From: Candidatus Methanoperedens nitratireducens
GTDB lineage: Archaea > Halobacteriota > Methanosarcinia > Methanosarcinales > Methanoperedenaceae
Direction: 5' to 3'
DNA: 64,000 nucleotides
Assembly: GCF_000685155.1 (NCBI RefSeq)
Contig: NZ_JMIY01000002.1
Coordinates: 310,774-374,773 of the forward strand
A program made the translations under genes and the position numbers. This document shows, one piece after another, positions 1 through 64,000 of the stretch; positions within the stretch are counted from its first letter, which is position 1, and the number at the start of each line of letters is the position of its first letter. The notes under the pieces were generated by a model. That model did not search any database and was not told where the DNA came from. It worked only from the letters and a program-made list of their open reading frames with translations.

Positions 1-112
1 AAACTTAGTAATGAGGCAAAATATTAGGAGCTAAACAGCTCTAAAAAAACCTGAGTAGATACTGAATAATTTAAATAATTGGAACTTAAATCAAGAGGTC
101 ATTTGGCCTTAT

Positions 113-226
113 CTCGATACGAACTCGAGCTGGAGTTCGTTTAAGTTCGTTTTGAGTTCGTTGTTAATCGTCTTTTTCATTGTCATCTATAAACAGCAGT
201 TCATAGCCAACTCTGCGGTGAGATAC
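113..226. repeat. Dispersed hairpin repeat, copy A
   Basis: This stretch holds three direct AGTTCGT units ending in GTTCGTTGTTAAT (132-166). One opposite unit, ACGAACTCGAG, lies to their left, so a long hairpin can form. The arm and about 60 bases to its right match the reverse complement of 55363-55476 with few changes, including the CTTTTTCATTGT and CAGTTCATAGCC segments. It lies upstream of the first gene and carries no coding sequence. The outer left arm seen in copies B and C is missing, so this copy looks truncated. It is probably a small non-autonomous repeat family; no transposase is nearby. Confidence 0.75.
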
Positions 227-280
227 GAGTCCATACATTTACAGCATCTGAATTGGAGGATGGTCTCAGATCATGCAAAA

Positions 281-310
281 TTTATAAATAGTCAATATAC
301 ATATATTGAC
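281..310 (+). promoter_or_regulatory. TATA box and palindromic operator of the HTH gene
   Basis: TTTATAAATA (281-290) is a good archaeal TATA box. It is followed at once by the inverted repeat GTCAATATA-CA-TATATTGAC (291-310), with 9-base arms that match perfectly. The ATG at 313 lies about where transcription should begin, so the mRNA is probably leaderless. The palindrome covers the expected initiation site. A protein bound there would block transcription, and the HTH protein encoded next is the obvious candidate (inference). Confidence 0.6.
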
Positions 311-312
311 TT

Positions 313-759
313 ATGTTCCTGCCTTTAAATGACAGACAGTTTGAGTTATGGAGGCTGCGGCGCAGTGGTCTTCCCAATATCAACATTGCGCGCTTATTCA
401 ACATATCCAAGCAGGCGGTATCCAGGGCGATTCTCACTATGGATGAGAGAATTAAAAAGACGCTGCTTGAGATGGCGCATGCAAACCAGATAGAAGTGGA
501 AAAGGTAAAACCTGAGCGCGGCATCCTGTTCGGTCACTCAGTGCCGTTCAACGTCAGCACTATTATTTTCGTTTCAGCAAAGCACGGGGTGCAGGTATGG
601 TACGAGCATGAAGGGAATTGCGGCGCTTGTAAGAGATATGCAAGGTGCATTGAAATGCTGTGGGACTTCGCGGATGAGATGAAGCTCAGGCTTGAGAAAA
701 CCGATGACCCAACGAAACTGGCCGATGAGCTGTTCGAGAAATTAAGGAGGTTGGCATGA
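313..759 (+). CDS. HTH transcriptional regulator (Tfx/sigma-region-4-like)
   Basis: A 148-residue DNA-binding protein. Residues about 8-40 form a helix-turn-helix of the kind seen in archaeal Tfx-like proteins (LRRSGLPNINIARLFNISKQ). The C-terminal part has cysteines at 103, 106 and 112 (CGACKRYARC), which could bind metal or act as a redox switch. It is the first gene of a run in which each gene overlaps the next by a few bases, here ATGA with the first GWCP membrane protein. It therefore probably regulates the operon, including itself, through the palindrome just before its start. The family assignment rests on the HTH only. Confidence 0.75.
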   Translation: MFLPLNDRQFELWRLRRSGLPNINIARLFNISKQAVSRAILTMDERIKKTLLEMAHANQIEVEKVKPERGILFGHSVPFNVSTIIFVSAKHGVQVWYEHEGNCGACKRYARCIEMLWDFADEMKLRLEKTDDPTKLADELFEKLRRLA

Positions 760-1493
760 TAAAGAATGTAGCCGAGATAATAAGAAAAACGATGGGCTGG
801 TGCCCGCAAAAGGATGATGATTTTTTTCAAGCGCAAACTAAAGGTTCGGCGAGCTCTCAGTTTTTAATAGTAAATCCAGCCCTGAAAAGCAGTGGATTGA
901 TCGAGCAAATAGATGTGCCTTTGTATATGCTTGACTGGCGAATGCTGGCGATTTTATTAACCATGTTTTTCTCTTTTTTTTGGATATCTTTTACTGATTA
1001 TCTAGATAGAACGCCTATTAGCTATCTTGGAACCATGCTAATTATGGCAGCATTGATACTTTTTTTTCTTCTGTCTGATCGTTACAGGGTCTCGATCAAT
1101 TCTGAAAAGCTGCTGATAAAGACGCCGTTTCTTCCGTCTATAAAAATCCCAAAAAACCAGATAAAGAATGTAAAAAACATAGACAATATCATCTATAAGC
1201 AAAAACATAGCTGGGTTAATATCGTACTTATTTTATCGATCCTGTTTATCAGTCTTATGCAGATCATCTTATTGTATCAGCAGATAGCGCGTTCCATAGC
1301 GTTGGAAGATGCAGTAATGAGCATTGCAAGAACGATATTCTTTATCTCTCTCTTTATAATAATGTTCTACAGGCACTCCCGCCTCTCCTACTACCCAAGA
1401 GCTATCCAGATAGATACAGGGAATAAGAGCATCACGCTATGCCCAAGAAATGAGTTTGAGTTCGATGCTTTTAAGGAGGCACTGGAACGATGA
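756..1493 (+). CDS. DUF1673-like GWCP membrane protein 1
   Basis: A 245-residue protein of a family I recognise from Methanosarcinales (DUF1673-like), function unknown. The N-terminus is an amphipathic helix followed by GWCP at residues 14-17. Two membrane segments lie near 63-80 and 90-107, and two more near 152-173 and 188-206. A soluble stretch between the pairs looks like a bPH/PH-like strand region (RYRVSINSEKLLIKTPFL). It overlaps both neighbours by ATGA, which indicates translational coupling. It is the first of four paralogues that share the GWCP motif but little else in the N-terminal region. Confidence 0.75.
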   Translation: MIKNVAEIIRKTMGWCPQKDDDFFQAQTKGSASSQFLIVNPALKSSGLIEQIDVPLYMLDWRMLAILLTMFFSFFWISFTDYLDRTPISYLGTMLIMAALILFFLLSDRYRVSINSEKLLIKTPFLPSIKIPKNQIKNVKNIDNIIYKQKHSWVNIVLILSILFISLMQIILLYQQIARSIALEDAVMSIARTIFFISLFIIMFYRHSRLSYYPRAIQIDTGNKSITLCPRNEFEFDAFKEALER

Positions 1494-2203
1494 CAGGCAT
1501 TACGGAAAAAGTTAAGAAATTCATAGGCTGGTGTCCGCAAAAAGATTTTACCAGGGAGATTGTCAATACCGAAAAGCATGAGCAATATTTTATCTCATTT
1601 TATGAAAAGGGCGCACATGCTGGCAAGACGATGAAAATAATCACGGATTATCAGTTCTCTACGGTTTTATATGCTGGTTCTGCAGCATTCTTCATTTTTT
1701 TAATTGCAGGCTTAGTTTTCCCGATCCCCGTATATTTTGCCATTTTGTCAGTTTTGTCAATTTTTCTAACCTCAGTAATACTATTTGTTCAGGACAAGAC
1801 CACAGTGGAGTTTGCTTCAAACGCATTAATCATTAGAAGACCGCTCTTTAAGCCTGTAAAAATATCAAAAGATGACATTCTGAAAATTGAGGTCGTGAAG
1901 AATCCTAACCGCAGATTTCGTCGTGTAATAATTTCGCTTGTAATAATTGCTCTGATATTTTGGGCAAAGGGTGCAATAGATACATTATCCCGCTCTACGG
2001 CACATGACACTGTTTCATATTTCATCTTCCGGATATTTTTACAGGTTGCGTTGGTGATATTTGTTACAGTACTATTCTATAAATGGTACATCAGGTCATC
2101 TTTTGAGAATTTCCTTAAAATAACTTCAAGAACGAAGAGAGAAGTCACTATTTATGTTGACAATCCACAAGAGCTGGTAAGTAAATTAGGAGAGTACCAA
2201 TGA
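1490..2203 (+). CDS. DUF1673-like GWCP membrane protein 2
   Basis: A 237-residue paralogue of the preceding gene. GWCP is at residues 13-16, followed by a polar region, a hydrophobic pair near 65-100, a strand-rich loop (TVEFASNALIIRRPLFKPVK) resembling that of paralogue 1, and two further membrane segments. The start ATG overlaps the upstream stop (ATGA), and so does its own stop with the next start. The same order (GWCP, membrane pair, loop, membrane pair) suggests tandem duplication followed by divergence. Function unknown. Confidence 0.75.
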   Translation: MTGITEKVKKFIGWCPQKDFTREIVNTEKHEQYFISFYEKGAHAGKTMKIITDYQFSTVLYAGSAAFFIFLIAGLVFPIPVYFAILSVLSIFLTSVILFVQDKTTVEFASNALIIRRPLFKPVKISKDDILKIEVVKNPNRRFRRVIISLVIIALIFWAKGAIDTLSRSTAHDTVSYFIFRIFLQVALVIFVTVLFYKWYIRSSFENFLKITSRTKREVTIYVDNPQELVSKLGEYQ

Positions 2204-2805
2204 AAACTTTTTCTGAAAATATCCGGAAAATCATGGGCTGGTGCCCGAATGCGGGTGCACTTACGATAAGAAAATCCGTGCAGTTCGATGACCTGGCCGT
2301 AAATGCGCCCGATAGTGGTGGAGAATTAACTCACATCACCGCAGGATGGTGGAACAAATATCACAACAGGATTCTATTTAACTCAGTTATTGCCACGCTG
2401 GGAGCAATCTACTTTTTCACTTTAAGTGGAAAAGATAACATGAACTTTTTCTTGGCTGGCTTGATAGCGGGAATTATCTCCAGTATAGTATTTGGAATAA
2501 CCGAATGGCGCAGGCTCAATAAAGCTGCAGCAGGAGAGTTCAGGGAACTGCAAATTACCAGACGAAAGAAGGTTATTAATTACATCATAATATTTGGATC
2601 AATAGCTGTAATTATCTTTGTAATTGTTTTTTTTCGGGTGAAAACTGGGATACGTATCAGCGGGTATTACGCCTTTATCTCAGGTTTATTCTTATTTGTC
2701 TGGACACAGTACCTTGAGGTGGTTTACTGGGAACGGAAAAACAGGAAGACCCTGATAGTGGAAAAAACATCTTTTTACGCAGTAGATACAGGTGGAAGAA
2801 AGTGA
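2200..2805 (+). CDS. DUF1673-like GWCP membrane protein 3
   Basis: A 201-residue paralogue, shorter than the other three. GWCP (13-16) is followed by NAGALTIRKS, much as in paralogue 4 (GWCPNAS...IKKS). About four hydrophobic segments follow, in two closely spaced pairs. The loop between the pairs lacks the strand-rich insert of paralogues 1 and 2, so two subtypes are present in this operon. It begins with an ATGA overlap, and its stop overlaps the GTG of a 36-residue membrane peptide. Function unknown. Confidence 0.72.
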   Translation: MKTFSENIRKIMGWCPNAGALTIRKSVQFDDLAVNAPDSGGELTHITAGWWNKYHNRILFNSVIATLGAIYFFTLSGKDNMNFFLAGLIAGIISSIVFGITEWRRLNKAAAGEFRELQITRRKKVINYIIIFGSIAVIIFVIVFFRVKTGIRISGYYAFISGLFLFVWTQYLEVVYWERKNRKTLIVEKTSFYAVDTGGRK

Positions 2806-2912
2806 TTCTAATCAAACAGCTAATGAAAGGATTAGCCGCCGGACTAATCGGCGGGTTGATAGGCTTTATTATATTTGTTATTATCTGGAATAGAGGAGAT
2901 GGCAGTAAATGA
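2802..2912 (+). CDS. 36-residue membrane peptide
   Basis: A very short frame starting with GTG inside the stop of the preceding gene (GTGA) and ending inside the start of the next one (ATGA). It encodes KQLMKGLAAGLIGGLIGF followed by a second hydrophobic run (IIFVIIW), that is, one glycine-rich membrane helix with a short polar tail. An internal ATG at 2823 is an alternative start. The coupling on both sides is the main evidence that it is real. It may be a small subunit or modulator of the GWCP proteins (inference). Confidence 0.6.
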   Translation: MILIKQLMKGLAAGLIGGLIGFIIFVIIWNRGDGSK

Positions 2913-3100
2913 ATCTGATTAAGCAGGGAATACTGATGGCAATAACAGCATTTATTTTTTCAATGCTTTTTAGCTACTTCATGGACGGGAACATTAATTG
3001 GATATTGTCTTTCGGGATTGTGAGCGGTTTTTTGTTAGGGACTTTATTGATGTATCTCTTGAAGAAGGAAGAAAGGCGACAAAGGGGCTCTGGTGATTGA
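2909..3100 (+). CDS. 63-residue two-helix membrane protein
   Basis: A small protein with two predicted membrane helices (about residues 8-25 and 31-50) and a strongly charged tail (KKEERRQRG). It starts with an ATGA overlap and its stop overlaps the GTG start of the fourth GWCP protein. No family is recognised. Its position in an unbroken chain of overlapping genes suggests it is made in step with the GWCP proteins and acts in the same membrane complex. Confidence 0.6.
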   Translation: MNLIKQGILMAITAFIFSMLFSYFMDGNINWILSFGIVSGFLLGTLLMYLLKKEERRQRGSGD

Positions 3101-3911
3101 ATTGTCGTTGAATATAGTGGATAAAGTAAAAAAATTGATGGGATGGTGCCCGAATGCCAGTATGAATATCAAAAAGTCGCAATCGTGCGGGGATGATTTC
3201 AACATACCAATGAGCGATGGGGACGGATCTCCCTCAAAAAGGTATATAAAATCGTTATTCGAATGGGACTACATCGTAAAGGAAGAACTGTTACGATCGA
3301 TTGCTGTTTTCTTCTATGCTTTTATTGGCGTCGGGGGATTGATCATGTACGGTTATATTAAAACAGGCATAACCGCCACACCTTTTCTGGCGCTGATTGT
3401 AACTTTTGTTCATTTCTCAATCCAGGTCTGGTACAGGAAGAACGTATTGAGTCCAGCTATACACCGCTTTGAAAATAGCAAACCATTGCGAGAATTGATA
3501 ATACTGATTACGGTGTATGTGATTTATCTTTATTTCTCCATTCAATACCCTGTACTGCAAAGGGCATGGATCCTTATTCTCTTATTCATAGGTTTAAAAC
3601 TTGGAAAAGTATTTGAGCTTAACCGCCCCACAGGTGTTAAGTTGATGCTATTTTTTGCAACAGCTTGTGCCTTCGTGCTTATTCGGTATTATGTCCTTCA
3701 ACTTCCGCTGATGCCTCTGCTTAAAGGTATTACGGCTCTTGGAGTGGCTATGTTGATATTAGCAGTGTTGTTCAAGAAGGCAGGCTTTGAGGAACCTGAT
3801 TATCTATACAGGATGGACAGGAGGAGTTTCTTGATATGGGTAGCAATCGTAGCCATCTCTGTGATAGTCGGAATAGCGGTAATGATAGGGCTTGATAAGG
3901 TACTCAATTAA
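3093..3911 (+). CDS. DUF1673-like GWCP membrane protein 4
   Basis: The longest paralogue, 272 residues, with GWCP at 17-20. It starts with GTG at 3093, overlapping the previous stop. After a polar segment it has roughly seven hydrophobic stretches, so it appears to be the paralogue with the most membrane segments. It ends the operon; the next gene has its own TATA box. The N-terminal helix plus GWCP is the only part shared by all four proteins, which suggests a common docking or targeting element with variable membrane bodies. Function unknown. Confidence 0.72.
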   Translation: MIELSLNIVDKVKKLMGWCPNASMNIKKSQSCGDDFNIPMSDGDGSPSKRYIKSLFEWDYIVKEELLRSIAVFFYAFIGVGGLIMYGYIKTGITATPFLALIVTFVHFSIQVWYRKNVLSPAIHRFENSKPLRELIILITVYVIYLYFSIQYPVLQRAWILILLFIGLKLGKVFELNRPTGVKLMLFFATACAFVLIRYYVLQLPLMPLLKGITALGVAMLILAVLFKKAGFEEPDYLYRMDRRSFLIWVAIVAISVIVGIAVMIGLDKVLN

Positions 3912-3926
3912 ATAATAGAGGAAGTC

Positions 3927-3957
3927 GGATGGTCTCACTTCGTACACAAAATTTATA
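3927..3957 (+). promoter_or_regulatory. Promoter of the lipoprotein gene
   Basis: TTTATA (3952-3957) sits about 40 bases before the ATG at 3997. An upstream element GGATGGTCTCA (3927-3937) is identical to 258-268 in front of the HTH gene, and in both places it is followed by C-AAAATTTATA. The two promoters may share an activator, or one may derive from the other. Confidence 0.45.
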
Positions 3958-3996
3958 TCCTCACAGATAAGAATTTATGTTGGAGTTGGTTCTATT

Positions 3997-4761
3997 ATGA
4001 AGATATTGATTTTTGGCTCTCTGATAATAGCCCTGGTAGTAATCTCAGGATGTGTGGAGACTGTAGACCGCGACACAGATGAGGGTTATCAGGTCAGTGG
4101 CACCACTGTAGAGATTGAAAGCGGGAACATGACTTATCCTGCTTACCTCGCAGCACCCTCCGGAGAGGGAAAGAACCCTGCTGTAGTGCTGCTTCACTCA
4201 ATTAACGGTTTTGAACCCGGTTACCGCAACCTGACTGATAAGTTAGCAGGAGAGGGATATGTTGTACTCTCACCGCAGTGGCAGACCTTCGAGCAAAGGC
4301 CAGGGGATGATACTGTGGAACAGCTCCTTCGCGACTCGCAAGCTTACCTGCGCACCAGACCAGACGTCAACGGCAATATAGGGCTTACGGGATTCTGTAT
4401 TGGTGGAAGGTACACCATGCTCTTTCTTCCCCAGATAGATGAATTCAAATCAGGAGTCGCCTGGTACGGCTTCCCCTATTCTGGCGGACCTGCAAACCAG
4501 TCCATGCCTGCGGATATGATAGAGCAGCTTAAAGCACCACTGTTAATGATACACGGAACACATGATCAGGCAAGCCCGATCGCTGATATCTACCGCTATG
4601 CTACGGCACTGAATGCTTCTGACAGGTACTTTGAGCTTAAGGTCTACCAGGGCCAGCCCCACGGGTTCATGATCGAAAATGGCGAGCTATCGGAGAGTCT
4701 CGTAGCAAGGGATGCCTACAGAGAGATGGTGGCATTTTTTGACCGCACGCTGAAAGAATAA
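3997..4761 (+). CDS. Dienelactone hydrolase-family lipoprotein
   Basis: A 254-residue alpha/beta hydrolase on the outer face of the membrane. The signal peptide ends in the lipobox VISGC (Cys19). The catalytic triad of dienelactone hydrolases is visible: Cys134 in GFCIGG, Asp190 in HGTHDQASP and His222 in QPHGF. The family hydrolyses dienelactones and other activated esters; the substrate here is unknown. A GGAG element lies 11 bases before the start. It stands alone between the GWCP operon and the convergent ABC operon. Confidence 0.85.
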   Translation: MKILIFGSLIIALVVISGCVETVDRDTDEGYQVSGTTVEIESGNMTYPAYLAAPSGEGKNPAVVLLHSINGFEPGYRNLTDKLAGEGYVVLSPQWQTFEQRPGDDTVEQLLRDSQAYLRTRPDVNGNIGLTGFCIGGRYTMLFLPQIDEFKSGVAWYGFPYSGGPANQSMPADMIEQLKAPLLMIHGTHDQASPIADIYRYATALNASDRYFELKVYQGQPHGFMIENGELSESLVARDAYREMVAFFDRTLKE

Positions 4762-4768
4762 TATAACC

Positions 4769-6013
4769 TTACTCATATCTTAAGGCGTCAACAGGCTTCA
4801 ATTTTGATGCCTGATATGCGGGAATTATTCCTGCAAGTACTCCCACTGTAATCGATACAGATAATGCCATAATTATTGAGTTCAATGATACTATTGCGGT
4901 ACCTCTCATCAGAGGAAGATTTCCCATAAGTGCAGGCATAAAGCCTGAAAGAATTGTCCCAAGGATTATGCCTATGACCCCTCCAACAAGCCCGATAAAC
5001 CCTGCATTGAACAGGAATATCAGCAAAATGTCAGGATTGCGCGCACCAATAGCTTTCATTATCCCGATCTCTTTTGTCTTTTCAAGGACGGAAGTGAACA
5101 TGGTGTTTGCTATCCCGACAGCACCGACGATCAATGAAACTGCTGCAATCGCGACAAGAAATGCATTCAATGAACTTAGCGCTTCTGCTCTTGTTTGCTG
5201 GAATTGCCTGCTTGAAGAAACCGAAAAATCCCTGTCTTTCTGGGTGACATGTCTTGCTACCATAAGCTTGCTCTCGATTTTCGCGATCACTTCATCTAAC
5301 TGGTCTTCGTTCTTGATCTTAACAACAAAAGAGTCGTAGATGCCGTTTTTCTTGTCTTCGATCACCTGGTATGCCATCTGGATCGGCATATAGATGTTCG
5401 TGCTCTGGTCATCCACAATTCCCACAACTCTGAAGGCGCTTCCTTCTATCGTGATCATCTTATTTATCCCGATTGGCTGATCAAAATAAGAGGATGCAAG
5501 CCTTCCTCCTATAACAACTACATTCTGATCAGCAGAATCAAGCATCCGACCACTTTTTATTTTATTCGTAGTAATTTGAGACCATACCCTCTGATCAACG
5601 CCTGTTAAAGATACTTTGCCTGTTTTGCCACGATAGGAAACTTCCACACTGCCTCTGATATTTGTATCAATCAGCGCGATATCTGGTATGCCCTTCAATG
5701 CCTGAAGATCACTCCTGCTCAATACTATTTCTTTGTCTGTTGCCTGAGCTCCACCTGAAAAACCTCCTTCGCCTCCACCGCCTCTCATAACAAACATGCC
5801 CGTACCACGGGAGAAACCTGGTGATATCGTCACAATATCGCCACCAAGACCGCTTAACTGAGCGGTCATTGATTGCTGCATCCCTTCTCCCATCGATATA
5901 ATGGCAATCACTGCAGCAACGCCTATCACTATGCCCAGTATAGTAAGCCAGCTTCTAAGCTTGCTGTGAAGCGCCATATTAAAAGCATGCATGAAACATT
6001 TTTCAAGCTTCAT
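4769..6013 (-). CDS. MacB/FtsX-type ABC transporter permease
   Basis: A 414-residue permease. One membrane helix near residues 22-45 is followed by a large extracellular MacB-type domain (about 50-270) and three C-terminal helices of the FtsX domain, ending in the typical ASKLKPVDALRYE. Such proteins do not make a channel; they transmit ATP-driven motion to an extracellular partner (MacB/LolCDE class). It is the last gene of a leftward operon after the COG1361-like protein and the ATPase. A glycine-rich loop (about 73-90) lies in the outer domain. Substrate unknown. Confidence 0.88.
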   Translation of the reverse strand: MKLEKCFMHAFNMALHSKLRSWLTILGIVIGVAAVIAIISMGEGMQQSMTAQLSGLGGDIVTISPGFSRGTGMFVMRGGGGEGGFSGGAQATDKEIVLSRSDLQALKGIPDIALIDTNIRGSVEVSYRGKTGKVSLTGVDQRVWSQITTNKIKSGRMLDSADQNVVVIGGRLASSYFDQPIGINKMITIEGSAFRVVGIVDDQSTNIYMPIQMAYQVIEDKKNGIYDSFVVKIKNEDQLDEVIAKIESKLMVARHVTQKDRDFSVSSSRQFQQTRAEALSSLNAFLVAIAAVSLIVGAVGIANTMFTSVLEKTKEIGIMKAIGARNPDILLIFLFNAGFIGLVGGVIGIILGTILSGFMPALMGNLPLMRGTAIVSLNSIIMALSVSITVGVLAGIIPAYQASKLKPVDALRYE

Positions 6014-6031
6014 TTTAACCTGCAGGGATTA

Positions 6032-7405
6032 TCATTTCGTATTGCTTCTGAATATATCCTTTATTTTGAAATCTGGATCAATCAATTTTCGACTCCTGTA
6101 CTTTCGATGGGCTATAATTCCTCCCACAAGCACAACTATTCCGAAGAAATACCATTTGTAATTAGAGAATACACTTTCCTGTTGTACAGTTCCTCTTCGT
6201 ACCTGCATAGCCATTTGCCCGTCAGCAGCCGCCATACTCTGAAGTCCAAGTTTGATTTCTTTCTCAACTATTTTTCTTTCTCCCATAGTATCAGTATAGG
6301 CGATTTGCATGAGCACTGTTTCAGATGAGCTGTTCATAGTTCTTTGCACAGGACTTCCCTGGAGACTGGCATCGCTTCTGGCTGTTCTATTCTGGGAAGT
6401 CGTAGTGCCCATTGATGACTGCAATCTGAAGCTTGCGATCGTATAGTCCCCTTTGTTCAGGTTTCCTATTATGACTGAATTTGAGCCGCTCACTCTCCAG
6501 CTTCTCTGCTCGGGAATGATCACCGACACCGAATATGCAGGATTGCTTCCAACATTGGCAACACTGAAAGATGTCTCACTGCCTGTGCTTTCAGAGAAAG
6601 CGACATCAAAATCAGTTCCTCCGCCAACATACACTCCCGCAATTGTTGAAATCTTCTTCTCTTCCTTTGTTATAGAGTCATAATAGCTCAAATATAAGTT
6701 CAGTTTATATAATCCCTGCTGCGCATTGGTATCTGCAATCACCTGATATTCCAGATCAGCGCTGTCGCCAACATCAATATACTTAATGTACCTGGTATTG
6801 TCGCTTCCGACAGGAAGAATAATGTTGTTACCATTCTCCCAGTTGAAGGTCAGATCCCGCAGCGGTGCATTTCCTACGTTATTGATCGTGAACTTCAGGC
6901 TGCTCTGCTTTCCAGGAACAAGCGCTGTCTTGTCAATATGGATTACTTCAGCACTTTGTTTGCTCTTAACATCAAGGGACAGACTTTTTTGAGTCGCAGC
7001 ACTTCCACCGCTCTCATAATACTTAACTTTGAGTTCGTAACTGCCTGCAGGAGCATCTCTGTCGACCCGCAATCTGTACTTTACTATCTTTATATTTTCA
7101 TTTGATTGTCCCTTATAACCCTGGATTATTCCGATGCTTTGAACTGCGCTTTCACCGGATACAAGCTCAAAAGGATACTCAGGCACAATTTCTATCATAA
7201 GATTGTTGACAGTCATACCGCCGATATTCTCAACACCTAAACGCACTTCTACAACATCTCCTGCTATCGCAGGATCAGGGTCATAGTTTACAACGCTTAT
7301 TGATATCACTGTAGCGTCCACTAAATTTCCCATTTCTGCATAAACTGCAGGAACGTAAACCACCAGTACCACGACCATTAAAACCGTGAACATTGTTTTT
7401 TTCAT
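6032..7405 (-). CDS. COG1361-like secreted/surface protein with CARDB-type repeats
   Basis: A 457-residue exported protein. An N-terminal signal sequence is followed by several beta-rich repeats of the NEW/CARDB type (VVEVRLGVENIGG, SSLKFTINNVGNAPL, SVANVGSNPAYS). A single C-terminal membrane helix near 420-438 (YFFGIVVLVGGIIAHRKY) and a basic tail follow. Archaeal proteins of this kind are often encoded beside MacB-like ABC transporters. The ATG overlaps the stop of the ATPase gene (7402-7405), so the two are coupled. It probably is the extracellular partner of the permease. Confidence 0.8.
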   Translation of the reverse strand: MKKTMFTVLMVVVLVVYVPAVYAEMGNLVDATVISISVVNYDPDPAIAGDVVEVRLGVENIGGMTVNNLMIEIVPEYPFELVSGESAVQSIGIIQGYKGQSNENIKIVKYRLRVDRDAPAGSYELKVKYYESGGSAATQKSLSLDVKSKQSAEVIHIDKTALVPGKQSSLKFTINNVGNAPLRDLTFNWENGNNIILPVGSDNTRYIKYIDVGDSADLEYQVIADTNAQQGLYKLNLYLSYYDSITKEEKKISTIAGVYVGGGTDFDVAFSESTGSETSFSVANVGSNPAYSVSVIIPEQRSWRVSGSNSVIIGNLNKGDYTIASFRLQSSMGTTTSQNRTARSDASLQGSPVQRTMNSSSETVLMQIAYTDTMGERKIVEKEIKLGLQSMAAADGQMAMQVRRGTVQQESVFSNYKWYFFGIVVLVGGIIAHRKYRSRKLIDPDFKIKDIFRSNTK

Positions 7406-8106
7406 TTTTTATTCACCTCATCATTTTCAGATATTCTTGTTATCTGCCCATCTTTAAGTTCAATTGTTGTGTGGGCATATTTCGCCAGATTAAGGTTATG
7501 AGTGACCATTATGATCGTTTTCCCCTGCTCTTTCCATAATCTGTGAAGCATATTCAGAACTTCTATACCTGCAACACTGTCAAGGGCCCCTGTTGGCTCA
7601 TCCGCCAGGATGATCTCAGGATCGCCTGCCAGGCTTCTTGCGATGGATACCCTTTGCTGCTGACCTCCAGAGAGCTGTGCTGGTCGATGATGCATCTTGT
7701 CGCCCAGTCCTACAGATATCAGTATTTCTCTTGCCCTGTTTGCTGCTTCCCGATCATCATATTCCAGGAACTCCAGAGGAAGTACCACGTTCTCAAAAGC
7801 AGACATTGACGGAATCAGGTTATATTGCTGGAATATGAAACCGATAGTCTTACCTCTTAATGATGCCAGGTCTGATTCGTCCAGTTTGCTGATGTCCTGA
7901 GATTTGAGATATACGCTGCCTCTGGAAGGAACGTCCAGGCAGCCTATCAGGTTCATCATTGTCGACTTGCCGCTTCCAGAAGCGCCTATGATAGCCACAA
8001 AGTCTCCTTTCTTTATTTCAACGCTTACTCCTCTCAGTGCAGGTACTTCCACTTCGCCCATCCTGTAAATTTTCCAGACATCGTGCATTTTCATTATGGT
8101 ATCCAT
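7402..8106 (-). CDS. ABC transporter ATP-binding protein (MacB/LolD class)
   Basis: A 234-residue ATPase. It has Walker A GASGSGKST, Q-loop FIFQQYNLIP, signature LSGGQQQRVSIARSL, Walker B IILADEPTGALD and the switch histidine in VTHN, all typical of the LolD/MacB class. It works with the permease encoded two genes downstream. It overlaps the COG1361-like gene by four bases, and its start overlaps the end of a 63-residue membrane-anchored protein. Confidence 0.93.
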   Translation of the reverse strand: MDTIMKMHDVWKIYRMGEVEVPALRGVSVEIKKGDFVAIIGASGSGKSTMMNLIGCLDVPSRGSVYLKSQDISKLDESDLASLRGKTIGFIFQQYNLIPSMSAFENVVLPLEFLEYDDREAANRAREILISVGLGDKMHHRPAQLSGGQQQRVSIARSLAGDPEIILADEPTGALDSVAGIEVLNMLHRLWKEQGKTIIMVTHNLNLAKYAHTTIELKDGQITRISENDEVNKK

Positions 8107-8285
8107 CGTATCACCGGTTTATACTGTCCTGGAGTGCTGTTCAGATTGCTCTCAATATCTACCATCTTCAGCCTGTAGACTTCAGGCTCCTGAAGATTAT
8201 TCTGCTCTGGCTGGATTAGAGAGACCAGGTAAATATTCCCTGAAATCGATAGGATGAGCAAAACTGCCAGAATCTTACTTCTCAT
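8094..8285 (-). CDS. 63-residue single-helix anchored protein
   Basis: A small protein with an N-terminal hydrophobic helix (LAVLLILSISGNIYLVSL) and a short extracytoplasmic tail. It overlaps the start of the ATPase gene by 13 bases and follows the 212-residue secreted protein closely, so it belongs to the ABC operon. No family is recognised. It may be an accessory subunit of the transporter. Confidence 0.6.
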   Translation of the reverse strand: MRSKILAVLLILSISGNIYLVSLIQPEQNNLQEPEVYRLKMVDIESNLNSTPGQYKPVIRWIP

Positions 8286-8320
8286 AGTAAACCTTGTTTA
8301 TACGAATCCCCTGTCGGGGA

Positions 8321-8959
8321 TCAAGTACTATCTTTCCTTACCATTATTCTAAGTTTCATTGGAGAGGTCATCAGGACTTTGTAATCCGTACCGTTCATGG
8401 TCAGAGTTCCTGTTGAGAGCATTTCGCCTTCATATTCTGATATTGATAAGGAGATGTGTCCTACTGTTGCTGGCGTAAAGCCCGTCCGGTCAGTCCCATC
8501 CGGGGGGAGCGTCAGTACATCTCCGGTAAGAGACTGGTCGTCATAGCCTGTTATGTTGAGGGCATATGCCTGGCCTGCAAACCTGAGATCCGCCCTGGTC
8601 ATGGTCGACATTTCCGCATCATTTATTTCTTTTGCGATCTCTTCCGGGCTTTTCTTCTGCCAGAGGAGGGAACGGATAAAGCCCGGTGATGCCTCCCTGG
8701 TCTTTATGACATTCACATGCAGGATGTGGTACTGATCTTCATCCAGTGCAAACCCGTGTCCCATGAGTACAGGCTCAACAAACTGTTTTACATGTCCTCT
8801 TTCTTGTCCCATGAATATAGGCTCAGCAAACAGTTTTATAGGTCCTCTTTCTCTACCGATGCCCATACCAAAGGGCTGGGCAAACACGGTTACTGCCGAA
8901 ACAAGCATAACAGCAGCAAAAAGTATTGCTGTTTTTGTGATTAGTTTCATTTTATTCAC
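8321..8959 (-). CDS. Secreted protein of the ABC operon, unknown family
   Basis: A 212-residue protein with a clear signal peptide ending in VFA-QP. Two imperfect repeats follow (RGPIKLFAEPIFMGQ and RGHVKQFVEPVLMGH), then a region with an EEIAKEI helix and a beta-rich C-terminal half. It is the first gene of the leftward ABC operon and could be its cargo or an extracellular adaptor. No known family is evident. Confidence 0.7.
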   Translation of the reverse strand: MNKMKLITKTAILFAAVMLVSAVTVFAQPFGMGIGRERGPIKLFAEPIFMGQERGHVKQFVEPVLMGHGFALDEDQYHILHVNVIKTREASPGFIRSLLWQKKSPEEIAKEINDAEMSTMTRADLRFAGQAYALNITGYDDQSLTGDVLTLPPDGTDRTGFTPATVGHISLSISEYEGEMLSTGTLTMNGTDYKVLMTSPMKLRIMVRKDST

Positions 8960-9024
8960 CCTGAATGCCCACTTGGACTGAACGATACTTAACTTCGATG
9001 CAGAACATTGATATGAAATAAGCT

Positions 9025-9930
9025 TTATTTCAGTTCATTTTCTGATAAAAACCAATCAGAAAGTTCGATTAAGTTCGTCCTTCCGTATTCATGTTTTTTA
9101 ATTATGTTTCTCCTCTTTAGAGCGTTTATTATGCCTGTAAGTGAAGATTTTGGTATCCCTGTCTCGTATCGAATATCAGCCTGGGTTGCAGAGCCACCTC
9201 TCCTTAATAACAGGCCTATTATCGCTCGCTCTTTATCAGAGAGAGTATCTATGACCTTTCGCATCTCTCCCGTGACATGGATTTCTTTTGTTTCAGGTAT
9301 TACAGGTATTATCTCTGCTTCATGGTTCTGGGTTTCTTTCTTCTCATGAATAGCTGTTCCTTTATGTATTCTGTGTCTATAAAACGCAAAAGTAGCTCCA
9401 GCAGCCGGCAAAATAATTAGTAATATAGAGACCAGCGGGGTAAATAGATCTTTTGATTGGTCTGGTACATCGATTGGCAGTTTATAGTTCACTCTGATCC
9501 ACGGTGATACTACCCTGTATCCCTGTATGGATAAGGCAAGCGAGTCCTCCTTTATCTGGAACTGATAGTTGAGTTCAGGTTGTATCTCAAACCTCGTTAT
9601 CTCAGAACCAGGTGGAAGATAGAGCACTAAAGAGTAATCTGAGTAGTAACCATCTAAAGAGAAGTTAAACGACCATGTATCTGCGCTCTTTGATGTCAGC
9701 ATATCTGTAACAGCATAGAGCTGGTTAGTATTGTTATCAAAAGTGTATTTTATGCCATTTAAGAAAGGCATATAAGACAGGGATTCAGGCGTAGCATAGC
9801 CTGTCAGGAGTACTTTCCCTGAATTGTCTACATACCCATTGAGCAATATCTGCTCCTCGCCTATCGTCTCCTGTGCATCCGCTGAGGTTACCAGTATTAT
9901 CAGCAGGAACAGGAGTATTCGAACGTTCAT
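9025..9930 (-). CDS. Membrane-anchored winged-helix regulator
   Basis: A 301-residue one-component sensor. It has a signal sequence (1-19, ending ADA-QE), a beta-rich extracellular domain to about 155, a membrane helix near 161-183 (VSILLIILPAAGATFAFY) and a cytoplasmic winged helix at about 220-295 (MarR/IclR-like, SATQADIRYETGIPKSSLTG). The layout suggests that an envelope signal is passed directly to DNA. It lies just upstream of the ABC export operon in the same direction and may control it. Confidence 0.8.
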   Translation of the reverse strand: MNVRILLFLLIILVTSADAQETIGEEQILLNGYVDNSGKVLLTGYATPESLSYMPFLNGIKYTFDNNTNQLYAVTDMLTSKSADTWSFNFSLDGYYSDYSLVLYLPPGSEITRFEIQPELNYQFQIKEDSLALSIQGYRVVSPWIRVNYKLPIDVPDQSKDLFTPLVSILLIILPAAGATFAFYRHRIHKGTAIHEKKETQNHEAEIIPVIPETKEIHVTGEMRKVIDTLSDKERAIIGLLLRRGGSATQADIRYETGIPKSSLTGIINALKRRNIIKKHEYGRTNLIELSDWFLSENELK

Positions 9931-9966
9931 GCTAACGCACTATTATGGATACTTAATGTAAAAATG

Positions 9967-10608
9967 TTAGCTACTAAACTTTCTACCCTTTAAATATAAT
10001 GCTTTTGCTTTATTACTTATAAGTTGAATTTCCTCTACTTTAAAACCAGCATTTTCTACAAGGCGAGCAAGTTCGTTAGGAGAATAGTTTCGATAATAGC
10101 CTGGTGGCATACCAAACTTCTGGAGGTACCTGAGGCTTAATTCTATTTTTTCAAACCAATTCACTCCGTAATCCGTATAGGATGTAATAAGTAATAACCC
10201 TCCATCTCTTAAAATCCTGTGACTTTCTTGAAGTGCTTTATAGGGATTTTCGATAGTATGTATTACATTAGCCATAAATACGGTATCAAATCTTTGCGAT
10301 GGAAAAGATGTGCTTTCACAATTAGCTTTTTGTATAGTTACATTCTGGAAATCTTTTAAGTGAATCCTTGCCACTTCCAGCATCTCATCCGACAGGTCTG
10401 TGGCAATAATATTCCTTGCATTTTTGGCTATTACTTTAGTGAAATATCCTGTTCCGCATCCAAACTCTATAACTTCTCCTAGATCACGCTCTCCAAGTAA
10501 CCTTTTAACAATTGCTTGACGAAGAGTCTTCCCAACAACATACTCTACACCTTCATCGTAACTACGGGCATATTTACTCCAGTATTTCTCCTCTCTATGT
10601 ACCATCAC
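9967..10608 (-). CDS. Class I SAM-dependent methyltransferase
   Basis: A 213-residue protein with the Rossmann-type SAM-binding motif VIEFGCGTGYFTK, motif II region IIATDLS, and a motif at RFDTVFMANVIHTIENP (Methyltransf_11 class). The likely start is the second of two adjacent ATG codons. The substrate cannot be told from the sequence. It lies between the winged-helix regulator and a CcdA-like gene, with short gaps and the same orientation. Confidence 0.85.
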   Translation of the reverse strand: MMVHREEKYWSKYARSYDEGVEYVVGKTLRQAIVKRLLGERDLGEVIEFGCGTGYFTKVIAKNARNIIATDLSDEMLEVARIHLKDFQNVTIQKANCESTSFPSQRFDTVFMANVIHTIENPYKALQESHRILRDGGLLLITSYTDYGVNWFEKIELSLRYLQKFGMPPGYYRNYSPNELARLVENAGFKVEEIQLISNKAKALYLKGRKFSS

Positions 10609-10635
10609 TATTCTACTCTCTTTATTAAAATAAGC

Positions 10636-11373
10636 CTATATCCCGTAAAACGTAGTCGGGAAATAGGGTGAAAGCAGCCTGATCAGCAGTTTATCTATAT
10701 TGAACAGCAACATAATCCCGACCGCTATAAGTAAAAGGCCTGAGAGTTTTTTAAGCACCTCTCCGTTCCTCATGAACCATTTATATCTATTCGTGACCTT
10801 TTTACCATAATAGGCTATTGACAGCATGGGAATGCTCATGCCGACAGAATAGACAAACAGCATCCATGCGCCGTAGGATACATTGCCCACAGAGGCGACA
10901 TACGCAAGCACAGCGCCGAGTATCGGGCCAACACAGGGAATCCAGACGACACCTAAAGACATGCCCAGGAAAAAGCCGCCAAAGAGACCTCCCTCAGGCA
11001 TATTTGATGAGGATCTGTTTAAAAACCCGATATTATTCCTTAAGCCCTGTGTTATTGAGCTTGAGATTTTTATGAACTCAACGTTTATGTCATCATCAAA
11101 GAGCACAGCACCCATTCCTATTATGAACAGGATAGATAAGCTGCGCATATAATCAGCAAGAGATGCAAAGACTGCGCCAAAGCCGGATACAAGAGTACCC
11201 ATGATAGTAAAGCTGAGTGTCAGGCCTGATACAACGGCTAATGGTCGAAATCTGCCTCCTGCTGAGCCTGACATCACAGCAGGAACGAGCGGAAGACAGC
11301 AGGGCTTGAGTATAGTCACTAAGCCTGCTACAAAAACCAGGATTATAGAGGGTGCTGAAGGTTCTATGCTCAT
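10636..11373 (-). CDS. CcdA/DsbD-type thiol-disulfide transporter
   Basis: A 245-residue membrane protein with about six helices. It carries the two conserved cysteine sites of the CcdA family, LKPCCLPLVP (Cys25/26) in the first helix and IPCVGPILG (Cys147) in the fourth. These proteins carry reducing power across the membrane for cytochrome c assembly or periplasmic thiol reduction. The presence fits an organism with c-type cytochromes. No thioredoxin-like partner is adjacent. Confidence 0.85.
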   Translation of the reverse strand: MSIEPSAPSIILVFVAGLVTILKPCCLPLVPAVMSGSAGGRFRPLAVVSGLTLSFTIMGTLVSGFGAVFASLADYMRSLSILFIIGMGAVLFDDDINVEFIKISSSITQGLRNNIGFLNRSSSNMPEGGLFGGFFLGMSLGVVWIPCVGPILGAVLAYVASVGNVSYGAWMLFVYSVGMSIPMLSIAYYGKKVTNRYKWFMRNGEVLKKLSGLLLIAVGIMLLFNIDKLLIRLLSPYFPTTFYGI

Positions 11374-11474
11374 TTTAGTCTACCACCGCAATATCCAGCT
11401 GGATATATAAGTATGGCTTTACGTATGATGTAAAGTAATATATAGCTTAGGGTCTATCTGTTTAATCAAGCAAG

Positions 11475-11504
11475 TTTTAAATAGTGTAATTTCTTATATA
11501 TATT
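11475..11504 (+). promoter_or_regulatory. Probable promoter of the radical SAM gene
   Basis: Two TATA-like stretches occur, TTTTAAATA (about 11475) and CTTATATATATTA (about 11492-11504). Either one would start a transcript with a leader of roughly 80-110 bases before the ATG at 11610, long for an archaeal mRNA. Confidence 0.4.
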
Positions 11505-11527
11505 AAAGCAATTGATTTGAATCAGCC

Positions 11528-11601
11528 AGGAGAGGCAGGAGTGTTTTTCAATCAAATGGCCAGAGTGTAGGTACCGAGTTCAGTCCTCTCCTAAAAAGGG
11601 G
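11528..11601 (+). promoter_or_regulatory. Candidate structured mRNA leader
   Basis: AGGAGAGG (11528-11535) pairs perfectly with CCTCTCCT (11585-11592), enclosing about 49 bases. Just after the stem come AAAAAGGGG, which could serve as the ribosome-binding site, and the ATG nine bases further on. The stem itself could sequester the G-rich element or respond to a ligand. I do not recognise a known riboswitch class. Confidence 0.4.
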
Positions 11602-11609
11602 TTAATCTC

Positions 11610-13103
11610 ATGAGAGCAACAAAATCATTATGTCCTGAATGTCTTACTGTGATCGATGCTTCGATTATCGAAGAGAACGGAGAGATCATGATAGAAAAAA
11701 CATGCAGCAAGCATGGATATTTCAGGGATATATACTGGTCAAGCGCAGAGCAGTTTAAGCGGTTTGATCATTACTGGCATGACGGAACTGGAGTAACAAA
11801 TCCGAATATATCCACAAATGGAGATTGCCCTGAATCATGCGGGTTATGTTCAGCCCACAGAACAACTACTATCCTGGGAAACATTGATGTTACAAACAGA
11901 TGCAACCAGGCCTGCCCTGTATGTTTTTCAAATGCTTCATCATCCAGCTATCTCTATGAGCCATCCATCGATCAGATCAGGGTAATGATGCAGATGCTCA
12001 GGAACGAGAAGCCTGTGCCGTGTCCGGCCGTTCAGTTCACAGGCGGAGAACCGACAATGCACAGGGACATCATCCAGATCGTTAAGATGGCCCACGGATT
12101 TAAATTCGGGCAGATCCAGATGGCAACCAATGGCATCAGATTTGCACAGAGCCAGAAATTCTGCGAGGATCTGGCAACAGCAGGTCTCACTACTATTTAT
12201 TTGCAGTTTGACGGGGTAACAGAGGAACCCTACAGGATCACAAGAGGATACAATGCTCTTCCATTAAAACTTAAAGCTATAGAGAACTGCAGAGCAGCAG
12301 GACTGAGGAGTGTTTTTCTTGTACCCACACTCGCAAAAGGTGTAAACGACGGTCAGGTAGGAGATATCATCAGATTTGCAGTAAATAACAGAGATACGGT
12401 TGAAGGTGTTAATTTCCAGCCAATTTCCTTTACAGGAAGGGTACATAGTGAAGACAGGATGAAGAGGAGAATAACTATTCCCGATCTACTCGATCTGATA
12501 GAAGAACAGACAGGCGGAGCTATTACATCAGAGGATTTCTATCCTGTTCCCTTTATCGTGCCCGTTTCCCGCTTCGCTTCAACCCATCAGGGTGTCCCTA
12601 ATTTTGAATTCACGGTACATCCGCACTGTGGTTCTGGAATATATGTCTGCATCGAGGATGGAAAAATGATACCTTTAACTCGCTTTGTCGATGTGGAGGG
12701 GATTATTGAGTATATCAATGAGCTGGCACAGGAGAAATACAAATGGATCGGCAGATCGCTTGCTAAAATAAAAAGAATGGGCAGGCTTATTTCTGCGCTG
12801 CCGAAGTATATCGATATGAGGAAAGCACCAAAATCGATAGATATTAAAAAACTTATCCTTAATATTCTCACGAAAGGGACAAGAGAGGCTGTTAGAGAAT
12901 TCAACCAGAATACGCTCTTCGTTGGAGCTATGCATTTTATGGATTTATACAATATCGACCTTGAGAGGATAAAACGATGCGCTGTCCATTATGCCACGCC
13001 TGATGGCAGGATCATACCATTCTGCACATACAATACGATATACAGGACTGAAGTGGAAATGAAGTTTGCAACACCTGTTAAGAGAGAAGTGTTTAAGATT
13101 TGA
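11610..13103 (+). CDS. tes: Radical SAM protein, probable tetraether lipid synthase
   Basis: A 497-residue radical SAM enzyme of the MJ0619/Tes type. The SAM-cluster motif is C98-X3-C102-X2-C105 (NRCNQACPVCF). Further cysteine groups at 8, 11 and 32 and at 73, 77 and 80 (CPESCGLC) precede it, and more lie in the C-terminal half (HPHCG), as expected for a protein with several auxiliary iron-sulfur clusters. Tes joins the phytanyl chains of two archaeol-type lipids to give GDGT tetraethers. The assignment relies on the cysteine pattern and length; other methylase-type paralogues share it. A GGGG element precedes the ATG. Confidence 0.7.
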   Translation: MRATKSLCPECLTVIDASIIEENGEIMIEKTCSKHGYFRDIYWSSAEQFKRFDHYWHDGTGVTNPNISTNGDCPESCGLCSAHRTTTILGNIDVTNRCNQACPVCFSNASSSSYLYEPSIDQIRVMMQMLRNEKPVPCPAVQFTGGEPTMHRDIIQIVKMAHGFKFGQIQMATNGIRFAQSQKFCEDLATAGLTTIYLQFDGVTEEPYRITRGYNALPLKLKAIENCRAAGLRSVFLVPTLAKGVNDGQVGDIIRFAVNNRDTVEGVNFQPISFTGRVHSEDRMKRRITIPDLLDLIEEQTGGAITSEDFYPVPFIVPVSRFASTHQGVPNFEFTVHPHCGSGIYVCIEDGKMIPLTRFVDVEGIIEYINELAQEKYKWIGRSLAKIKRMGRLISALPKYIDMRKAPKSIDIKKLILNILTKGTREAVREFNQNTLFVGAMHFMDLYNIDLERIKRCAVHYATPDGRIIPFCTYNTIYRTEVEMKFATPVKREVFKI

Positions 13104-13121
13104 TGTGTGATCTTCAGTTAT

Positions 13122-13829
13122 ATGAAAATCGCTGTTACCAAACTTAAGGAAAAATCCGGGGGTATCACCGAGCTATTTAAACAGTATGGTCATGAAGTAT
13201 TCATAATATCCACAATGAGTGCAGCAGGACCCACAGACCCAAAGCCCCTCTCCCGTCTGGCTGAGATGGTCTCAGAAGGCAGGATCGATATCCTTATTTT
13301 CACAAGCGCTCTCGGAGTTGATAAACTCTTTGAAAAAGCAAAGCCAGGAAAAAGTGTAAGAATAGTAAGCGTAGGCCCAAAGACAGCAATGCGGGTGGAA
13401 GAACACGGCTTATCGAGTGAGGTTATAACCAGGTTCTCATCCGAGAATTTTGCCGGGTATCTTGGTGATATCAGCGGAAAAACAATAGGAATTGCAAGAG
13501 CAGAGGTGCAGGACACGCGATTGATAGAGTCCCTGATATCAGGAGGGGCAATAGTAATAGAGGCTCCAGCTTACAGGTTAGAACCTGCAGGGAACATGTT
13601 TACAGATGTCTTAAAAGATGTGGATGCAGTGATCTTCACCAGCGCCAGATCATTTGAATATTCGGGTTTTAACCAGGACCATGCAAAAAATATCAAAGTC
13701 ATAGCAATCGGGCATAAGACCGCTGATGCAATGCGAGAGTATGGGGTAGTCCCGGATATAGTAGGGAATGGTACGCTTGAGGATTGCCTGGGCATTCTAT
13801 CGCCCAAAAAAGCATACTCGCACTCCTGA
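13122..13829 (+). CDS. hemD: Uroporphyrinogen-III synthase
   Basis: A 235-residue HemD-type protein with the two-lobed pattern of the family (FTSALGVDKLF in lobe one, FTSARSFEYSGF in lobe two, VIAIGHKTADAMREYG near the end). It closes and inverts ring D of hydroxymethylbilane on the way to siroheme, F430 and cobamides. I prefer the ATG at 13122 (MKIAVTKL) over the in-frame GTG at 13107, because homologues begin here. Other haem genes are not adjacent. Confidence 0.85.
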   Translation: MKIAVTKLKEKSGGITELFKQYGHEVFIISTMSAAGPTDPKPLSRLAEMVSEGRIDILIFTSALGVDKLFEKAKPGKSVRIVSVGPKTAMRVEEHGLSSEVITRFSSENFAGYLGDISGKTIGIARAEVQDTRLIESLISGGAIVIEAPAYRLEPAGNMFTDVLKDVDAVIFTSARSFEYSGFNQDHAKNIKVIAIGHKTADAMREYGVVPDIVGNGTLEDCLGILSPKKAYSHS

Positions 13830-13875
13830 TCCTGCTGTGCAAAGTTTAATTTAAGAAAAAGGATTATAGCAGCCT

Positions 13876-14115
13876 ATGGATGAGAACACCGTAAACAGGA
13901 CAAAGGCTGCCATTAACGCCCTCATAGACATAGAGCAGTTATGGATTGAGAATACTCCCGACTACAACCTCTCAACACAGGAATTGCTCGTACTCAAAAA
14001 AAGACTTGAGCGCGCGATGGAGAATATCTCAAAGATATACGAGGAGAACAGAACAAAAATGCAGGCAGCAGAGGAAGAAATCAAAAAGATACATGAGGGC
14101 AAGAGAAAGAAGTAG
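13876..14115 (+). CDS. 79-residue coiled-coil protein, unknown
   Basis: A short, highly charged, mostly helical protein. The second half (LKKRLERAMENISKIYEE and on) is a likely coiled coil with a lysine-rich end. A TATA-like TTTAATTTAAG lies about 25-30 bases before the ATG, so the mRNA may be leaderless. No family recognised and no functional hint from the neighbours. Confidence 0.6.
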   Translation: MDENTVNRTKAAINALIDIEQLWIENTPDYNLSTQELLVLKKRLERAMENISKIYEENRTKMQAAEEEIKKIHEGKRKK

Positions 14116-14214
14116 GAACATCCTCTGATATATAATTTAATAATTATTACCATTACTATTATTGTTATTATTAAAATGGATAGATATATATTATAGTATT
14201 GTATATTTGTATGT

Positions 14215-14280
14215 GAGTATGATGGGGGCCTTTCAAGGTATACTATCATAAATAACAATCCCTCGCCTGCCATCATGCTC
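14215..14280 (+). promoter_or_regulatory. Hairpin that encloses a start codon
   Basis: GAGTATGATGG (14215-14225) can pair with CCATCATGCTC (14270-14280) at 10 of 11 positions, the odd one being a possible G-U pair. The second arm contains the ATG (14275-14277) of the TrmO-like gene. A smaller hairpin CCTT-TC-AAGG (14229-14238) lies inside. If the ATG is the real start, initiation would need this stem to open. Confidence 0.4.
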
Positions 14281-14604
14281 AAAAACGCTAATGGGGTGCT
14301 ACGGTTGAATTTAAATATAGAACCTATCGGTGTAATTAAAAAATCTAATGCAGGTTTAGCTGATATATTGATATACTCTGATTTCGAGCATATCCTTCAA
14401 AACATCACACAAAAACTTGAAAAAGGAATATCTCTCCTGATAGTACATAAGAGCAATAAAACCCCTGATAATCATCAGGTCCAGATATCTTCTGCTGAAT
14501 TAATCAACTGGAAAGGGAATATTCTAAGGGTAAAGGGATTGGAGGCTGATAATGACTCATTGATAGATGTGAGGCTGGTAAAGATGTTTGATTCCGGGCA
14601 GTGA
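14275..14604 (+). CDS. TrmO/TsaA-like protein, short divergent form
   Basis: A 109-residue protein. The start (IEPIGVIKKSN) and end (ILRVKGLEADNDSLIDVRLV) resemble the beta-barrel of UPF0066/TrmO, which methylates N6 of t6A37 in tRNA using SAM. The central signature of active members (RSPxRPNPIG) is absent, so it is probably not a working methyltransferase of the usual kind. A tRNA gene follows 75 bases downstream, perhaps by chance. In-frame GTG (14296) and TTG (14305) are alternative starts. Confidence 0.55.
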   Translation: MLKNANGVLRLNLNIEPIGVIKKSNAGLADILIYSDFEHILQNITQKLEKGISLLIVHKSNKTPDNHQVQISSAELINWKGNILRVKGLEADNDSLIDVRLVKMFDSGQ

Positions 14605-14679
14605 TACTGAGGTTAATCGATATTGTTAACGTTAAATGCAAATCCTTATTAGGAATACACGCTATAATCTGCCATCTTT

Positions 14680-14753
14680 GGGCTCGTGGTCTAGTCGGCT
14701 ATGACGTCGCTCTCACACGGCGAAGATCCTGAGTTCGAATCTCAGCGGGCCCA
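14680..14753 (+). tRNA. tRNA-Val (CAC)
   Basis: A complete cloverleaf can be drawn. The acceptor stem is GGGCTCG with CGGGCCC, and the anticodon stem TCGCT/GGCGA carries the loop CTCACAC, giving anticodon CAC. The T arm is CTGAG-TTCGAAT-CTCAG and the discriminator base is A. No intron and no encoded CCA. It reads GUG valine codons. Confidence 0.9.
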
Positions 14754-14809
14754 TATAAGTTCAAATCGCTTTTTTCGAAGGAATACTTTCACCCGCTGGT
14801 GCCCACCAA

Positions 14810-15094
14810 TCACACGGATACTCGTTCAATTTCTTCGAGAAAGTACACATCTGGCTTATCGGAAACACCGGCCCGCTTCATTGCCTGCCGTAGATCTTCA
14901 GATCGGGCAAATTCCCTGGCCCTCCCAAGATCATCCCACTCCAGAAGGATTACGATTTCATCAGGGTCATCACTGCTGCGGAAAAGATAACCTCCTTTAG
15001 AACCCTTATCCTTGCGTGTGCTGCCGTGCTCCTCAAACACAGGCTTCCACCTGGCATAATCCTTGACCTTATGTCTTATAAGTAAGTATGGCAT
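14810..15094 (-). CDS. ABM-like dimeric alpha/beta-barrel protein
   Basis: A 94-residue protein with the ferredoxin-like pattern of antibiotic-biosynthesis-monooxygenase or cyclase families (YLLIRHKVKDYARWKPVFEE at the start, EIVILLEWDDLGRAREFA in the middle). Such proteins form dimers and bind small aromatic or haem-like ligands. It follows a CMD-family gene with an eight-base gap, so the two are probably cotranscribed and may handle a reactive compound together. Confidence 0.65.
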   Translation of the reverse strand: MPYLLIRHKVKDYARWKPVFEEHGSTRKDKGSKGGYLFRSSDDPDEIVILLEWDDLGRAREFARSEDLRQAMKRAGVSDKPDVYFLEEIERVSV

Positions 15095-15102
15095 ACCTGG
15101 CC

Positions 15103-15513
15103 CTATCTTATAACAACCCTCCTCAGCAGAGGCTCCTTTCTAAGATGCTCGGTTATCTGCTGCAGTTCTCTGGAGAAGGTATCATAGTCGTAGTCCTGGG
15201 CATGCATAATATCGCCCCATGCTGCAAAATAGCTGGCCAGAAATCCTGTCTCAGCAAGTTCCTCATCAGTCGCACCGCGTAACTTGGCAGCGGTTTTGTG
15301 AAAGAGCTGGCAATAAGGACACTTTGCGTTTGCGGCGACTGCCAGTCCCATAAGCTCCCTGTACTTAGCTGGTATCTTGCTCTCGCCAAGGGTATACTTC
15401 TTGAAGAGCGGCCAGTGCTGGACGACGGTATCCTCAGGCACATTCTTCACGAAACCAGGAACCATCCCCAGGTTCTTTTCTATATCTCTAAGTGTATCTT
15501 CATATTCTCCCAT
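15103..15513 (-). CDS. Carboxymuconolactone decarboxylase/AhpD-family protein
   Basis: A 136-residue helical protein with the AhpD-type redox site CPYCQLFH (Cys-X2-Cys followed by His three residues on). The family includes alkylhydroperoxidases and CMD enzymes, and the CxxC suggests a thiol-peroxidase or disulfide role. The N-terminus (LGMVPGFVKNVPE) fits archaeal members. An AGGAGGT-like element lies before the ATG on the minus strand (AGGAGGTTAGTTACTATG). First gene of a two-gene operon. Confidence 0.82.
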   Translation of the reverse strand: MGEYEDTLRDIEKNLGMVPGFVKNVPEDTVVQHWPLFKKYTLGESKIPAKYRELMGLAVAANAKCPYCQLFHKTAAKLRGATDEELAETGFLASYFAAWGDIMHAQDYDYDTFSRELQQITEHLRKEPLLRRVVIR

Positions 15514-15681
15514 AGTAACTAACCTCCTTTATTAAATCATGGTTTGTCCTTTTAAATAAACCTTTTGATATTAACTTTCTAGCTTAGCTGAGCGTTTGGC
15601 TTCGTAGTAAGGTTCATAGGCACTGATTGTTCTTCAAAAAACAAAAACTATTAATCTTTCCGCACTATTTAGCCCGGGATT

Positions 15682-16854
15682 ATGAAAAAGGTAGTACTCT
15701 CTTACTCTGGCGGACTTGATACATCCATCTGCATACCCCTGTTAAAAGAACATTACTGCTGCGATTATGCGATCACTGTGACGGTAGATGTCGGGCAGCC
15801 TGAAAAGGATATTCAGCAGGCGGAGAAAAAAGCGTCTATGATCAGCAATAAACATTACACGATAGATGCTAAAGAAGAGTTTGTAAAAGATTATATCATC
15901 CCTCTTATCAAGGCAAATGGGAGTTATGAGGGCTATGTCCTGGGCACATCGATAGCACGCCCCCTCATTGCCAAAAAAGTCGTGGAGGTCGCACAGAAAG
16001 AGAACGCTCATGCTCTTTGCCATGGCTGTACAGGAAAGGGTAACGACCAGTTGAGATTCGAAGCTGTGTTCAGAGGTACTGCCCTTGAGGTCATTGCTCC
16101 TATGAGGGACATGAACTTAACACGTGAGTGGGAGATCGAATATGCAAAGAAAAACGGGATACCTGTATCTGTCACGAAATCAAAGCCCTGGAGCATAGAT
16201 GAGAATATATGGAGCCGCAGTATAGAGGGAGGTCACCTTGAAGAACCTGGTTTCATCCCTCCTGAGGATATATTTGAGTGGACTGCTCCTCCGGAGAAAG
16301 GGCCTGACGCTGAGACGATTGATATAGGTTTTGAAGAGGGCGTTCCTGTATCACTGAATGGCGAAAGCATTGGCGGCGTCTCACTGATCCAGAGACTTAA
16401 TAAAATAGGTGGTGCCCATGGTGTAGGGCGCACGGATATGATCGAGGACAGGGTACTTGGCCTTAAGGCAAGGGAGAACTACGAGCACCCTGCTGCCACA
16501 ATACTGTTAACAGCACACAAAGACCTGGAAAGGCTTGTGCTTACAAGGGATGAGCTGAGGTTTAAATCATTCGTTGACGAAACCTGGAGCGAGCTTGCAT
16601 ATAAGGGTCTTGTGGATGAGCCCCTGTACTCGGATTTAAATGCTTTTATTGATAAGACCCAGGAGAGGGTCACAGGGAATGTAAAGGTCAAGCTCTATAA
16701 AGGCAGTGCAAAAGTTGTTGCCAGGGAATCACCATTTGCGTTATATTCCTCTGATCTCTCCTCGTTTGACAGCAGGACCATAGATCAGAAGGATGCAGAA
16801 GGATATTGTAAGTACCATGGTTTCCAGGCACGAATGTTTAAAAGGATATGTTAG
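15682..16854 (+). CDS. argG: Argininosuccinate synthase
   Basis: A 390-residue enzyme that joins citrulline and aspartate with ATP in arginine synthesis. The N-terminal ATP-pyrophosphatase loop is [23 protein letters not shown] and [13 protein letters not shown] are signature regions of the family, and the length is normal. A TATA-like region lies before the ATG. It stands alone; no other arg genes are nearby. Confidence 0.96.
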
Positions 16855-16898
16855 TAACTGTCTTAAGAATCTGAGCTCTTGAAATACAAGAAGATAAG

Positions 16899-16948
16899 TA
16901 TAAATATAAGTTACGTAATGATTAAATGTGACAGTTTTAAGGAGGTGA
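16899..16948 (+). promoter_or_regulatory. TATA box and strong ribosome-binding site of the 50-residue gene
   Basis: TATAAATATAA (16899-16909) is followed about 30 bases later by AAGGAGGTGA (16939-16948), a near-perfect Shine-Dalgarno sequence 7 bases before the ATG at 16956. Such strong signals suggest a highly expressed small gene. Confidence 0.65.
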
Positions 16949-16955
16949 AAAAAAA

Positions 16956-17108
16956 ATGGTTGGACTAGAAAGCTCGTTGGATAATGCAGAAAATGCACAG
17001 AAAGTCAAAGTTGCAAAAGAAGACCCTGCAGAGAAGAAGAGACAGAAAGAGTTCTATGCAAAATTGAGAAACCGCTCGGCAGAACAACCGACTGGTGCAC
17101 AATACTAG
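16956..17108 (+). CDS. 50-residue charged protein, unknown
   Basis: A small protein, MVGLESSLDNAENAQK at its start, then rich in lysine, glutamate and arginine (PAEKKRQKEFYAKLRNR) with a polar QPTGAQY end. It has a TATA box and an excellent Shine-Dalgarno sequence, the strongest evidence that it is real. It looks largely helical and soluble and could bind RNA or nucleic acid by its basic half (inference). It is followed by a structured untranslated region. Confidence 0.75.
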   Translation: MVGLESSLDNAENAQKVKVAKEDPAEKKRQKEFYAKLRNRSAEQPTGAQY

Positions 17109-17120
17109 TTGAGTTCAGTA

Positions 17121-17198
17121 GATCTGTAGGAAAGATACATAACTATCGCCCTCTACAGGTCGTTTCATGTATCTTTTCTATATATCTATAGATATATA
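17121..17198 (+). other. Interleaved helices and a palindrome after the small gene
   Basis: GATCTGTAG (17121-17129) can pair with CTACAGGTC (17153-17161; one G-T contact). AAGATACAT (17132-17140) pairs perfectly with ATGTATCTT (17167-17175). The helices interleave, so they form either a pseudoknot or two competing hairpins. The second is followed by a pyrimidine run and a perfect 20-base palindrome centred on CTATAG (17179-17198). This is either a terminator region or a small structured RNA. Confidence 0.45.
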
Positions 17199-17276
17199 TT
17201 GTATAAATGATTTTATTAAGTTGCAAAAACTTTAATATAAGGGCAACTAACATCATTATGAAAGGAGGTAGGAATC

Positions 17277-17444
17277 ATGTGCAGCACATATACACCTTTT
17301 GAAGTAAAGCCCGAAGATCTTGCAGCGATGGGACAGGAACGCGGAATGTTCTGGTGCAGATCGTGTAAGAAGACATTTATTAAAAAAGGTGCAACCGAGT
17401 GCCCGAACTGCGGCTCAAATAAAATAAAGCCAAGAGCCCCGTAA
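17277..17444 (+). CDS. 55-residue zinc-ribbon protein
   Basis: A small protein with two knuckles, CRSC and CPNC, 17 residues apart (FWCRSCKKTF, TECPNCGSN), the classic zinc ribbon. AAAGGAGGTAGG lies six bases before the ATG, and TTTAATATAA (17231-17240) is a plausible TATA box. Such ribbons often bind nucleic acid or serve as subunits of larger enzymes. It precedes the lipoate ligase pair but has its own promoter. Confidence 0.75.
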   Translation: MCSTYTPFEVKPEDLAAMGQERGMFWCRSCKKTFIKKGATECPNCGSNKIKPRAP

Positions 17445-17486
17445 ACATTTCCAGTCTAATTTTTAATAGATCGGGGAGCTATAGAC

Positions 17487-17768
17487 GTGATTGCATCTAC
17501 AAGCCAGAAGGTCAAAGAAGGAAAGCTTGTAAAAGTAGAAGTGGAGTACGATGGGATTATCAGAAGAATCAAGATAACTGGAGATTTTTTTCTGCATCCA
17601 GAGGATGTTCTGGATAGAATAGAAGAGAGTATGATCGGCCTGGGAAAAGACGCAAGCATAGATACGATTGCCTCCATAATTCAGGGGATAGCGCAGGCCC
17701 ATGATGCCCAGATGATAGGTATTGGCCCTGAGTCGCTGGCCTCTGTGATCCGGGAGACGCTGAAATGA
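17487..17768 (+). CDS. lplB: Lipoate-protein ligase accessory domain (LplB)
   Basis: A 93-residue protein matching the C-terminal domain of bacterial LplA (KLVKVEVEYDGIIRRIKITGDFFLHPED). In several archaea this domain is a separate subunit needed to activate lipoate. It starts with GTG at 17487 after CGGGGAG. Its stop overlaps the ATG of the catalytic subunit, so the two are coupled. Together they form a split lipoate ligase. Confidence 0.8.
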   Translation: MIASTSQKVKEGKLVKVEVEYDGIIRRIKITGDFFLHPEDVLDRIEESMIGLGKDASIDTIASIIQGIAQAHDAQMIGIGPESLASVIRETLK

Positions 17769-18535
17769 AGTGGAGGATAGTCAGACCAGAGGTTCATGAT
17801 GCTTATATGAATATGGCTATTGATGAGGCCGTGAGCGAGGGGATAATGGACGGCTCATCGCCGCCGACTATAAGGTTCTATATCTGGAAACCATGCGCGG
17901 TCTCCATTGGCTATTTCCAGGGCATCAGAGATGAGGTGAACCTTGATGTATGCAGGGAACTGGGTGTTGATTGCATCAGGCGGTGGACAGGCGGAGGGGC
18001 GGTATACCACGATTATGAGGGCGAGCTAACCTACAGCGTGATTGCACCTGCCAGCATGTTCCCGAAAAATATCATAGAATCATACAGACTGATCTGCGGC
18101 TGGATAATCAGAGGCCTTGAGCACATAGGCATCACTGCTGAGTTTCGGCCTATAAATGATATTCTCGTGGATAACAAGAAAATATCAGGCAGCGCGCAGA
18201 CAAGACGCAGGGGTGTACTGCTTCAGCACGGCACCCTGCTGTACGGGCTTGATCTCAGGATAATGTTCAGTGTGTTGAATGTGAGCAGGCAGAAGATCAG
18301 TGATAAGATGATACATAGCGCGGAGGAGAGGGTTACATGCATCTTAAAGCACTGCGACGTGGACAAAACGGCTGTCTGCGGCGCTCTTATCGAAGCGTTC
18401 GCCTGCGGCGCGTCGAAGACGAACACAGAGAACAAGGAGCATGAGTTCGGCACGTGGAGCGAGAGGGAGATTATGCGGGCAAGAGAGCTTGCTGAGAAAA
18501 AATACAAAACCGATGAGTGGACGTACCTGAGATAG
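17765..18535 (+). CDS. lplA: Lipoate-protein ligase A, catalytic subunit
   Basis: A 256-residue enzyme that activates lipoate with ATP and attaches it to a lysine of a lipoyl domain. The substrate-binding motif RRWTGGGAVYHD and the lysine region DNKKISGSAQ of the family are clear. The C-terminal accessory domain is absent, as expected because it is encoded by the upstream overlapping gene. A likely acceptor, a GcvH-like protein, is encoded at 40.2 kb. Confidence 0.9.
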   Translation: MKWRIVRPEVHDAYMNMAIDEAVSEGIMDGSSPPTIRFYIWKPCAVSIGYFQGIRDEVNLDVCRELGVDCIRRWTGGGAVYHDYEGELTYSVIAPASMFPKNIIESYRLICGWIIRGLEHIGITAEFRPINDILVDNKKISGSAQTRRRGVLLQHGTLLYGLDLRIMFSVLNVSRQKISDKMIHSAEERVTCILKHCDVDKTAVCGALIEAFACGASKTNTENKEHEFGTWSEREIMRARELAEKKYKTDEWTYLR

Positions 18536-18539
18536 TATA

Positions 18540-19238
18540 TCAGTATCCAGGGAAGTATTCCTGTTTTATCTGTTTATTCGGTACCTTCATATCCTTTAAT
18601 ACCGCTGTCATGGAATCCACCATCTTCTGCGGGCCGCTGATATAGAAGATGCGCCCCATGTAATCCGGGATCTCCCTCTGTATCATCTCTTTATCGATGC
18701 GCCCTGTGGGTCCCTTCCATTTTTCACCTGGCCTTGTTATAGTATGCACTACCTTAAGATTCTTATTCTTCCTCTGCATCTCATCAAGTTCATCCTTGAA
18801 CGCGATATCATCCTCAGACCTGTTGGAGTATAGCAGGATTATATCAGTCTTCAACTGCTTATCAGTAGCATACCGGATCATGCTCCGCAGCGGGGTTATG
18901 CCTATACCGCCTGATAGCATGGCGATTTTATCATATTTACCTTTAAATGTGAAATCCCCAACAGGACCATTGATGGTCACCTTATCCCCCACTTTCAGTG
19001 CTGCAAGGGCATTTGCGAACTCATGTCCTGTCAGCTTCTTTGTCAGTTCAATATAATCTGATTCAGTCGGGCTGCTCGATATAGTAAAATGTTTTTCCAG
19101 TTTCTTGCCCCCGCTTTTTAGAGTTATGAACATATACTGCCCGGCAATAAAATCAAATCCTCCGGGTCTGTTGAATCTGAAGCTCATAACATCCGGGGTT
19201 CGCTGGATTATCTGCTCTACAGTAGTCTCAAAACGCAT
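18540..19238 (-). CDS. Ferredoxin-NAD(P) reductase-like flavoprotein
   Basis: A 232-residue FNR-family protein. The FAD-binding part has KHFTISSSP, a variant of RxYS, and GPVGDF. The nucleotide part has LSGGIGITPLRSM, ILLYSNRSEDD and YISGPQKMVDSM, ending in YFPGY. It has no 2Fe-2S domain, so it must pass electrons to a separate carrier. It ends four bases from the convergent lplA gene. Confidence 0.85.
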   Translation of the reverse strand: MRFETTVEQIIQRTPDVMSFRFNRPGGFDFIAGQYMFITLKSGGKKLEKHFTISSSPTESDYIELTKKLTGHEFANALAALKVGDKVTINGPVGDFTFKGKYDKIAMLSGGIGITPLRSMIRYATDKQLKTDIILLYSNRSEDDIAFKDELDEMQRKNKNLKVVHTITRPGEKWKGPTGRIDKEMIQREIPDYMGRIFYISGPQKMVDSMTAVLKDMKVPNKQIKQEYFPGY

Positions 19239-19307
19239 GGTTTTCCTCCCTGATACTAAATTAAATATACTTGCTCTATAATTATCTTTTGTATATCGTG
19301 TATTTCG

Positions 19308-19991
19308 TTATCGTTTGATCCCGTGCCTCTTTGCCTTTATCAGTTCAAGCAGGTTCTTCGATTTATTCTCTAAGAGGAAGATGACAAACATATAGGGTAC
19401 AATGCTTATTTTCCGCGTGAGGTCTTCGCCATATCCCTCTGCTATGCCAGTCAGGATATCTCTTAAATCAGAAGAGTCCGGGATCTCATACGCTGCGCTT
19501 CTGGCAAATGTTGAGTAGTCTTTCTCCCTGTTTTCTTTTATCTGCTGATGCTCAAAATCAAAGAGTACAATCCTGCCATCCGGTCTGCAGCCCACATTAT
19601 GCACGTTTGCATCGCCCAGTTCAAAGCCAGCATCATGTATTCTTCTTATTTCGGCTGCAGCCCTTTTAACGATTTCAATTTTTTTTTGCTTACTCGCATT
19701 TTTATCTCTTAGCAGGCGGGATAATTCTTTCATTTTGATAAATTCAATATCCAGATAATCCTCCCCTTCCTCCAGCAATTTTGGGACCGGGAAACCACGC
19801 TTATTGAACTCCCTGTATCTTTTTGCTTCAGTATGCTTCCTGCTCTTACCTGATTTTGGCTTAAGACCAAGAGGGATAGCTACAGCGATCGCAATAAAAT
19901 CGGAGTAGCAATTCGAAAAAAAACTGTTATAAAATCTTTTTCTTATGTAATCTCCTTTTCTCTCATCGTAATGTCGCTCAATTTTATTCAA
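19308..19991 (-). CDS. Kinase-like protein (RIO/lipopolysaccharide-kinase fold)
   Basis: A 227-residue protein with the core of a small kinase. An N-terminal basic region is followed by EAKRYREFNKRGFPVPKLLE (helix C region), IHDAGFELGDANVHNV (catalytic loop with Asp and Asn) and RIVLFDFEHQ, where DFE replaces the usual DFG. The C-terminus is hydrophobic (VPYMFVIFLLEN). The target could be a protein, lipid or sugar. Kae1-associated Bud32 differs in its motifs. Confidence 0.65.
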   Translation of the reverse strand: MNKIERHYDERKGDYIRKRFYNSFFSNCYSDFIAIAVAIPLGLKPKSGKSRKHTEAKRYREFNKRGFPVPKLLEEGEDYLDIEFIKMKELSRLLRDKNASKQKKIEIVKRAAAEIRRIHDAGFELGDANVHNVGCRPDGRIVLFDFEHQQIKENREKDYSTFARSAAYEIPDSSDLRDILTGIAEGYGEDLTRKISIVPYMFVIFLLENKSKNLLELIKAKRHGIKR

Positions 19992-20147
19992 ATAGCCTTC
20001 GTCGCTTCTTTTGAAGTAACGACCAATGCTTATATCATCACTCCCCGTATCTTATAAGATGCTGATTTAATGTAGGTGTTATAAACTAATATAGCTAGCT
20101 CACCAGATAAAAGCAATCGAAAAGCACAAGTGCCATAATCACAGATA

Positions 20148-21074
20148 TTGAAGTGGTGGTTTGTTATAGTCTCTGTTATCGTGGCCCGGGATCTGATGAA
20201 GCGCTTTGGTGAGTTTGCCGCTGTAGATAACATAAGTTTTACAGTTGAGGAGGGTGAGATATTCGGGTTTCTCGGCCCCAATGGCGCAGGTAAGACCACT
20301 GCGATGAAGATGATCCAGTGTATATCACCCAAAAGTGGTGGAAAGCTTGAGGTATTTGGAATGGATGTGAACACATACCAGCGGGAGATCAAGAGACTTC
20401 TGGGGGTTGTACCTCAGGAGACAAATCTTGACCCTGATCTTACAGTATATGAGAACCTGCTGGTATATTCACGTTACTTTGATATCCCGCGCACTGAGGC
20501 AGAGAAGAGAATAGATGAACTTCTGGATTTTGTTCAACTGCGTGATAAAAAAGATACATCGATTATACAGTTATCAGGAGGGATGAAGCGGAGGTTGATA
20601 CTTGCAAGATCTCTTATCAATGATCCCAGACTGCTGATCCTGGATGAGCCGACTGTCGGGCTTGATCCCCAGGCAAGACATCTTATCTGGGATAGAATTA
20701 AAAAACTGCAGTCGCAGGGGAGCACGATTGTACTCACGACCCATTATCTTGAGGAAGCTGAGCGCTTATGCGACAGACTTGTGATCATGGACAATGGTAA
20801 GATCCTGGTTGAAGGAAAGCCGGATGAACTGGTCAGGGGATATGTGGGGACCGATATTGTAGAAGTTGAAAAAAATCCAGTGGCAATAGACTATCTGGAT
20901 AGAACATCTGCAAATTATGAAGTAATGGGGGACATGATACAGGTATACACAGATAATCCGCAGAAAATCACCAATGCTCTTTTAGAGAAATGCAAGCTTG
21001 GACACGTGATCGCCAGAAGAGCAACGCTTGAGGATGTATTTTTAAAACTCACAGGGAAAAAACTCAGGGATTGA
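20148..21074 (+). CDS. ABC-2 type exporter ATP-binding protein
   Basis: An ATPase of the drug or polysaccharide export (DrrA/NodI) type. It has Walker A GPNGAGKTT, Q-loop VPQETNLDPDLT, signature QLSGGMKRRL, Walker B LLILDEPTVGLD and H-loop THYLEEAE, then a C-terminal regulatory extension of about 75 residues. The start is uncertain: TTG at 20148 gives an odd hydrophobic lead, and GTG at 20181 (VARDLMKRFG) fits homologues better. The permease gene follows after four bases. Confidence 0.92.
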   Translation: MKWWFVIVSVIVARDLMKRFGEFAAVDNISFTVEEGEIFGFLGPNGAGKTTAMKMIQCISPKSGGKLEVFGMDVNTYQREIKRLLGVVPQETNLDPDLTVYENLLVYSRYFDIPRTEAEKRIDELLDFVQLRDKKDTSIIQLSGGMKRRLILARSLINDPRLLILDEPTVGLDPQARHLIWDRIKKLQSQGSTIVLTTHYLEEAERLCDRLVIMDNGKILVEGKPDELVRGYVGTDIVEVEKNPVAIDYLDRTSANYEVMGDMIQVYTDNPQKITNALLEKCKLGHVIARRATLEDVFLKLTGKKLRD

Positions 21075-21077
21075 ACA

Positions 21078-21860
21078 ATGTCTTACTTTGAGATTCCAAA
21101 ACTCACCCGCAGCGTGTGGAAGATCTGGCTTCGCAATAAGGACGTATTCATGAAAACATACAAAGTGAATTTCATTCCCCCTTTCCTGCAGCCCGTGCTG
21201 TATCTCCTTGCTCTTGGATTTGGGGTTGGGGCTTTTGTAGATGAGATCGATGGTATGTCTTATCCCAGATTCATTGCTCCTGCCCTGATAGCCATCTCGA
21301 TTATGAATACATCCTTTTTTGAATGTACCTTTGCCTCTTATGTGCGGATGTATTATCAGAAGACCTTTGATGCCATAATCGCAACACCCATCTCAATTGA
21401 AGAAGTGATAGCAGGTGAGCTGCTCTGGGGTGCCACGCGAAGTACGATAAATACGGTGATAATACTGCCGGTGCTGGCAGCCTTTGGAGTCATCGAATTC
21501 CCCTCCTCACTGCTTGTAATCCCGTTCTCTTTTATTGCTGGCCTTCTCTTTGCAACCATCGGCATGTGCTTTACAGCCATATCCCCGAACATAGATTCTC
21601 TTAATTATCCCACATTTCTATTCATAACGCCCATGTTCCTCTTCAGCGGTACCTTTTTCCCGCTCTCGCTTCTACCTGTGTCCCTGCAGTATTTCGCAAT
21701 AGCAGCACTGCCACTGACACATGTTGTCATTATTGTACGCTCTCTTACGTTTGCAGACCCGAGCGGGTTTATACCTGTGAGTTTAGCATGGATCATACTC
21801 TTTTCACTTATATTTTTTATATTATCGATTAACCTGATGAAGAAAAGACTTATCGTTTAG
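21078..21860 (+). CDS. ABC-2 type permease
   Basis: A 260-residue permease with six hydrophobic segments, of the NodJ/DrrB family. It forms an exporter with the ATPase encoded just upstream. The conserved region FLFSGTFFPLSLLPVSLQ near the last third is typical. The cargo is unknown. Its last four bases overlap the convergent aminotransferase gene. Confidence 0.88.
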   Translation: MSYFEIPKLTRSVWKIWLRNKDVFMKTYKVNFIPPFLQPVLYLLALGFGVGAFVDEIDGMSYPRFIAPALIAISIMNTSFFECTFASYVRMYYQKTFDAIIATPISIEEVIAGELLWGATRSTINTVIILPVLAAFGVIEFPSSLLVIPFSFIAGLLFATIGMCFTAISPNIDSLNYPTFLFITPMFLFSGTFFPLSLLPVSLQYFAIAALPLTHVVIIVRSLTFADPSGFIPVSLAWIILFSLIFFILSINLMKKRLIV

Positions 21861-22966
21861 CATAGCACTTTCTCCATTATCCCAAGTGCCCGCCTTATAT
21901 TCTCGATAGATGTAGAGTATGATATCCTTATATGCCCTTTTCCGTTCTCACCAAAAGCCGTGCCCGGAACAACGATAATACCGTTCTCTATCAATCTCTG
22001 CGGCGCATCTTCATCCTCGATCTCCGGGAATGCATAGAACGCCCCCTCAGGCCTGATGCATTTAATACCCATAGCACACAGCCCTTCAAGCAATACATCC
22101 CTCCTTGCTCTGAAGCTTGCGCGCATCTCGCTGACGCAGTCCTGCGGCCCTTCAATGGCTGCCTGTGCCGCCTTCTGAGCTATTGAGTTTGCGCATGCCT
22201 GGATGTACTGATGCACTTTGAGCATCTGCTCGATATATTCTTTTCTTGCTGCTGCATAGCCGATGCGCCAGCCTGTCATTGCGTATGTCTTGGAGACACC
22301 ATTGATGGTAATAACATTATCAGTGAACTGCGCAGGGCTGATATGTTCACCTTCGTATATGAAATGCTCATAGACCTCATCAGAGATTATTGTAATGCCG
22401 TTATCCTCTGCGATCTCTGCTAATGCTTTGATCTCATGTTCTCTCTGAACAGTCCCTGTGGGGTTCGAGGGTGAATTTATAATAAGTACCTTTGTTCTGG
22501 GAGTAATAGATTCATTCACTTCCTCTGGCCTAACTGTAAGCCCTTCTCCAAGAGGTACACCCACAGCCCTTCCCCCTGCCATCCTTGTTAAAGCAGAATA
22601 AGATACAAAGCCAGGATCGGGAATAAGAACATCATCCCCCCTATCTATCAGGGCCACAAGCGCTAGATGAAGCGCCTCGGATGCTCCGGATGTGATCATT
22701 ACCTCATCCGGCATAACAGTAAAATGGTTCTCCCGCTCAAACTTCCTGCACAGAGCCTCACGCAGCTCCGGGATCCCGAGGTTCACTGTATATGCTGTAA
22801 AGCCATTATTGATCGCATCGATAGCCGCCTTTTTAATATGCTCTGGTGTATCAAAATCAGGCTGGCCGAGTCCAAGGTTAATGGCATTCGGGCCAGCCCC
22901 TTCAAACATCTTGCGAATTCCTGATATATCAATATTTTTTACCCGCTCACAGAACATGCCTATCAC
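21857..22966 (-). CDS. Class I/II aminotransferase (aspartate-type)
   Basis: A 369-residue PLP enzyme of the AspC/AAT-I gamma group. It has LGLGQPDFDTP at the N-terminus, NSPSNPTG and ISDEVYEHF in the middle, the PLP lysine in NGVSKTYAMTGWRIGY, and RISYS near the end. It transfers amino groups between aspartate or aromatic amino acids and 2-oxoglutarate; the exact substrate is uncertain. It starts by overlapping the end of the PHI gene by four bases. Confidence 0.9.
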   Translation of the reverse strand: MIGMFCERVKNIDISGIRKMFEGAGPNAINLGLGQPDFDTPEHIKKAAIDAINNGFTAYTVNLGIPELREALCRKFERENHFTVMPDEVMITSGASEALHLALVALIDRGDDVLIPDPGFVSYSALTRMAGGRAVGVPLGEGLTVRPEEVNESITPRTKVLIINSPSNPTGTVQREHEIKALAEIAEDNGITIISDEVYEHFIYEGEHISPAQFTDNVITINGVSKTYAMTGWRIGYAAARKEYIEQMLKVHQYIQACANSIAQKAAQAAIEGPQDCVSEMRASFRARRDVLLEGLCAMGIKCIRPEGAFYAFPEIEDEDAPQRLIENGIIVVPGTAFGENGKGHIRISYSTSIENIRRALGIMEKVLC

Positions 22967-23571
22967 TCAAATAATGTATGCCTTGATTTTAACTCAGCTT
23001 CACTTGCCCCTGTTCTGACCATCAACTCTGAGATAACAGCATCAAGAAATACCAGTGCAGATATCTCAAAAACAGTTCCAAGAGGTGCAAGCTGCGTGTA
23101 ACCTGTCATCCTGCGCTCGTGGTAATCTTCATAGATTATATCCTCTTTAGTCCTTCCAGGGATTAAAATGACAATATCTGAGATCCTCCCAAGGGTAGAA
23201 TCCCTGTTTGAGGTTACGGTAGCCAGTTTTGAGCCAATTCTTTTTGCAATAGCGCCAAGACTCGCAATGGAAGGAGTCTCACCTGAACCTGATACTGCGA
23301 TTACCATATCCTCAGCATTTACCGCCGGGGTTGTTGTTTCGCCCACAACGTAGACATAAAATCCCATATGCATCAGTCTCATTGCAAAGGCCCTTGCTGC
23401 AAGACCGGATCTTCCTGCACCCATTAAGAATATCCTTTTTGAAGTCATTATGCTGTCTACAAGAGACGTTACAGATCTTGTATCCAGTTCAGATGCTATT
23501 TTTCTGATGTGGGCTGCAATAAAGTTCATCGATGCAATTGTAGCTTCACATTCCTTTTTTTCTATGTTCAT
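22963..23571 (-). CDS. hxlB: 6-phospho-3-hexuloisomerase (PHI)
   Basis: A 202-residue SIS-domain protein. FLMGAGRSGLAARAFAMRLMHMG, VVGETTTPA and VIAVSGSGETPS are the PHI signature stretches. With hexulose-6-phosphate synthase it interconverts fructose 6-phosphate and ribulose 5-phosphate plus formaldehyde, which in archaea supplies ribose. No synthase partner is in the window. It overlaps genes on both sides, within a leftward run. Confidence 0.88.
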   Translation of the reverse strand: MNIEKKECEATIASMNFIAAHIRKIASELDTRSVTSLVDSIMTSKRIFLMGAGRSGLAARAFAMRLMHMGFYVYVVGETTTPAVNAEDMVIAVSGSGETPSIASLGAIAKRIGSKLATVTSNRDSTLGRISDIVILIPGRTKEDIIYEDYHERRMTGYTQLAPLGTVFEISALVFLDAVISELMVRTGASEAELKSRHTLFE

Positions 23572-24101
23572 AAGTAAACACTTTTCTCCTCAACAGCTTT
23601 ATACTCAACCCGCTTTACTACCCAGTTCTCAAGATCCTTTAACTCGTTATATACCAGAACTATCTTATCAGGGCTTCCGTCCCAGTGAAGGATCTTTTTT
23701 ACATCTTTTTCTTTGAGTTGACCGATGATCGATCTTACTAAATGGGCAAGTGCAGATTTCTTAGAGAACTGCAGGTTGAATATAGTCCTGTATTCTCCTT
23801 TTGTTTTTGCATATGATACTAATGTATAGCCCATACTCTCATACTCTGAGATCGTATTAAAATCACACAATATCTCCTGCTCGTAAGTTATTGATGAGTC
23901 TATATTCGATATCCTGAAAATGATCTGCTGGATTAATGATTCGCTAACCTGCCTGCCAAACCATAAAATTATTTTACCCTGCGTGCAGGAAACAGTCACA
24001 TCGTCGCGCCCCATCTCTATGATAGATATACCCCGCCCGTTTATTAGAGTATCTATAGAATCTTTGGAGTACTTATCCTCTGTCATGAGCAATTCATCCA
24101 C
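23568..24101 (-). CDS. 177-residue conserved-looking protein, unknown
   Basis: Not recognised. The protein is mixed alpha/beta, with an N-terminal part containing IILWFGRQVSESLIQQIIFR and a C-terminal part KILHWDGSPDKIVLVYNELK. There is no signal peptide or membrane helix and no cysteine cluster. The stop overlaps the PHI start by four bases, so it is coupled to hxlB and may act in sugar phosphate or nucleotide metabolism. Confidence 0.6.
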   Translation of the reverse strand: MDELLMTEDKYSKDSIDTLINGRGISIIEMGRDDVTVSCTQGKIILWFGRQVSESLIQQIIFRISNIDSSITYEQEILCDFNTISEYESMGYTLVSYAKTKGEYRTIFNLQFSKKSALAHLVRSIIGQLKEKDVKKILHWDGSPDKIVLVYNELKDLENWVVKRVEYKAVEEKSVYL

Positions 24102-24115
24102 CTGGAAGTATATAA

Positions 24116-24973
24116 TTATCCTGAAATATATTGACCAATCAGATCGTTCAATCTTCCTTTAGTCTCATCAGGGATCATATCCGGTGCGGTCACTATTGCC
24201 CCTGATAACGCGCTTGCACAGATGCAGGTTCTATCATGTGGTATTCTGGGAATAGCTTCTTTAATGATACCGCGCACGGTCTCCTCGTTTTTAATCGCAT
24301 TTGCTATCACGGTTTCGATACTCACATCCTCCTCATGCCATACGTCATAATCGGTCACCGTTGCAATGATACTGTAGCATATCTCTGCTTCACGTGCAAG
24401 TTTTGCCTCCGGGAGAGCGGTCATCCCGATTATATCAAACCCTAAGCTCTGGTAGACCCTTGACTCGGCCCGTGTGGAGAACTGCGGTCCCTCCATGCAG
24501 ACATATGTTCCCTTTTTATGGACAGTATGCCCGAGTTCATTTGTGATATCAGCCAGCAGGGATGACATCTCAGGACAGAATGGATCAGCAAAGCCGATAT
24601 GAACAACGATCCCATCCTCAAAGAACGTGCTATCCCGTATCCTCGTTCTGTCAAAGATCTGATCAGGGATCACGATATCAAGTGGTTTTAGCTCAGGTTT
24701 TAGACTCCCAACAGCGGATGCTGAGATTATCCTTTTAACACCAAGCTTCTTAAGGGCAAGAATATTCGCACGGGAATTCAACCTGGAGGGTGAGATATGG
24801 TGTCCTTTTCCATGCCTTGGAAGGAATGCGACATTTACCTCTCCAAAAGACCCTATTGTAATAACATCAGATGGCCTCCCGTATGGGGTATTGATCTTGA
24901 CCTCTTTTACATTGTCCAGCATGGATGTATCATAAACACCGCTGCCTCCGATTATTGCTATATCAGCATTCAT
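24116..24973 (-). CDS. mtnP: 5'-methylthioadenosine/inosine phosphorylase
   Basis: A 285-residue purine nucleoside phosphorylase of the MTAP family. It has IIGGSGVYD at the start, PRHGKGHHISPS for phosphate binding, and MEGPQFSTRAESR and IGMTALPEAKLARE as signature regions. It splits methylthioadenosine or methylthioinosine. I choose the ATG at 24973 (MNADIAIIGG), because it follows GGAGCGTGAG and sits just after the upstream stop. An ATG at 25009 in the same frame would overlap that gene. The neighbour is a phosphoribosyltransferase, so purine salvage is likely. Confidence 0.9.
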   Translation of the reverse strand: MNADIAIIGGSGVYDTSMLDNVKEVKINTPYGRPSDVITIGSFGEVNVAFLPRHGKGHHISPSRLNSRANILALKKLGVKRIISASAVGSLKPELKPLDIVIPDQIFDRTRIRDSTFFEDGIVVHIGFADPFCPEMSSLLADITNELGHTVHKKGTYVCMEGPQFSTRAESRVYQSLGFDIIGMTALPEAKLAREAEICYSIIATVTDYDVWHEEDVSIETVIANAIKNEETVRGIIKEAIPRIPHDRTCICASALSGAIVTAPDMIPDETKGRLNDLIGQYISG

Positions 24974-24977
24974 TAGC

Positions 24978-25682
24978 TCACGCTCCTTCGTAGCTCCATG
25001 TTTTTTCACCCGAAACTGTTTTTGTTTTGAGTAGCCCTCTTCTTACCATTTCCCCGAGTATCTCATCCATCCTGTTTGGCTGGGCTATCTCAAAGCTGAT
25101 AGGGTCGATATTATGATATTTTAATAATCCCGATCGTATTTTTTCTATGCTCCACTCAGGGAGTTTTTCCTTTACCATAAGCCTTGAGATAATATCGATC
25201 ATATCCTCTATAAAGTTCCATGGATACACGATCCATGCCCATTCCTGCACGATCTCACCGCAGTAATCGGGTCTGATCTCGGATGTGTAGAGATACTGGA
25301 GGACAGCGGTTCTTACCTCTGCAGGGTTCTGCTCGGTCACATAATCTCTTGCATGTACGATACTCTTGCCTGTATCTGTGATATCATCTACGATAAGTAC
25401 CTTCTTACCTGCTGCCGCGTTATTTGTGAGGGGGTACCTGATAGCAGGACCGCCGCCAGCACTTGCTGTGCCTACGTAATGTTCAACTTTAAGGCTTGTC
25501 AGGTCATTTAGTCCGAGAAAATCACAGAGCACACGTCCTGCAAACCAGCCGCCACGTGCAAGTGCGATTATTATATCGGGTTTATAGCCTGAGCTCTTTA
25601 TATCATCTGCAACATGCCTGCAGAGATCATAGATATAATCCCAGTTTGTTATAACGCATTTGAATTTATCAGGAAGCACCAT
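24978..25682 (-). CDS. Purine-type phosphoribosyltransferase with C-terminal extension
   Basis: A 234-residue protein. The PRPP-binding motif VLIVDDITDTGKS and the flexible-loop region IIALARGGWFAGR identify a type I phosphoribosyltransferase of the xanthine/guanine-like archaeal group. After about residue 165 comes an extension rich in helices (RMDEILGEMVRRGLL) resembling a small winged helix. First gene of the leftward run with mtnP, an unknown protein, hxlB and an aminotransferase. Confidence 0.88.
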   Translation of the reverse strand: MVLPDKFKCVITNWDYIYDLCRHVADDIKSSGYKPDIIIALARGGWFAGRVLCDFLGLNDLTSLKVEHYVGTASAGGGPAIRYPLTNNAAAGKKVLIVDDITDTGKSIVHARDYVTEQNPAEVRTAVLQYLYTSEIRPDYCGEIVQEWAWIVYPWNFIEDMIDIISRLMVKEKLPEWSIEKIRSGLLKYHNIDPISFEIAQPNRMDEILGEMVRRGLLKTKTVSGEKTWSYEGA

Positions 25683-25706
25683 GAGGATATCACTGCACCG
25701 AATAGG

Positions 25707-25746
25707 TATTACAATTACATAAATTTATTGTAAAATATTACAATAA
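25707..25746. promoter_or_regulatory. Inverted repeat between divergent genes
   Basis: TTATTGTAA-AATA-TTACAATAA (25725-25746) has perfect 9-base arms. A further TATTACAAT half site occurs at 25707-25715, in direct orientation with the one at 25736-25744. The sites lie between the phosphoribosyltransferase gene (left) and the KaiC-like gene (right), close to the start of the former. This is a likely operator for an unknown regulator. Confidence 0.45.
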
Positions 25747-25909
25747 TGTTTAATTATTTATAGAAGTTTTAAAAAGTAGAATGAACACCAGGTTTTTTTT
25801 TGAATCCCCGAGTCGGTTCATAATCATCCTTAACATATAAGCATCATAATCCTTAATATGTAATAAGGTATTTAAGTAAAACAGTAAATACTCATCCAGG
25901 TGTTTAGCT

Positions 25910-26680
25910 ATGGCAGATAAAAAACAGATTAAAACAGATATGATTGGCTCACACCGTGTTCCAACAGGAATCCCGGGGTTTGATGAATTGTGCGGAGGGG
26001 GAATACTCAGAAATAGAACATACCTTATATCCGGGTCAGCCGGGGCAGGTAAGACTATATTCGGACTACAGTATCTTTATAACGGTATTACGAAATATGG
26101 AGAGAACGGTATATTCATAGCGACAGAAGAACGTCCTGAACAGGTCAGGGAGAACGTGAAAATGTTCGGATGGGATTTTGAGGCTCTGGAGGACGAAGGC
26201 AAGCTTGCGATACTTGATGCATGTTCTACAAAAATAGGTATTCCATCACATGAAAAATATGTCGATGTCAGGCCTTTTGATATGCGCTCCATGCTGGACC
26301 AGATCATAGCGATACAGGAGGATATCGATGCAAAAAGGGCTTTAGTCGACGGGACTACATCTATAGGTTTCTATCTTCAGGATCCGGCGAAGATAAGGGT
26401 TGAACTTTTGAAATTAAGTACAACGCTTGAGATCCTGGGATTGACCTCATTAATGACATGTGAGATCACAGATGATAATATGATAGGAAGGTTTGGTGTA
26501 GAGACTTTTGTTACTGAAGGAACGATCCTGATGTACTACAAGCGGACAGATTCTGTAAGGGTCCGCAGTATCGAGATCTTCAAGATGAGAGGTTCTAACC
26601 ACAGCCAGAATATACATCCATACGATATCACCTCAAGCGGTGTAGTGGTACATCCACACGAAGAAGTTTATACTGGTTGA
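25910..26680 (+). CDS. KaiC-like RecA-fold ATPase
   Basis: A 256-residue single-domain KaiC homologue. It has HRVPTGIPGFDEL, Walker A GSAGAGKTIFG, FIATEERPEQVRENVKMFG, and a Walker B region KRALVDGTTSIGF. Archaeal members act as signalling ATPases, often with roadblock proteins or HTH regulators. A TATA-like TATTTAAGTAA lies about 25-40 bases upstream. A second KaiC-like protein, paired with a roadblock protein, is encoded at 46 kb. Confidence 0.88.
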   Translation: MADKKQIKTDMIGSHRVPTGIPGFDELCGGGILRNRTYLISGSAGAGKTIFGLQYLYNGITKYGENGIFIATEERPEQVRENVKMFGWDFEALEDEGKLAILDACSTKIGIPSHEKYVDVRPFDMRSMLDQIIAIQEDIDAKRALVDGTTSIGFYLQDPAKIRVELLKLSTTLEILGLTSLMTCEITDDNMIGRFGVETFVTEGTILMYYKRTDSVRVRSIEIFKMRGSNHSQNIHPYDITSSGVVVHPHEEVYTG

Positions 26681-26698
26681 TTTTTTAAAGGTGCGCTC

Positions 26699-27370
26699 AT
26701 GGGGAAAAAACCGCTGATAGTATTGAATTTCAAAACATACACCGAGGGTATGGGGGAAAATGCGGTAAAGATGGCAAAATATTGCGAGGAAGTAAGTGCG
26801 GACTCGGGAGTTAAGATTATTGCAGTTCCCCAGGCGCCTGATATATACAGGGTAGCATGTTCTGTAAAAATACCGGTTTTTGCCCAGCATATAGATGGTG
26901 TGGTAGCCGGGAGCCATACCGGCCATATCACAGCCGATTGCGTCAGGTCAGCAGGTGCCACGGGAACACTCATCAACCACTCAGAGCGTCGCCTTCTCCT
27001 GGCTGATATAGATTCGGCTATCCAATCCGCAAGAAGATCAGAGTTGATAACGATCGTATGTACAAATAATGTTGCAGTTACCCTGGCAGTTGCGACATTC
27101 GCGCCCGAATTCGTGGCGATAGAACCCCCGGAGCTTATAGGCTCAGGAATTCCTGTTTCCAAAGCGGATCCTGATATAGTAAGAGGATCCGTTAGTGCCG
27201 TAAAAAGGATACAACCTGATGTTGAAGTTCTGTGCGGTGCGGGCATATCCAGAGGGGATGATGTTGCTGCTGCGCTTGAGCTGGGAGCAGCGGGCGTACT
27301 TCTTGCTTCAGGTATCATTCGAGCAAAAGACCCGAAGGCTGCACTCATAGACCTTGTGGGAAATATATGA
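26699..27370 (+). CDS. tpiA: Triosephosphate isomerase
   Basis: A 223-residue archaeal TPI, shorter than the bacterial form of about 250 as usual. The catalytic lysine is in LNFKTY, the histidine in NHSERR, the glutamate in VAIEPPELIGSG, and the phosphate-binding end is LCGAGIS and GVLLASGI. It interconverts glyceraldehyde 3-phosphate and dihydroxyacetone phosphate. AAGGTG lies before the ATG. Confidence 0.95.
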   Translation: MGKKPLIVLNFKTYTEGMGENAVKMAKYCEEVSADSGVKIIAVPQAPDIYRVACSVKIPVFAQHIDGVVAGSHTGHITADCVRSAGATGTLINHSERRLLLADIDSAIQSARRSELITIVCTNNVAVTLAVATFAPEFVAIEPPELIGSGIPVSKADPDIVRGSVSAVKRIQPDVEVLCGAGISRGDDVAAALELGAAGVLLASGIIRAKDPKAALIDLVGNI

Positions 27371-27548
27371 TGTTAATCGATGAACCAATGCGAAAGCTAT
27401 TAAAAGATGAAAAACATAGAAAGATTTAAGTAAAATAAGATCGTTTGAGGGGCGCACATCCACGAGGTTTTAATAGAACTTGCAATTGATTGAGCGTTTA
27501 TTATCCCTGATTAGAAGTATAGGTATGAGATTAGAGGGTAATATATTT

Positions 27549-27643
27549 GGGCTCGTAGCTCAGTCAGGCAGAGCACCGGGCTTTTATTCAAAGCGAATTG
27601 AGAAGAAACCCGATGGTCGAGGGTTCAAATCCCTCCGAGCCCG
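27549..27643 (+). tRNA. tRNA-Lys (UUU) with intron
   Basis: The acceptor stem GGGCTCG/CGAGCCC, D arm GCTC...GAGC and T arm GAGGG-TTCAAAT-CCCTC are clear. The anticodon loop reads C-TTTT-A, giving anticodon UUU. After A37 (27586) an intron of about 21 bases (27587-27607) interrupts the loop at the canonical 37/38 site. Exon two resumes with A-CCCGA. The outermost anticodon-stem pair is C-A, a mismatch. The rpoH gene begins 22 bases after it. Confidence 0.82.
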
Positions 27644-27665
27644 CTTTACCTGTGAGGTAAATTAA

Positions 27666-27923
27666 ATGAAGGAGAAAGAGCATACTGGACGGGAGTTTAG
27701 GCCCTTAGAACATAAACTGGTACCAAGGCACGAAATTTTAGATGAGGATACTCTTAAAAAGATACTATCTGAGTATAATATAGAGAAAGAACAGATGCCC
27801 AAGATTCGTGTATCTGATCCGGCAGCTTTAGCCATTAAAGCAAAAGTTGGCGATGTTATACGTATCATCCGCGAAAGTCCAACGGCAGGTAGAGCCATTT
27901 TCTACCGTCTGGTTATCGCGTAA
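27666..27923 (+). CDS. rpoH: RNA polymerase subunit H (Rpo5)
   Basis: An 85-residue protein. The core LVPRHEILDE is the hallmark of archaeal Rpo5/RpoH, equal to the C-terminal part of eukaryotic Rpb5. It ends in GRAIFYRLV. It sits at the lower jaw of the enzyme. First gene of the rpoH-B2-B1-A1-A2 cluster, with 20 bases to the next gene. Confidence 0.95.
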   Translation: MKEKEHTGREFRPLEHKLVPRHEILDEDTLKKILSEYNIEKEQMPKIRVSDPAALAIKAKVGDVIRIIRESPTAGRAIFYRLVIA

Positions 27924-27943
27924 TTAGAGGTAATAGAGGTAAT

Positions 27944-29536
27944 ATGTTAGATAGAAGAATGCTATCAGATGTGTATTTTACAAATGATAATATTGTGCGT
28001 CACCACGTAGATTCGTTCAATGATTTTCTGGATTATGGTATCCAGAAAGTTATTGATGAGCAGAGGATCATAGAAACCGATATTGAAGGTGTATATGTCA
28101 GACTTGGAAAAATCCGTACAAGCCATCCGATAGTAAGAGAAGCGGACGGTGCGGTCGATAAACTCTATCCCACAGAGGCAAGACTGAGGAATATAACGTA
28201 TGCTGCACCACTTTATCTTGGCATGACCATTATCAGCCCTGATGGGGAAAAAGAAGAGAAAGAAGCTGAAATTGGACTTTTACCTATAATGGTATGGTCT
28301 AAAAAATGTAACCTCGTAGGATTGACAGAGAAGGAAATGGTCGAACTGGGAGAGGATCCCCAGGATCCCGGAGGGTATTTCATAGTTAACGGCACAGAGC
28401 GGGTTATTACTACGCTTGAAGACCTTGCTCCAAATAAAATCCTTGTTGAATTCGAGGAGCGCTATGGCGAGAACATAGAGGTGGCAAAGGTATTCTCACA
28501 GAGGCGGGGTTATCGTGCACTGGTAGTTGTAGAGCGGAATAGAAAATCCATTCTTGAGGTTTCATTCCCATCCATATCGGGCAGGATCAATTTTGTCACC
28601 CTTGTCCGTGCGCTGGGTCTTGAAACTGATCAGGATATTGTGAACGCTGTGTCCGATGATCCTGAGATTATTAAATTCATGCTTGAGAACCTGGAAGAAG
28701 CAGAAGTTGGCAATAAAGAGAAAGCAATGGAGAAAATAGGGACACGGGTAGCATCCGGCCAGGCCAGAGAATACCAGATAAAAAGAGCAAATTACGTGAT
28801 TGACAGGTACTTACTTCCTCACCTTGGGAACGATGAGGCCCATCGTCTTCTGAAAGCCCAGTTCCTCGGCCGCATGGCTCAGGCGTGCTTTGAACTTGCC
28901 CTTGGCAAAAGGGAGAGCGATGATAAAGATCATTATGCAAATAAAAGGCTAAAACTGGCAGGTGACCTGATGGAAGATCTGTTCAGAGTCTCATTCAACA
29001 GGCTCACAAGGGACATCAAATACCAGCTTGAGAGGGCAAGTATGAGAAACAGAGACCTGAATGTTGCCACTGTCGTGCGCTCAGATGTACTGACTGAGCG
29101 TCTTGTACATCCATTAGCCACGGGCAACTGGGTCGGAGGTCGTACCGGCGTATCACAACTGCTTGACCGCACTGACTATATTGCCACGCTGTCGCATTTG
29201 CGCAGGGTCATATCACCGTTATCAAGATCACAGCCTCATTTCGAAGCAAGAGACCTGCACCCTACACAGTGGGGAAGAATATGCCCCACAGAAACTCCAG
29301 AAGGACCTAATTGTGGACTCGTTAAGAATTTTGCACAACTGGTCGAAATATCCACTGCCGCAGGAGATGACAGGCAACTTAAGAACTATCTCTATGAAAA
29401 GGGTGTACAGCCGATCATCCCGCAGCTTGTAGGAGTTGAAGAAGTGCCTACTACCTATGCGACAGAACTTGAGGCACTCGAAGAAGCACAAGAAGCAAAA
29501 ATAGAGCCTGAAGAGGAGGCTGATATATTTGAATAG
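27944..29536 (+). CDS. rpoB2: RNA polymerase subunit B'' (Rpo2 N-terminal)
   Basis: A 530-residue protein equal to the N-terminal half of the second largest subunit. It has [27 protein letters not shown] and [19 protein letters not shown], the last being the fork and protrusion region common to all B subunits. The gene split between B'' and B' is normal in methanogens. It ends in an acidic tail and overlaps rpoB1 by eight bases. Confidence 0.97.
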
Positions 29537-31343
29537 AACAAGGATTTTCTTAAACGGCGAACTCGTAGGTACCCATGACAGACCAAAAGAACTGGTAGCA
29601 GAACTGAGAAAGAAACGGAGGCAGGGTGAACTCAAGAAACAGATTAACATCATTTTCTATGAGGATACGAGTGAGATATACATCAATTCAGATCAGGGCA
29701 GGGCAAGACGTCCTGTTATAATCGTAGAAAAAGGTGTACCTCTTATAACAAAAGAACATATTGAGAAATTAAAGAATGGGGAAATTACATTTGAAGGCAT
29801 TGTGAATGAAGGTTTAATAGAGTATCTTGATGCAGAAGAAGAAGAAAATGCGTTTATAGCAATTGATGAAACGGATATAACACCAAAACATACGCATCTT
29901 GAGATAGATCCTGCTCTGATCATGGGTGTTGGCGCAGGCATGGTGCCTTTTCCTGAGCATAATGCATCCCCCAGGAATACGATGGGAGCAGGTATGATCA
30001 AACAAAGTCTTGGTATGTCGATGCCTAATATGAAGCTTCGACCTGATACAAGAGCCCATGTTCTCCATTACCCGCAAAGATCACTGGTGACCACGCAGAC
30101 TGCTGAGGCCATCGGGTTCGATAAGCGACCTGCAGGGCAGAATTTCGTAGTAGCTGTGTTATCCTATGAAGGTTATAATATAGAGGATGCGCTGATCATA
30201 AACAAAGGTTCGATAGACCGGGGACTCGGAAGAAGCCATTTCTTCAGGACAAACGAGGGAGAAGAGAGAAAATATCCGGGTGGACAGGAAGACAAATTCG
30301 AGATTCCTGATGCAGAGGTGAGAGGGGCACGGGGCGCTGATGTTTATAAACAACTTGATAGTGATGGATTAGTCAATCCTGAGATACCTGTTGGACCAAA
30401 TGATGTGCTTATAGGCAAAACAAGCCCTCCAAGATTCCTGGAAGAGCCGACTGAGTTTGGAATCAGCCCTCTCCAGCGCAGAGAGAGCTCAGTCACGATG
30501 CGCTCAAATGAGAAAGGTATAGTTGATACAGTGATACTGACCGAATCAGAGAACGGTTCACGACTTGCAAAAGTCAGGACAAGAGACCAGAGAATACCTG
30601 AGATAGGGGACAAGTTCGCCTCCCGTCACGGACAGAAAGGGGTAATCGGTCTCGTAGTACCGCACGAGGATATGCCGTTTGCAGAGAATGGTACAGTTCC
30701 TGATCTTATAGTTAACCCGCATGCCATACCATCACGAATGACAGTGGGCCATGTCCTTGAGATGATAGGCGGCAAAGTGGGTTCACTTGAGGGAAGACAT
30801 ATGGACGGTACATCATTCTCAGGAGCCTCTGAGGATGAATTGCGCTCTGGCCTTAAAAAATTTGGCTACTCGCATACAGGTAAAGAGATACTTTATGACG
30901 GTATAACCGGAAACAGGATTCATGCTGATATATTTGTAGGAGTTATTCTGTATCAGAAGCTCTACCACATGGTATCGTCAAAGATGCATGCCAGGTCCAG
31001 GGGACCTGTCCAGGTATTGACCCGGCAGCCGACAGAAGGCAGGGCAAGGGAAGGCGGTTTGAGGTTTGGAGAGATGGAACGCGATGTTCTTATAGGGCAT
31101 GGCGCTGCTATGGCCTTAAAAGAGAGGCTGCTTGATGAATCCGACAGGGTAGTGGAATACGTCTGTTCTGCCTGTGGCATGATTGGCACCCTTGATAAAC
31201 GAAGAAACATCACCATATGCCCGGCCTGTGATGCAGAGACAGATATACATCCTGTTGAAATGAGCTATGCATTCAAACTACTGCTTGATGAGATCCTATC
31301 CCTCGGCGTTGCACCACGACTTGTGCTTGAGGACGCTGTTTAG
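29529..31343 (+). CDS. rpoB1: RNA polymerase subunit B' (Rpo2 C-terminal)
   Basis: A 604-residue protein with the hybrid-binding and wall domains. Signature stretches include [27 protein letters not shown] and [21 protein letters not shown] zinc site CSACG...CPAC lies near the C-terminus. It starts with TTG at 29529 inside the end of rpoB2, a weak start coupled to upstream translation. Catalytic core of transcription together with A'. Confidence 0.97.
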
Positions 31344-31352
31344 GAGGAGACG

Positions 31353-33983
31353 ATGATAACAACTCCAAAAAGAATAAAACAGGTAAAATTCGGACTTATT
31401 TCACCAAAAGAATTCCGGAAAATGAGCGTCACAAGAATCATAACGGCGGATACGTATGATGATGACGGATTTCCGATTGAAATGGGATTAATGGATACAA
31501 AACTCGGAGTTATTGATCCTGGCCTGCGATGTAAAACATGCGGGGGCAGAGCAGGTGAGTGCCCCGGACATTTCGGGCATATCGAACTTGTGGCACCAGT
31601 TATCCATGTTGGTTTTGCCAAGCTGATACGCAAGATCCTGCGGGCAACCTGCCGGAGCTGCGGAGCACTGCTTCTTGAGCCTGCCCAGAAGAAGAGATAT
31701 GTTGAACAGATAAAAACACTTAAAAAAATGGGACAGTCGATCGAGGATGTTGTTAACGAGGTATTCAAGGAAGCTCGAAAAGCTGGAAAATGTATGTACT
31801 GTGGCGAGGCCCAGCAGGAGATCAAATTCGAGAAACCCACAACCTATATCGAGAACGAGCATAAGCTGATGCCGACTGATATACGCTCACGTCTTGAGAG
31901 AATAACAGACGAAGATATAGAAGTAATCGGCATGGACCCCCATAATGCCCGGCCTGAGTGGACTATTCTGACAGTACTGCCTGTGCCGCCTGTCACTATG
32001 CGGCCATCGATTACACTTGAATCAGGCCAGCGCAGCGAAGATGACCTGACCCATAAACTGGTAGATATAATCAGAATCAACCAGAGATTCCAGGAGAACA
32101 GGGAAGCAGGGGCGCCACAACTTATCATAGAAGATCTATGGGAATTACTGCAGTACCATGTAACCACATTCATTGATAATGCGGTCTCTGGTGTGCCTCC
32201 TGCACGACACAGATCGGGCAGACCGCTTAAGACCCTATCCCAGAGGTTGAAAGGAAAAGAAGGACGGTTCAGGGGAAGCCTGTCAGGCAAACGTGTCAAC
32301 TTCTCTGCAAGAACTGTGATCTCACCCGACCCTAATCTCAGAATATACGAGGTAGGTGTACCCCACGAGATAGCAAAAGAACTTACCATCACTTTGAACG
32401 TAACCCCAAGAAATATCGATGAAGTGAGAGAATATGTAAGACGTGGACCTGATAATCATCCTGGTGCAAACTATATCATCAGAGCAGACGGGCGTCGGGT
32501 AAAAATCACTGATAGTAACTGTGAGGAACTTGCAAGTCTGATTGAACTTGGATGGAAAGTTGATAGACAGATAAAGGATGGCGATGTTGTGCTATTCAAC
32601 AGGCAGCCTTCGCTTCACAGGATGAGCATTATGGCTCATGAGATAAAAGTGCTGCCATATAAGACATTCAGGCTCAATCCTGCAGTATGCCCGCCTTATA
32701 ACGCAGATTTCGACGGTGACGAGATGAACCTGCATGTGCCTCAGACCGAAGAAGCTCGTTCTGAGGCAAAGATCCTGATGCATGTGCAGGAGAACATTTT
32801 ATCCCCGAGGTTTGGAGGACCCATTATAGGCGGAATCCACGACCACATATCCGGACTCTTCCTGCTAACGAACAGTAAAGATAAGATAAATAAGAGTGAT
32901 GCTCTGGAACTGCTTGGGAAATCAGAGATCCGGGAACTGCCAGAGCCTGCAGGAACCGAGGATGGGGAACCCTACTGGACAGGGAAACAGATATTCAGCC
33001 AGATTCTTCCTAAAGGACTTAACCTTCAATTCAAAGCAGAGATATGCGAACACTGTGATCCATGCAAGGGTATAAATTGTGATAAAGATGCATATGTGGT
33101 CATCAGGAATGGGGTGCTTGAGCAGGGCACCATTGATGAAAAGGCTATAGGAGCTTTTAAGAGTGTGATACTTGATAAGCTGGTGAAAGAGTTCAATCCT
33201 GAAATCACAACCAGATTTATCGATGATGCAACACGCCTATCTATAAGGGGTATTATGCGAAGGGGATTCAGCTTCGGTATAGATGACGAGTATGTACCCC
33301 CTGAGGCCCAGACCCAGATTGACGAGACCATGACCCAGGCAAAAGATAAAGTTGAAAAACTGATCTCTGCATACCTGGCAGGAGAACTCGAACAACTTCC
33401 TGGACGAACTGTTACTGAGACGCTTGAGATGGAAATAATGAAAGAACTGAGTAGAGCACGAGACTCGGCAGGTGATATTGCAGGACGACATCTGGGAATG
33501 GATAACTCTGCGGTAATAATGGCACGTTCCGGCGCGCGGGGTTCAATGCTCAACCTGACGCAGATGGCCGGATGCGTGGGTCAGCAGGCTGTTAGGGGTG
33601 AGCGAATTAAAAGAGGTTATGCAGGACGCACACTGTCTCATTTTGAGCGGGGCGACCTGGGAGCCCAGGCTCATGGATTTGTGAGGGCAAGCTACAAGAG
33701 CGGTTTATCACCGACTGAGTACTTCTTCCACGCCATAGGTGGACGTGAAGGTCTTGTTGATACAGCCGTTAGAACTTCACAATCAGGCTATCTCCAGCGC
33801 AGACTTGTGAACGCGCTTCAGGATCTTGAAGTGCAATACGATGGAACTGTAAGGGATACAAGAGAAATGATCATACAGTTTAAATATGGAGAAGACGGGA
33901 TCAACCCGATGAACAGCGATTTCAGTAAAGCTGATACAGTTAAGCGAATTGTAGAATCGGTCATCGGAGAGGTGAAGGAATGA
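31353..33983 (+). CDS. rpoA1: RNA polymerase subunit A' (Rpo1 N-terminal)
   Basis: An 876-residue catalytic subunit. The clamp zinc sites CKTCGG...CPGHFGH and CRSCG...CMYCGE are near the N-terminus. The magnesium-binding loop [12 protein letters not shown] follows [10 protein letters not shown], and the bridge helix region is [31 protein letters not shown] element precedes the ATG. Its stop overlaps the rpoA2 start (ATGA). Confidence 0.98.
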
Positions 33984-35125
33984 ACCTGGATCAAAAAACA
34001 ATCGAGGAAACTGTTTCATCCCTCCCGTTTCCTCAAAAGATTATTGATAACCTGATGCGTGAGCTCGAGAGTACGCCTGTCACAAAAGAACAGATGGATG
34101 AGATAATAAGGGGTATAGCTACCGGATATGATCATTCTAAGATAGAAGCAGGTGAAGCTGCAGGCGTTGTTTCTGCACAATCAATAGGCGAACCTGGCAC
34201 ACAGATGACAATGCGAACATTCCATTACGCAGGTGTAGCAGAAATAAACGTTACACTGGGCTTACCACGCTTAATTGAGATAGTGGATGCAAGAAAAAGC
34301 CCGAGCACTCCGATGATGACCATTTTTCTGGAGAAGGATTATGCATTTGACCGTGATAAAGCGCGCGAACTCGCCTGGAAAATTGAGGCGACCAATATCA
34401 CTGTGCTTGGCAGTATGTCCACAGATATAACCGAGATGAAGATAATAATCGAACTTAATAAGAAAGCGCTCCTTCAGCGTAATATGACCACAAAAGAGAT
34501 TGCTGATAGACTCGAAGAGGAGATTGGCACTACTATCGAAGTGTCTAACGATACTTTAATCATGAGACCTGAAGAAGCATCATACAGGCAACTGCTTCAG
34601 CTTGTTAAAAGCGTGCAATCAGTGATATTAAAAGGCATTAAAGGAATAAAAAGGGTAGTTATCAGAAAAGAGGACAGTGGAGAATATGTTTTATATACTG
34701 AAGGTTCAGAGCTTAAGGAAGTGCTTTCAATAGAAGGGGTTGATGCTACAAGAACAAGGACAAACAGTGTAAATGAGGTCTTTGAGGTAATGGGGATAGA
34801 AGCCGCAAGGATGGCCTTGATTCATGAGGCCATGGATACGCTCAAGGAACAGGGTCTAACCGTAGATGTCAGGCATATCATGCTTGTGGCAGACATAATG
34901 ACTGTTGACGGTGATGTAAAACCGATAGGTAGACATGGAGTATCAGGTGAAAAAGCAAGTGTTTTTGCACGTGCTGCTTTTGAGGTAACTGTGAACCATC
35001 TACTGGATTCGGGTATGAGTGGAGATGTTGATGAACTCAGGGGAGTAACAGAGAATGTAATAGTAGGCCAGCCCATAAAACTGGGTACCGGAAATGTTAA
35101 ATTAATTGCAAAAAAAATCACATAA
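33980..35125 (+). CDS. rpoA2: RNA polymerase subunit A'' (Rpo1 C-terminal)
   Basis: A 381-residue protein with the trigger loop and the rest of the jaw and clamp: [20 protein letters not shown] early on, and the closing [18 protein letters not shown]. In archaea the largest subunit is split at this place. Overlaps rpoA1 by four bases and is followed by L30e after 12 bases. Confidence 0.97.
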
Positions 35126-35137
35126 AGGAGCAGAATT

Positions 35138-35431
35138 ATGGAAACTGATATAACCAAAGTACTTCGAAGCACTTTATCCACAGGTAAAGTGCTTATCGGC
35201 ACGAAACAAACCTTGAATGCAGTAAAGAATGGGAAAGCACAGGCTGTTATAGTATCGTCCAATTGTTTAGAACAAACATTGAAAGAATTAAGGGGTATAA
35301 CTGTAATAAAATATCCTGGATCTGGCGTTGATCTTGGTGCTGCATGTGCTAAACCATTTCCGATTACTGCACTTGCTGTTCTGGATCCCGGAGAATCAGA
35401 GATTCTTTCCTTAGGGAGTATGAATGAGTGA
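35138..35431 (+). CDS. rpl30e: Ribosomal protein L30e
   Basis: A 97-residue member of the L7Ae/L30e RNA-binding fold (GKVLIGTKQTLNAVKNGKAQ, VIVSSNCL, YPGSGVDLGAACAKPF). The gene order rpoA2-L30e-NusA-S12-S7 is conserved in euryarchaea. AAGGAGCAG precedes the ATG, and its end overlaps the start of nusA by eight bases. Confidence 0.94.
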   Translation: METDITKVLRSTLSTGKVLIGTKQTLNAVKNGKAQAVIVSSNCLEQTLKELRGITVIKYPGSGVDLGAACAKPFPITALAVLDPGESEILSLGSMNE

Positions 35432-35867
35432 AGTCAGGTTAACTACTGAGGGAATAAGGTATATTGCATTATTTGAGAGCCTAACAGGCGCCAGAGCAAG
35501 AGATTGCTATGAAGATATAGAAAATAACAGGTTGATATTCGTGGTAAAGAGCGGGGATATGGGACTGGCCATCGGAAAAGGCGGGGATCATATCAACCGT
35601 GTAAAAAGAGTGGTAGGCAAGCATGTTGAAGTAATTGAACACTCAGAAGACCCTGTTGAGTTCGTGAAAAATGCTTTTCATCCGGTTTCAACAAAAAATG
35701 TTAATATTGTTGAGAAGGATGATAAGCGCATAGCTTATGTAGAGGTACTTACTAAAGAGAAAGGACTTGCCATCGGGAGAGACGGCAAAAACATTGAAAA
35801 GGTAAAAAAACTCTCCTTAAGGCACCATAATATAGATGATGTGATTATCAAGGGTTGCACCCCCTAA
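35424..35867 (+). CDS. nusA: NusA-like transcription factor (two KH domains)
   Basis: A 147-residue archaeal NusA, lacking the N-terminal and S1 parts of the bacterial protein. Two KH signatures are visible, GLAIGKGGDHINRVKRVVG and GLAIGRDGKNIEKVKKLS. It binds RNA; its precise role in archaeal transcription is not settled. The last codons (AAGGGTTGCACCCC) can pair with a segment of the hairpin array that follows. Confidence 0.93.
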   Translation: MSEVRLTTEGIRYIALFESLTGARARDCYEDIENNRLIFVVKSGDMGLAIGKGGDHINRVKRVVGKHVEVIEHSEDPVEFVKNAFHPVSTKNVNIVEKDDKRIAYVEVLTKEKGLAIGRDGKNIEKVKKLSLRHHNIDDVIIKGCTP

Positions 35868-36011
35868 CGACTGTCGACTGTCACGCCAGTCGATTGCGTA
35901 TTCACGTCGACTGTTACGCCAGTCGATTACGTATCCACGTATTGCTTCGCAATACGTGTCTGCGTCCTCAAGGGGCGCAACCCTTGATACGTGTCTGCAT
36001 CCCAGGGATGC
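35868..36011. repeat. Array of hairpins between nusA and rps12
   Basis: Two 33-base direct repeats (35873-35905, 35906-35938; 30 of 33 identical) each hold the hairpin CGACTG-6-CAGTCG. Then follow a 10-base-pair hairpin CACGTATTGC-TTC-GCAATACGTG (35936-35958), TCAAGGG-6-CCCTTGA (35968-35987) and GCATCCC-A-GGGATGC (35997-36011). ACGTGTCTGC occurs twice. No coding frame fits. It separates the rpo block from the ribosomal pair and may be transcribed through. Confidence 0.85.
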
Positions 36012-36058
36012 AATCATTGAGAAAATAAAAATTATTCATACTGGAGGAAGAAAACTTC

Positions 36059-36487
36059 ATGGGAAAAGGAATATATGCAGCTCGTAAACTTAAGAGCGAA
36101 CACAAGAAGTTCAGATGGAGCGACAGGAATTATAGCAGACGCGCTCTTAATCTTGATGTAAAGGCAGACCCGCTGGGAGGAGCACCTCAGGCAAGGGGTA
36201 TTGCACTTGAGAAAGTCGGGATTGAGGCAAAGCAGCCTAATTCTGCTATACGAAAGTGCATAAGACTTCAACTCATCAAAAACGGAAAACAGATATCCGC
36301 TTTCTGCCCTGGCGACGGTGCGATTAATTTTATCGATGAACATGATGAAGTAACCGTAGAAAGAATGGGCGGAAGAATGGGCGGTGCCATGGGAGATATT
36401 CCCGGAGTGCGCTGGAAGGTAATAGCAGTTAACAATGTTGATCTAAGACAGTTAGTTCTTGGTAAAAAGGAAAAGCCGGTGAGATAA
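36059..36487 (+). CDS. rps12: Ribosomal protein S12
   Basis: A 142-residue archaeal uS12 with [19 protein letters not shown] and the decoding-loop part [25 protein letters not shown] lies 10 bases before the ATG. It is followed by rps7 one base after its stop, as in the archaeal str operon. Confidence 0.97.
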
Positions 36488-36488
36488 T

Positions 36489-37049
36489 ATGCATAAATTG
36501 TTTGGAAAATGGGATTTTACAGAGGTTGAGGTTAGAGACCCGAGTATCAGAAATTATGTCAACCTTACACCCATCTTTGTCCCGCACACAGGCGGCAGAA
36601 ATGCAAAACAGCAGTTCGGTAAATCGAGTTTAAACATTGTTGAGCGACTTGTCAACAAAATGATGCGCGAAGAGAATAATACAGGACAGAAGATAACAGC
36701 GAACACGATTGTTCAAGAAGCTTTTGAGAAAATCAATAAGAAAACGGGACAGAACCCTATACAGATCCTGGTCAATGCAATCTCAAATTCTGGACCCAGG
36801 GAAGAGACTGTCAGGTTACAGTACGGCGGTATTGCAGTTCCAAAATCAGTTGATACTGCACCACAGCGCCGTGTGGATACTGCGCTACGACTAGTCACTG
36901 AAGGAGCACAGAAGGCAGCCTTCGGTACAAAGAAGTCCTTAGCTGATACCCTTTCAGATGAGATAATCGCAGCGGCAAACTACGATGTCAAAGGGTATGC
37001 AATGGGTAAAAAGGATAATATCGAGAGAGTTGCGAAGGCAGCACGTTAA
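36489..37049 (+). CDS. rps7: Ribosomal protein S7
   Basis: A 186-residue archaeal uS7 with the head-binding [20 protein letters not shown] and the [10 protein letters not shown] helix region. It begins one base after rps12 and ends the operon. EF-2 and EF-1 alpha genes, often next in this operon, are absent; instead a convergent ribH follows. A small inverted repeat CGCATAAC-CGAA-GTTATGCG (about 37063-37082) after the stop is a likely terminator-like hairpin. Confidence 0.96.
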
Positions 37050-37095
37050 TAGTAATAGTATCGCATAACCGAAGTTATGCGATTATCCTATTAGC

Positions 37096-37506
37096 TTATT
37101 CTTTTAACATTCTGACCATCTTTACTGCTGCTTCCACAGCGCGTTTGGCATATTCAACACGCTCATGTGCATCAAGCCTGCTCATGCCTGGACCTGAGAT
37201 CCCGAGTGTTACGGGTTTATTGTACTCCAGGGCAAGATCTGCTATCTTCCTTGATGCATGCTGAATAACGATCTCATCGTGCTTTGTGGCTCCCTGTATC
37301 ACACATCCCATCGTGACCACTGCATCAACATTCCCATCTTCCGCGAGTTTCTTTACTGCCAGAGGCATATCAAAAACACCGGGTACGTACAAAATTTTTG
37401 CAACTGATGCTCCGAGAAAAGCTGCATGTTCTTTTCCAAGGGTCTCCATCTGTATAGTTATATCCCTGTTAAATTCTGAAACAACAAATCCAAGTTTGAT
37501 ACTCAT
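37096..37506 (-). CDS. ribH: 6,7-dimethyl-8-ribityllumazine synthase
   Basis: A 136-residue enzyme that condenses the ribityl pyrimidine with dihydroxybutanone phosphate in riboflavin synthesis. It has [11 protein letters not shown] at the substrate pocket, [10 protein letters not shown], and [12 protein letters not shown] with the catalytic histidine. The length is typical of archaeal RibH. Convergent with rps7. Confidence 0.93.
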
Positions 37507-37594
37507 TTTTTAGCACCTAGACCTGTCATATTCTTCGGTTTAATCAAAAACTTTATCCTTTTAAGATGCATTAACGGGATTACTCCATCAGAGT

Positions 37595-37667
37595 GCCTGG
37601 GTGGGGTAGCTGGTTATCCTATGGGACTGTGGATCCCACGACTCGGGTTCGAATCCCGACCCGGGCC
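37595..37667 (+). tRNA. tRNA-His (GTG)
   Basis: The acceptor stem is GCCTGGG/CCCGGGC and the D stem GGGT/ATCC. The anticodon stem TGGGA/TCCCA carries the loop CTGTGGA, giving anticodon GUG. The T arm is TCGGG-TTCGAAT-CCCGA. The discriminator is C73, the identity base of tRNA-His. The base before the stem is T, so the G-1 needed for histidylation is not encoded and must be added. No intron. Confidence 0.92.
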
Positions 37668-37750
37668 TCATATTTTTCCTTAAAAATGGTTCATTAATTT
37701 CATATTCAACATGGATTGGAGCAATCACAGAAGCTTAATATCATAGTGCG

Positions 37751-39463
37751 ATGATTAAAGCGGCAATGTTAACCACAGATGAATTGAAACTCCTTATCAA
37801 AAAATATGCTCTTCAGAATGCGGTCAAATATAGCAAAACACCGCAGGCAGGCGCTGTCATGGGTAAGGTCATGGCGCATCCTGAACTTCGCCCGCGGGCT
37901 AAAGAGATAACCGTCCTGGTTGGAGACGTCCTGCGGGAAATAGAAGAGATGACGCCCGAATCGCGTGAGGATGAGTTGAAGAAGCTTGCACCTGAGCTCC
38001 TGGAAGAACTTAAAGAAAAGAAGGAGCCAGAGAAAGGTCTGCCCCCGCTTGAGATCAACGGCTCCCTTGTAATGAGGTTCGCTCCCAATCCTAACGGGCC
38101 ACCCACGCTTGGAAGTGCCAGGGGGATCGTGGTGAACTCGGAGTACACAGGACGATATAATGGAAAATTAATCATACGCTTTGATGATACAGACCCTGTG
38201 ACAAAGCGCCCGATGCTTGAAGCTTATGACTGGTATCTTGAGGATTGCCTGTGGCTAGGGACAAAACCTGATGAAGTCATCATAGCATCTGATAGAATAC
38301 CATTATACTATGAGACTGCAGAGCAGTTGATCCGAAAAGATGGGGCGTACGTCTGCTTCTGCAAGCAGGAAGTGTTCAAGGCGCTCAAGGATGAAAAGAA
38401 GGCATGTCCGCACAGAGAACAGGGAGTAGAGAAGAACCTTGGGCTCTGGAAAGATATGCTTTCAAGCTGTTATAAAGAGCAGGAAGCTGTACTTAGAATA
38501 AAGACCGATATAGCCCACAGGGATCCGGCAATCAGGGACTGGGTAGCTTTTCGCATAATAAAGACACCACATCCAAGACCTAGCGTGGGTGATAGATACT
38601 GCGTCTGGCCGTTACTTGACTTTGAAGGGGCTATCGAGGATCATCTGTGTGGAACAACACATATAATCCGCGGCAAGGACCTTATTGATAGCGAGAGACG
38701 CCAGAGATATATCTACAAATACATGGGATGGGCTTATCCAAAGACATTGCACTGGGGACGCGTGCAGATATATGAGTTCGGGAAACTCAGTACAAGCGCT
38801 ATTAAGAAAGCTATTGCAGAGGGGATCTATACAGGATGGGATGACCCTCGCCTGCCCACAATCAGAGCAATCAGGAGAAGGGGCATAAGACCTGAAGCCC
38901 TTCGAAAATTCATGATCGATCTTGGTCTTGGCGAGACCGATATCAGCCTCAGTTTAGATACTCTGTACGCAGAGAACAGGAAGATAATCGACCCTATAGC
39001 TAATCGATATTTTTTTGTATGGAGCCCTGTTAAAATGGAAATCGAGGATGCTGAGCCAAAAGTTGCTAAAGCTCCGCTTCATCCATCCCGGGGAGGAATA
39101 AGAGAGATACCTGTGGGAACAGAGGTATTGGTATGCAGGGACGATGTTGAGACACTAAAGGTTGGAGAGCGGCTGCGCTTAAAGGACCTCTACAATATCC
39201 AGATAACCGGTATCTCTCCTCTGAGAGCGAAGTTCATAGGTACTGATATAGATCTCATCAAGAAGGAGAAAGCGCGCATCATCCACTGGGCTCCGACTGA
39301 TGGACTTAAGGTCAGGGTTCTGTCGCCTGATGGCGAGTATACCGGTACAGGCGAGAGAGGGATTGAGAAAGAACTTGATAGGGTCGTGCAGTTTGAGAGG
39401 TTCGGGTTTGTAAGGATAGACAGCGTAGATGATGGGGTTGTGGCGTATTTTACGCATAGATAA
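37751..39463 (+). CDS. gltX: Glutamyl-tRNA synthetase (archaeal type)
   Basis: A 570-residue class I synthetase. The first signature reads RFAPNPNGPPTLGSARG in place of the common GPLHxGHAR, and the second is GKLSTSAIKKA in place of KMSKS. An archaeal N-terminal extension of about 95 residues precedes the Rossmann fold, and the C-terminal part is the beta-barrel of the GlnRS-like type. The archaeal enzyme charges both tRNA-Glu and tRNA-Gln. An ATG at 37766 is an alternative start. Confidence 0.94.
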   Translation: MIKAAMLTTDELKLLIKKYALQNAVKYSKTPQAGAVMGKVMAHPELRPRAKEITVLVGDVLREIEEMTPESREDELKKLAPELLEELKEKKEPEKGLPPLEINGSLVMRFAPNPNGPPTLGSARGIVVNSEYTGRYNGKLIIRFDDTDPVTKRPMLEAYDWYLEDCLWLGTKPDEVIIASDRIPLYYETAEQLIRKDGAYVCFCKQEVFKALKDEKKACPHREQGVEKNLGLWKDMLSSCYKEQEAVLRIKTDIAHRDPAIRDWVAFRIIKTPHPRPSVGDRYCVWPLLDFEGAIEDHLCGTTHIIRGKDLIDSERRQRYIYKYMGWAYPKTLHWGRVQIYEFGKLSTSAIKKAIAEGIYTGWDDPRLPTIRAIRRRGIRPEALRKFMIDLGLGETDISLSLDTLYAENRKIIDPIANRYFFVWSPVKMEIEDAEPKVAKAPLHPSRGGIREIPVGTEVLVCRDDVETLKVGERLRLKDLYNIQITGISPLRAKFIGTDIDLIKKEKARIIHWAPTDGLKVRVLSPDGEYTGTGERGIEKELDRVVQFERFGFVRIDSVDDGVVAYFTHR

Positions 39464-39504
39464 TCAGGCAAAAATACTTAAAGTTTTGAGATGAAATTAA
39501 GCTC

Positions 39505-40164
39505 ATGAAGCATGTTCACGCACTCATTAGCGGTGAAGTTCAGGGAGTAGGCTATCGAGAAGAAGTTAAACGCCTTGCTTTTGATCTAAATATCTGCGGT
39601 TGGGTCATGAATTTAGAGGATGGGAGGGTTGAAATAACCGCAGAAGGAGAGAGTAAAAGCATTGAAGAATTTTTAGATAAGATAAACATTAAAAAATATC
39701 CGATTTTTGTGGAAGAAGTGAAAGTTGATGAGGAGACCTACACAGGCGGGTTCAGATCATTCAGGATTATAAGAGATAAAGATTTACAGAAAGAGCTTTT
39801 ATCAGCTATATTAAGAGGAACGGTTGAGATCCATGAAGTTAAAGAAGTCCTGCTATCTGTAAAACAGGATACATCGGCGATGCTTGAGAAACAGGACTCG
39901 ATGCTTGAGAAACAGGATTCAATGCTTGAGAAACAAGATTCAATGCTTGAGAAACAGGACTTGATGATCGAAAAGCAGGATTCTCTTATAAAAGTGACTG
40001 AGAAAGGATTTAATGATATGAAAACAGGTTTCAGGGAAATCAAGGAAGAAATTCATCTGGTGAGAGATGATTTCCGTGAAATGTTCATGCATGAGATAAG
40101 AGAACTCAGGAGTGAAATAACCGAGATAAAAGCAACGCTTACAAGGATGCAGGAAGCTGGATGA
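39505..40164 (+). CDS. Acylphosphatase fused to a heptad-repeat coiled coil
   Basis: A 219-residue protein. Residues 1-90 are an acylphosphatase domain with the active-site Arg18 (VQGVGYRE) and Asn36 (WVMNLEDG). After residue 120 come five 7-residue repeats of the form MLEKQDS (126-160). The 21-base DNA units are nearly identical (39880-39984). The remainder is another helical stretch (VTEKGFNDMKTGFREIKEE). A free acylphosphatase is about 90 residues; the tail probably makes it multimeric or tethers it to a partner. Stand-alone gene. Confidence 0.85.
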   Translation: MKHVHALISGEVQGVGYREEVKRLAFDLNICGWVMNLEDGRVEITAEGESKSIEEFLDKINIKKYPIFVEEVKVDEETYTGGFRSFRIIRDKDLQKELLSAILRGTVEIHEVKEVLLSVKQDTSAMLEKQDSMLEKQDSMLEKQDSMLEKQDLMIEKQDSLIKVTEKGFNDMKTGFREIKEEIHLVRDDFREMFMHEIRELRSEITEIKATLTRMQEAG

Positions 40165-40215
40165 GTGGGAGTTAGATAGGGGTTAATGTCTGTTGATCTG
40201 AGTAAATGAATAGAT

Positions 40216-40638
40216 CTAACTACCTGCAAATCTTTTGCGTTCTTTTGCGATTAATTTCTTATAGTATTCTACAGCCTCTTTTACATCCATTAACAGGTGC
40301 TCACTGAACTTCCCTTCTATTTTTATTATCCACTCATTATATGGATCGTCATTGATTATGTTCGGGTCTTCCCAGAGCTTATCGTTCACCTCTATTATTT
40401 TCGTATCAAACGGCAGGGATACCTGTGATACCGCCTTTATGGTCTCATATGCTACCAGGGTATCTCCCTTTTTAATAGATTCACCGATATCGGGCAGATC
40501 CATATGCACTATCCCTTTGGATAGCGACTGTCCAAGTTCAGTAATCCCGATAATGATATGTCCCCCCTCAGGCTTTAACCATACATGGTTTTTAAGGTAA
40601 TACCGATCCTCCGGGAATTCAAATTCATAAGCCTTCAT
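40216..40638 (-). CDS. gcvH: Glycine cleavage H-like lipoyl protein
   Basis: A 140-residue lipoyl carrier. The lipoylation site is Lys68 in VAYETIKAVSQV, preceded by a GDTLVAY turn, and the N-terminus FPEDRYYLKNHVWLK fits GcvH. It would receive lipoate from the split ligase encoded at 17.5 kb. No gcvP or gcvT gene is in the window, so it may serve glycine cleavage elsewhere or another lipoate-dependent step. Confidence 0.88.
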   Translation of the reverse strand: MKAYEFEFPEDRYYLKNHVWLKPEGGHIIIGITELGQSLSKGIVHMDLPDIGESIKKGDTLVAYETIKAVSQVSLPFDTKIIEVNDKLWEDPNIINDDPYNEWIIKIEGKFSEHLLMDVKEAVEYYKKLIAKERKRFAGS

Positions 40639-40659
40639 GGCTCTTTACATCTAAGGATA

Positions 40660-40671
40660 GGTATAAATATT
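40660..40671 (+). promoter_or_regulatory. Divergent promoter between gcvH and the next gene
   Basis: The 54-base gap contains GTATAAATATTC, a TATA box about 25-30 bases before the ATG at 40693. The rightward mRNA is then leaderless or nearly so. The leftward gcvH promoter must overlap the same short gap. Confidence 0.5.
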
Positions 40672-40692
40672 CATCGATACCTGCTTGATGCC

Positions 40693-41169
40693 ATGAGCGA
40701 TTACTGGGGTATTCCTGAACAGGAATATGAACTCTCCCTGCTGCAATTTGCCAGGGAGGAATTATCAGAAATGGGTTATTCTGTTCTCAGCGAAAAGGTG
40801 GAAGTATGCAGCGGGGCAGGAGCTTTGACCATGACTGCAGTACTGAGGACAGAGGAATTACAGTTTGGCCTGTATATTCATGATGGTCCAAAGCAGAGAA
40901 AAAGCAGAGGCCCCCCGATTATCAGTATGTTGAGGCTTTTATCCGGTATGAACAGCGCGGAGGATCTGAGGAATTTCGTACTTGCATATCAGTATGATTT
41001 TCACAGGAATTTAGCGCCTGAGGATGTGGTTCTTAAAGACAGGATAGAGTCTGATATGAGGGAGATATACACATTTTTATATAATTTGAAAATAAAGGAT
41101 CTTTACGATAATGATCTGAGCAGCGCAGCAGATATTTTGAGGATAAGGCTTAGAGAGGGCAGCGCATAA
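40693..41169 (+). CDS. 158-residue protein, unknown
   Basis: A soluble alpha/beta protein starting MSDYWGIPEQEYELSLLQF. I chose the ATG at 40693 because it sits just after a TATA box and because the longer frame would run into gcvH. The core TMTAVLRTEELQFGLYIHDG is beta-rich, and the C-terminal half (DMREIYTFLYNLKIKDLYDN) is helical. No family is recognised. Confidence 0.7.
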   Translation: MSDYWGIPEQEYELSLLQFAREELSEMGYSVLSEKVEVCSGAGALTMTAVLRTEELQFGLYIHDGPKQRKSRGPPIISMLRLLSGMNSAEDLRNFVLAYQYDFHRNLAPEDVVLKDRIESDMREIYTFLYNLKIKDLYDNDLSSAADILRIRLREGSA

Positions 41170-41266
41170 CCTTAACGAATAGACCCACATGTTGAGAGCA
41201 TACATCAAATACACATAGCCCCTGAACAAAAGGTTATAAATAAGGTACAGTTAGATAATTATCATC

Positions 41267-41470
41267 ATGAAAAATCTTGATAGAATACTAGAGTTGCTCA
41301 GTGATTTCAAGTGGTGTAGCATCAATGAAATAAAAACTAGGATCTCTTTGCCATCAGATAGATTAAACGAAGCCCTAAGCTTCCTGCAAGAACAGTCATT
41401 CATCAGTAGAGAGGATGAGAAGTTGAGAATAACACCCAGGGGATTAAAATTGCTGGAAATCCCATCTTAG
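41267..41470 (+). CDS. 67-residue winged-helix protein
   Basis: A small DNA-binding protein with one winged helix (CSINEIKTRISLPSDRLNEA, LSFLQEQSFISREDEKLRITPRG) resembling the archaeal HTH_45-type fold. A TATA-like TTATAAATAAG lies about 35 bases before the ATG. It ends four bases into the convergent gene, which is another winged-helix protein. It may regulate nearby genes or its neighbour. Confidence 0.72.
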   Translation: MKNLDRILELLSDFKWCSINEIKTRISLPSDRLNEALSFLQEQSFISREDEKLRITPRGLKLLEIPS

Positions 41471-41730
41471 TTAAGCATTTCATTTACTTCTATTAATCTT
41501 TTCAACAATTCTTTTCCTCTAGCTGTGAGTTCATAACATGCATCTGGATTGCACTTTGTTATAAAGCCCTCAGCTAACAGGAAGTCAAGATACCTCTCGA
41601 AATTTCTCCAATCAAGGTATGCCCTCTGCATAATTCGGGTCTTTTTTGCCCTGTTCTCCTCTTGTATTGCTCTGAGCATATCCAAGATTATTTCCCATCT
41701 GCTTCTATCTTTTTTCAATTCTATACACAT
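41467..41730 (-). CDS. Winged-helix (HTH_45-type) protein
   Basis: An 87-residue DNA-binding protein. SRWEIILDMLRAIQEENRAK, then LDWRNFERYLDFLLAEGFI and YELTARGKELLKRL, fits the archaeal HTH_45 pattern closely. I take the ATG at 41730 (MCIELKKDR); a longer frame to 41826 adds a sequence that does not fit the family. Overlaps the convergent winged-helix gene by four bases. Confidence 0.75.
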   Translation of the reverse strand: MCIELKKDRSRWEIILDMLRAIQEENRAKKTRIMQRAYLDWRNFERYLDFLLAEGFITKCNPDACYELTARGKELLKRLIEVNEMLN

Positions 41731-42067
41731 CTCCCCGTTTTTGCTGCTATAATTTAGCCTGCATGGCAGCGATAATACTGATGAAAGTAGAATCCAAAGC
41801 CACATTCCACATGCAGTCTTATCCACCCCTTTTACTCATCAAGCATATCACCACTAACTCTATCAAGGGCTTAGCTTAGAATACATCTACGACTTAGCAG
41901 CATATGAAGTTTTCCATATTATTTAAATGCTTCCATTGTCAGATACGTTCCTGAGCCATTTAGCTCAGTTCTTTCAATTAAAGTACCTGCTGAATTTAGA
42001 GATCAATGAAAAATGGAGAAGAGTTTTTATACTGATTAATCGGGATTCTAAAGGATGAGGTATTGAT

Positions 42068-42469
42068 ATGAGTTTTCTTGGAACAGCCGCAAGTTCGTTT
42101 GCAGATATAGTCCTGGTTGTTCAAATAACAGGTTTTATTATACTTCTCTCAGGCATTATATATGTAAAAAGAGGAAATTTCTTAAAGCATTTTAAAATGA
42201 CAAGAATCGCTGTTTTTTTAGGAATCTTATCTCTTATATGGATGGGCTATTCCCTGGTGTTCTATTTACCGATACTTTCTATCGGTACTGCCTGGGCTTT
42301 ATTTATTTTCCATTCGGTTATTGGATCTCTGGCACTATCCACAGGTGTATTCTTTGCATTTGACAGGCTGATAAAAAAGACAAGAATCCCTATGAGAATT
42401 GTTTTTCTTTTATGGATACTGGCACTGCTTTCGGGAATCTCGATTTATATTAATTACTATGTATTTTAA
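42068..42469 (+). CDS. DUF420-like four-helix membrane protein
   Basis: A 133-residue protein with four membrane helices, the order and length fitting the DUF420 group. Basic residues and histidines sit between the helices (GNFLKHFKMTR, FIFHSVIGSLAL). Bacterial relatives include CtaM, needed for cytochrome oxidase assembly; the role in archaea is unknown. It converges with a copper-protein gene with a gap of two bases. Confidence 0.65.
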   Translation: MSFLGTAASSFADIVLVVQITGFIILLSGIIYVKRGNFLKHFKMTRIAVFLGILSLIWMGYSLVFYLPILSIGTAWALFIFHSVIGSLALSTGVFFAFDRLIKKTRIPMRIVFLLWILALLSGISIYINYYVF

Positions 42470-42471
42470 TT

Positions 42472-42861
42472 TTAGCTGACTATTAATTGACCTTCCATTC
42501 CTGCGTCTCTGTGGCCTGCCACTTCACACCACATATCAAATGTTCCTGCTCTGTCTGCAACAAATTCCATAACCTGAGTAGTTCCAGCAGGTACTATATT
42601 CACTCTCTGATTGTACCCTTCAATAAACAGGTTGTGTGTTCCCTGATCATTTATTACTGTTATTCTTACAGTGTCTCCCAGGTTAGCGGTTATTGTTGCC
42701 GGGTCTAATTCAAAATTTGATTCTCTTATCGTATATTCTTTAACTTCACCCGTTGGAGTGACCGGCACAGTGGGTGTAGCTGTCTGGTCCTGCGGCTGAT
42801 CTATGCATCCACTTATAAAAATAACCCCTAACAATAGTAGAAATACATTGGATAGTTTCAT
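42472..42861 (-). CDS. Cupredoxin-domain lipoprotein
   Basis: A 129-residue surface lipoprotein. The lipobox is ISGC (Cys19), followed by a threonine- and proline-rich linker and a plastocyanin-like domain. The copper ligands are visible: His76 (GTHNLF), Cys112, His117 and Met122 (WCEVAGHRDAGM). A type I copper centre would carry electrons outside the membrane, which fits an organism with cytochromes and respiratory electron transfer. Substrate or partner not evident. Confidence 0.85.
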   Translation of the reverse strand: MKLSNVFLLLLGVIFISGCIDQPQDQTATPTVPVTPTGEVKEYTIRESNFELDPATITANLGDTVRITVINDQGTHNLFIEGYNQRVNIVPAGTTQVMEFVADRAGTFDMWCEVAGHRDAGMEGQLIVS

Positions 42862-42969
42862 TCCAATCCCCTGTATTACTACGCTATATATTATAATAAA
42901 TATTTCTCTTTGGCGCCTATAAAGGTTATATCTATAAAGGTTAAGTTGATTTTGAGAGGATTCTCTTAC

Positions 42970-43257
42970 TTAAGTTTCTCCCCCATGTTCCTTTTCATGC
43001 TCCTCAAGGGTCTCATGTCCGTGTTTTCTCTTTGTAGCTTCTCCGCCTTTAGATCCACCCTTATGTCCTATTTCTGAATAGAACTCGCGACCGTGGGTTT
43101 CTCTGGTAGCTTCTCCTCCCTTCTTGCCAAGTTCACTATAACCCTCATGGCCTAACTCCTTTTTTCTCTCTTCTCCTCCCTTCTTCCCAATCTCATGATA
43201 GAACTCATAGGTATAGCCCTTCTCCTTCTCTTCTTCTTTCTTCTTTTCTTTTACCAT
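42970..43257 (-). CDS. KGG-repeat stress-type protein (95 residues)
   Basis: A hydrophilic, lysine- and glutamate-rich protein with repeated KGG motifs (EIGKKGGEE, ELGKKGGEATRETHG, EIGHKGGSKGGEATKRKHG), as in GsiB and other desiccation or general-stress proteins. It is probably disordered. The leader GGGAGTGATATAG before the ATG is shared with the two neighbours. It is one of three related genes reading leftward. Confidence 0.85.
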   Translation of the reverse strand: MVKEKKKEEEKEKGYTYEFYHEIGKKGGEERKKELGHEGYSELGKKGGEATRETHGREFYSEIGHKGGSKGGEATKRKHGHETLEEHEKEHGGET

Positions 43258-43467
43258 TCTATATCACTCCCTATTTTGATTATTTTATATCCAGTTAATT
43301 TATAGTTACCCCATATATTATGGCAACCATAACTATGATATCCAACAGGATATCATAGCCGATTAATTCACTGTTACCCCTATTAATACCCTATATTTCA
43401 TGCTACAAGAATATTTTGGTAATTAGAACAGTATTGTTAACTGTTCATCTTTCAGAAGCTTTTTGAT

Positions 43468-43827
43468 CTACTCACCTGCTTCAGCCCTTGCAGCCTCTGC
43501 CTGGACAGTCTCTGGTTTCTCCCTTATGAAATGATAACCCTCTTTTTCCAGCATTGGAGCAAAACGGTTCCGCCAATCATCGGCTTCTTCATCGCTTGAG
43601 AATGTAATATCCAGGTCTTTTCCTGTACGTATTACAATAACTTCTCCTTTCTGTGGAATAATTCCTCTTGCTGCAGCCCCTCTGGGTGCAACTCCACCCT
43701 TCTTACCGATTTCCCGATAGAATTCGCGACCATAAGTTTCCTTGGTTGCTTCACCGCCCTTTTTGCCTGCCTCTTCTACAGTCATCTTACTGGACTCTTC
43801 TCTTCTTTCCCCTTCTCTTTTTGGCAT
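43468..43827 (-). CDS. KGG-motif protein with a C-terminal partner domain (119 residues)
   Basis: The N-terminal half has two KGG motifs (EEAGKKGGEATKETYGREF, EIGKKGGVAPRG). The C-terminal half (ITFSSDEEADDWRNRFAPML, then EKEGYHF) is a small alpha/beta domain that occurs alone in the next gene upstream. The leader GAGGGAGTGATATAA matches those of both neighbours. This may be a fusion of a stress-type disordered part and a folded domain. Function not known. Confidence 0.8.
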   Translation of the reverse strand: MPKREGERREESSKMTVEEAGKKGGEATKETYGREFYREIGKKGGVAPRGAAARGIIPQKGEVIVIRTGKDLDITFSSDEEADDWRNRFAPMLEKEGYHFIREKPETVQAEAARAEAGE

Positions 43828-43866
43828 TTATATCACTCCCTCTTTTGGTTTTAGTCTTCTCTGATT

Positions 43867-44019
43867 CTACTCTTGTCTAACCCTATATCCACCCTCTTTG
43901 AGCTTTGATACAAAGCGCTCTTCCCAATTCCGAGACTCATCTTCGGTCGGAAATGAAACACTTATGTTACCTGCTCTTGCTCTCATGAATACCTCTTTTT
44001 CCGCAGCTCTTCCTGCCAT
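43867..44019 (-). CDS. 50-residue stand-alone copy of the KGG-protein C-domain
   Basis: A short gene encoding MAGRAAEKEVFMRARAG, then VSFPTEDESRNWEERFVSKL and KEGGYRV. This part lines up with the C-terminal half of the 119-residue neighbour (ITFSSDEEADDWRNRFAPML). It has the same leader, GGGAGTGATATAAATG, as the KGG genes. The match of both protein and leader shows it is real. Confidence 0.75.
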   Translation of the reverse strand: MAGRAAEKEVFMRARAGNISVSFPTEDESRNWEERFVSKLKEGGYRVRQE

Positions 44020-44308
44020 TTATATCACTCCCTATTTTGAATTTGTTCTTTTAAAGCTAATTTATAGCTTCCTATTGCTCGATATCAGGTCGAATCGGTC
44101 TCCCCCTGACCTACCCTGGTAATCATAACCATATCTCTGAGATAATAGCTGATTAACTCAACATTATCTATAATATAGTTACATTACCCCAATTGATGTG
44201 TTATATCTCATGCTATAAGAGTATTTTGGTGGTAATTGAAGAAAAAAGCCAGAAGATGCCTGGTGAATTCCAGAATCTCTCGCTGCAATAATACTCATAT
44301 ATTAGAAA

Positions 44309-45040
44309 ATGCCTTACAATGCGAATATGGACTATAAAAAAACTGAGAACTGTATGATATGCGGCGAGGAACTTGCGTATTTAACAGCCGCCATTGGAGC
44401 AACATGCACCTATTGCGGTAGAGCAGAATCTGCCAACATACACTGTCCTTCGGGTCATTATGTATGCAATGAGTGCCACGCAAGGGATTCTATACAGATA
44501 ATCACCAGGTTCTGCCAGAATTCAGGCTCAACGAATCCCATGGAGATGGCAAAAACCATTATGAAGCATCCTACCATGCCCATGCACGGGCCTGAGCATC
44601 ATGCCATGATTGCAGCAGTGCTTGTTACTGCCTACAAGAATCTCACAGGAAAAGTGACAGATGAAGAAATCAAGGAAGCAATAAGGCGTGGCGCTACAGT
44701 ACCGGGCGGCTATTGCGGTTTATATGGCGCTGATGCTGCGGCCATAGCTACAGGCATAGCCATGAGCACCATACTGAAGGCCAGTCCCTTAACAGATCAT
44801 GAGAGACGGACTGCAAATATGATGACCTCAAGAGCGCTTGCTGCAATAGCAATAAACAGAGGGGTAAGGTGCTGCAAGCGAAGTACGTTTGCTGCAATTG
44901 AATCGGCAATTCAGTACTTCAGAGAGGTGCTCGGCACAGAGCTTGAGCATACCCCAGTCTCTAAGCTCAAATGCGAGCACAGTTCCAGGAATAAGCAATG
45001 TGCCAGAGCTGATTGCAGATACTATGCTGGAGAGCAATAA
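44309..45040 (+). CDS. DUF5714-type cysteine-rich protein
   Basis: A 243-residue protein of a family seen in methanogens. It has an N-terminal double zinc-finger-like region (CMICGEEL, CTYCGRAE, HCPSGHYVCNECH), then a helical body with HPTMPMHGPEHHAM and RRGATVPGGYCGLYGADAA. The C-terminus has further cysteines (CCKRS, KCEHSSRNKQC). The pattern suggests metal binding. Family members are sometimes labelled methyltransferases without evidence. A start at 44327 is also possible. Confidence 0.72.
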   Translation: MPYNANMDYKKTENCMICGEELAYLTAAIGATCTYCGRAESANIHCPSGHYVCNECHARDSIQIITRFCQNSGSTNPMEMAKTIMKHPTMPMHGPEHHAMIAAVLVTAYKNLTGKVTDEEIKEAIRRGATVPGGYCGLYGADAAAIATGIAMSTILKASPLTDHERRTANMMTSRALAAIAINRGVRCCKRSTFAAIESAIQYFREVLGTELEHTPVSKLKCEHSSRNKQCARADCRYYAGEQ

Positions 45041-45296
45041 GATAGATATGGCATGGTACGGAGACTGGATGGCAGTGGTTGTAAGCATTCTGTTCTTCAC
45101 AGTCTTTGTAATTGGATTTGCATATGCTCTAAGAATTAAGTACTTCGCTTCTTTGCGAGTACATCCAACAATCAGCAACAATCAGTACCTGGATATCCCT
45201 GCTCTCACTTGGCACCAAACCCACCTCGCAGAAAGCGACGCAGATCTTCTTCATCCTCATCGTATTCTTCATTATTTTCTTCTGTCTGTTTCATAA
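45024..45296 (+). CDS. Small membrane protein overlapping the DUF5714 gene
   Basis: A 90-residue frame starting at the ATG within the last codons of the DUF5714 gene. It has one clear membrane helix (VVVSILFFTVFVIGFAYAL). The part after residue 45 looks unlike a protein, and an oppositely oriented small gene may lie over it. The real product may therefore be shorter or frameshifted. Low confidence. Confidence 0.35.
   Translation: MLESNKIDMAWYGDWMAVVVSILFFTVFVIGFAYALRIKYFASLRVHPTISNNQYLDIPALTWHQTHLAESDADLLHPHRILHYFLLSVS
45205..45294 (-). CDS. 29-residue acidic peptide, possible
   Basis: A tiny leftward frame, MKQTEENNEEYDEDEEDLRR at its start, with FLRGGFGAK at the end. TGAGG lies seven bases before the ATG on that strand, a good Shine-Dalgarno spacing. 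The acidic run followed by RRFLRGGFG is not random-looking. It overlaps the end of the previous frame on the other strand, and only one is likely to be real. Confidence 0.35.
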   Translation of the reverse strand: MKQTEENNEEYDEDEEDLRRFLRGGFGAK

Positions 45297-45339
45297 TTTA
45301 CCTCAGTAATATAAGATAGAACATACTCCCATCCTATTT

Positions 45340-45489
45340 TTATAATTTAGATAGTGTCTCTTGTATAGTAAATGCATCCATACCGCAGTGAATGCATGAT
45401 ACCATAGCAATTCCTTTAATGAATTCCGCTTTAGTTACTGGCATTTTATGCTTGCATTTTGGGCATTTGTATTGTTTGATAGAGATCAT
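45340..45489 (-). CDS. 49-residue zinc-ribbon protein
   Basis: A small leftward gene encoding MISIKQYKCPKCKHKMPVTK with a second pair CIHCG about 24 residues on. The arrangement CPKC...CIHC is a zinc ribbon. GGGGGT lies eight bases before the ATG. No partner is evident. Confidence 0.65.
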   Translation of the reverse strand: MISIKQYKCPKCKHKMPVTKAEFIKGIAMVSCIHCGMDAFTIQETLSKL

Positions 45490-45708
45490 GCTATTACCCC
45501 CATATTAGCAAAGACGATATCAATTGGTTCTTTATTAGCCTTATTAAAGCTTATATTGTATAAAGCTTACCCTTAGAGAAGTTATTTATCAATTTGCTAT
45601 GTTTTTTGTAAAATAGAAATAAATAGGGTAATAAAAATACTCCTTTTTGTTTATATTCTGATCTTCTCCCCTGAATCTGCCCTGGTAGTCTGAACATTAG
45701 AGTATGTG

Positions 45709-46065
45709 CTACATAGTAACACATCTCTTAATAATCCTGCTTGTGCGCAGCGTCTCCAGTGAGGTGAGCTGTTGATTCGCCTCTGCCTCTGTGACCGTCA
45801 CCAGTACAGTAGATTTCGAGGAAGGTACTATCATAATCCTGTGCTTCCTGAAATAAAAAAAAGTCTCCTCCAGACCCTCTTTATTCATCTCCCCGAGCAC
45901 ATGCCTTATCTGCTTCTCCAGCCAGAACATGGTCTCTAAAAGTTGCTCTCTATACTCTCTGGCTCTGAGGATTACAGGCACACCGTCTATTCTGTAGAGT
46001 ATGCATGCTTCAACCCCCTCGATATCATATAACGCATCCAGGGCCTCCTCAAGTTCTTTTACCAT
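45709..46065 (-). CDS. Roadblock/LC7-like protein
   Basis: A 118-residue protein with the roadblock pattern (EALDALYDIEGVEACILYRI, DGVPVILRAR, then TVLVTVTEAEANQQL). Such proteins are dimeric partners or regulators of small GTPases or ATPases. Its start overlaps the end of the KaiC-like gene by 17 bases, so the pair is coupled and probably forms one complex. Confidence 0.72.
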   Translation of the reverse strand: MVKELEEALDALYDIEGVEACILYRIDGVPVILRAREYREQLLETMFWLEKQIRHVLGEMNKEGLEETFFYFRKHRIMIVPSSKSTVLVTVTEAEANQQLTSLETLRTSRIIKRCVTM

Positions 46066-46978
46066 ATTCTTTATTCTCTTCCCTTATGACCAGATCAAGG
46101 ATTTGTGAAGGATCTTCATTATGTGTCCAGTTCTTCTGCAAAGCTCCGATCCTTGTCGACAATCTCTCTCCGATCGCTCCCATAGCTCTTGACCTTTCGA
46201 TTGCCTCTTTAAATTTCTCATCGAATTTAGTTTTCGGTCTTACTCGATCTATCTGTTTCTCTGATGCCTTTATAACAATTCCCAATCCTGTCTCTATATA
46301 ATAAGGGTAAAGACCAGAATCATGCTTTGAGCCCCTGTGCTTCATGATTCTAAGTGTTCTATCATACATCTCACCAAAACCAAGATTTTGCAGATATATT
46401 ACTGAATCAGCTAAATAGAGGGGCATTGTTGGGCTCTCAGATAAGTACGGCTTATCTATCTGGGACATAATACTGTATGTTGGTGTGACATCTACCGGGT
46501 CCTCAAGCGTTACCAGGGCAGTGCCGATCTTGCGCAATTCCTGGAATATCGTGCTCAGGGATTTTCTCCTCTCTTTTTCAGAATAAAAAGTCGGATATGT
46601 CAATGGATCTATTACTACTCTCAGGTTCTGAGAGGACATTGACCTTTTAATCATCTCTACAAGATCCAGAGCAGGAAATGTGAGATCTTCTCCAAAAAGA
46701 TGGATTATCTTCAGGTTCCCTTGCTCAATATGATCCTCAATCTCTCCCCATCCCATATCCCAGCAGTCCCTGATTATCTGCTCCTCCGACATCTCAAAGG
46801 AGACATAGACTACTTTTTCACTTCGATTGAGGCCAAATAGCGAATACTGTAATGCGAAGGTAGTTTTTCCAACGCCTGTGCCTCCGCGGACTATGTTTAT
46901 AGTATTATCTCGAAAGCCTCTGCCCATCAGATCATCAAGACCATATATTCCCGTAGGGACTCTACCCGTTTTTATCAT
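46049..46978 (-). CDS. KaiC-like ATPase paired with a roadblock protein
   Basis: A 309-residue RecA-fold protein with GRVPTGIYGLDDLMGRGF, Walker A GGTGVGKTTFA, YVSFEMSEEQIIRDCWDMGW and a Walker B region LRVVIDPLTYPTF. The C-terminus has an added helical tail of about 70 residues. It likely reads cell state through ATP and passes it on with the overlapping roadblock partner. In archaea such pairs sit beside motility, gas-vesicle or signalling genes; none is seen here. Confidence 0.82.
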   Translation of the reverse strand: MIKTGRVPTGIYGLDDLMGRGFRDNTINIVRGGTGVGKTTFALQYSLFGLNRSEKVVYVSFEMSEEQIIRDCWDMGWGEIEDHIEQGNLKIIHLFGEDLTFPALDLVEMIKRSMSSQNLRVVIDPLTYPTFYSEKERRKSLSTIFQELRKIGTALVTLEDPVDVTPTYSIMSQIDKPYLSESPTMPLYLADSVIYLQNLGFGEMYDRTLRIMKHRGSKHDSGLYPYYIETGLGIVIKASEKQIDRVRPKTKFDEKFKEAIERSRAMGAIGERLSTRIGALQKNWTHNEDPSQILDLVIREENKEYGKRT

Positions 46979-47048
46979 CTATTAGTCTCCAACGTATATG
47001 TTTGGAGCATATTTATAGTTTTGCTACAATAACTAAAATGATTGATAG

Positions 47049-47288
47049 TTATTTTTCCAGCGTGCTCTCTTCCTGCAACTCAAATGGCTCAGATCCCAAT
47101 CCATTATTCTCTTCTATTAGTTTATCCACTCTTTGCTGGGCATTTTTCAACATGGTATCGCATTCTCTGACAAGTCTTATTCCCTTATCAAAAAGCAAAA
47201 GACTCTCATCAAGAGAAAGCTGCCCTTGCTCAAGCCTTTCTACTATGTTCTCAAGTTCCATAAGTGACTCTTCAAAGCTCATTTCCAT
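47049..47288 (-). CDS. xseB: Exodeoxyribonuclease VII small subunit
   Basis: A 79-residue helical protein with [20 protein letters not shown] and LSLDESLLLFDKGI, the XseB signature. Several copies bind the large subunit. Its start overlaps the end of xseA by ten bases. Exonuclease VII is bacterial in origin and occurs in some Methanosarcinales, presumably by transfer. Confidence 0.92.
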   Translation of the reverse strand: MEMSFEESLMELENIVERLEQGQLSLDESLLLFDKGIRLVRECDTMLKNAQQRVDKLIEENNGLGSEPFELQEESTLEK

Positions 47289-48496
47289 TTGTATACCTCC
47301 TTATCATTTACATTGCACCTGATCCTTCCATCATTTACAATTATCTGAATCTCATCCTGTTTTTCAACATCATGGATACTTCTTAGAGGTATCTTATCTG
47401 GTAGCTTTAACACTATGCTGTAACCCCTTGAGAGAGTACCAAGCGGACTGACCGCATCAAGTTTACTCGTATGTACCATGAATAAAGATGCCTTCGTATC
47501 CAGTATCCTCCTTATACCCAGGGTCTGTCTCTGGGCGATTTCATCAATATACTGCATATAATGTGATAATCGTTCCATGAGTAGATACGGCTCTATATCA
47601 GCCCTTAACCCGGATAGATGAGATATTCTGTCATTCAGGATGTATCGTTGCTTTTCGATTAACCTGTACTTTAACCTGTTGATTTGATTGAGCAGCTCCT
47701 GCCTATCAGGGACGGCGATCTCTGCTGCAGCGGATGGGGTCGGAGCACGACGATCTGCTACAAAATCGGCAATAGTATAATCTGTCTCATGTCCCACGGC
47801 AGATATAATCGGGATCTTTGAATTGAAGATCGCCCGCGCCACAATCTCTTCATTGAAAGCCCAGAGATCCTCTATAGAACCTCCGCCCCTGCCCATGATT
47901 ATCAGATCAACACCAGTGTTGTTCAGCACAGAGATTGAGCGCACTATGCTTTTAGCAGCAGTCTCGCCCTGCACTATCGTAGGGATAAATAACACGCTTG
48001 TGGGGTACCGGCGTTTTATAACAGTCAGTATATCATGAAGGACGGCCCCCGTAGGTGATGTTGCCACGCCTATCTTCTTTGGGAATCTTGGCAGTGGTTT
48101 TTTATGCACAGGAGAGAACAAACCCTCGCTCTCAAGTTTATTCTTTAATTGCTCATATGCCTTGTAAAGTTCCCCGATGCCATCAGGTCGAATCGCTCTT
48201 ACCTTGAACTGGTACTGGCCTCTTTGCTCATATACATCTATATCTCCAAGGATAATCACCTTCATTCCGTATCTGGGCTCAAACCTTAGGTTCTGACCGT
48301 ACCATCTAAACATAACGCACTGCAACTGGCTGCTCTTATCCTTTAATGTAAAATAGCGATGGCCAGAGCTATGGTTTGTGAAGTTCGATATCTCACCCCT
48401 TATCCATACATCATTCAGTTGACTGCCTGTTAGTATACTCTTTACCGCCAGGGTAAACTCGTGGACAGCATAGATGCCTTTCTCTTCAAAGAGCAT
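47279..48496 (-). CDS. xseA: Exodeoxyribonuclease VII large subunit
   Basis: A 405-residue nuclease that degrades single-stranded DNA from both ends. The N-terminal OB-fold ([20 protein letters not shown]) is followed by the catalytic domain with [32 protein letters not shown] and [22 protein letters not shown] as far as the family motif goes, and a coiled-coil tail. Slightly shorter than the bacterial enzyme of about 450. Confidence 0.94.
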
Positions 48497-48556
48497 GGCC
48501 TTAGAATCTACCCTGGTAGTTATCTGGTTTACTATAGCAAGGTGAAAGTATTCGAA

Positions 48557-49015
48557 TTAAGAGAGATAATTATCAAGCGATATAGTACCCTCCAGCTCTT
48601 CCTTGTCGATCAGGGCCGCAGAGAGTACGCTTTCCCTGACATGGATTGGTGCATCACAGCGAAGCGCAATGGCTATGCAATCGCTCGGTCTTGCATCTAA
48701 CTCAAATTTCTTCTCATCCATCGAGACAGACATTCTTGCATAGTAAACTCCATCGTTCAGTTCATCTATAAGAATATCATCGATCTTTGAACTCGTGCGC
48801 TCAAGCAGAGAAATAAAAAGATCATGCGTCATCGGTCTTGGCGGGATCTCATGATTTAAAGCAGCGTTTATGGATATCGCCTCAGATAATCCGATATATA
48901 TTGGCATTATGCGTTTTGCACCGTCTTCAAGAAGCACCAGCGGCACCGGGCCACCCTGTTTCTCAATGAGATACACACCTTTTATAGTAACTGGCAGAAT
49001 TGTCCCGTTCATCAT
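48557..49015 (-). CDS. DUF151 bifunctional nuclease-like protein
   Basis: A 152-residue protein of the DUF151 family (PVPLVLLEDGAKRIMPIYIG, DLFISLLERTSSKID, and DARPSDCIAIALRCDAPIHV). Plant and bacterial relatives show nuclease activity. It is the next leftward gene upstream of xseA, with about 60 bases between, and may share its promoter. Confidence 0.88.
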   Translation of the reverse strand: MMNGTILPVTIKGVYLIEKQGGPVPLVLLEDGAKRIMPIYIGLSEAISINAALNHEIPPRPMTHDLFISLLERTSSKIDDILIDELNDGVYYARMSVSMDEKKFELDARPSDCIAIALRCDAPIHVRESVLSAALIDKEELEGTISLDNYLS

Positions 49016-49104
49016 AGTATTATTAATAGGAGGGATAATAAGTTTTCCTATAGCACATTAAAAAACTTTATATGGGATAAAACAATAAGACAGTGGGTGA
49101 TATT

Positions 49105-49350
49105 ATGTCTTCAACAAGTAATATATTAAAGATGTTGGCAGGTATAGTTATCCTGGCGATTGGTGTTATCTGGTACACTGGCCCTCAGATAGGTGGATTC
49201 TTTGGCTACTGGGAAGAACTTAAAATTCTATTGAAAGGCACTATCGGTCTCTTTCTCCTGTTCGTAGGATTGATCATCGCATGGATGGGCTATGACGATT
49301 ACAAGATGGATATAGAGATGGCAAAGGAAAAGAAAGAAGCCAAAGAATAA
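49105..49350 (+). CDS. 81-residue two-helix membrane protein
   Basis: A small protein with two membrane helices (LKMLAGIVILAIGVIWY and LLKGTIGLFLLFVGLIIAWM), a loop of about 17 residues and a charged tail (DIEMAKEKKEAKE). A TATA box (ACTTTATATGG, about 49067) and GGTGAT before the ATG support it. A GTG at 49093 in frame is less likely. Function unknown. Confidence 0.7.
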   Translation: MSSTSNILKMLAGIVILAIGVIWYTGPQIGGFFGYWEELKILLKGTIGLFLLFVGLIIAWMGYDDYKMDIEMAKEKKEAKE

Positions 49351-49457
49351 TCCAGATAACTAAAAGCAATCAATCTTCATTTGATTTTTATTAAATTTTT
49401 CAACGTATAGGAAAGTATAAACGCATTTCTTCCTCCTCATCTTGAAATCTGATAGTC

Positions 49458-49533
49458 TAAAAACAACGAACATAAACGAACTGGAACGAACTCTTGGAGT
49501 TCGTTTTGAGTTAGTATAAGTTCGTTGTTAATA
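49458..49533. repeat. Dispersed hairpin repeat, copy B
   Basis: AACAACGAAC, two further ACGAACT units, a short loop, and GAGTTCGT-TTTGAGTTAGT-ATAAGTTCGTTGTT form a long imperfect hairpin with matching ends. Only the hairpin part is shared with copies A and C. The right arm runs into the end of the rnhB gene and supplies its last codons and stop. Confidence 0.75.
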
Positions 49534-50173
49534 ATTTTGCCCCCGCAGGGGCTTTCTTGAGTAGCCTCTTTGCAGTTTCCCATGAGCTTCTCGAAAATTC
49601 CGGAAGTGAACCATGATCTGCAATCCATTTCTCAAGGAACCTGATAGTCTTTTGGTCTGAGGGATATCCGCTTCCAATCTCAGAACCAACTCTTTTTTCT
49701 ATTTCTTTAATCAATGCATCCCTTTGCACTTTTGCAAGGATGGAGGCCGCTGATACGATCGGGTATTTCTTATCTGCATCGTGTTCAGATGTGATCCCTA
49801 TCTCCCCTGTATATTTTCTCTTTATATTCTCCCCGAAGCGCAGAGCGTTAATATCTGCTGCATCCACTACAGCATGTCCCGGTCTTAGCTCATCAAGGAC
49901 TTTCACAAAGCATGCTACCATTATTTCATTCATTGTCATTACTTTTCTAAGTTCATCGATCTGGAGGGGGCTGACCTCCAGAATATAATACCTGTCTGCA
50001 AGCTCCTTAATCCTGATTGCAAGAGCCTCCCGCCTTTTAGGTGTCAATTGTTTTGAATCTTTTACACCAAGGCTAACCAGTGCACCAAGTTCTTTCTCAT
50101 CCAGCAGTACACCTGCAACGCACATGGGGCCAAGTACAGGCCCTTTTCCTGCCTCATCTATTCCTGCAATCAT
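49511..50173 (-). CDS. rnhB: Ribonuclease HII
   Basis: A 220-residue enzyme that cuts RNA in RNA-DNA hybrids. The active-site motif is GIDEAGKGPVLGPMCVAGV. VVDAADINALRF and SEHDADKKYPIVSAASILAKV carry the remaining acidic residues. The last residues (TTNLY) are encoded by the right arm of hairpin repeat B, so the repeat has replaced or extended the natural C-terminus without breaking the gene. Confidence 0.94.
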   Translation of the reverse strand: MIAGIDEAGKGPVLGPMCVAGVLLDEKELGALVSLGVKDSKQLTPKRREALAIRIKELADRYYILEVSPLQIDELRKVMTMNEIMVACFVKVLDELRPGHAVVDAADINALRFGENIKRKYTGEIGITSEHDADKKYPIVSAASILAKVQRDALIKEIEKRVGSEIGSGYPSDQKTIRFLEKWIADHGSLPEFSRSSWETAKRLLKKAPAGAKLLTTNLY

Positions 50174-50183
50174 TAAAACTCAT

Positions 50184-50711
50184 CTACAGTGCTTTATCTG
50201 AACTTGTTATTTCTGCACCATAGATGTTTTTCATGTATTTAATTGCCTGTTCCTGGTCTCTTTCATCTATCGAAGCAGTGCAATCCTGGGGCACGATTGT
50301 TCTGTACCCTGAGAAATAAGCATGACCGACATTATTCTGAACACAGATATCTGTACTGACACCAAGAATAATCAGGGTATCAACGCCCAGCCTTTTAAGA
50401 ACGGATGGGAGTTCAGTATCAACAAACCCGCTGTACCATCTCTTCTCGATTACAATATCGGTCTTCTCAGGTTTGAGCTCTGGTACTATCTCTGAGCCTC
50501 TTGTGCCTTTCATGGCATGCTCTCCCCAGATATTCATCTCCCTATCAGTTGCAGTGTGGGCATCACGCAGATATATAATCGGAATGCCCTGCTCTCTTGC
50601 CTTTTTTATAAGGTTCGCTACGTTCGGCACGATTCTCTGTGCCTGAGCGCTTCCGAGTTTTCCAGTAACAAAATCATTTATCATGTCCACGACGATAATT
50701 GCTTTCTTCAT
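50184..50711 (-). CDS. Isochorismatase-family cysteine hydrolase
   Basis: A 175-residue hydrolase with the catalytic triad visible: Asp in VVDMINDF, Lys in VIEKRWYSGF and Cys in GVSTDICVQN. Relatives include nicotinamidase; the substrate is not certain. I choose the ATG at 50711 (MKKAIIVVDM), the normal family start. Ends 10 bases before rnhB. Confidence 0.87.
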   Translation of the reverse strand: MKKAIIVVDMINDFVTGKLGSAQAQRIVPNVANLIKKAREQGIPIIYLRDAHTATDREMNIWGEHAMKGTRGSEIVPELKPEKTDIVIEKRWYSGFVDTELPSVLKRLGVDTLIILGVSTDICVQNNVGHAYFSGYRTIVPQDCTASIDERDQEQAIKYMKNIYGAEITSSDKAL

Positions 50712-50786
50712 GCTTCCACTCAGGATTAATGTTAGCATATATTTACTTAAGTCTTTGTGTTACTTAATGTATATAATTGACGATAA

Positions 50787-50944
50787 TGATAAATATAAAT
50801 AACATTTAAGTATATTAGTGTGGATTATGGGGTTAAACACATTAGTGGAACAAGATCTGAAACAGAATTGGTAAATTATAATATTAAGATAAGCAGTCAG
50901 GACAGGAGAGCCAATAAACTATTCACAATCATTGGAGATAATAG
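50787..50944 (+). promoter_or_regulatory. Promoter and long leader of the cdh operon
   Basis: GATAAATATAAATAA (50787-50801) is a TATA-rich region about 145-155 bases before the cdhA ATG at 50945, so the mRNA has a leader of over 100 bases. TTGGAGATAATAG contains the GGAG ribosome-binding site. In Methanosarcina the cdh genes also have long leaders that take part in regulation; the same may hold here. No clear hairpin is seen. Confidence 0.45.
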
Positions 50945-53323
50945 ATGATAATTAAGAAAGGAAGTTTCGTAATAGAAGGACTGGAAAATGTTCAGATAAA
51001 CATAGGCAGGATAGTTGAGCACGGGCATGAAGCCGGGTCTGAGGTGGAGGGACCTACGCCCAGACCTGAGATTATAAGCTTAAGAGACTGGGACTATCGC
51101 CTGCTTGATAGATATAATCCTGTATACACACCCACAAGCGATATGTGCGATTACTGTACATATGGAAAATGCGACCTAACAGGCAACAAGGAGGGAGCAT
51201 GCGGCATTGACCTTGAGGGACAATCCGCAAGACAGGCCCTGATTACAAGCATAATGGGAGCAGCATGCCACACCGCCCACGGGCGCCATCTCCTTAATTA
51301 CCTTATTAAAAAATATGGCGAAGATCATCCTATAGATGTTGGCCCAAGCAATTTAAAAGCCCCGCTTACAGAGACAATAATGGGCATTCAGCCAGTAACC
51401 ATAGGCGATTTTCTTCCCGTGCTTGACTATGTTGAAGAGCAATTGACCCAGCTTACCGCTGCTGCCAATACAGGACAGGAGGGCGCAGCGCGGGATTTTG
51501 AATCCAAGGCTCTTCATGCAGGAATGCTTGATCTTCTGGGGATGGAAGTGGCTGATATCATCCAGATCTCATGCATGGGACTTCCAAAATCAGATGAGAA
51601 AACACCCATGGCAGAGATAGGGATGGGCATCCTTGATACCCAAAAGCCTGTGGTAATATGCGTGGGGCACAATATTGCTGCACCAGCGTATATTCTTGAT
51701 TATATGGATAGAGAAGGGTTGTTTGATAAAATAGAGATTGCAGGACTGTGCTGTACTGCCCATGATATGACCCGGTATAACAAGACCGCCAAGGTCATCG
51801 GCACTATGAGCAAGGAATTAAAATATATTAGGTCAGGCATACCCGATGTACTTGTTACTGATGAGCAGTGCGTTCGGGCAGATATATTGAAGGAAGCAAA
51901 AAGACTTCATATTCCGGTAATAGCCACCAATGAAAAAATCACATATGGTCTGCCTGACCGCTCAAATGACAGCGTTGATGCTATTATAGATGACCTTGTG
52001 AGCGGAAAACACGCAGGTGCTCTGATCCTTGATCTTGAGAAGGTAGGAGACCTGGTTCCAAAGCTTGCCATGAAAATGGGGCCCATAAGGAAAGCCAAAG
52101 GATTGACTGCGCTTCCAGATGAGGATGAATTCAAGAGACTCGTTGCGAAATGCACAAAGTGCCTTCAGTGCACCAGGGACTGTCCACAGGGCCTGCCTAT
52201 AGCGGATGCGATGGTGGCGGCAGTAAGCGGCGACCTTGCGCCATTTGAGATACTGCACGACAAATGCGTGGGATGTGGTCGGTGCGATTACAGTTGCCCT
52301 GTTGATATCCCTGTGCTGAATGTTATCGAGAAGGCATCCCAGCGTGTAATAAGAGAAGAGAGGGGCAAGGTCAGGATTGGAAGAGGACAGATAGGCGACC
52401 CCGAGATACGTGAAGAAGGGAGAAACCTTGTACTCGGCACCACACCTGGCGTGCTTGCCTTTGTAGGCTGCGGCAATTATCCCGACGGTACAAGAGATGT
52501 ATACGATGTGGTTGAAGAGATGCTCCAGCGCAGTTATATCATCGTATCATCAGGCTGCGCTGCAATGGATATAGGAATGTATAAGGATAAGGAAGGAAAA
52601 ACACTCTATGAGCGCTATCCTGGCAGGTTTATAAAAGGTAATCTTCTGAACACAGGCTCATGCGTTTCAAATGCTCACATCGCTGCAACCACGATAAAAG
52701 TGGCATCCATATTCGCAGGAAGAAAAACGAAAGGAAACTGGGAGGAGATTGCTGATTATGTGCTGAACAGAATTGGAGCGGTTGGGGTAGCCTGGGGCGC
52801 GTACTCGCAGAAGGCTTTTGCGATCGCCACAGGATGCAACAGGCTTGGCATTCCTGTAGTTGCAGGGCCGCACGGGACTAAATACAGGCGAGCTTTCATA
52901 GGCAAACCCTACAGGAAAGAGAACTGGAATATACTGGATGCAAGGGATGGCTCTGTGGTCAATGTTGAACCTGCACCTGAACATCTCCTGATCACGGCAG
53001 GGACAAAAGAAGAGCTGATGCCGCTTCTTGCAAAACTGTGCTTCAGGCCAAGCGATAACAGCCTTGGAAGGGCTATCAAACTCACACACTATATAGAACT
53101 GAGTGAAAAGTACCTCAAAAAGATGCCTGATGACTGGCATACATATGTACGAAGCGAGGCCGATCTCCCTGTTGCGAAGAGGGAGCAGCTCATTAAGTTG
53201 CTTGAGGGGAAGGGATGGAAGATCGACTGGGATAAGAAAAAGATAACAGAAGGACCGCTGAGGAAGGTCGACGTCTCATTCCAGCCTACCAATGTTCCCA
53301 GGCTGTGCAAAGGAGGTAAATAA
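50945..53323 (+). CDS. cdhA: CO dehydrogenase/acetyl-CoA synthase, alpha subunit
   Basis: A 792-residue nickel-iron CO dehydrogenase subunit. It interconverts CO and CO2 in the ACDS complex. [13 protein letters not shown]...CGID near the N-terminus holds the B and D cluster ligands. Later come ferredoxin-like motifs [13 protein letters not shown] and [16 protein letters not shown], a mark of the archaeal subunit, and nickel-cluster ligands further on ([28 protein letters not shown]). GGAGGTAAATAAATG joins it to cdhB. Confidence 0.97.
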
Positions 53324-53875
53324 ATGACTTCGGCTGTAAAGGCAATAGATACAACGCGCCAGGCAGTACCCTTTGACACAGGCAATATCCCCGGGCCGAA
53401 GATGGCAAAAGCTGTGATGCCTTCTGTAGCAGGAAAAATGCTTGCAAAAGCAAAGCGGCCGCTTCTGATCGTGGGCTCTGAGGTTCACGACAGGGATGTG
53501 CTTGAAAGAGCAGTTGCAATAGGACAAACAGGAGTTCAGATAGCTGCTGTTGGGAACGCCTACACGTCCCTCGGAGATAAAGGGCTTGATGTCCACTACG
53601 AGAACATGCACGCACTTGCATCGTACCTGTGCGATCCCGGCTGGCCTGGATTTGATGGAAAAGGCGGATACGACCTTGTGGCATTTTTTGGGATAACATA
53701 TTATTACGCATCGCAGGCTATATCGGCCATTAAGAATTTCTCAGGAATAAAAGTAATATCTATGGATAGGTACTATCACCCGAATGCAGATATGTCGTTC
53801 GGTAACCTGAAGAACGATGTGTTTATTGCAGCGCTTGATGAGATTATAGCAGAGTTACGAAAAGATAAACAATAA
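53324..53875 (+). CDS. cdhB: CO dehydrogenase/acetyl-CoA synthase, epsilon subunit
   Basis: A 183-residue subunit that binds the alpha subunit and is thought to aid electron transfer. It has the GPKMAKAVMPSVAGKMLAKA start and a Rossmann-like body (RPLLIVGSEVHDRDVLERA) with the YDLVAFFGITYYYASQ region. Encoded immediately after cdhA and six bases before cdhC. Confidence 0.94.
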   Translation: MTSAVKAIDTTRQAVPFDTGNIPGPKMAKAVMPSVAGKMLAKAKRPLLIVGSEVHDRDVLERAVAIGQTGVQIAAVGNAYTSLGDKGLDVHYENMHALASYLCDPGWPGFDGKGGYDLVAFFGITYYYASQAISAIKNFSGIKVISMDRYYHPNADMSFGNLKNDVFIAALDEIIAELRKDKQ

Positions 53876-53881
53876 GACAGG

Positions 53882-55306
53882 ATGAAGATTATGGCAAATG
53901 AATTTCCCTTTGAAATCTCACCCATGTTTGAGGGTGAGCGTGTACGAAAAGATGATATGTATGTTGAACTCGCAGGACCGAAGTCGCGGGGATTTGAGCT
54001 TGTCAGGGCAGCAGGTCTGGATGAGATCGAGGATGGAAAGTTTACCCTCATCGGACCTGACCTGCCCGATATGCAGGAGGGTTCACGACACCCCTATGTA
54101 ATGATCTACCGGATCGCTGGCAAATTAGTCGAGCCTGACCTTGAGGCAATAGTGGAGCGGCGAAACCATGATTTCCAGAACTATATCCAGGGGTATATGC
54201 ACTTGAACCAGCGCTATGATGTCTGGGTGCGGATAAGCAATGATTCAATTAAAAAAGGACTAAAATCGTTTGAGCAGATAGCCAGAGCGACTATGATGCT
54301 TTTTAAGAATGAGCTGCCTTTTATTGAGAAAATAGAGGCCACTTATATCACAGACCCTGATGAGGTTGAGAAGCAAAGGGCTGAGGCCGTAAAAATCTAC
54401 GATGCAAGGGATGCAAGGACGCGAGGTCTGCATGATGAGGATGTGGATGTGTTCTACGGCTGTACATTGTGCCAGAGCTTTGCACCCACGAATGTATGCG
54501 TTGTGACCCCGGACAGGATATCCTTATGCGGAGCAATCAACTGGTTTGATGGGCGTGCTGCTGCCAAGGTAGATCCAGAGGGCCCGCAGTTCGCCATACA
54601 AAAAGGTGAAGTCCTTGATGAGACCGGAGGAGAATATTCAGGTGTCAATGAGAAAGCCGCCTCTCTATCAGGGGGCGAATATACCCGCATTAAGCTTCAT
54701 TCGTTCTTCGAATACCCGCATACAAGCTGCGGATGCTTTGAGGTAGTGGGATTCTATATTCCTGAGGTGGACGGTATCGCATGGGTTGACCGCGATTTCA
54801 GCGGCAATGCGCCAAACGGTCTTGCCTTCTCAACAATGGCCGGCCAGACAGGCGGAGGAAAGCAGATCATAGGTTTTCTTGGCGTTGGAATAAACTATTT
54901 CCGCTCGCCCAAGTTCATACAGGCTGACGGAGGCTGGAACCGGGTTGTCTGGATGCCAAAGAACCTGAGGGAGAAAATAAATGCAGATATACCTCCTGAG
55001 CTTGTGGATAAGATACCTACAGAGGAAGAAGTCAATGACTTAAAGACCCTTCGGGATTATCTTGAGAAAAAACAGCACCCTATAACCCAGCGCTGGGCAA
55101 AGGAAGAGGCAGCATCTGAGGCAGCGCCAGGTGAGACTGCAGCGGCAGCAGCACCAACATGGTCAATGCCTGCGCCTGCTATGGGAATGCCTGCTGGAAT
55201 GCCTGCAATGCCGCAGTTCCAGCTCGGAGGCGAGGGTGTGAAGCTTGTTTTCAAGAACGCAAAGATTACTATTGACCGCATTATACTTCGAGGCAAAGAG
55301 AAATAG
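53882..55306 (+). CDS. cdhC: Acetyl-CoA synthase, beta subunit
   Basis: A 474-residue subunit carrying the A-cluster. YGCTLCQSFAPTNVCVVTPDR and HTSCGCFE provide the cysteines, and GGKQIIGFLGVGINYF follows. The C-terminus has an Ala-Pro-Met-rich hinge (about 405-450) and a small domain (GVKLVFKNAKITIDRI), as in Methanosarcina. It makes acetyl-CoA from methyl, CO and CoA. cdhD and cdhE are not in the window. Confidence 0.97.
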   Translation: MKIMANEFPFEISPMFEGERVRKDDMYVELAGPKSRGFELVRAAGLDEIEDGKFTLIGPDLPDMQEGSRHPYVMIYRIAGKLVEPDLEAIVERRNHDFQNYIQGYMHLNQRYDVWVRISNDSIKKGLKSFEQIARATMMLFKNELPFIEKIEATYITDPDEVEKQRAEAVKIYDARDARTRGLHDEDVDVFYGCTLCQSFAPTNVCVVTPDRISLCGAINWFDGRAAAKVDPEGPQFAIQKGEVLDETGGEYSGVNEKAASLSGGEYTRIKLHSFFEYPHTSCGCFEVVGFYIPEVDGIAWVDRDFSGNAPNGLAFSTMAGQTGGGKQIIGFLGVGINYFRSPKFIQADGGWNRVVWMPKNLREKINADIPPELVDKIPTEEEVNDLKTLRDYLEKKQHPITQRWAKEEAASEAAPGETAAAAAPTWSMPAPAMGMPAGMPAMPQFQLGGEGVKLVFKNAKITIDRIILRGKEK

Positions 55307-55608
55307 AGTGAATTTTAAAAGTATAGTCTTTGCGCCCTTTGCGTGCTTTGCGGTAACTAGATGTATTTCACCGCAAAGTCGGCTATGAACTGGTTCATAG
55401 ATAACAATGAAAAAGCCGATTAACAACGAACTCAAAACGAACTTAAACGAACTCATCAGCTCGAGTTCGTATCGAGTTCGTACCAGTTCGTTGTTTATAT
55501 TAGCTGAACCACATCTGAGTCTAAGATGCGATATATTGAACTTGAACTTTTTCATACCAGAGCACAGAGAACGCAAAGTATTTTGTTAAAATTTTATTGA
55601 GATTATAT
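55307..55608. other. Gap between cdhC and cooC
   Basis: Three head-to-tail units CTTTGCGCC, CTTTGCGTG and CTTTGCGGT (55328-55354) face an opposite ACCGCAAAG (55370-55378), so a hairpin can form. GAGAACGCAAAG (55567-55578) lies near the end. Hairpin repeat C fills the middle. No gene fits. This non-coding block splits cooC from the cdhABC operon. Confidence 0.7.
55363..55497. repeat. Dispersed hairpin repeat, copy C
   Basis: AACAACGAACT, AAACGAACTT and AAACGAACTC (55422-55454) face GAGTTCGT, GAGTTCGT and AGTTCGTTGTT (55463-55496). This is a full hairpin of three units per arm. The part 55363-55476 is the inverted counterpart of copy A (113-226), including a flank of about 60 bases. It lies in the cdhC-cooC gap. 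Confidence 0.8.
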
Positions 55609-56358
55609 ATGAGAGTAATTGCAATAACAGGCAAAGGCGGAACAGGCAAGACCGCAGTAGCAGGGATGCTGATTAAGCACCTAACATCGGGAAAAAAGAC
55701 GCTCCTTGCTATCGATTCAGATCCTGATTCCAACCTGCCTGATGTGCTCGGCATCAAAATCGATAAGACCATAGGGGATATGCGGGAGTTCATGCTGCAG
55801 GAGCGTGACAGGATGCCTCCAGATACAAATAAGGAGAGGGTCCTGGAATCCAAAATCTATGAGGTTCTCACAGAAATGTCAAGGTACGACCTCCTGGTGA
55901 TGGGGCGGCCTGAAGGCTCTGGATGCTATTGCTTTGCTAATAACCTCCTGCGCGGGATAATGGACAGGGTGCTTAAAAACTACGACCTGACAATAATCGA
56001 TACCGCGGCAGGGCTTGAGCATCTATCGCGCAGGATAATCCGGGATGTGGATGAACTCCTGGTCGTTACCGACGGCTCACGCAGGGGTTTGCAGACAGCA
56101 GAGAGGATACGGGAGCTTGCTAAATCGCTCAACCTGAATATCAGGAAAATGCATGTGATCGCCAACAAGGTCACGCCTGAGAACCGCGCGCGCATAGAAG
56201 AGTACGCGAGGGAGTTGAGGATGGACCTTGTGGGCATTGTGCCTTTTGATGAGACGCTTGCCCGATTTGATCTTGAAGGCAGGCCGCTTACTGAATTACC
56301 TGAGGATTCGGCGGCGCTGCAGGGAGTCGGGGAGATCGCGAGGAGAATGGGGTTGTAG
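55609..56358 (+). CDS. cooC: CO dehydrogenase maturation ATPase CooC
   Basis: A 249-residue ParA/MinD-type ATPase that helps load nickel into CO dehydrogenase. It has a deviant Walker A in ITGKGGTGKTAVAGM, then IDSDPDSNLPDVLG, and the cysteine pair in GCYCFANNLLRG. I choose the ATG at 55609. The last codons (GEIARRMGL) occur again at 56928-56977 as GEIARRMGF, so the present end may have been made by an insertion. Confidence 0.94.
   Translation: MRVIAITGKGGTGKTAVAGMLIKHLTSGKKTLLAIDSDPDSNLPDVLGIKIDKTIGDMREFMLQERDRMPPDTNKERVLESKIYEVLTEMSRYDLLVMGRPEGSGCYCFANNLLRGIMDRVLKNYDLTIIDTAAGLEHLSRRIIRDVDELLVVTDGSRRGLQTAERIRELAKSLNLNIRKMHVIANKVTPENRARIEEYARELRMDLVGIVPFDETLARFDLEGRPLTELPEDSAALQGVGEIARRMGL
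56305..56354 (+). repeat. Direct repeat at the cooC 3' end, first copy
   Basis: The last 50 coding bases of cooC before GTAG match 56928-56977 at 47 of 50 positions without gaps. The second copy then continues with CACT, as does a third short match at 60952-60964. The two long copies flank the PIN/antitoxin pair. Confidence 0.85.
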
Positions 56359-56656
56359 AGGAAAACTTTTGCGCATAGAGTATTCTGTCCTCTCTGTTCA
56401 AAAGTGGCGCAAGGATTATCTTTGTTTCCAATACCTTATTTAATGCCTCTTTTCCGAATTTGGAGCCTGTTTCAAGATCAGGGGCATTTTGTATGGCAAT
56501 TATGAACAACTCATGCAAAGCATAAAATGATGTGATAGCTTTGATTTTCTCAGCGTTCACCAATTTAAACAATTTTGAAACATGCACATATCGCTCTTCT
56601 TCAAGAACCTGAGCAAGTGTGTAGACTAACAATACTGAAGTGTCAAGATAGTGCAT
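56356..56656 (-). pseudogene. PIN-domain toxin, truncated
   Basis: The frame starts MHYLDTSVLLVYTLAQVLEE, with the first PIN aspartate (Asp5) and a glutamate in ALHELF. Good sequence continues to REDRILYAQKF, near 56368. From there the frame runs antisense into the cooC end (to 56288) and no longer resembles PIN, so the last acidic residues and helix are missing. PIN toxins are RNases. It overlaps the antitoxin-like gene by 14 bases. Confidence 0.65.
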
Positions 56657-56825
56657 GCTTGCTTTCTTCCTGCTGTATCGCCTCTATCATTAGTTTAGAT
56701 ATAAACAATGCAACAGGAGCGACTCCCTGTGCTAACATGAGTTCATAGCTCTCTTTTTTACCTTTGTGAAGGATATTATCAAAATTTTTGTTTTCCAAAT
56801 ATCGGCTAAACTCTTTTAAAGGCAC
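56643..56825 (-). CDS. Antitoxin-like 60-residue protein
   Basis: A small protein, MPLKEFSRYLENKNFDNIL at its start, mostly helical, with no clear DNA-binding domain. AGGTGAT lies five bases before its GTG start. It overlaps the PIN gene start, the usual order of a toxin-antitoxin pair. It belongs to no antitoxin family I can name. Confidence 0.55.
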   Translation of the reverse strand: MPLKEFSRYLENKNFDNILHKGKKESYELMLAQGVAPVALFISKLMIEAIQQEESKHALS

Positions 56826-56927
56826 GTAATATCACCTGATCGACTAATTTAAACAATGCATCGAATATATAAAAAGGTGATGGAGATGTTTTACCTTCTC
56901 CGAGATGCCAGCACAGGAGAACCGTGC

Positions 56928-56981
56928 GATTCGGTGGCGCTGCATGGAGTCGGGGAGATTGCGAGGAGAATGGGGTTCACT
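56928..56981 (+). repeat. Direct repeat of the cooC 3' end, second copy
   Basis: Bases 56928-56977 repeat cooC 56305-56354 (47 of 50). The last 13 bases, AATGGGGTTCACT (56969-56981), occur again at 60952-60964 beyond the AT-rich island, so this point is the left end of that island. Confidence 0.8.
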
Positions 56982-57353
56982 TCCCAGCTAGGCCTTGTTT
57001 TTGATAAACGACAAGGTCTTCCGGTGCATTTATGGTAAGGCTAATTTCTTTATGTTCTGCATTTTAAGAAAATCTTTCTTCCCACCTCAACTATAGCCTT
57101 CACAGTTATTGGCGGAAGATTGAAACTTTACAGAAGTCGATAATAAAAGAATTCTTCTCTTCCTATACTCAGTAATTGTAAAACAAAAATGATAAAATCG
57201 CTATATAGAAGTTGATTAACTTCGTAAGACAGCATTATTGTCATTTACAAAGTTAATTAAGCTATGCATAGTGATTTATTGAATTTGACTTTTATAAGTA
57301 CTGATACTTCCTTCTGTTACATACCTATCTTGCATTTTGACCTCCACACCTCA

Positions 57354-57424
57354 AGTACTGTGTACTCTATGTGAAGAGGGTCAAATGAACCAAACCATAT
57401 TTCGCACTAAATAATTGTGCGAAA
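57354..57424. promoter_or_regulatory. Inverted repeats upstream of the metallopeptidase gene
   Basis: AGTAC-TGT-GTACT (57354-57366) and TTTCGCAC-9-GTGCGAAA (57400-57424) are perfect inverted repeats. The second lies about 70 bases before the ATG at 57492, just before an AT-rich, TATA-like stretch (ATAATATTTAATAATG). Both are candidate regulator sites. Confidence 0.45.
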
Positions 57425-57491
57425 AGTAGGATAATATTTAATAATGTGGAGTACTGGTATAAGTATATTAATAAAATGTGGTTGAATATGA

Positions 57492-59726
57492 ATGATGACC
57501 AAATATAACTCAGAGGATTATTTGATTGGTGAAAAACCATTTTTAGCGATTTTCTTACAAAGTAAATCTGGATATGAAGAGATAATAATCCAGGAGCTAA
57601 AAAATAAAATATTAAATTTGAATTTTAAATATTTAAAAATACTAAAATGTTTTGGTCACTTTGATATAGCCATTCTTTTTAATCTAGATAAATTAGATAT
57701 AAATTTAGTATCATTTGAGAGAATATGTCAACAGATATCTCAAATTGATTATATAACTGATTCTAATTATATAGTAGGTTATTCATGGGAAGAAAATATA
57801 GATTTTAAAGGAATGGATTTTTGTTGGGGGGTTAGCTCTATAAAATTAGCTTTAAATGATTATACCATTAACCCTATTAAAACTGAGAAAGAAGTTATTA
57901 AAAAAATAATAGAGATTTCAAATAAAACTGACATTAAAATTAAAGTTTTTGGAGGTTTAGGTTGGAATGAAATAATTCTAATAATAAATTCACCCTCACT
58001 GAAGGAGATATCTAAATTTGTATATGCTATACGAATATTCGATGAGATCTTGGATATATCCACAATTCCTGCGATCATATGGGGTTGTTGGAATACTAAA
58101 AAATTAGAAATGGTTCCTAATTGTCAAATATTAATAACTCATCGCTCAAGAATTGATTATCCTATAAGAGAATTACTACTTTTACTAGCTGATGAACATA
58201 AGATTAATATATACAAAAATCATCAAGAAGATATTGGGTTGATTTTTGGTGGATTTGATATTCGATTGCCAATTGTTAATTCTGAATTAAATAATATTGT
58301 AAAATTTGTTTTAGAGGTTCGAAAAATAACAACTATTACTAAAACGAATACAATTTTTTCACCAATGCAAATTCCTCCAGCAAATACCAACCTATCACAA
58401 ATAAATATTTCAGATTATTCGGTAGATTTAAAAACCATAAATGTTAATCGCAATAATAAGAATATTGAAATCCCAACGTGTGATGAATTAATATGTATTC
58501 TAGAAAATGAGATTAGACACTTGCATAATGAGTATCTAGAATTAAAAAATGATTTTTATACCAAATCACTTTATTCTAACTTAGAGAGTTTATTTGAAAA
58601 TTTAGGTAGTAATATTAATAGAGTAAAAGAACTTAATTTTGAAATTAATTATAATGCATCAAAAATTTTTGATCAAAAAAGAAGACGAGTTATTTTATTG
58701 GAGCAACTAAAAAAAGTAATCCAAAGTCTAGAATTTTCAATATACCAACGTATTTCTGGAATGCAAATGAGTTACTTAATGGAATCTAAACACACTGGAT
58801 TTGAAAAATTTGGGGGAATTCAAAGAATTATTTTAGCAATTGAGGCAATCCCTAGAGAAATTATTAATAGAACCTCGCAGAAAAACTGGAGTGGGTTTTG
58901 TGTTTTTGGTTCAGAACCTGATTTTATCTGCCAAAATATTGGGGAGGTTATCTCAATACCTTTTGAATATAAATATATGCCTGAAAAATGGTGGGGTTTA
59001 GGTCATGAAATAGGTCATATCTTAATAAATAGATACCGAGATCAGATAGTTACACCTTATAAAAAAATAGTAAGAGATAATTTTGATAATGATATCGAAA
59101 AATTTCAAGATAATCTTAAAAGAACGAATGCTTATGATGAAGAGCTATTTGATGAGTACAAAAATAGAGAATTTGAATTGATTAATGAAAACATTGAAGA
59201 AATGTGCGCTGATTATTTGAATTTTAAAATAGTCTTTTTCTCAGATTGGAAATCCTTTTTAAATTGTACGCTTAATTATTTAGATAGTCGAGGATATGAT
59301 ATTTTATCTGAGACTAGATTGTTTAGGGTTATTTCTATAAGTGAGCATATCAATAAGGGTAGTGTTGAAAAAGATAGAGAATTATTTACAACTATTAAAA
59401 AAATTCGTAATTTCAGTAAATATGATGAGATACATTTTAAGGACAGAATTAATATAATAAGAAACCAAACCTTCTATCCGTATTTTAAAATTGTTGAAAG
59501 AATCTTAAATAATATTGATGCCATACTAAATATTGATATGAATGCTGACAATTTAAAAGCGATCGATACTAAATTAAACAAAGGGGAAATAATAGAAAGT
59601 AACACTGATTCAAATACAATTTATATTTTAAAATCTTTAATCAACAGAGATTTAAAAAATGATATTAATTTTAGATATCAAATAACTTCCATATTATCTC
59701 TTTATAACTCTCAATTCTCAAAGTGA
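57492..59726 (+). CDS. Large HEIGH metallopeptidase with sensor-like repeats
   Basis: A 744-residue cytosolic protein, not recognised as a whole. The zinc site HEIGH (505-509, in KWWGLGHEIGHILINRYR) and a probable third ligand in NIEEMCADYLNF (567-578) mark a gluzincin-type peptidase of IrrE/ImmA-like layout. The N-terminal 290 residues look like three tandem alpha/beta repeats resembling the AsnC/RAM ligand fold (GHFDIAILF, GLGWNEIILII, GGFDIRLPIV). Residues about 330-420 form a probable coiled coil. Codons are far richer in A and T than the neighbours, a sign of transfer. No signal peptide or membrane helix. Confidence 0.7.
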   Translation: MMTKYNSEDYLIGEKPFLAIFLQSKSGYEEIIIQELKNKILNLNFKYLKILKCFGHFDIAILFNLDKLDINLVSFERICQQISQIDYITDSNYIVGYSWEENIDFKGMDFCWGVSSIKLALNDYTINPIKTEKEVIKKIIEISNKTDIKIKVFGGLGWNEIILIINSPSLKEISKFVYAIRIFDEILDISTIPAIIWGCWNTKKLEMVPNCQILITHRSRIDYPIRELLLLLADEHKINIYKNHQEDIGLIFGGFDIRLPIVNSELNNIVKFVLEVRKITTITKTNTIFSPMQIPPANTNLSQINISDYSVDLKTINVNRNNKNIEIPTCDELICILENEIRHLHNEYLELKNDFYTKSLYSNLESLFENLGSNINRVKELNFEINYNASKIFDQKRRRVILLEQLKKVIQSLEFSIYQRISGMQMSYLMESKHTGFEKFGGIQRIILAIEAIPREIINRTSQKNWSGFCVFGSEPDFICQNIGEVISIPFEYKYMPEKWWGLGHEIGHILINRYRDQIVTPYKKIVRDNFDNDIEKFQDNLKRTNAYDEELFDEYKNREFELINENIEEMCADYLNFKIVFFSDWKSFLNCTLNYLDSRGYDILSETRLFRVISISEHINKGSVEKDRELFTTIKKIRNFSKYDEIHFKDRINIIRNQTFYPYFKIVERILNNIDAILNIDMNADNLKAIDTKLNKGEIIESNTDSNTIYILKSLINRDLKNDINFRYQITSILSLYNSQFSK

Positions 59727-60008
59727 TTAATCTCTTCTTAATATTGAGTTCACTCTAATGAGATCATATCTCGTTAATGATTTACTTTTTGATTCCTTAA
59801 AAGTAGTTCGACCACCATCTAAGGGCAATGAAGTTTTACCAAAGCGAGTTCTAGCAGAATCATTGAAATATCTTGAAGATTTTTTGTATTCAGAGATAGA
59901 GTATGATTTTGATACATATTTAATATCATTAACAAAAATTTTAATAACCTGTAGTATAATATATAATACTATTATAAATGCTACAACAAATGGTAAACTC
60001 TCAAACAC
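59727..60008 (-). CDS. 93-residue membrane protein, possible
   Basis: A leftward frame starting with GTG. It has one N-terminal helix (LPFVVAFIIVLYIILQVIKI) and a basic tail (RTRFGKTSLPLDGGRTTF). It lies downstream of the 207-residue membrane protein gene on the same strand. A frame on the other strand (59758-60069) is equally long, and base usage does not decide between them. I prefer this one because of its clear membrane helix and tail. Confidence 0.4.
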   Translation of the reverse strand: MFESLPFVVAFIIVLYIILQVIKIFVNDIKYVSKSYSISEYKKSSRYFNDSARTRFGKTSLPLDGGRTTFKESKSKSLTRYDLIRVNSILRRD

Positions 60009-60115
60009 ACATATATTTAATTTACTTATAGTATTTAAATGTATCGAAAAAGCTCATTACTCTAGATAGAGCTAAAATTATAATTGATTAATTTAGGTCA
60101 TATACATATTGTAAT

Positions 60116-60739
60116 CTATTTATGGTATTTAAATCTATCGAGAGTTTTCATTAGAATACATATTATTTTTGTGAATATACGTTGTCGAACATACCTCAAG
60201 TTTTGATTACTTAAATAACCAAGCGAATTTATTTTCAATTTTTTGAGTCTATTTCGGTACTTGTTGGATATGCTTTCGAACTTAGTAGAGATATAACATT
60301 TAAATCGTAGCGATTTATTATATAAATTCGATAAATCATCACATGTATATCTGCAAAACTCGATTATTGATTCCCTTAAAGATAGAAAAAAACTAACTAA
60401 GACTAAAAGAAGCCCGCTTGTTGAATATAATGTAACTGTCTGATTATAGGAAAGAGAAATTGGATTAAATATGCCTACATAAATTAAAATTGATACATTC
60501 ACCATTAACCAAATACCTAAGCACCCTATTGAACTGTGAATTATTTTTACGTCTCTATTGTTTGTAGAAGCACCATTTTTTAATTTTGCACTTAAAATAC
60601 TAACAGCTGTAACCGGTACTGCAAAGGTTATGACTAGTATTGATGAGAAATTATTACTTAATAAATCACCTAAGTTCAGATTTTGTGAGATATTATTCTT
60701 ATTTGATAAATTATTCAAAGCTATACTAGATATATCCAT
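60116..60739 (-). CDS. 207-residue four-helix-type membrane protein, unknown
   Basis: A protein with three clear hydrophobic stretches (ILVITFAVPVTAVSIL, GIWLMVNVSILIYVGIF, GLLLVLVSFFLSL) and a basic, probably cytoplasmic C-terminal third (KYRNRLKKLKINSL). Very AT-rich, as the rest of the island. It ends LDRFKYHK; just downstream (60022-60057) a short remnant reads FDTFKYYK, a duplicated gene end. No family recognised. It may be the membrane partner of the metallopeptidase (inference). Confidence 0.6.
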   Translation of the reverse strand: MDISSIALNNLSNKNNISQNLNLGDLLSNNFSSILVITFAVPVTAVSILSAKLKNGASTNNRDVKIIHSSIGCLGIWLMVNVSILIYVGIFNPISLSYNQTVTLYSTSGLLLVLVSFFLSLRESIIEFCRYTCDDLSNLYNKSLRFKCYISTKFESISNKYRNRLKKLKINSLGYLSNQNLRYVRQRIFTKIICILMKTLDRFKYHK

Positions 60740-60759
60740 TATCGCTTAAATACTCCAAA

Positions 60760-60795
60760 TACTATAAATGATTACCGTTTACTATAAATGATTAC
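60760..60795. repeat. Two direct repeats before the membrane protein gene
   Basis: TACTATAAATGATTAC occurs twice (60760-60775, 60780-60795) with a 20-base period, just upstream of the leftward gene that starts at 60739. Read leftward each copy contains ATTTATAG, a TATA-like element, so the repeat is either a doubled promoter or a regulator site. Confidence 0.55.
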
Positions 60796-60951
60796 TATTC
60801 TATAATTTTATTTTTTATCACTCATCCCTCAATCTTACTTATCAAATTTCTAATTTCCACTTAAAGATTAATTATAGGAGTTGTAGCTTCATTAGTGCCA
60901 AGTATGCAACTTTATAAGTTTCATGCAGGTATGAATGGACGTATATTACAA

Positions 60952-60964
60952 AATGGGGTTCACT
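60952..60964 (+). repeat. Right-end copy of the 13-base island boundary
   Basis: AATGGGGTTCACT equals 56969-56981. Reading on in the frame of the cooC tail gives MGFTPARKYLRNDN..., a plausible protein end that stops at 61013. This could be the original end of a cooC-like gene, parted from its body by the island. The bases to the left do not resemble cooC. Confidence 0.6.
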
Positions 60965-61029
60965 CCAGCAAGGAAGTATTTAAGAAACGATAATCTTGAA
61001 CTAAGTAACGAATGAACAGGGAGGGAATT

Positions 61030-61453
61030 ATGTCTACAGAGGAGAATAAGGCAATAATACGCCGATTCTATGAGAAGTTTTTCAATAAAGGAAATCTAGC
61101 AATAATTGATGAGCTGTTCAGTCCCAACTATATTCACCATGTTCAAGATGTTCCGGGCTCAAAAGTCAACCTTGAGGGATACAAGAAACGAAACTCAACG
61201 TTCTTTAACGCATTCCCTGATCGGAGAGTAATTATCGATGATCCGGTTGCCGAAGCTGATAGAGGTTTCTCGTTCGATGATTCATGGCAAACAAATCGGG
61301 AATATACCAGCAACAAACAGGCAAGTGACAGTAATGGCAATAATCATTCATCGTATCGTCGATGGTAAGGTTACGGAGGGATGGGAGTGCTACGACCAGC
61401 ATGGTATGCTTAAGCAGTTGGGCGTTGTTCGTCCTCCAGAGCAACAAGAGTAA
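61030..61453 (+). pseudogene. SnoaL-like/ester cyclase protein with a frameshift
   Basis: MSTEENKAIIRRFYEKFFNK...NYIHHVQDVPG is the start of a SnoaL-like polyketide-cyclase fold. The frame then breaks near 61263, after VAEADR. Removing one G from AGAGGTTTC restores SRSMIHGKQIGNIPATNRQ and the natural end (VDGKVTEGWECYDQHGMLK). A single inserted base, real or a sequencing error, explains everything. GGGAGG lies before the ATG at 61030. Confidence 0.8.
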
Positions 61454-61468
61454 CCTTCAAATGCGTTT

Positions 61469-61867
61469 TTATTTCACCACTTCATATCCAGCATCAGTCC
61501 AGCCAATAATTCCTCCCTTCATGTTATAAACCTCTTTAAATCCGTTATTGACCAGTATCTCACTTGCCTGGACACTTCGGTGCCCTGTTCTGCAATATAC
61601 CAGTATTTTCTTATCCTTCGGTATCTCATCAAGCCTTTTATCAATCACTTGAACAGGGATTAGTGTTGAATCCTCTATATGTCCGGCATCATATTCTTCC
61701 TGGGTACGTACATCCAGAATAAAAATCTCACCGCGATCTATCATTTCTTTGGCCTGCTGAACAGTGATATCTACATATTTTGGGTTTCCCTGGATGGTAC
61801 TTATGCATCCGGACACTGTAGCTAACAGTAAGAATATTAAAGCTATGATAAAATATGTCTTTCTCAT
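61469..61867 (-). CDS. Rhodanese-domain lipoprotein
   Basis: A 132-residue surface protein. The lipobox VSGC (Cys21) is followed by a rhodanese domain with the active-site loop CRTGHRS (Cys92) and the end EVYNMKGGIIGWTDAGYEV. It would transfer sulfane sulfur outside the membrane or bind such compounds. It stands alone, facing the SnoaL pseudogene. Confidence 0.9.
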   Translation of the reverse strand: MRKTYFIIALIFLLLATVSGCISTIQGNPKYVDITVQQAKEMIDRGEIFILDVRTQEEYDAGHIEDSTLIPVQVIDKRLDEIPKDKKILVYCRTGHRSVQASEILVNNGFKEVYNMKGGIIGWTDAGYEVVK

Positions 61868-62012
61868 TTCAGGTCTATTTTGAGCTGGTTTTATTTAAGA
61901 TTATCATTCAGCAAGTCTTTGCTTTTTCAACCTGATCCCCTCTTCCCTGCTGTGCTAGTTTTAGATGAAAAATTTAAGTATTTAAGCTATAACATGCATA
62001 CTCTGTGATCTC

Positions 62013-62489
62013 ATGAAACCAATCGAAACATCAGAAGGCATCAATGGAATGCTCACAGCGTTCAGGAAGCTTATGCGCGGCAGGAAGAGGATTACCTTCA
62101 TCGGATGCCCCGGCTGGTGCAACCCGTTCGCAGAGCTTCTTGGCTTTGTTTTACGTGACGCAGGCAAAGAGATGGTATTTATACCGAACCTGGAGAAAGA
62201 TATGGCGGTACAGGTAGAATTCACAGGCTATGGAATGCAGCTCGGTAAAAAAGCAAATCCCTCCTCTGATACAGTCGTGCTTCTTGGAGGCCTTGCAATG
62301 CCAAAGATGGGAATAGATATAGATGGCTTAAAGAAACTGATAGACGATATTACAGATGGATATCCTGCCAGGCAGATCATCGGGGTCTGCATCGGAGGGG
62401 TCTTCCAGAAAGCATGCTGGGATAAACTGATAGATTTTGATTATATTATGGATGCCGATATGGAAGTTACAACATACGGATTCAAATAG
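62013..62489 (+). CDS. DUF2124 protein
   Basis: A 158-residue protein of a family restricted largely to methanogens and relatives. It has FIGCPGWCNPFAELLGFVL at the N-terminus and PARQIIGVCIGGVFQKACW near the end; conserved cysteines may bind metal or act as a redox pair. A TATA-like AAGTATTTAAGC lies before the ATG. Function unknown. Confidence 0.82.
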   Translation: MKPIETSEGINGMLTAFRKLMRGRKRITFIGCPGWCNPFAELLGFVLRDAGKEMVFIPNLEKDMAVQVEFTGYGMQLGKKANPSSDTVVLLGGLAMPKMGIDIDGLKKLIDDITDGYPARQIIGVCIGGVFQKACWDKLIDFDYIMDADMEVTTYGFK

Positions 62490-62551
62490 GCACTTCTATT
62501 TTCGATGCTCAGAAAGCTTTATTGGTGTTCGTTATCATACGAAGTGATACA

Positions 62552-63055
62552 ATGGAATGGGAACCCGGCGCAGCTAAAGAACTTGAGAAAATACCAGAAA
62601 ACGTCCGCAAAATGGCGAAAATGGGTATTGAGACATCTGTAGAGCGAAAAGGCAAAAATACAGTGACCATAGAGGATGTGAAGGAAGCGGCAGAACGTGT
62701 TGGCGCTTTAATGGGAAAAGATGAAAAGACCACGAAGATCGCTATTGTCAGGTGTGATATAGTAAGTGAGACATGCCCTGGAGTGGCGTGCTTTAAGGCG
62801 TTCAATAAAAGAAAGATACGTTTCAGTGAATATGGTCCTGATGCCGAGATCATAGGTTTCTTCACATGTGGCGGATGCCCTGGCAGGCGGGTATACAGGC
62901 TTGTGGACAGCCTTCTCAGGCACGGCGTGGATGTGATCCACCTGAGTTCATGTATGCTCATGGAATCGAGTTATCCTAAATGCCCTCATCTGGATGGGAT
63001 AAGGCAGATGATCCTTAAAAAAGGTGTGAGGATTGTGGAAGGAACACACCATTAA
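62552..63055 (+). CDS. PCP_red/CGGC-domain protein
   Basis: A 167-residue protein with two parts. The first 55 residues (EPGAAKELEKIPENVRKMAK, then ERKGKNTVTIEDVKEA) match the small PCP_red helix domain found in light-independent protochlorophyllide reductase and in some metal-binding proteins. The rest is a CGGC domain with FFTCGGCPGRRVYRLVDSL and CMLMESSYPKCPH, a likely metal or cluster site. I choose the ATG at 62552. Role not known. Confidence 0.8.
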   Translation: MEWEPGAAKELEKIPENVRKMAKMGIETSVERKGKNTVTIEDVKEAAERVGALMGKDEKTTKIAIVRCDIVSETCPGVACFKAFNKRKIRFSEYGPDAEIIGFFTCGGCPGRRVYRLVDSLLRHGVDVIHLSSCMLMESSYPKCPHLDGIRQMILKKGVRIVEGTHH

Positions 63056-63059
63056 GCCG

Positions 63060-63752
63060 TTACCCCATAATCTGCTCATCGCTTTCAATCCTTCCATCGC
63101 GCATGGTAATTATCCGCCCTGTCTGCTGTGATACGGCTGTATCGTGCGTCACGACGAGTATGGTCTGCCCTCTTTCGCTGAGTTCTTTGAGAATCCCGAC
63201 GATCATATCCCGTGTCTTTGTATCCACTTCTCCGGTAGGTTCATCTGCAAGGATTATCGCAGGATGGTTTGCTAATGCTCTGGCTATGGCCACACGCTGC
63301 TGCTCTCCTCCTGATAGCTCTGATGGCCTGTGGTTTATTCTCTCAGCAAGTCCCATCTGGGCGAGCAGTTCTATTGCTCTTTCTCTTCGTCTATTCTTCG
63401 GGACTCTGGCAAAGCGCATGGCAATATCAATATTCTCCAGTGCCGAAAGTGTGGGTATAAGGTTGAAATGCTGGAACACAAACCCTATCTTTTCACGGCG
63501 CAGTCTTGGGGCATCGCTCTCCTTTGCTTCTGTCACTTCAGTATCATCGATAAACACACTGCCGCCTGTGGGTTTATCAAGAAGTCCTATCATGGAGAGC
63601 AGGGTGGACTTTCCACTCCCTGAAGGTCCAACTATGCTTAAGAGCTCACCTTTTCTTACATCAAAACTCACATCTGTTAGCGCATGTACAGGGATTTTAC
63701 CCTGCATATACGTTTTTGAGAGACCTCTGACACGGAGTACAGGTTCACTCAT
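63060..63752 (-). CDS. ABC transporter ATP-binding protein (MacB/LolD class), second system
   Basis: A 230-residue ATPase with Walker A GPSGSGKST, Q-loop FVFQHFNLIPTLS, signature LSGGEQQRVAIARAL, Walker B IILADEPTGEVD and H-loop VTHD. It serves the permease encoded just upstream, whose end it overlaps by eight bases. Similar to, but distinct from, the ATPase at 7.4 kb. Confidence 0.93.
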   Translation of the reverse strand: MSEPVLRVRGLSKTYMQGKIPVHALTDVSFDVRKGELLSIVGPSGSGKSTLLSMIGLLDKPTGGSVFIDDTEVTEAKESDAPRLRREKIGFVFQHFNLIPTLSALENIDIAMRFARVPKNRRRERAIELLAQMGLAERINHRPSELSGGEQQRVAIARALANHPAIILADEPTGEVDTKTRDMIVGILKELSERGQTILVVTHDTAVSQQTGRIITMRDGRIESDEQIMG

Positions 63753-64000
63753 AGCGCAAAGCCTCCATCGGGCTCATTTTCGCTGCCCGGTACGCAGGGT
63801 AGGTACCTGATAGTATACCGAGAAGAATAGCGAAAACAATAGCGATCATAATAAGTCTTGGTGTAATTGTAAAAAGAACAGTGCCACGGGAAGCGAGATA
63901 ATCATTCAAATAATATACAAAGGCTCCGCCACCGATGATACCGATGATGCCTCCAAGTATTCCCATCAGTGCGGCCTCTCCGACTGTTATGAAGAGTATA
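63745..64000 (-). CDS. MacB/FtsX-type ABC permease, cut by the window edge
   Basis: Only the C-terminal part is present. It begins outside the window; the readable frame runs from the edge through FITVGEAALMGILGG, a membrane helix and GTYPAYRAAKMSPMEALRYE, the typical end of MacB-like permeases. The end overlaps the ATPase gene. It is the partner of that ATPase and a paralogue of the permease at 4.8 kb. Confidence 0.88.
   Translation of the reverse strand, partial: ILFITVGEAALMGILGGIIGIIGGGAFVYYLNDYLASRGTVLFTITPRLIMIAIVFAILLGILSGTYPAYRAAKMSPMEALRYE

Follow-up and report, generated by a model that had tools for sequence, protein, structure and literature searches.

Tandem RAM-like repeats fronting a putative zinc peptidase beside small membrane-protein genes in a variable islet of Candidatus Methanoperedens nitratireducens

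Introduction

The RAM domain is the amino-acid-sensing part of the Lrp/AsnC transcription regulators. In archaea, its ligands are amino acids or related metabolites, and the domain changes its oligomeric state; what RAM proteins do when they stand alone in archaea has been called unclear (PMC2995911). The gene described here was found in a 64,000-nucleotide stretch of the Candidatus Methanoperedens nitratireducens genome (hereafter the window) and encodes a protein with three repeats that score with a RAM (PF01037) profile, as do Lrp/AsnC proteins and stand-alone archaeal forms such as DM1 (PMC2995911). It differs from these in that three diverged copies stand in tandem in front of a putative peptidase and are too remote for a direct Pfam match. 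No HTH DNA-binding domain of the kind present in Lrp/AsnC regulators was detected in the 744-residue protein by Pfam and NCBIfam scans.

For the C-terminal half, the closest described systems are peptidases with an HExxH motif, an example of which in a mobile element is ImmA/ImmR of ICEBs1 (PMC8960796). Our protein resembles ImmA/IrrE (M78, PF06114) by its HExGH-type motif and its accessory-genome setting, but has no Pfam match and no partner repressor. We know of no M78 system with a RAM front or with membrane partners. Gluzincins with an ExxAD-type ligand, such as M48 (PF01435), also present an HExxH followed by an ExxAD, both on helices; here, however, the two motifs are separated by 65 to 86 residues, the likeness by profile is confined to the motif and the model is largely helical.

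In bacterial gasdermin-type systems, the protease is under control and its gene adjoins one whose product acts on membranes. The comparison with such sensor-protease-effector conflict systems (reviewed in PMC9612521) concerns only the way they work, a controlled protease (here putative) beside a membrane-protein gene; no part is homologous, and the protease class, the sensor and the membrane proteins are all different.

The gene and its architecture

The frame is uninterrupted from the ATG at 57492 to the stop codon ending at 59726 and encodes 744 residues, exactly as a preceding sequence-only reading had placed it; its features are collected in Table 1. No transmembrane segment was found by hydropathy in the protein. 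Helices are predicted at residues 330-352, 364-380 and 389-421 of a low-confidence model, which fits the coiled coil noted in that reading. The same reading had considered the domain combination unfamiliar, and this impression held: the protein gave no significant match in any of the five libraries searched (Pfam, NCBIfam, PADLOC, PHROGs and PDB sequences), no characterised peptidase family was matched, the repeats were recovered, and no description of a RAM and peptidase combination was found in the open-access literature.

Comparison with the closest homologue, in genome G068 (64% identical), gave dN/dS values of about 0.11 for residues 1-122 and 0.19 for residues 171-744, both rough because dS is high; judged by these ratios, sensor and peptidase are under strong purifying selection.

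Table 1. Features of the locus, with coordinates in the window. TM, transmembrane segment; z, score above shuffles in pairwise alignment to the stand-alone RAM protein of genome G100.
Feature	Coordinates	Strand	Basis
RAM x3 - HExxH metallopeptidase gene (putative), 744 aa	57492..59726	+	ORF; 64% identical homologue in L001/G068; dN/dS ~0.19 over residues 171-744
RAM-like repeat 1, residues ~17-97	57540..57782	+	RAM HMM 20-68; z 6.0; beta-alpha-beta-beta-alpha-beta in model
RAM-like repeat 2, residues ~112-191	57825..58064	+	RAM HMM 152-182; z 4.7
RAM-like repeat 3, residues ~209-291	58116..58364	+	RAM HMM 246-289, 19.2 bits; z 5.6
Helical, coiled-coil-like linker, residues 330-421	58479..58754	+	secondary structure of low-confidence model
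Putative zinc-peptidase domain, residues 402-744	58695..59723	+	invariant columns in four relatives; motif positions and spacing
FGGIQ, residues 440-444; VFG, residues 471-473		+	conserved in peptidase domain
HEIGH, residues 505-509	59004-59018	+	motif position
EMCAD, residues 570-574	59199-59213	+	motif position
93-aa partner: one N-terminal TM, conserved basic tail FKExKSKSLxRYDxIRxNSILRR	59727..60008	-	43% identical to L001:7876-8160; TM by hydropathy
207-aa partner, ~three TM	60116..60739	-	43% identical to L001:7317-7844; homologue in G067; TM by hydropathy
Variable ~5.1 kb stretch	56365..61472	.	missing from closest relative found, G042 (cooC, vapC scrap, rhodanese)

The N-terminal repeats

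Because a direct Pfam scan of the 744-residue protein did not detect RAM, we built a RAM HMM from genomes of the same order, with 31 sequences (30 segments assigned to PF01037 and the stand-alone RAM protein of G100, itself recognised as PF01037 by Pfam with an E-value of 6.6e-12). Residues 1-330 scored 30.1 bits with this HMM (E 1.8e-8 for 1000 sequences) through three sites, a score reached by none of 300 shuffles, the best of which gave 6.9 bits; the C-terminal half gave no match. The bulk of the signal comes from repeat 3; repeats 1 and 2 alone (3.5 and 6.8 bits) are not individually significant, and in pairwise alignment to the G100 protein all three stood above shuffles. The three AsnC/RAM-like repeats proposed from the sequence are thus recovered by the profile search, which matches around the G-x-(F/Y/H)-D motif of RAM, and the RAM assignment is established as far as sequence likeness goes.

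At the level of the fold, the assignment is plausible. The full-length AlphaFold model is weak (mean pLDDT 45), and its top PDB matches by Foldseek include several Lrp/AsnC proteins (probability 1.00, E 0.04-0.1). The beta-alpha-beta-beta-alpha-beta order is clear in repeat 1 and partial in repeats 2 and 3 of this low-confidence model. At the back, the expected gluzincin fold was not demonstrated (see below).

The G068 homologue scored 5.3 bits with the same HMM; a frame change divides this gene, so that the piece tested lacks its third repeat. It also carries about 94 additional residues between repeats 1 and 2 (L001 8700-8974) which are absent from the window protein. Weak RAM matches were also seen in two very long open frames of related genomes, G058:C189:1225-1386 (945 aa) and G051:C73:17158-17259 (930 aa), possibly other multi-domain RAM proteins.

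The putative zinc-peptidase domain

The HEIGH site and the later EExxAD-type motif described in the sequence-only reading are both present, the latter correctly so named since an additional E directly precedes EMCAD. From the composition of the protein, an HExxH would be expected 0.013 times in 744 residues; it is invariant in four relatives whose identity goes down to 16-20%. The alignment across these fused and split types, described below, retains 29 invariant columns, including FGGIQ, A-x-EA, VFG, a P and LxHExxH. An ExxAD or ExxSD motif, the candidate third zinc ligand, follows the HExxH in all four proteins, at 65, 65, 71 and 86 residues, but automatic alignments scatter it over different columns; the longest spacing, in genome G025, contains a short tandem expansion.

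The model of this domain is fairly confident, with a pLDDT of about 66-81, only over residues ~522-681. A gluzincin fold is not demonstrated, since this partial-quality model is helical apart from a short beta hairpin, and a Foldseek search with the domain gave no fold match, only helical-bundle noise. Two families were tried and rejected: Peptidase_M48 (PF01435) aligned by hhalign with a probability of 4% over 13 columns comprising the HExxH motif only, and Peptidase_M78/ImmA-IrrE (PF06114), for which the profile was compared with one M78 protein, reached a probability of 0.7%, again on the motif only; neither had a Pfam match.

Could the HExxH then be retained for some other reason, in a non-catalytic or non-peptidase zincin-like enzyme for which the RAM repeats would serve as an assembly platform? 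The domain matches no peptidase fold and its third ligand is unaligned, as this explanation would have it. We consider it improbable: in relatives as diverged as these four, no more than 29 columns are invariant, and the H, E and H belong to them, followed at similar distances by an acidic ExxAD-type motif.

Fused and split relatives

Relatives of the peptidase were found in G068, which belongs to the same genus as the host, and in G069 and G025, that is in 4 genomes including that of the window. The genome searches, 1388 when repeats are counted, were confined to a single archaeal phylum and were dense in one order and class; a broad collection of species had one scan with one query sequence, an approach that detects close relatives only. 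With this coverage, the rarity of the family may be overstated. In plasmids and phages, tblastn found nothing with either the window-type or the split-type peptidase, and nothing came from IMG/VR scans with the protein, the profile, the split peptidase, the sensor and the zinc-ribbon protein. Weak matches in contigs C42 and C125 of G025 were set aside as an IS-type transposase ORF.

Two architectures exist. The protein is fused in the window and in G068, as required by the putative "one-protein switch" proposed from the sequence, but the two halves are separate adjacent genes in G069 and G025, so that this proposal is half right. In G069, a sensor (35-901), a peptidase (867-2495) and a zinc-ribbon protein with four TM segments (2511-3089) are encoded by consecutive genes. 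The same order is found in G025 on two contig ends, the sensor and the start of the peptidase on C92, the remaining peptidase and the zinc-ribbon gene on C156, and we infer that these ends belong to one interrupted locus. Compared by hhalign, the profile of the split sensor and the window protein are collinear over residues 33-290 of the latter (E 0.007); the same profile matches a genuine PF01037 protein (E 2.5e-4).

The copies outside the window appear damaged. The G068 gene shifts frame inside an A-run, although an assembly error could explain this. In G025, the peptidase frame continues into unrelated sequence close to the contig end. The G069 sensor starts inside a 124-nt sequence (L012 1-127) identical to that at three other contig ends of this genome, with similar copies in G055 and G054; the sensor gene is probably interrupted here by an insertion element, of which this would be the end.

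Membrane partners

The membrane pair lies downstream of and convergent with the peptidase gene in the window, but upstream and co-directional in G068, where its counterparts have 175 residues (about three TM segments) and 94 residues (one TM segment and the basic tail). The pair is inverted relative to the peptidase and yet adjacent in both genomes, and the linkage has therefore survived an inversion. Of 31 genomes of the genus, none but G000, G068 and G067 gave the 207-residue protein; the G067 gene sits at the edge of a contig, with its neighbour out of view. Strong matches to the zinc-ribbon protein were limited to two of 186 genomes of the order, both carrying the split form; one weak match, in G101, is a zinc-ribbon membrane ORF adjoined by no peptidase and was rejected. 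A profile comparison of the fused-form and split-form partners revealed no relation between them. The co-occurrence that the sequence-only reading had proposed to check is thus observed, with the pair kept beside the fused form in the window and in G068 and an unrelated membrane protein beside the split form, although it rests on few events as four peptidase loci are known. The dN/dS of the pair between the window and G068 is 0.5-0.6 (rough values, dS being high).

Genomic setting

The trio has a GC content of 26.5%, against 42.5% for the window, and the other islets are AT-rich too (25.6-40% against 44-53% around them). Their neighbours vary: cooC and a rhodanese gene in the window, different genes in G068, G069 and G067. 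In the sister genome G042, whose flanks are about 92% identical, cooC and the rhodanese gene are only a few dozen bases apart, so that window positions 56365-61472 are absent there. Between them remain 34 nt (L051 2508-2541) that derive from the vapC-like gene of the window, and at least part of the stretch was therefore once present, suggesting from this trace a deletion in G042; for the 5.1-kb difference as a whole, a gain in the window and a loss in G042 cannot be told apart. In the window, a 50-nt piece of the 3' end of cooC (56305-56354) is duplicated (94%) at 56928-56977, across a PIN (vapC-like) gene and the gene paired with it, which would fit an arrival of this pair with a partial target duplication.

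The description of the locus as a mobile-looking island is borne out only by its composition and its presence or absence; in the window stretch we saw neither an integrase nor a transposase nor any other gene for mobility. PADLOC (2023 library), searched with the peptidase and the 207-residue protein, gave no match, and no recognised defence system lies beside the 744-residue gene. Two further elements of the window were recorded: a candidate SnoaL/ester-cyclase-like gene at 61012-61453, apparently split over two frames (61012-61368 and 61238-61453), and a 96-nt tRNA-Asn with anticodon ATT called by ARAGORN at 27549-27644. Both its length and its anticodon are unusual in archaea, so this could be an erroneous call or an intron-containing gene.

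Discussion

At this locus, RAM repeats stand ahead of a conserved motif, the homologues occur in split form, membrane genes are linked to the peptidase and the islet is variable. With RAM repeats, a peptidase family that is not recognised and adjoining genes for small membrane proteins, the locus has the look of a protease module switched by a ligand, perhaps a defensive one, of a kind not described so far. As a tentative reading, held with less than even confidence, we propose an accessory module in which a RAM-regulated metallopeptidase acts on a membrane partner, perhaps in defence. The three RAM domains would bind a small ligand or oligomerise as in Lrp/AsnC; through the helical linker, they would switch a soluble HExxH...ExxAD zinc peptidase, for which the small membrane proteins may be substrate, anchor or effector. 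On a signal, the peptidase would be freed from inhibition and cut the membrane partner, and the membrane would be changed. What we infer is that zinc is bound and protein cleaved, that a ligand gates the activity, that the membrane protein is the target and that the module takes part in conflict or defence. The patchiness, the islets and the breakage of copies favour an accessory, possibly conflict, role. A bolder version is doubtful: the locus would then represent an archaeal immune or conflict module of a new class. Its tandem RAM domains would respond to a metabolite or to a signal of infection by turning on the zinc peptidase, itself of a new family, and this would activate the adjacent membrane protein; fused and split forms would exist, with interchangeable membrane effectors.

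Outside conflict, the protein could be a regulatory protease for nutrient or stress sensing, with RAM sensing an amino acid or metabolite, the peptidase trimming a host protein and the membrane proteins serving as anchor or transport-related partner. The ligands bound by archaeal RAM domains, amino acids and related metabolites (PMC2995911), would suit such a role, as would the strong purifying selection on sensor and peptidase; a peptidase present in only 4 genomes, in AT-rich islets with varied neighbours and damaged copies, is nevertheless unlike core physiology, and we regard this explanation as unlikely. Quite unlikely is a toxin-antitoxin-like pair, in which the small membrane proteins would be toxins degraded by the RAM-peptidase until a signal stops it. 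It would account for the faster evolution of the small membrane proteins with the basic tail (dN/dS 0.5-0.6) and for their adjoining the peptidase in two kinds of locus, but the peptidase is far larger than usual antitoxins and the membrane proteins match no toxin family.

Among the remaining explanations, an ImmA/IrrE-like peptidase cutting a repressor, and thereby controlling the islet or a resident element, is very improbable: HExxH peptidases of such kind are common in mobile elements, as with ImmA/ImmR of ICEBs1 (PMC8960796), but we saw no gene for an HTH repressor among those of the islet and the M78 profile is unmatched. That the locus is a decaying, functionless AT-rich remnant is hardly credible: its relatives are damaged or interrupted, but in the window the frame stays open over all 744 codons, and its dN/dS against G068 is 0.11-0.19.

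Returning to the RAM-regulated metallopeptidase, what distinguishes this locus is that RAM domains here front a putative peptidase unrecognised by curated libraries, and that membrane partners recur beside it. A real switch of this kind would give RAM domains a post-translational output, in a compact module of methane-oxidising archaea.
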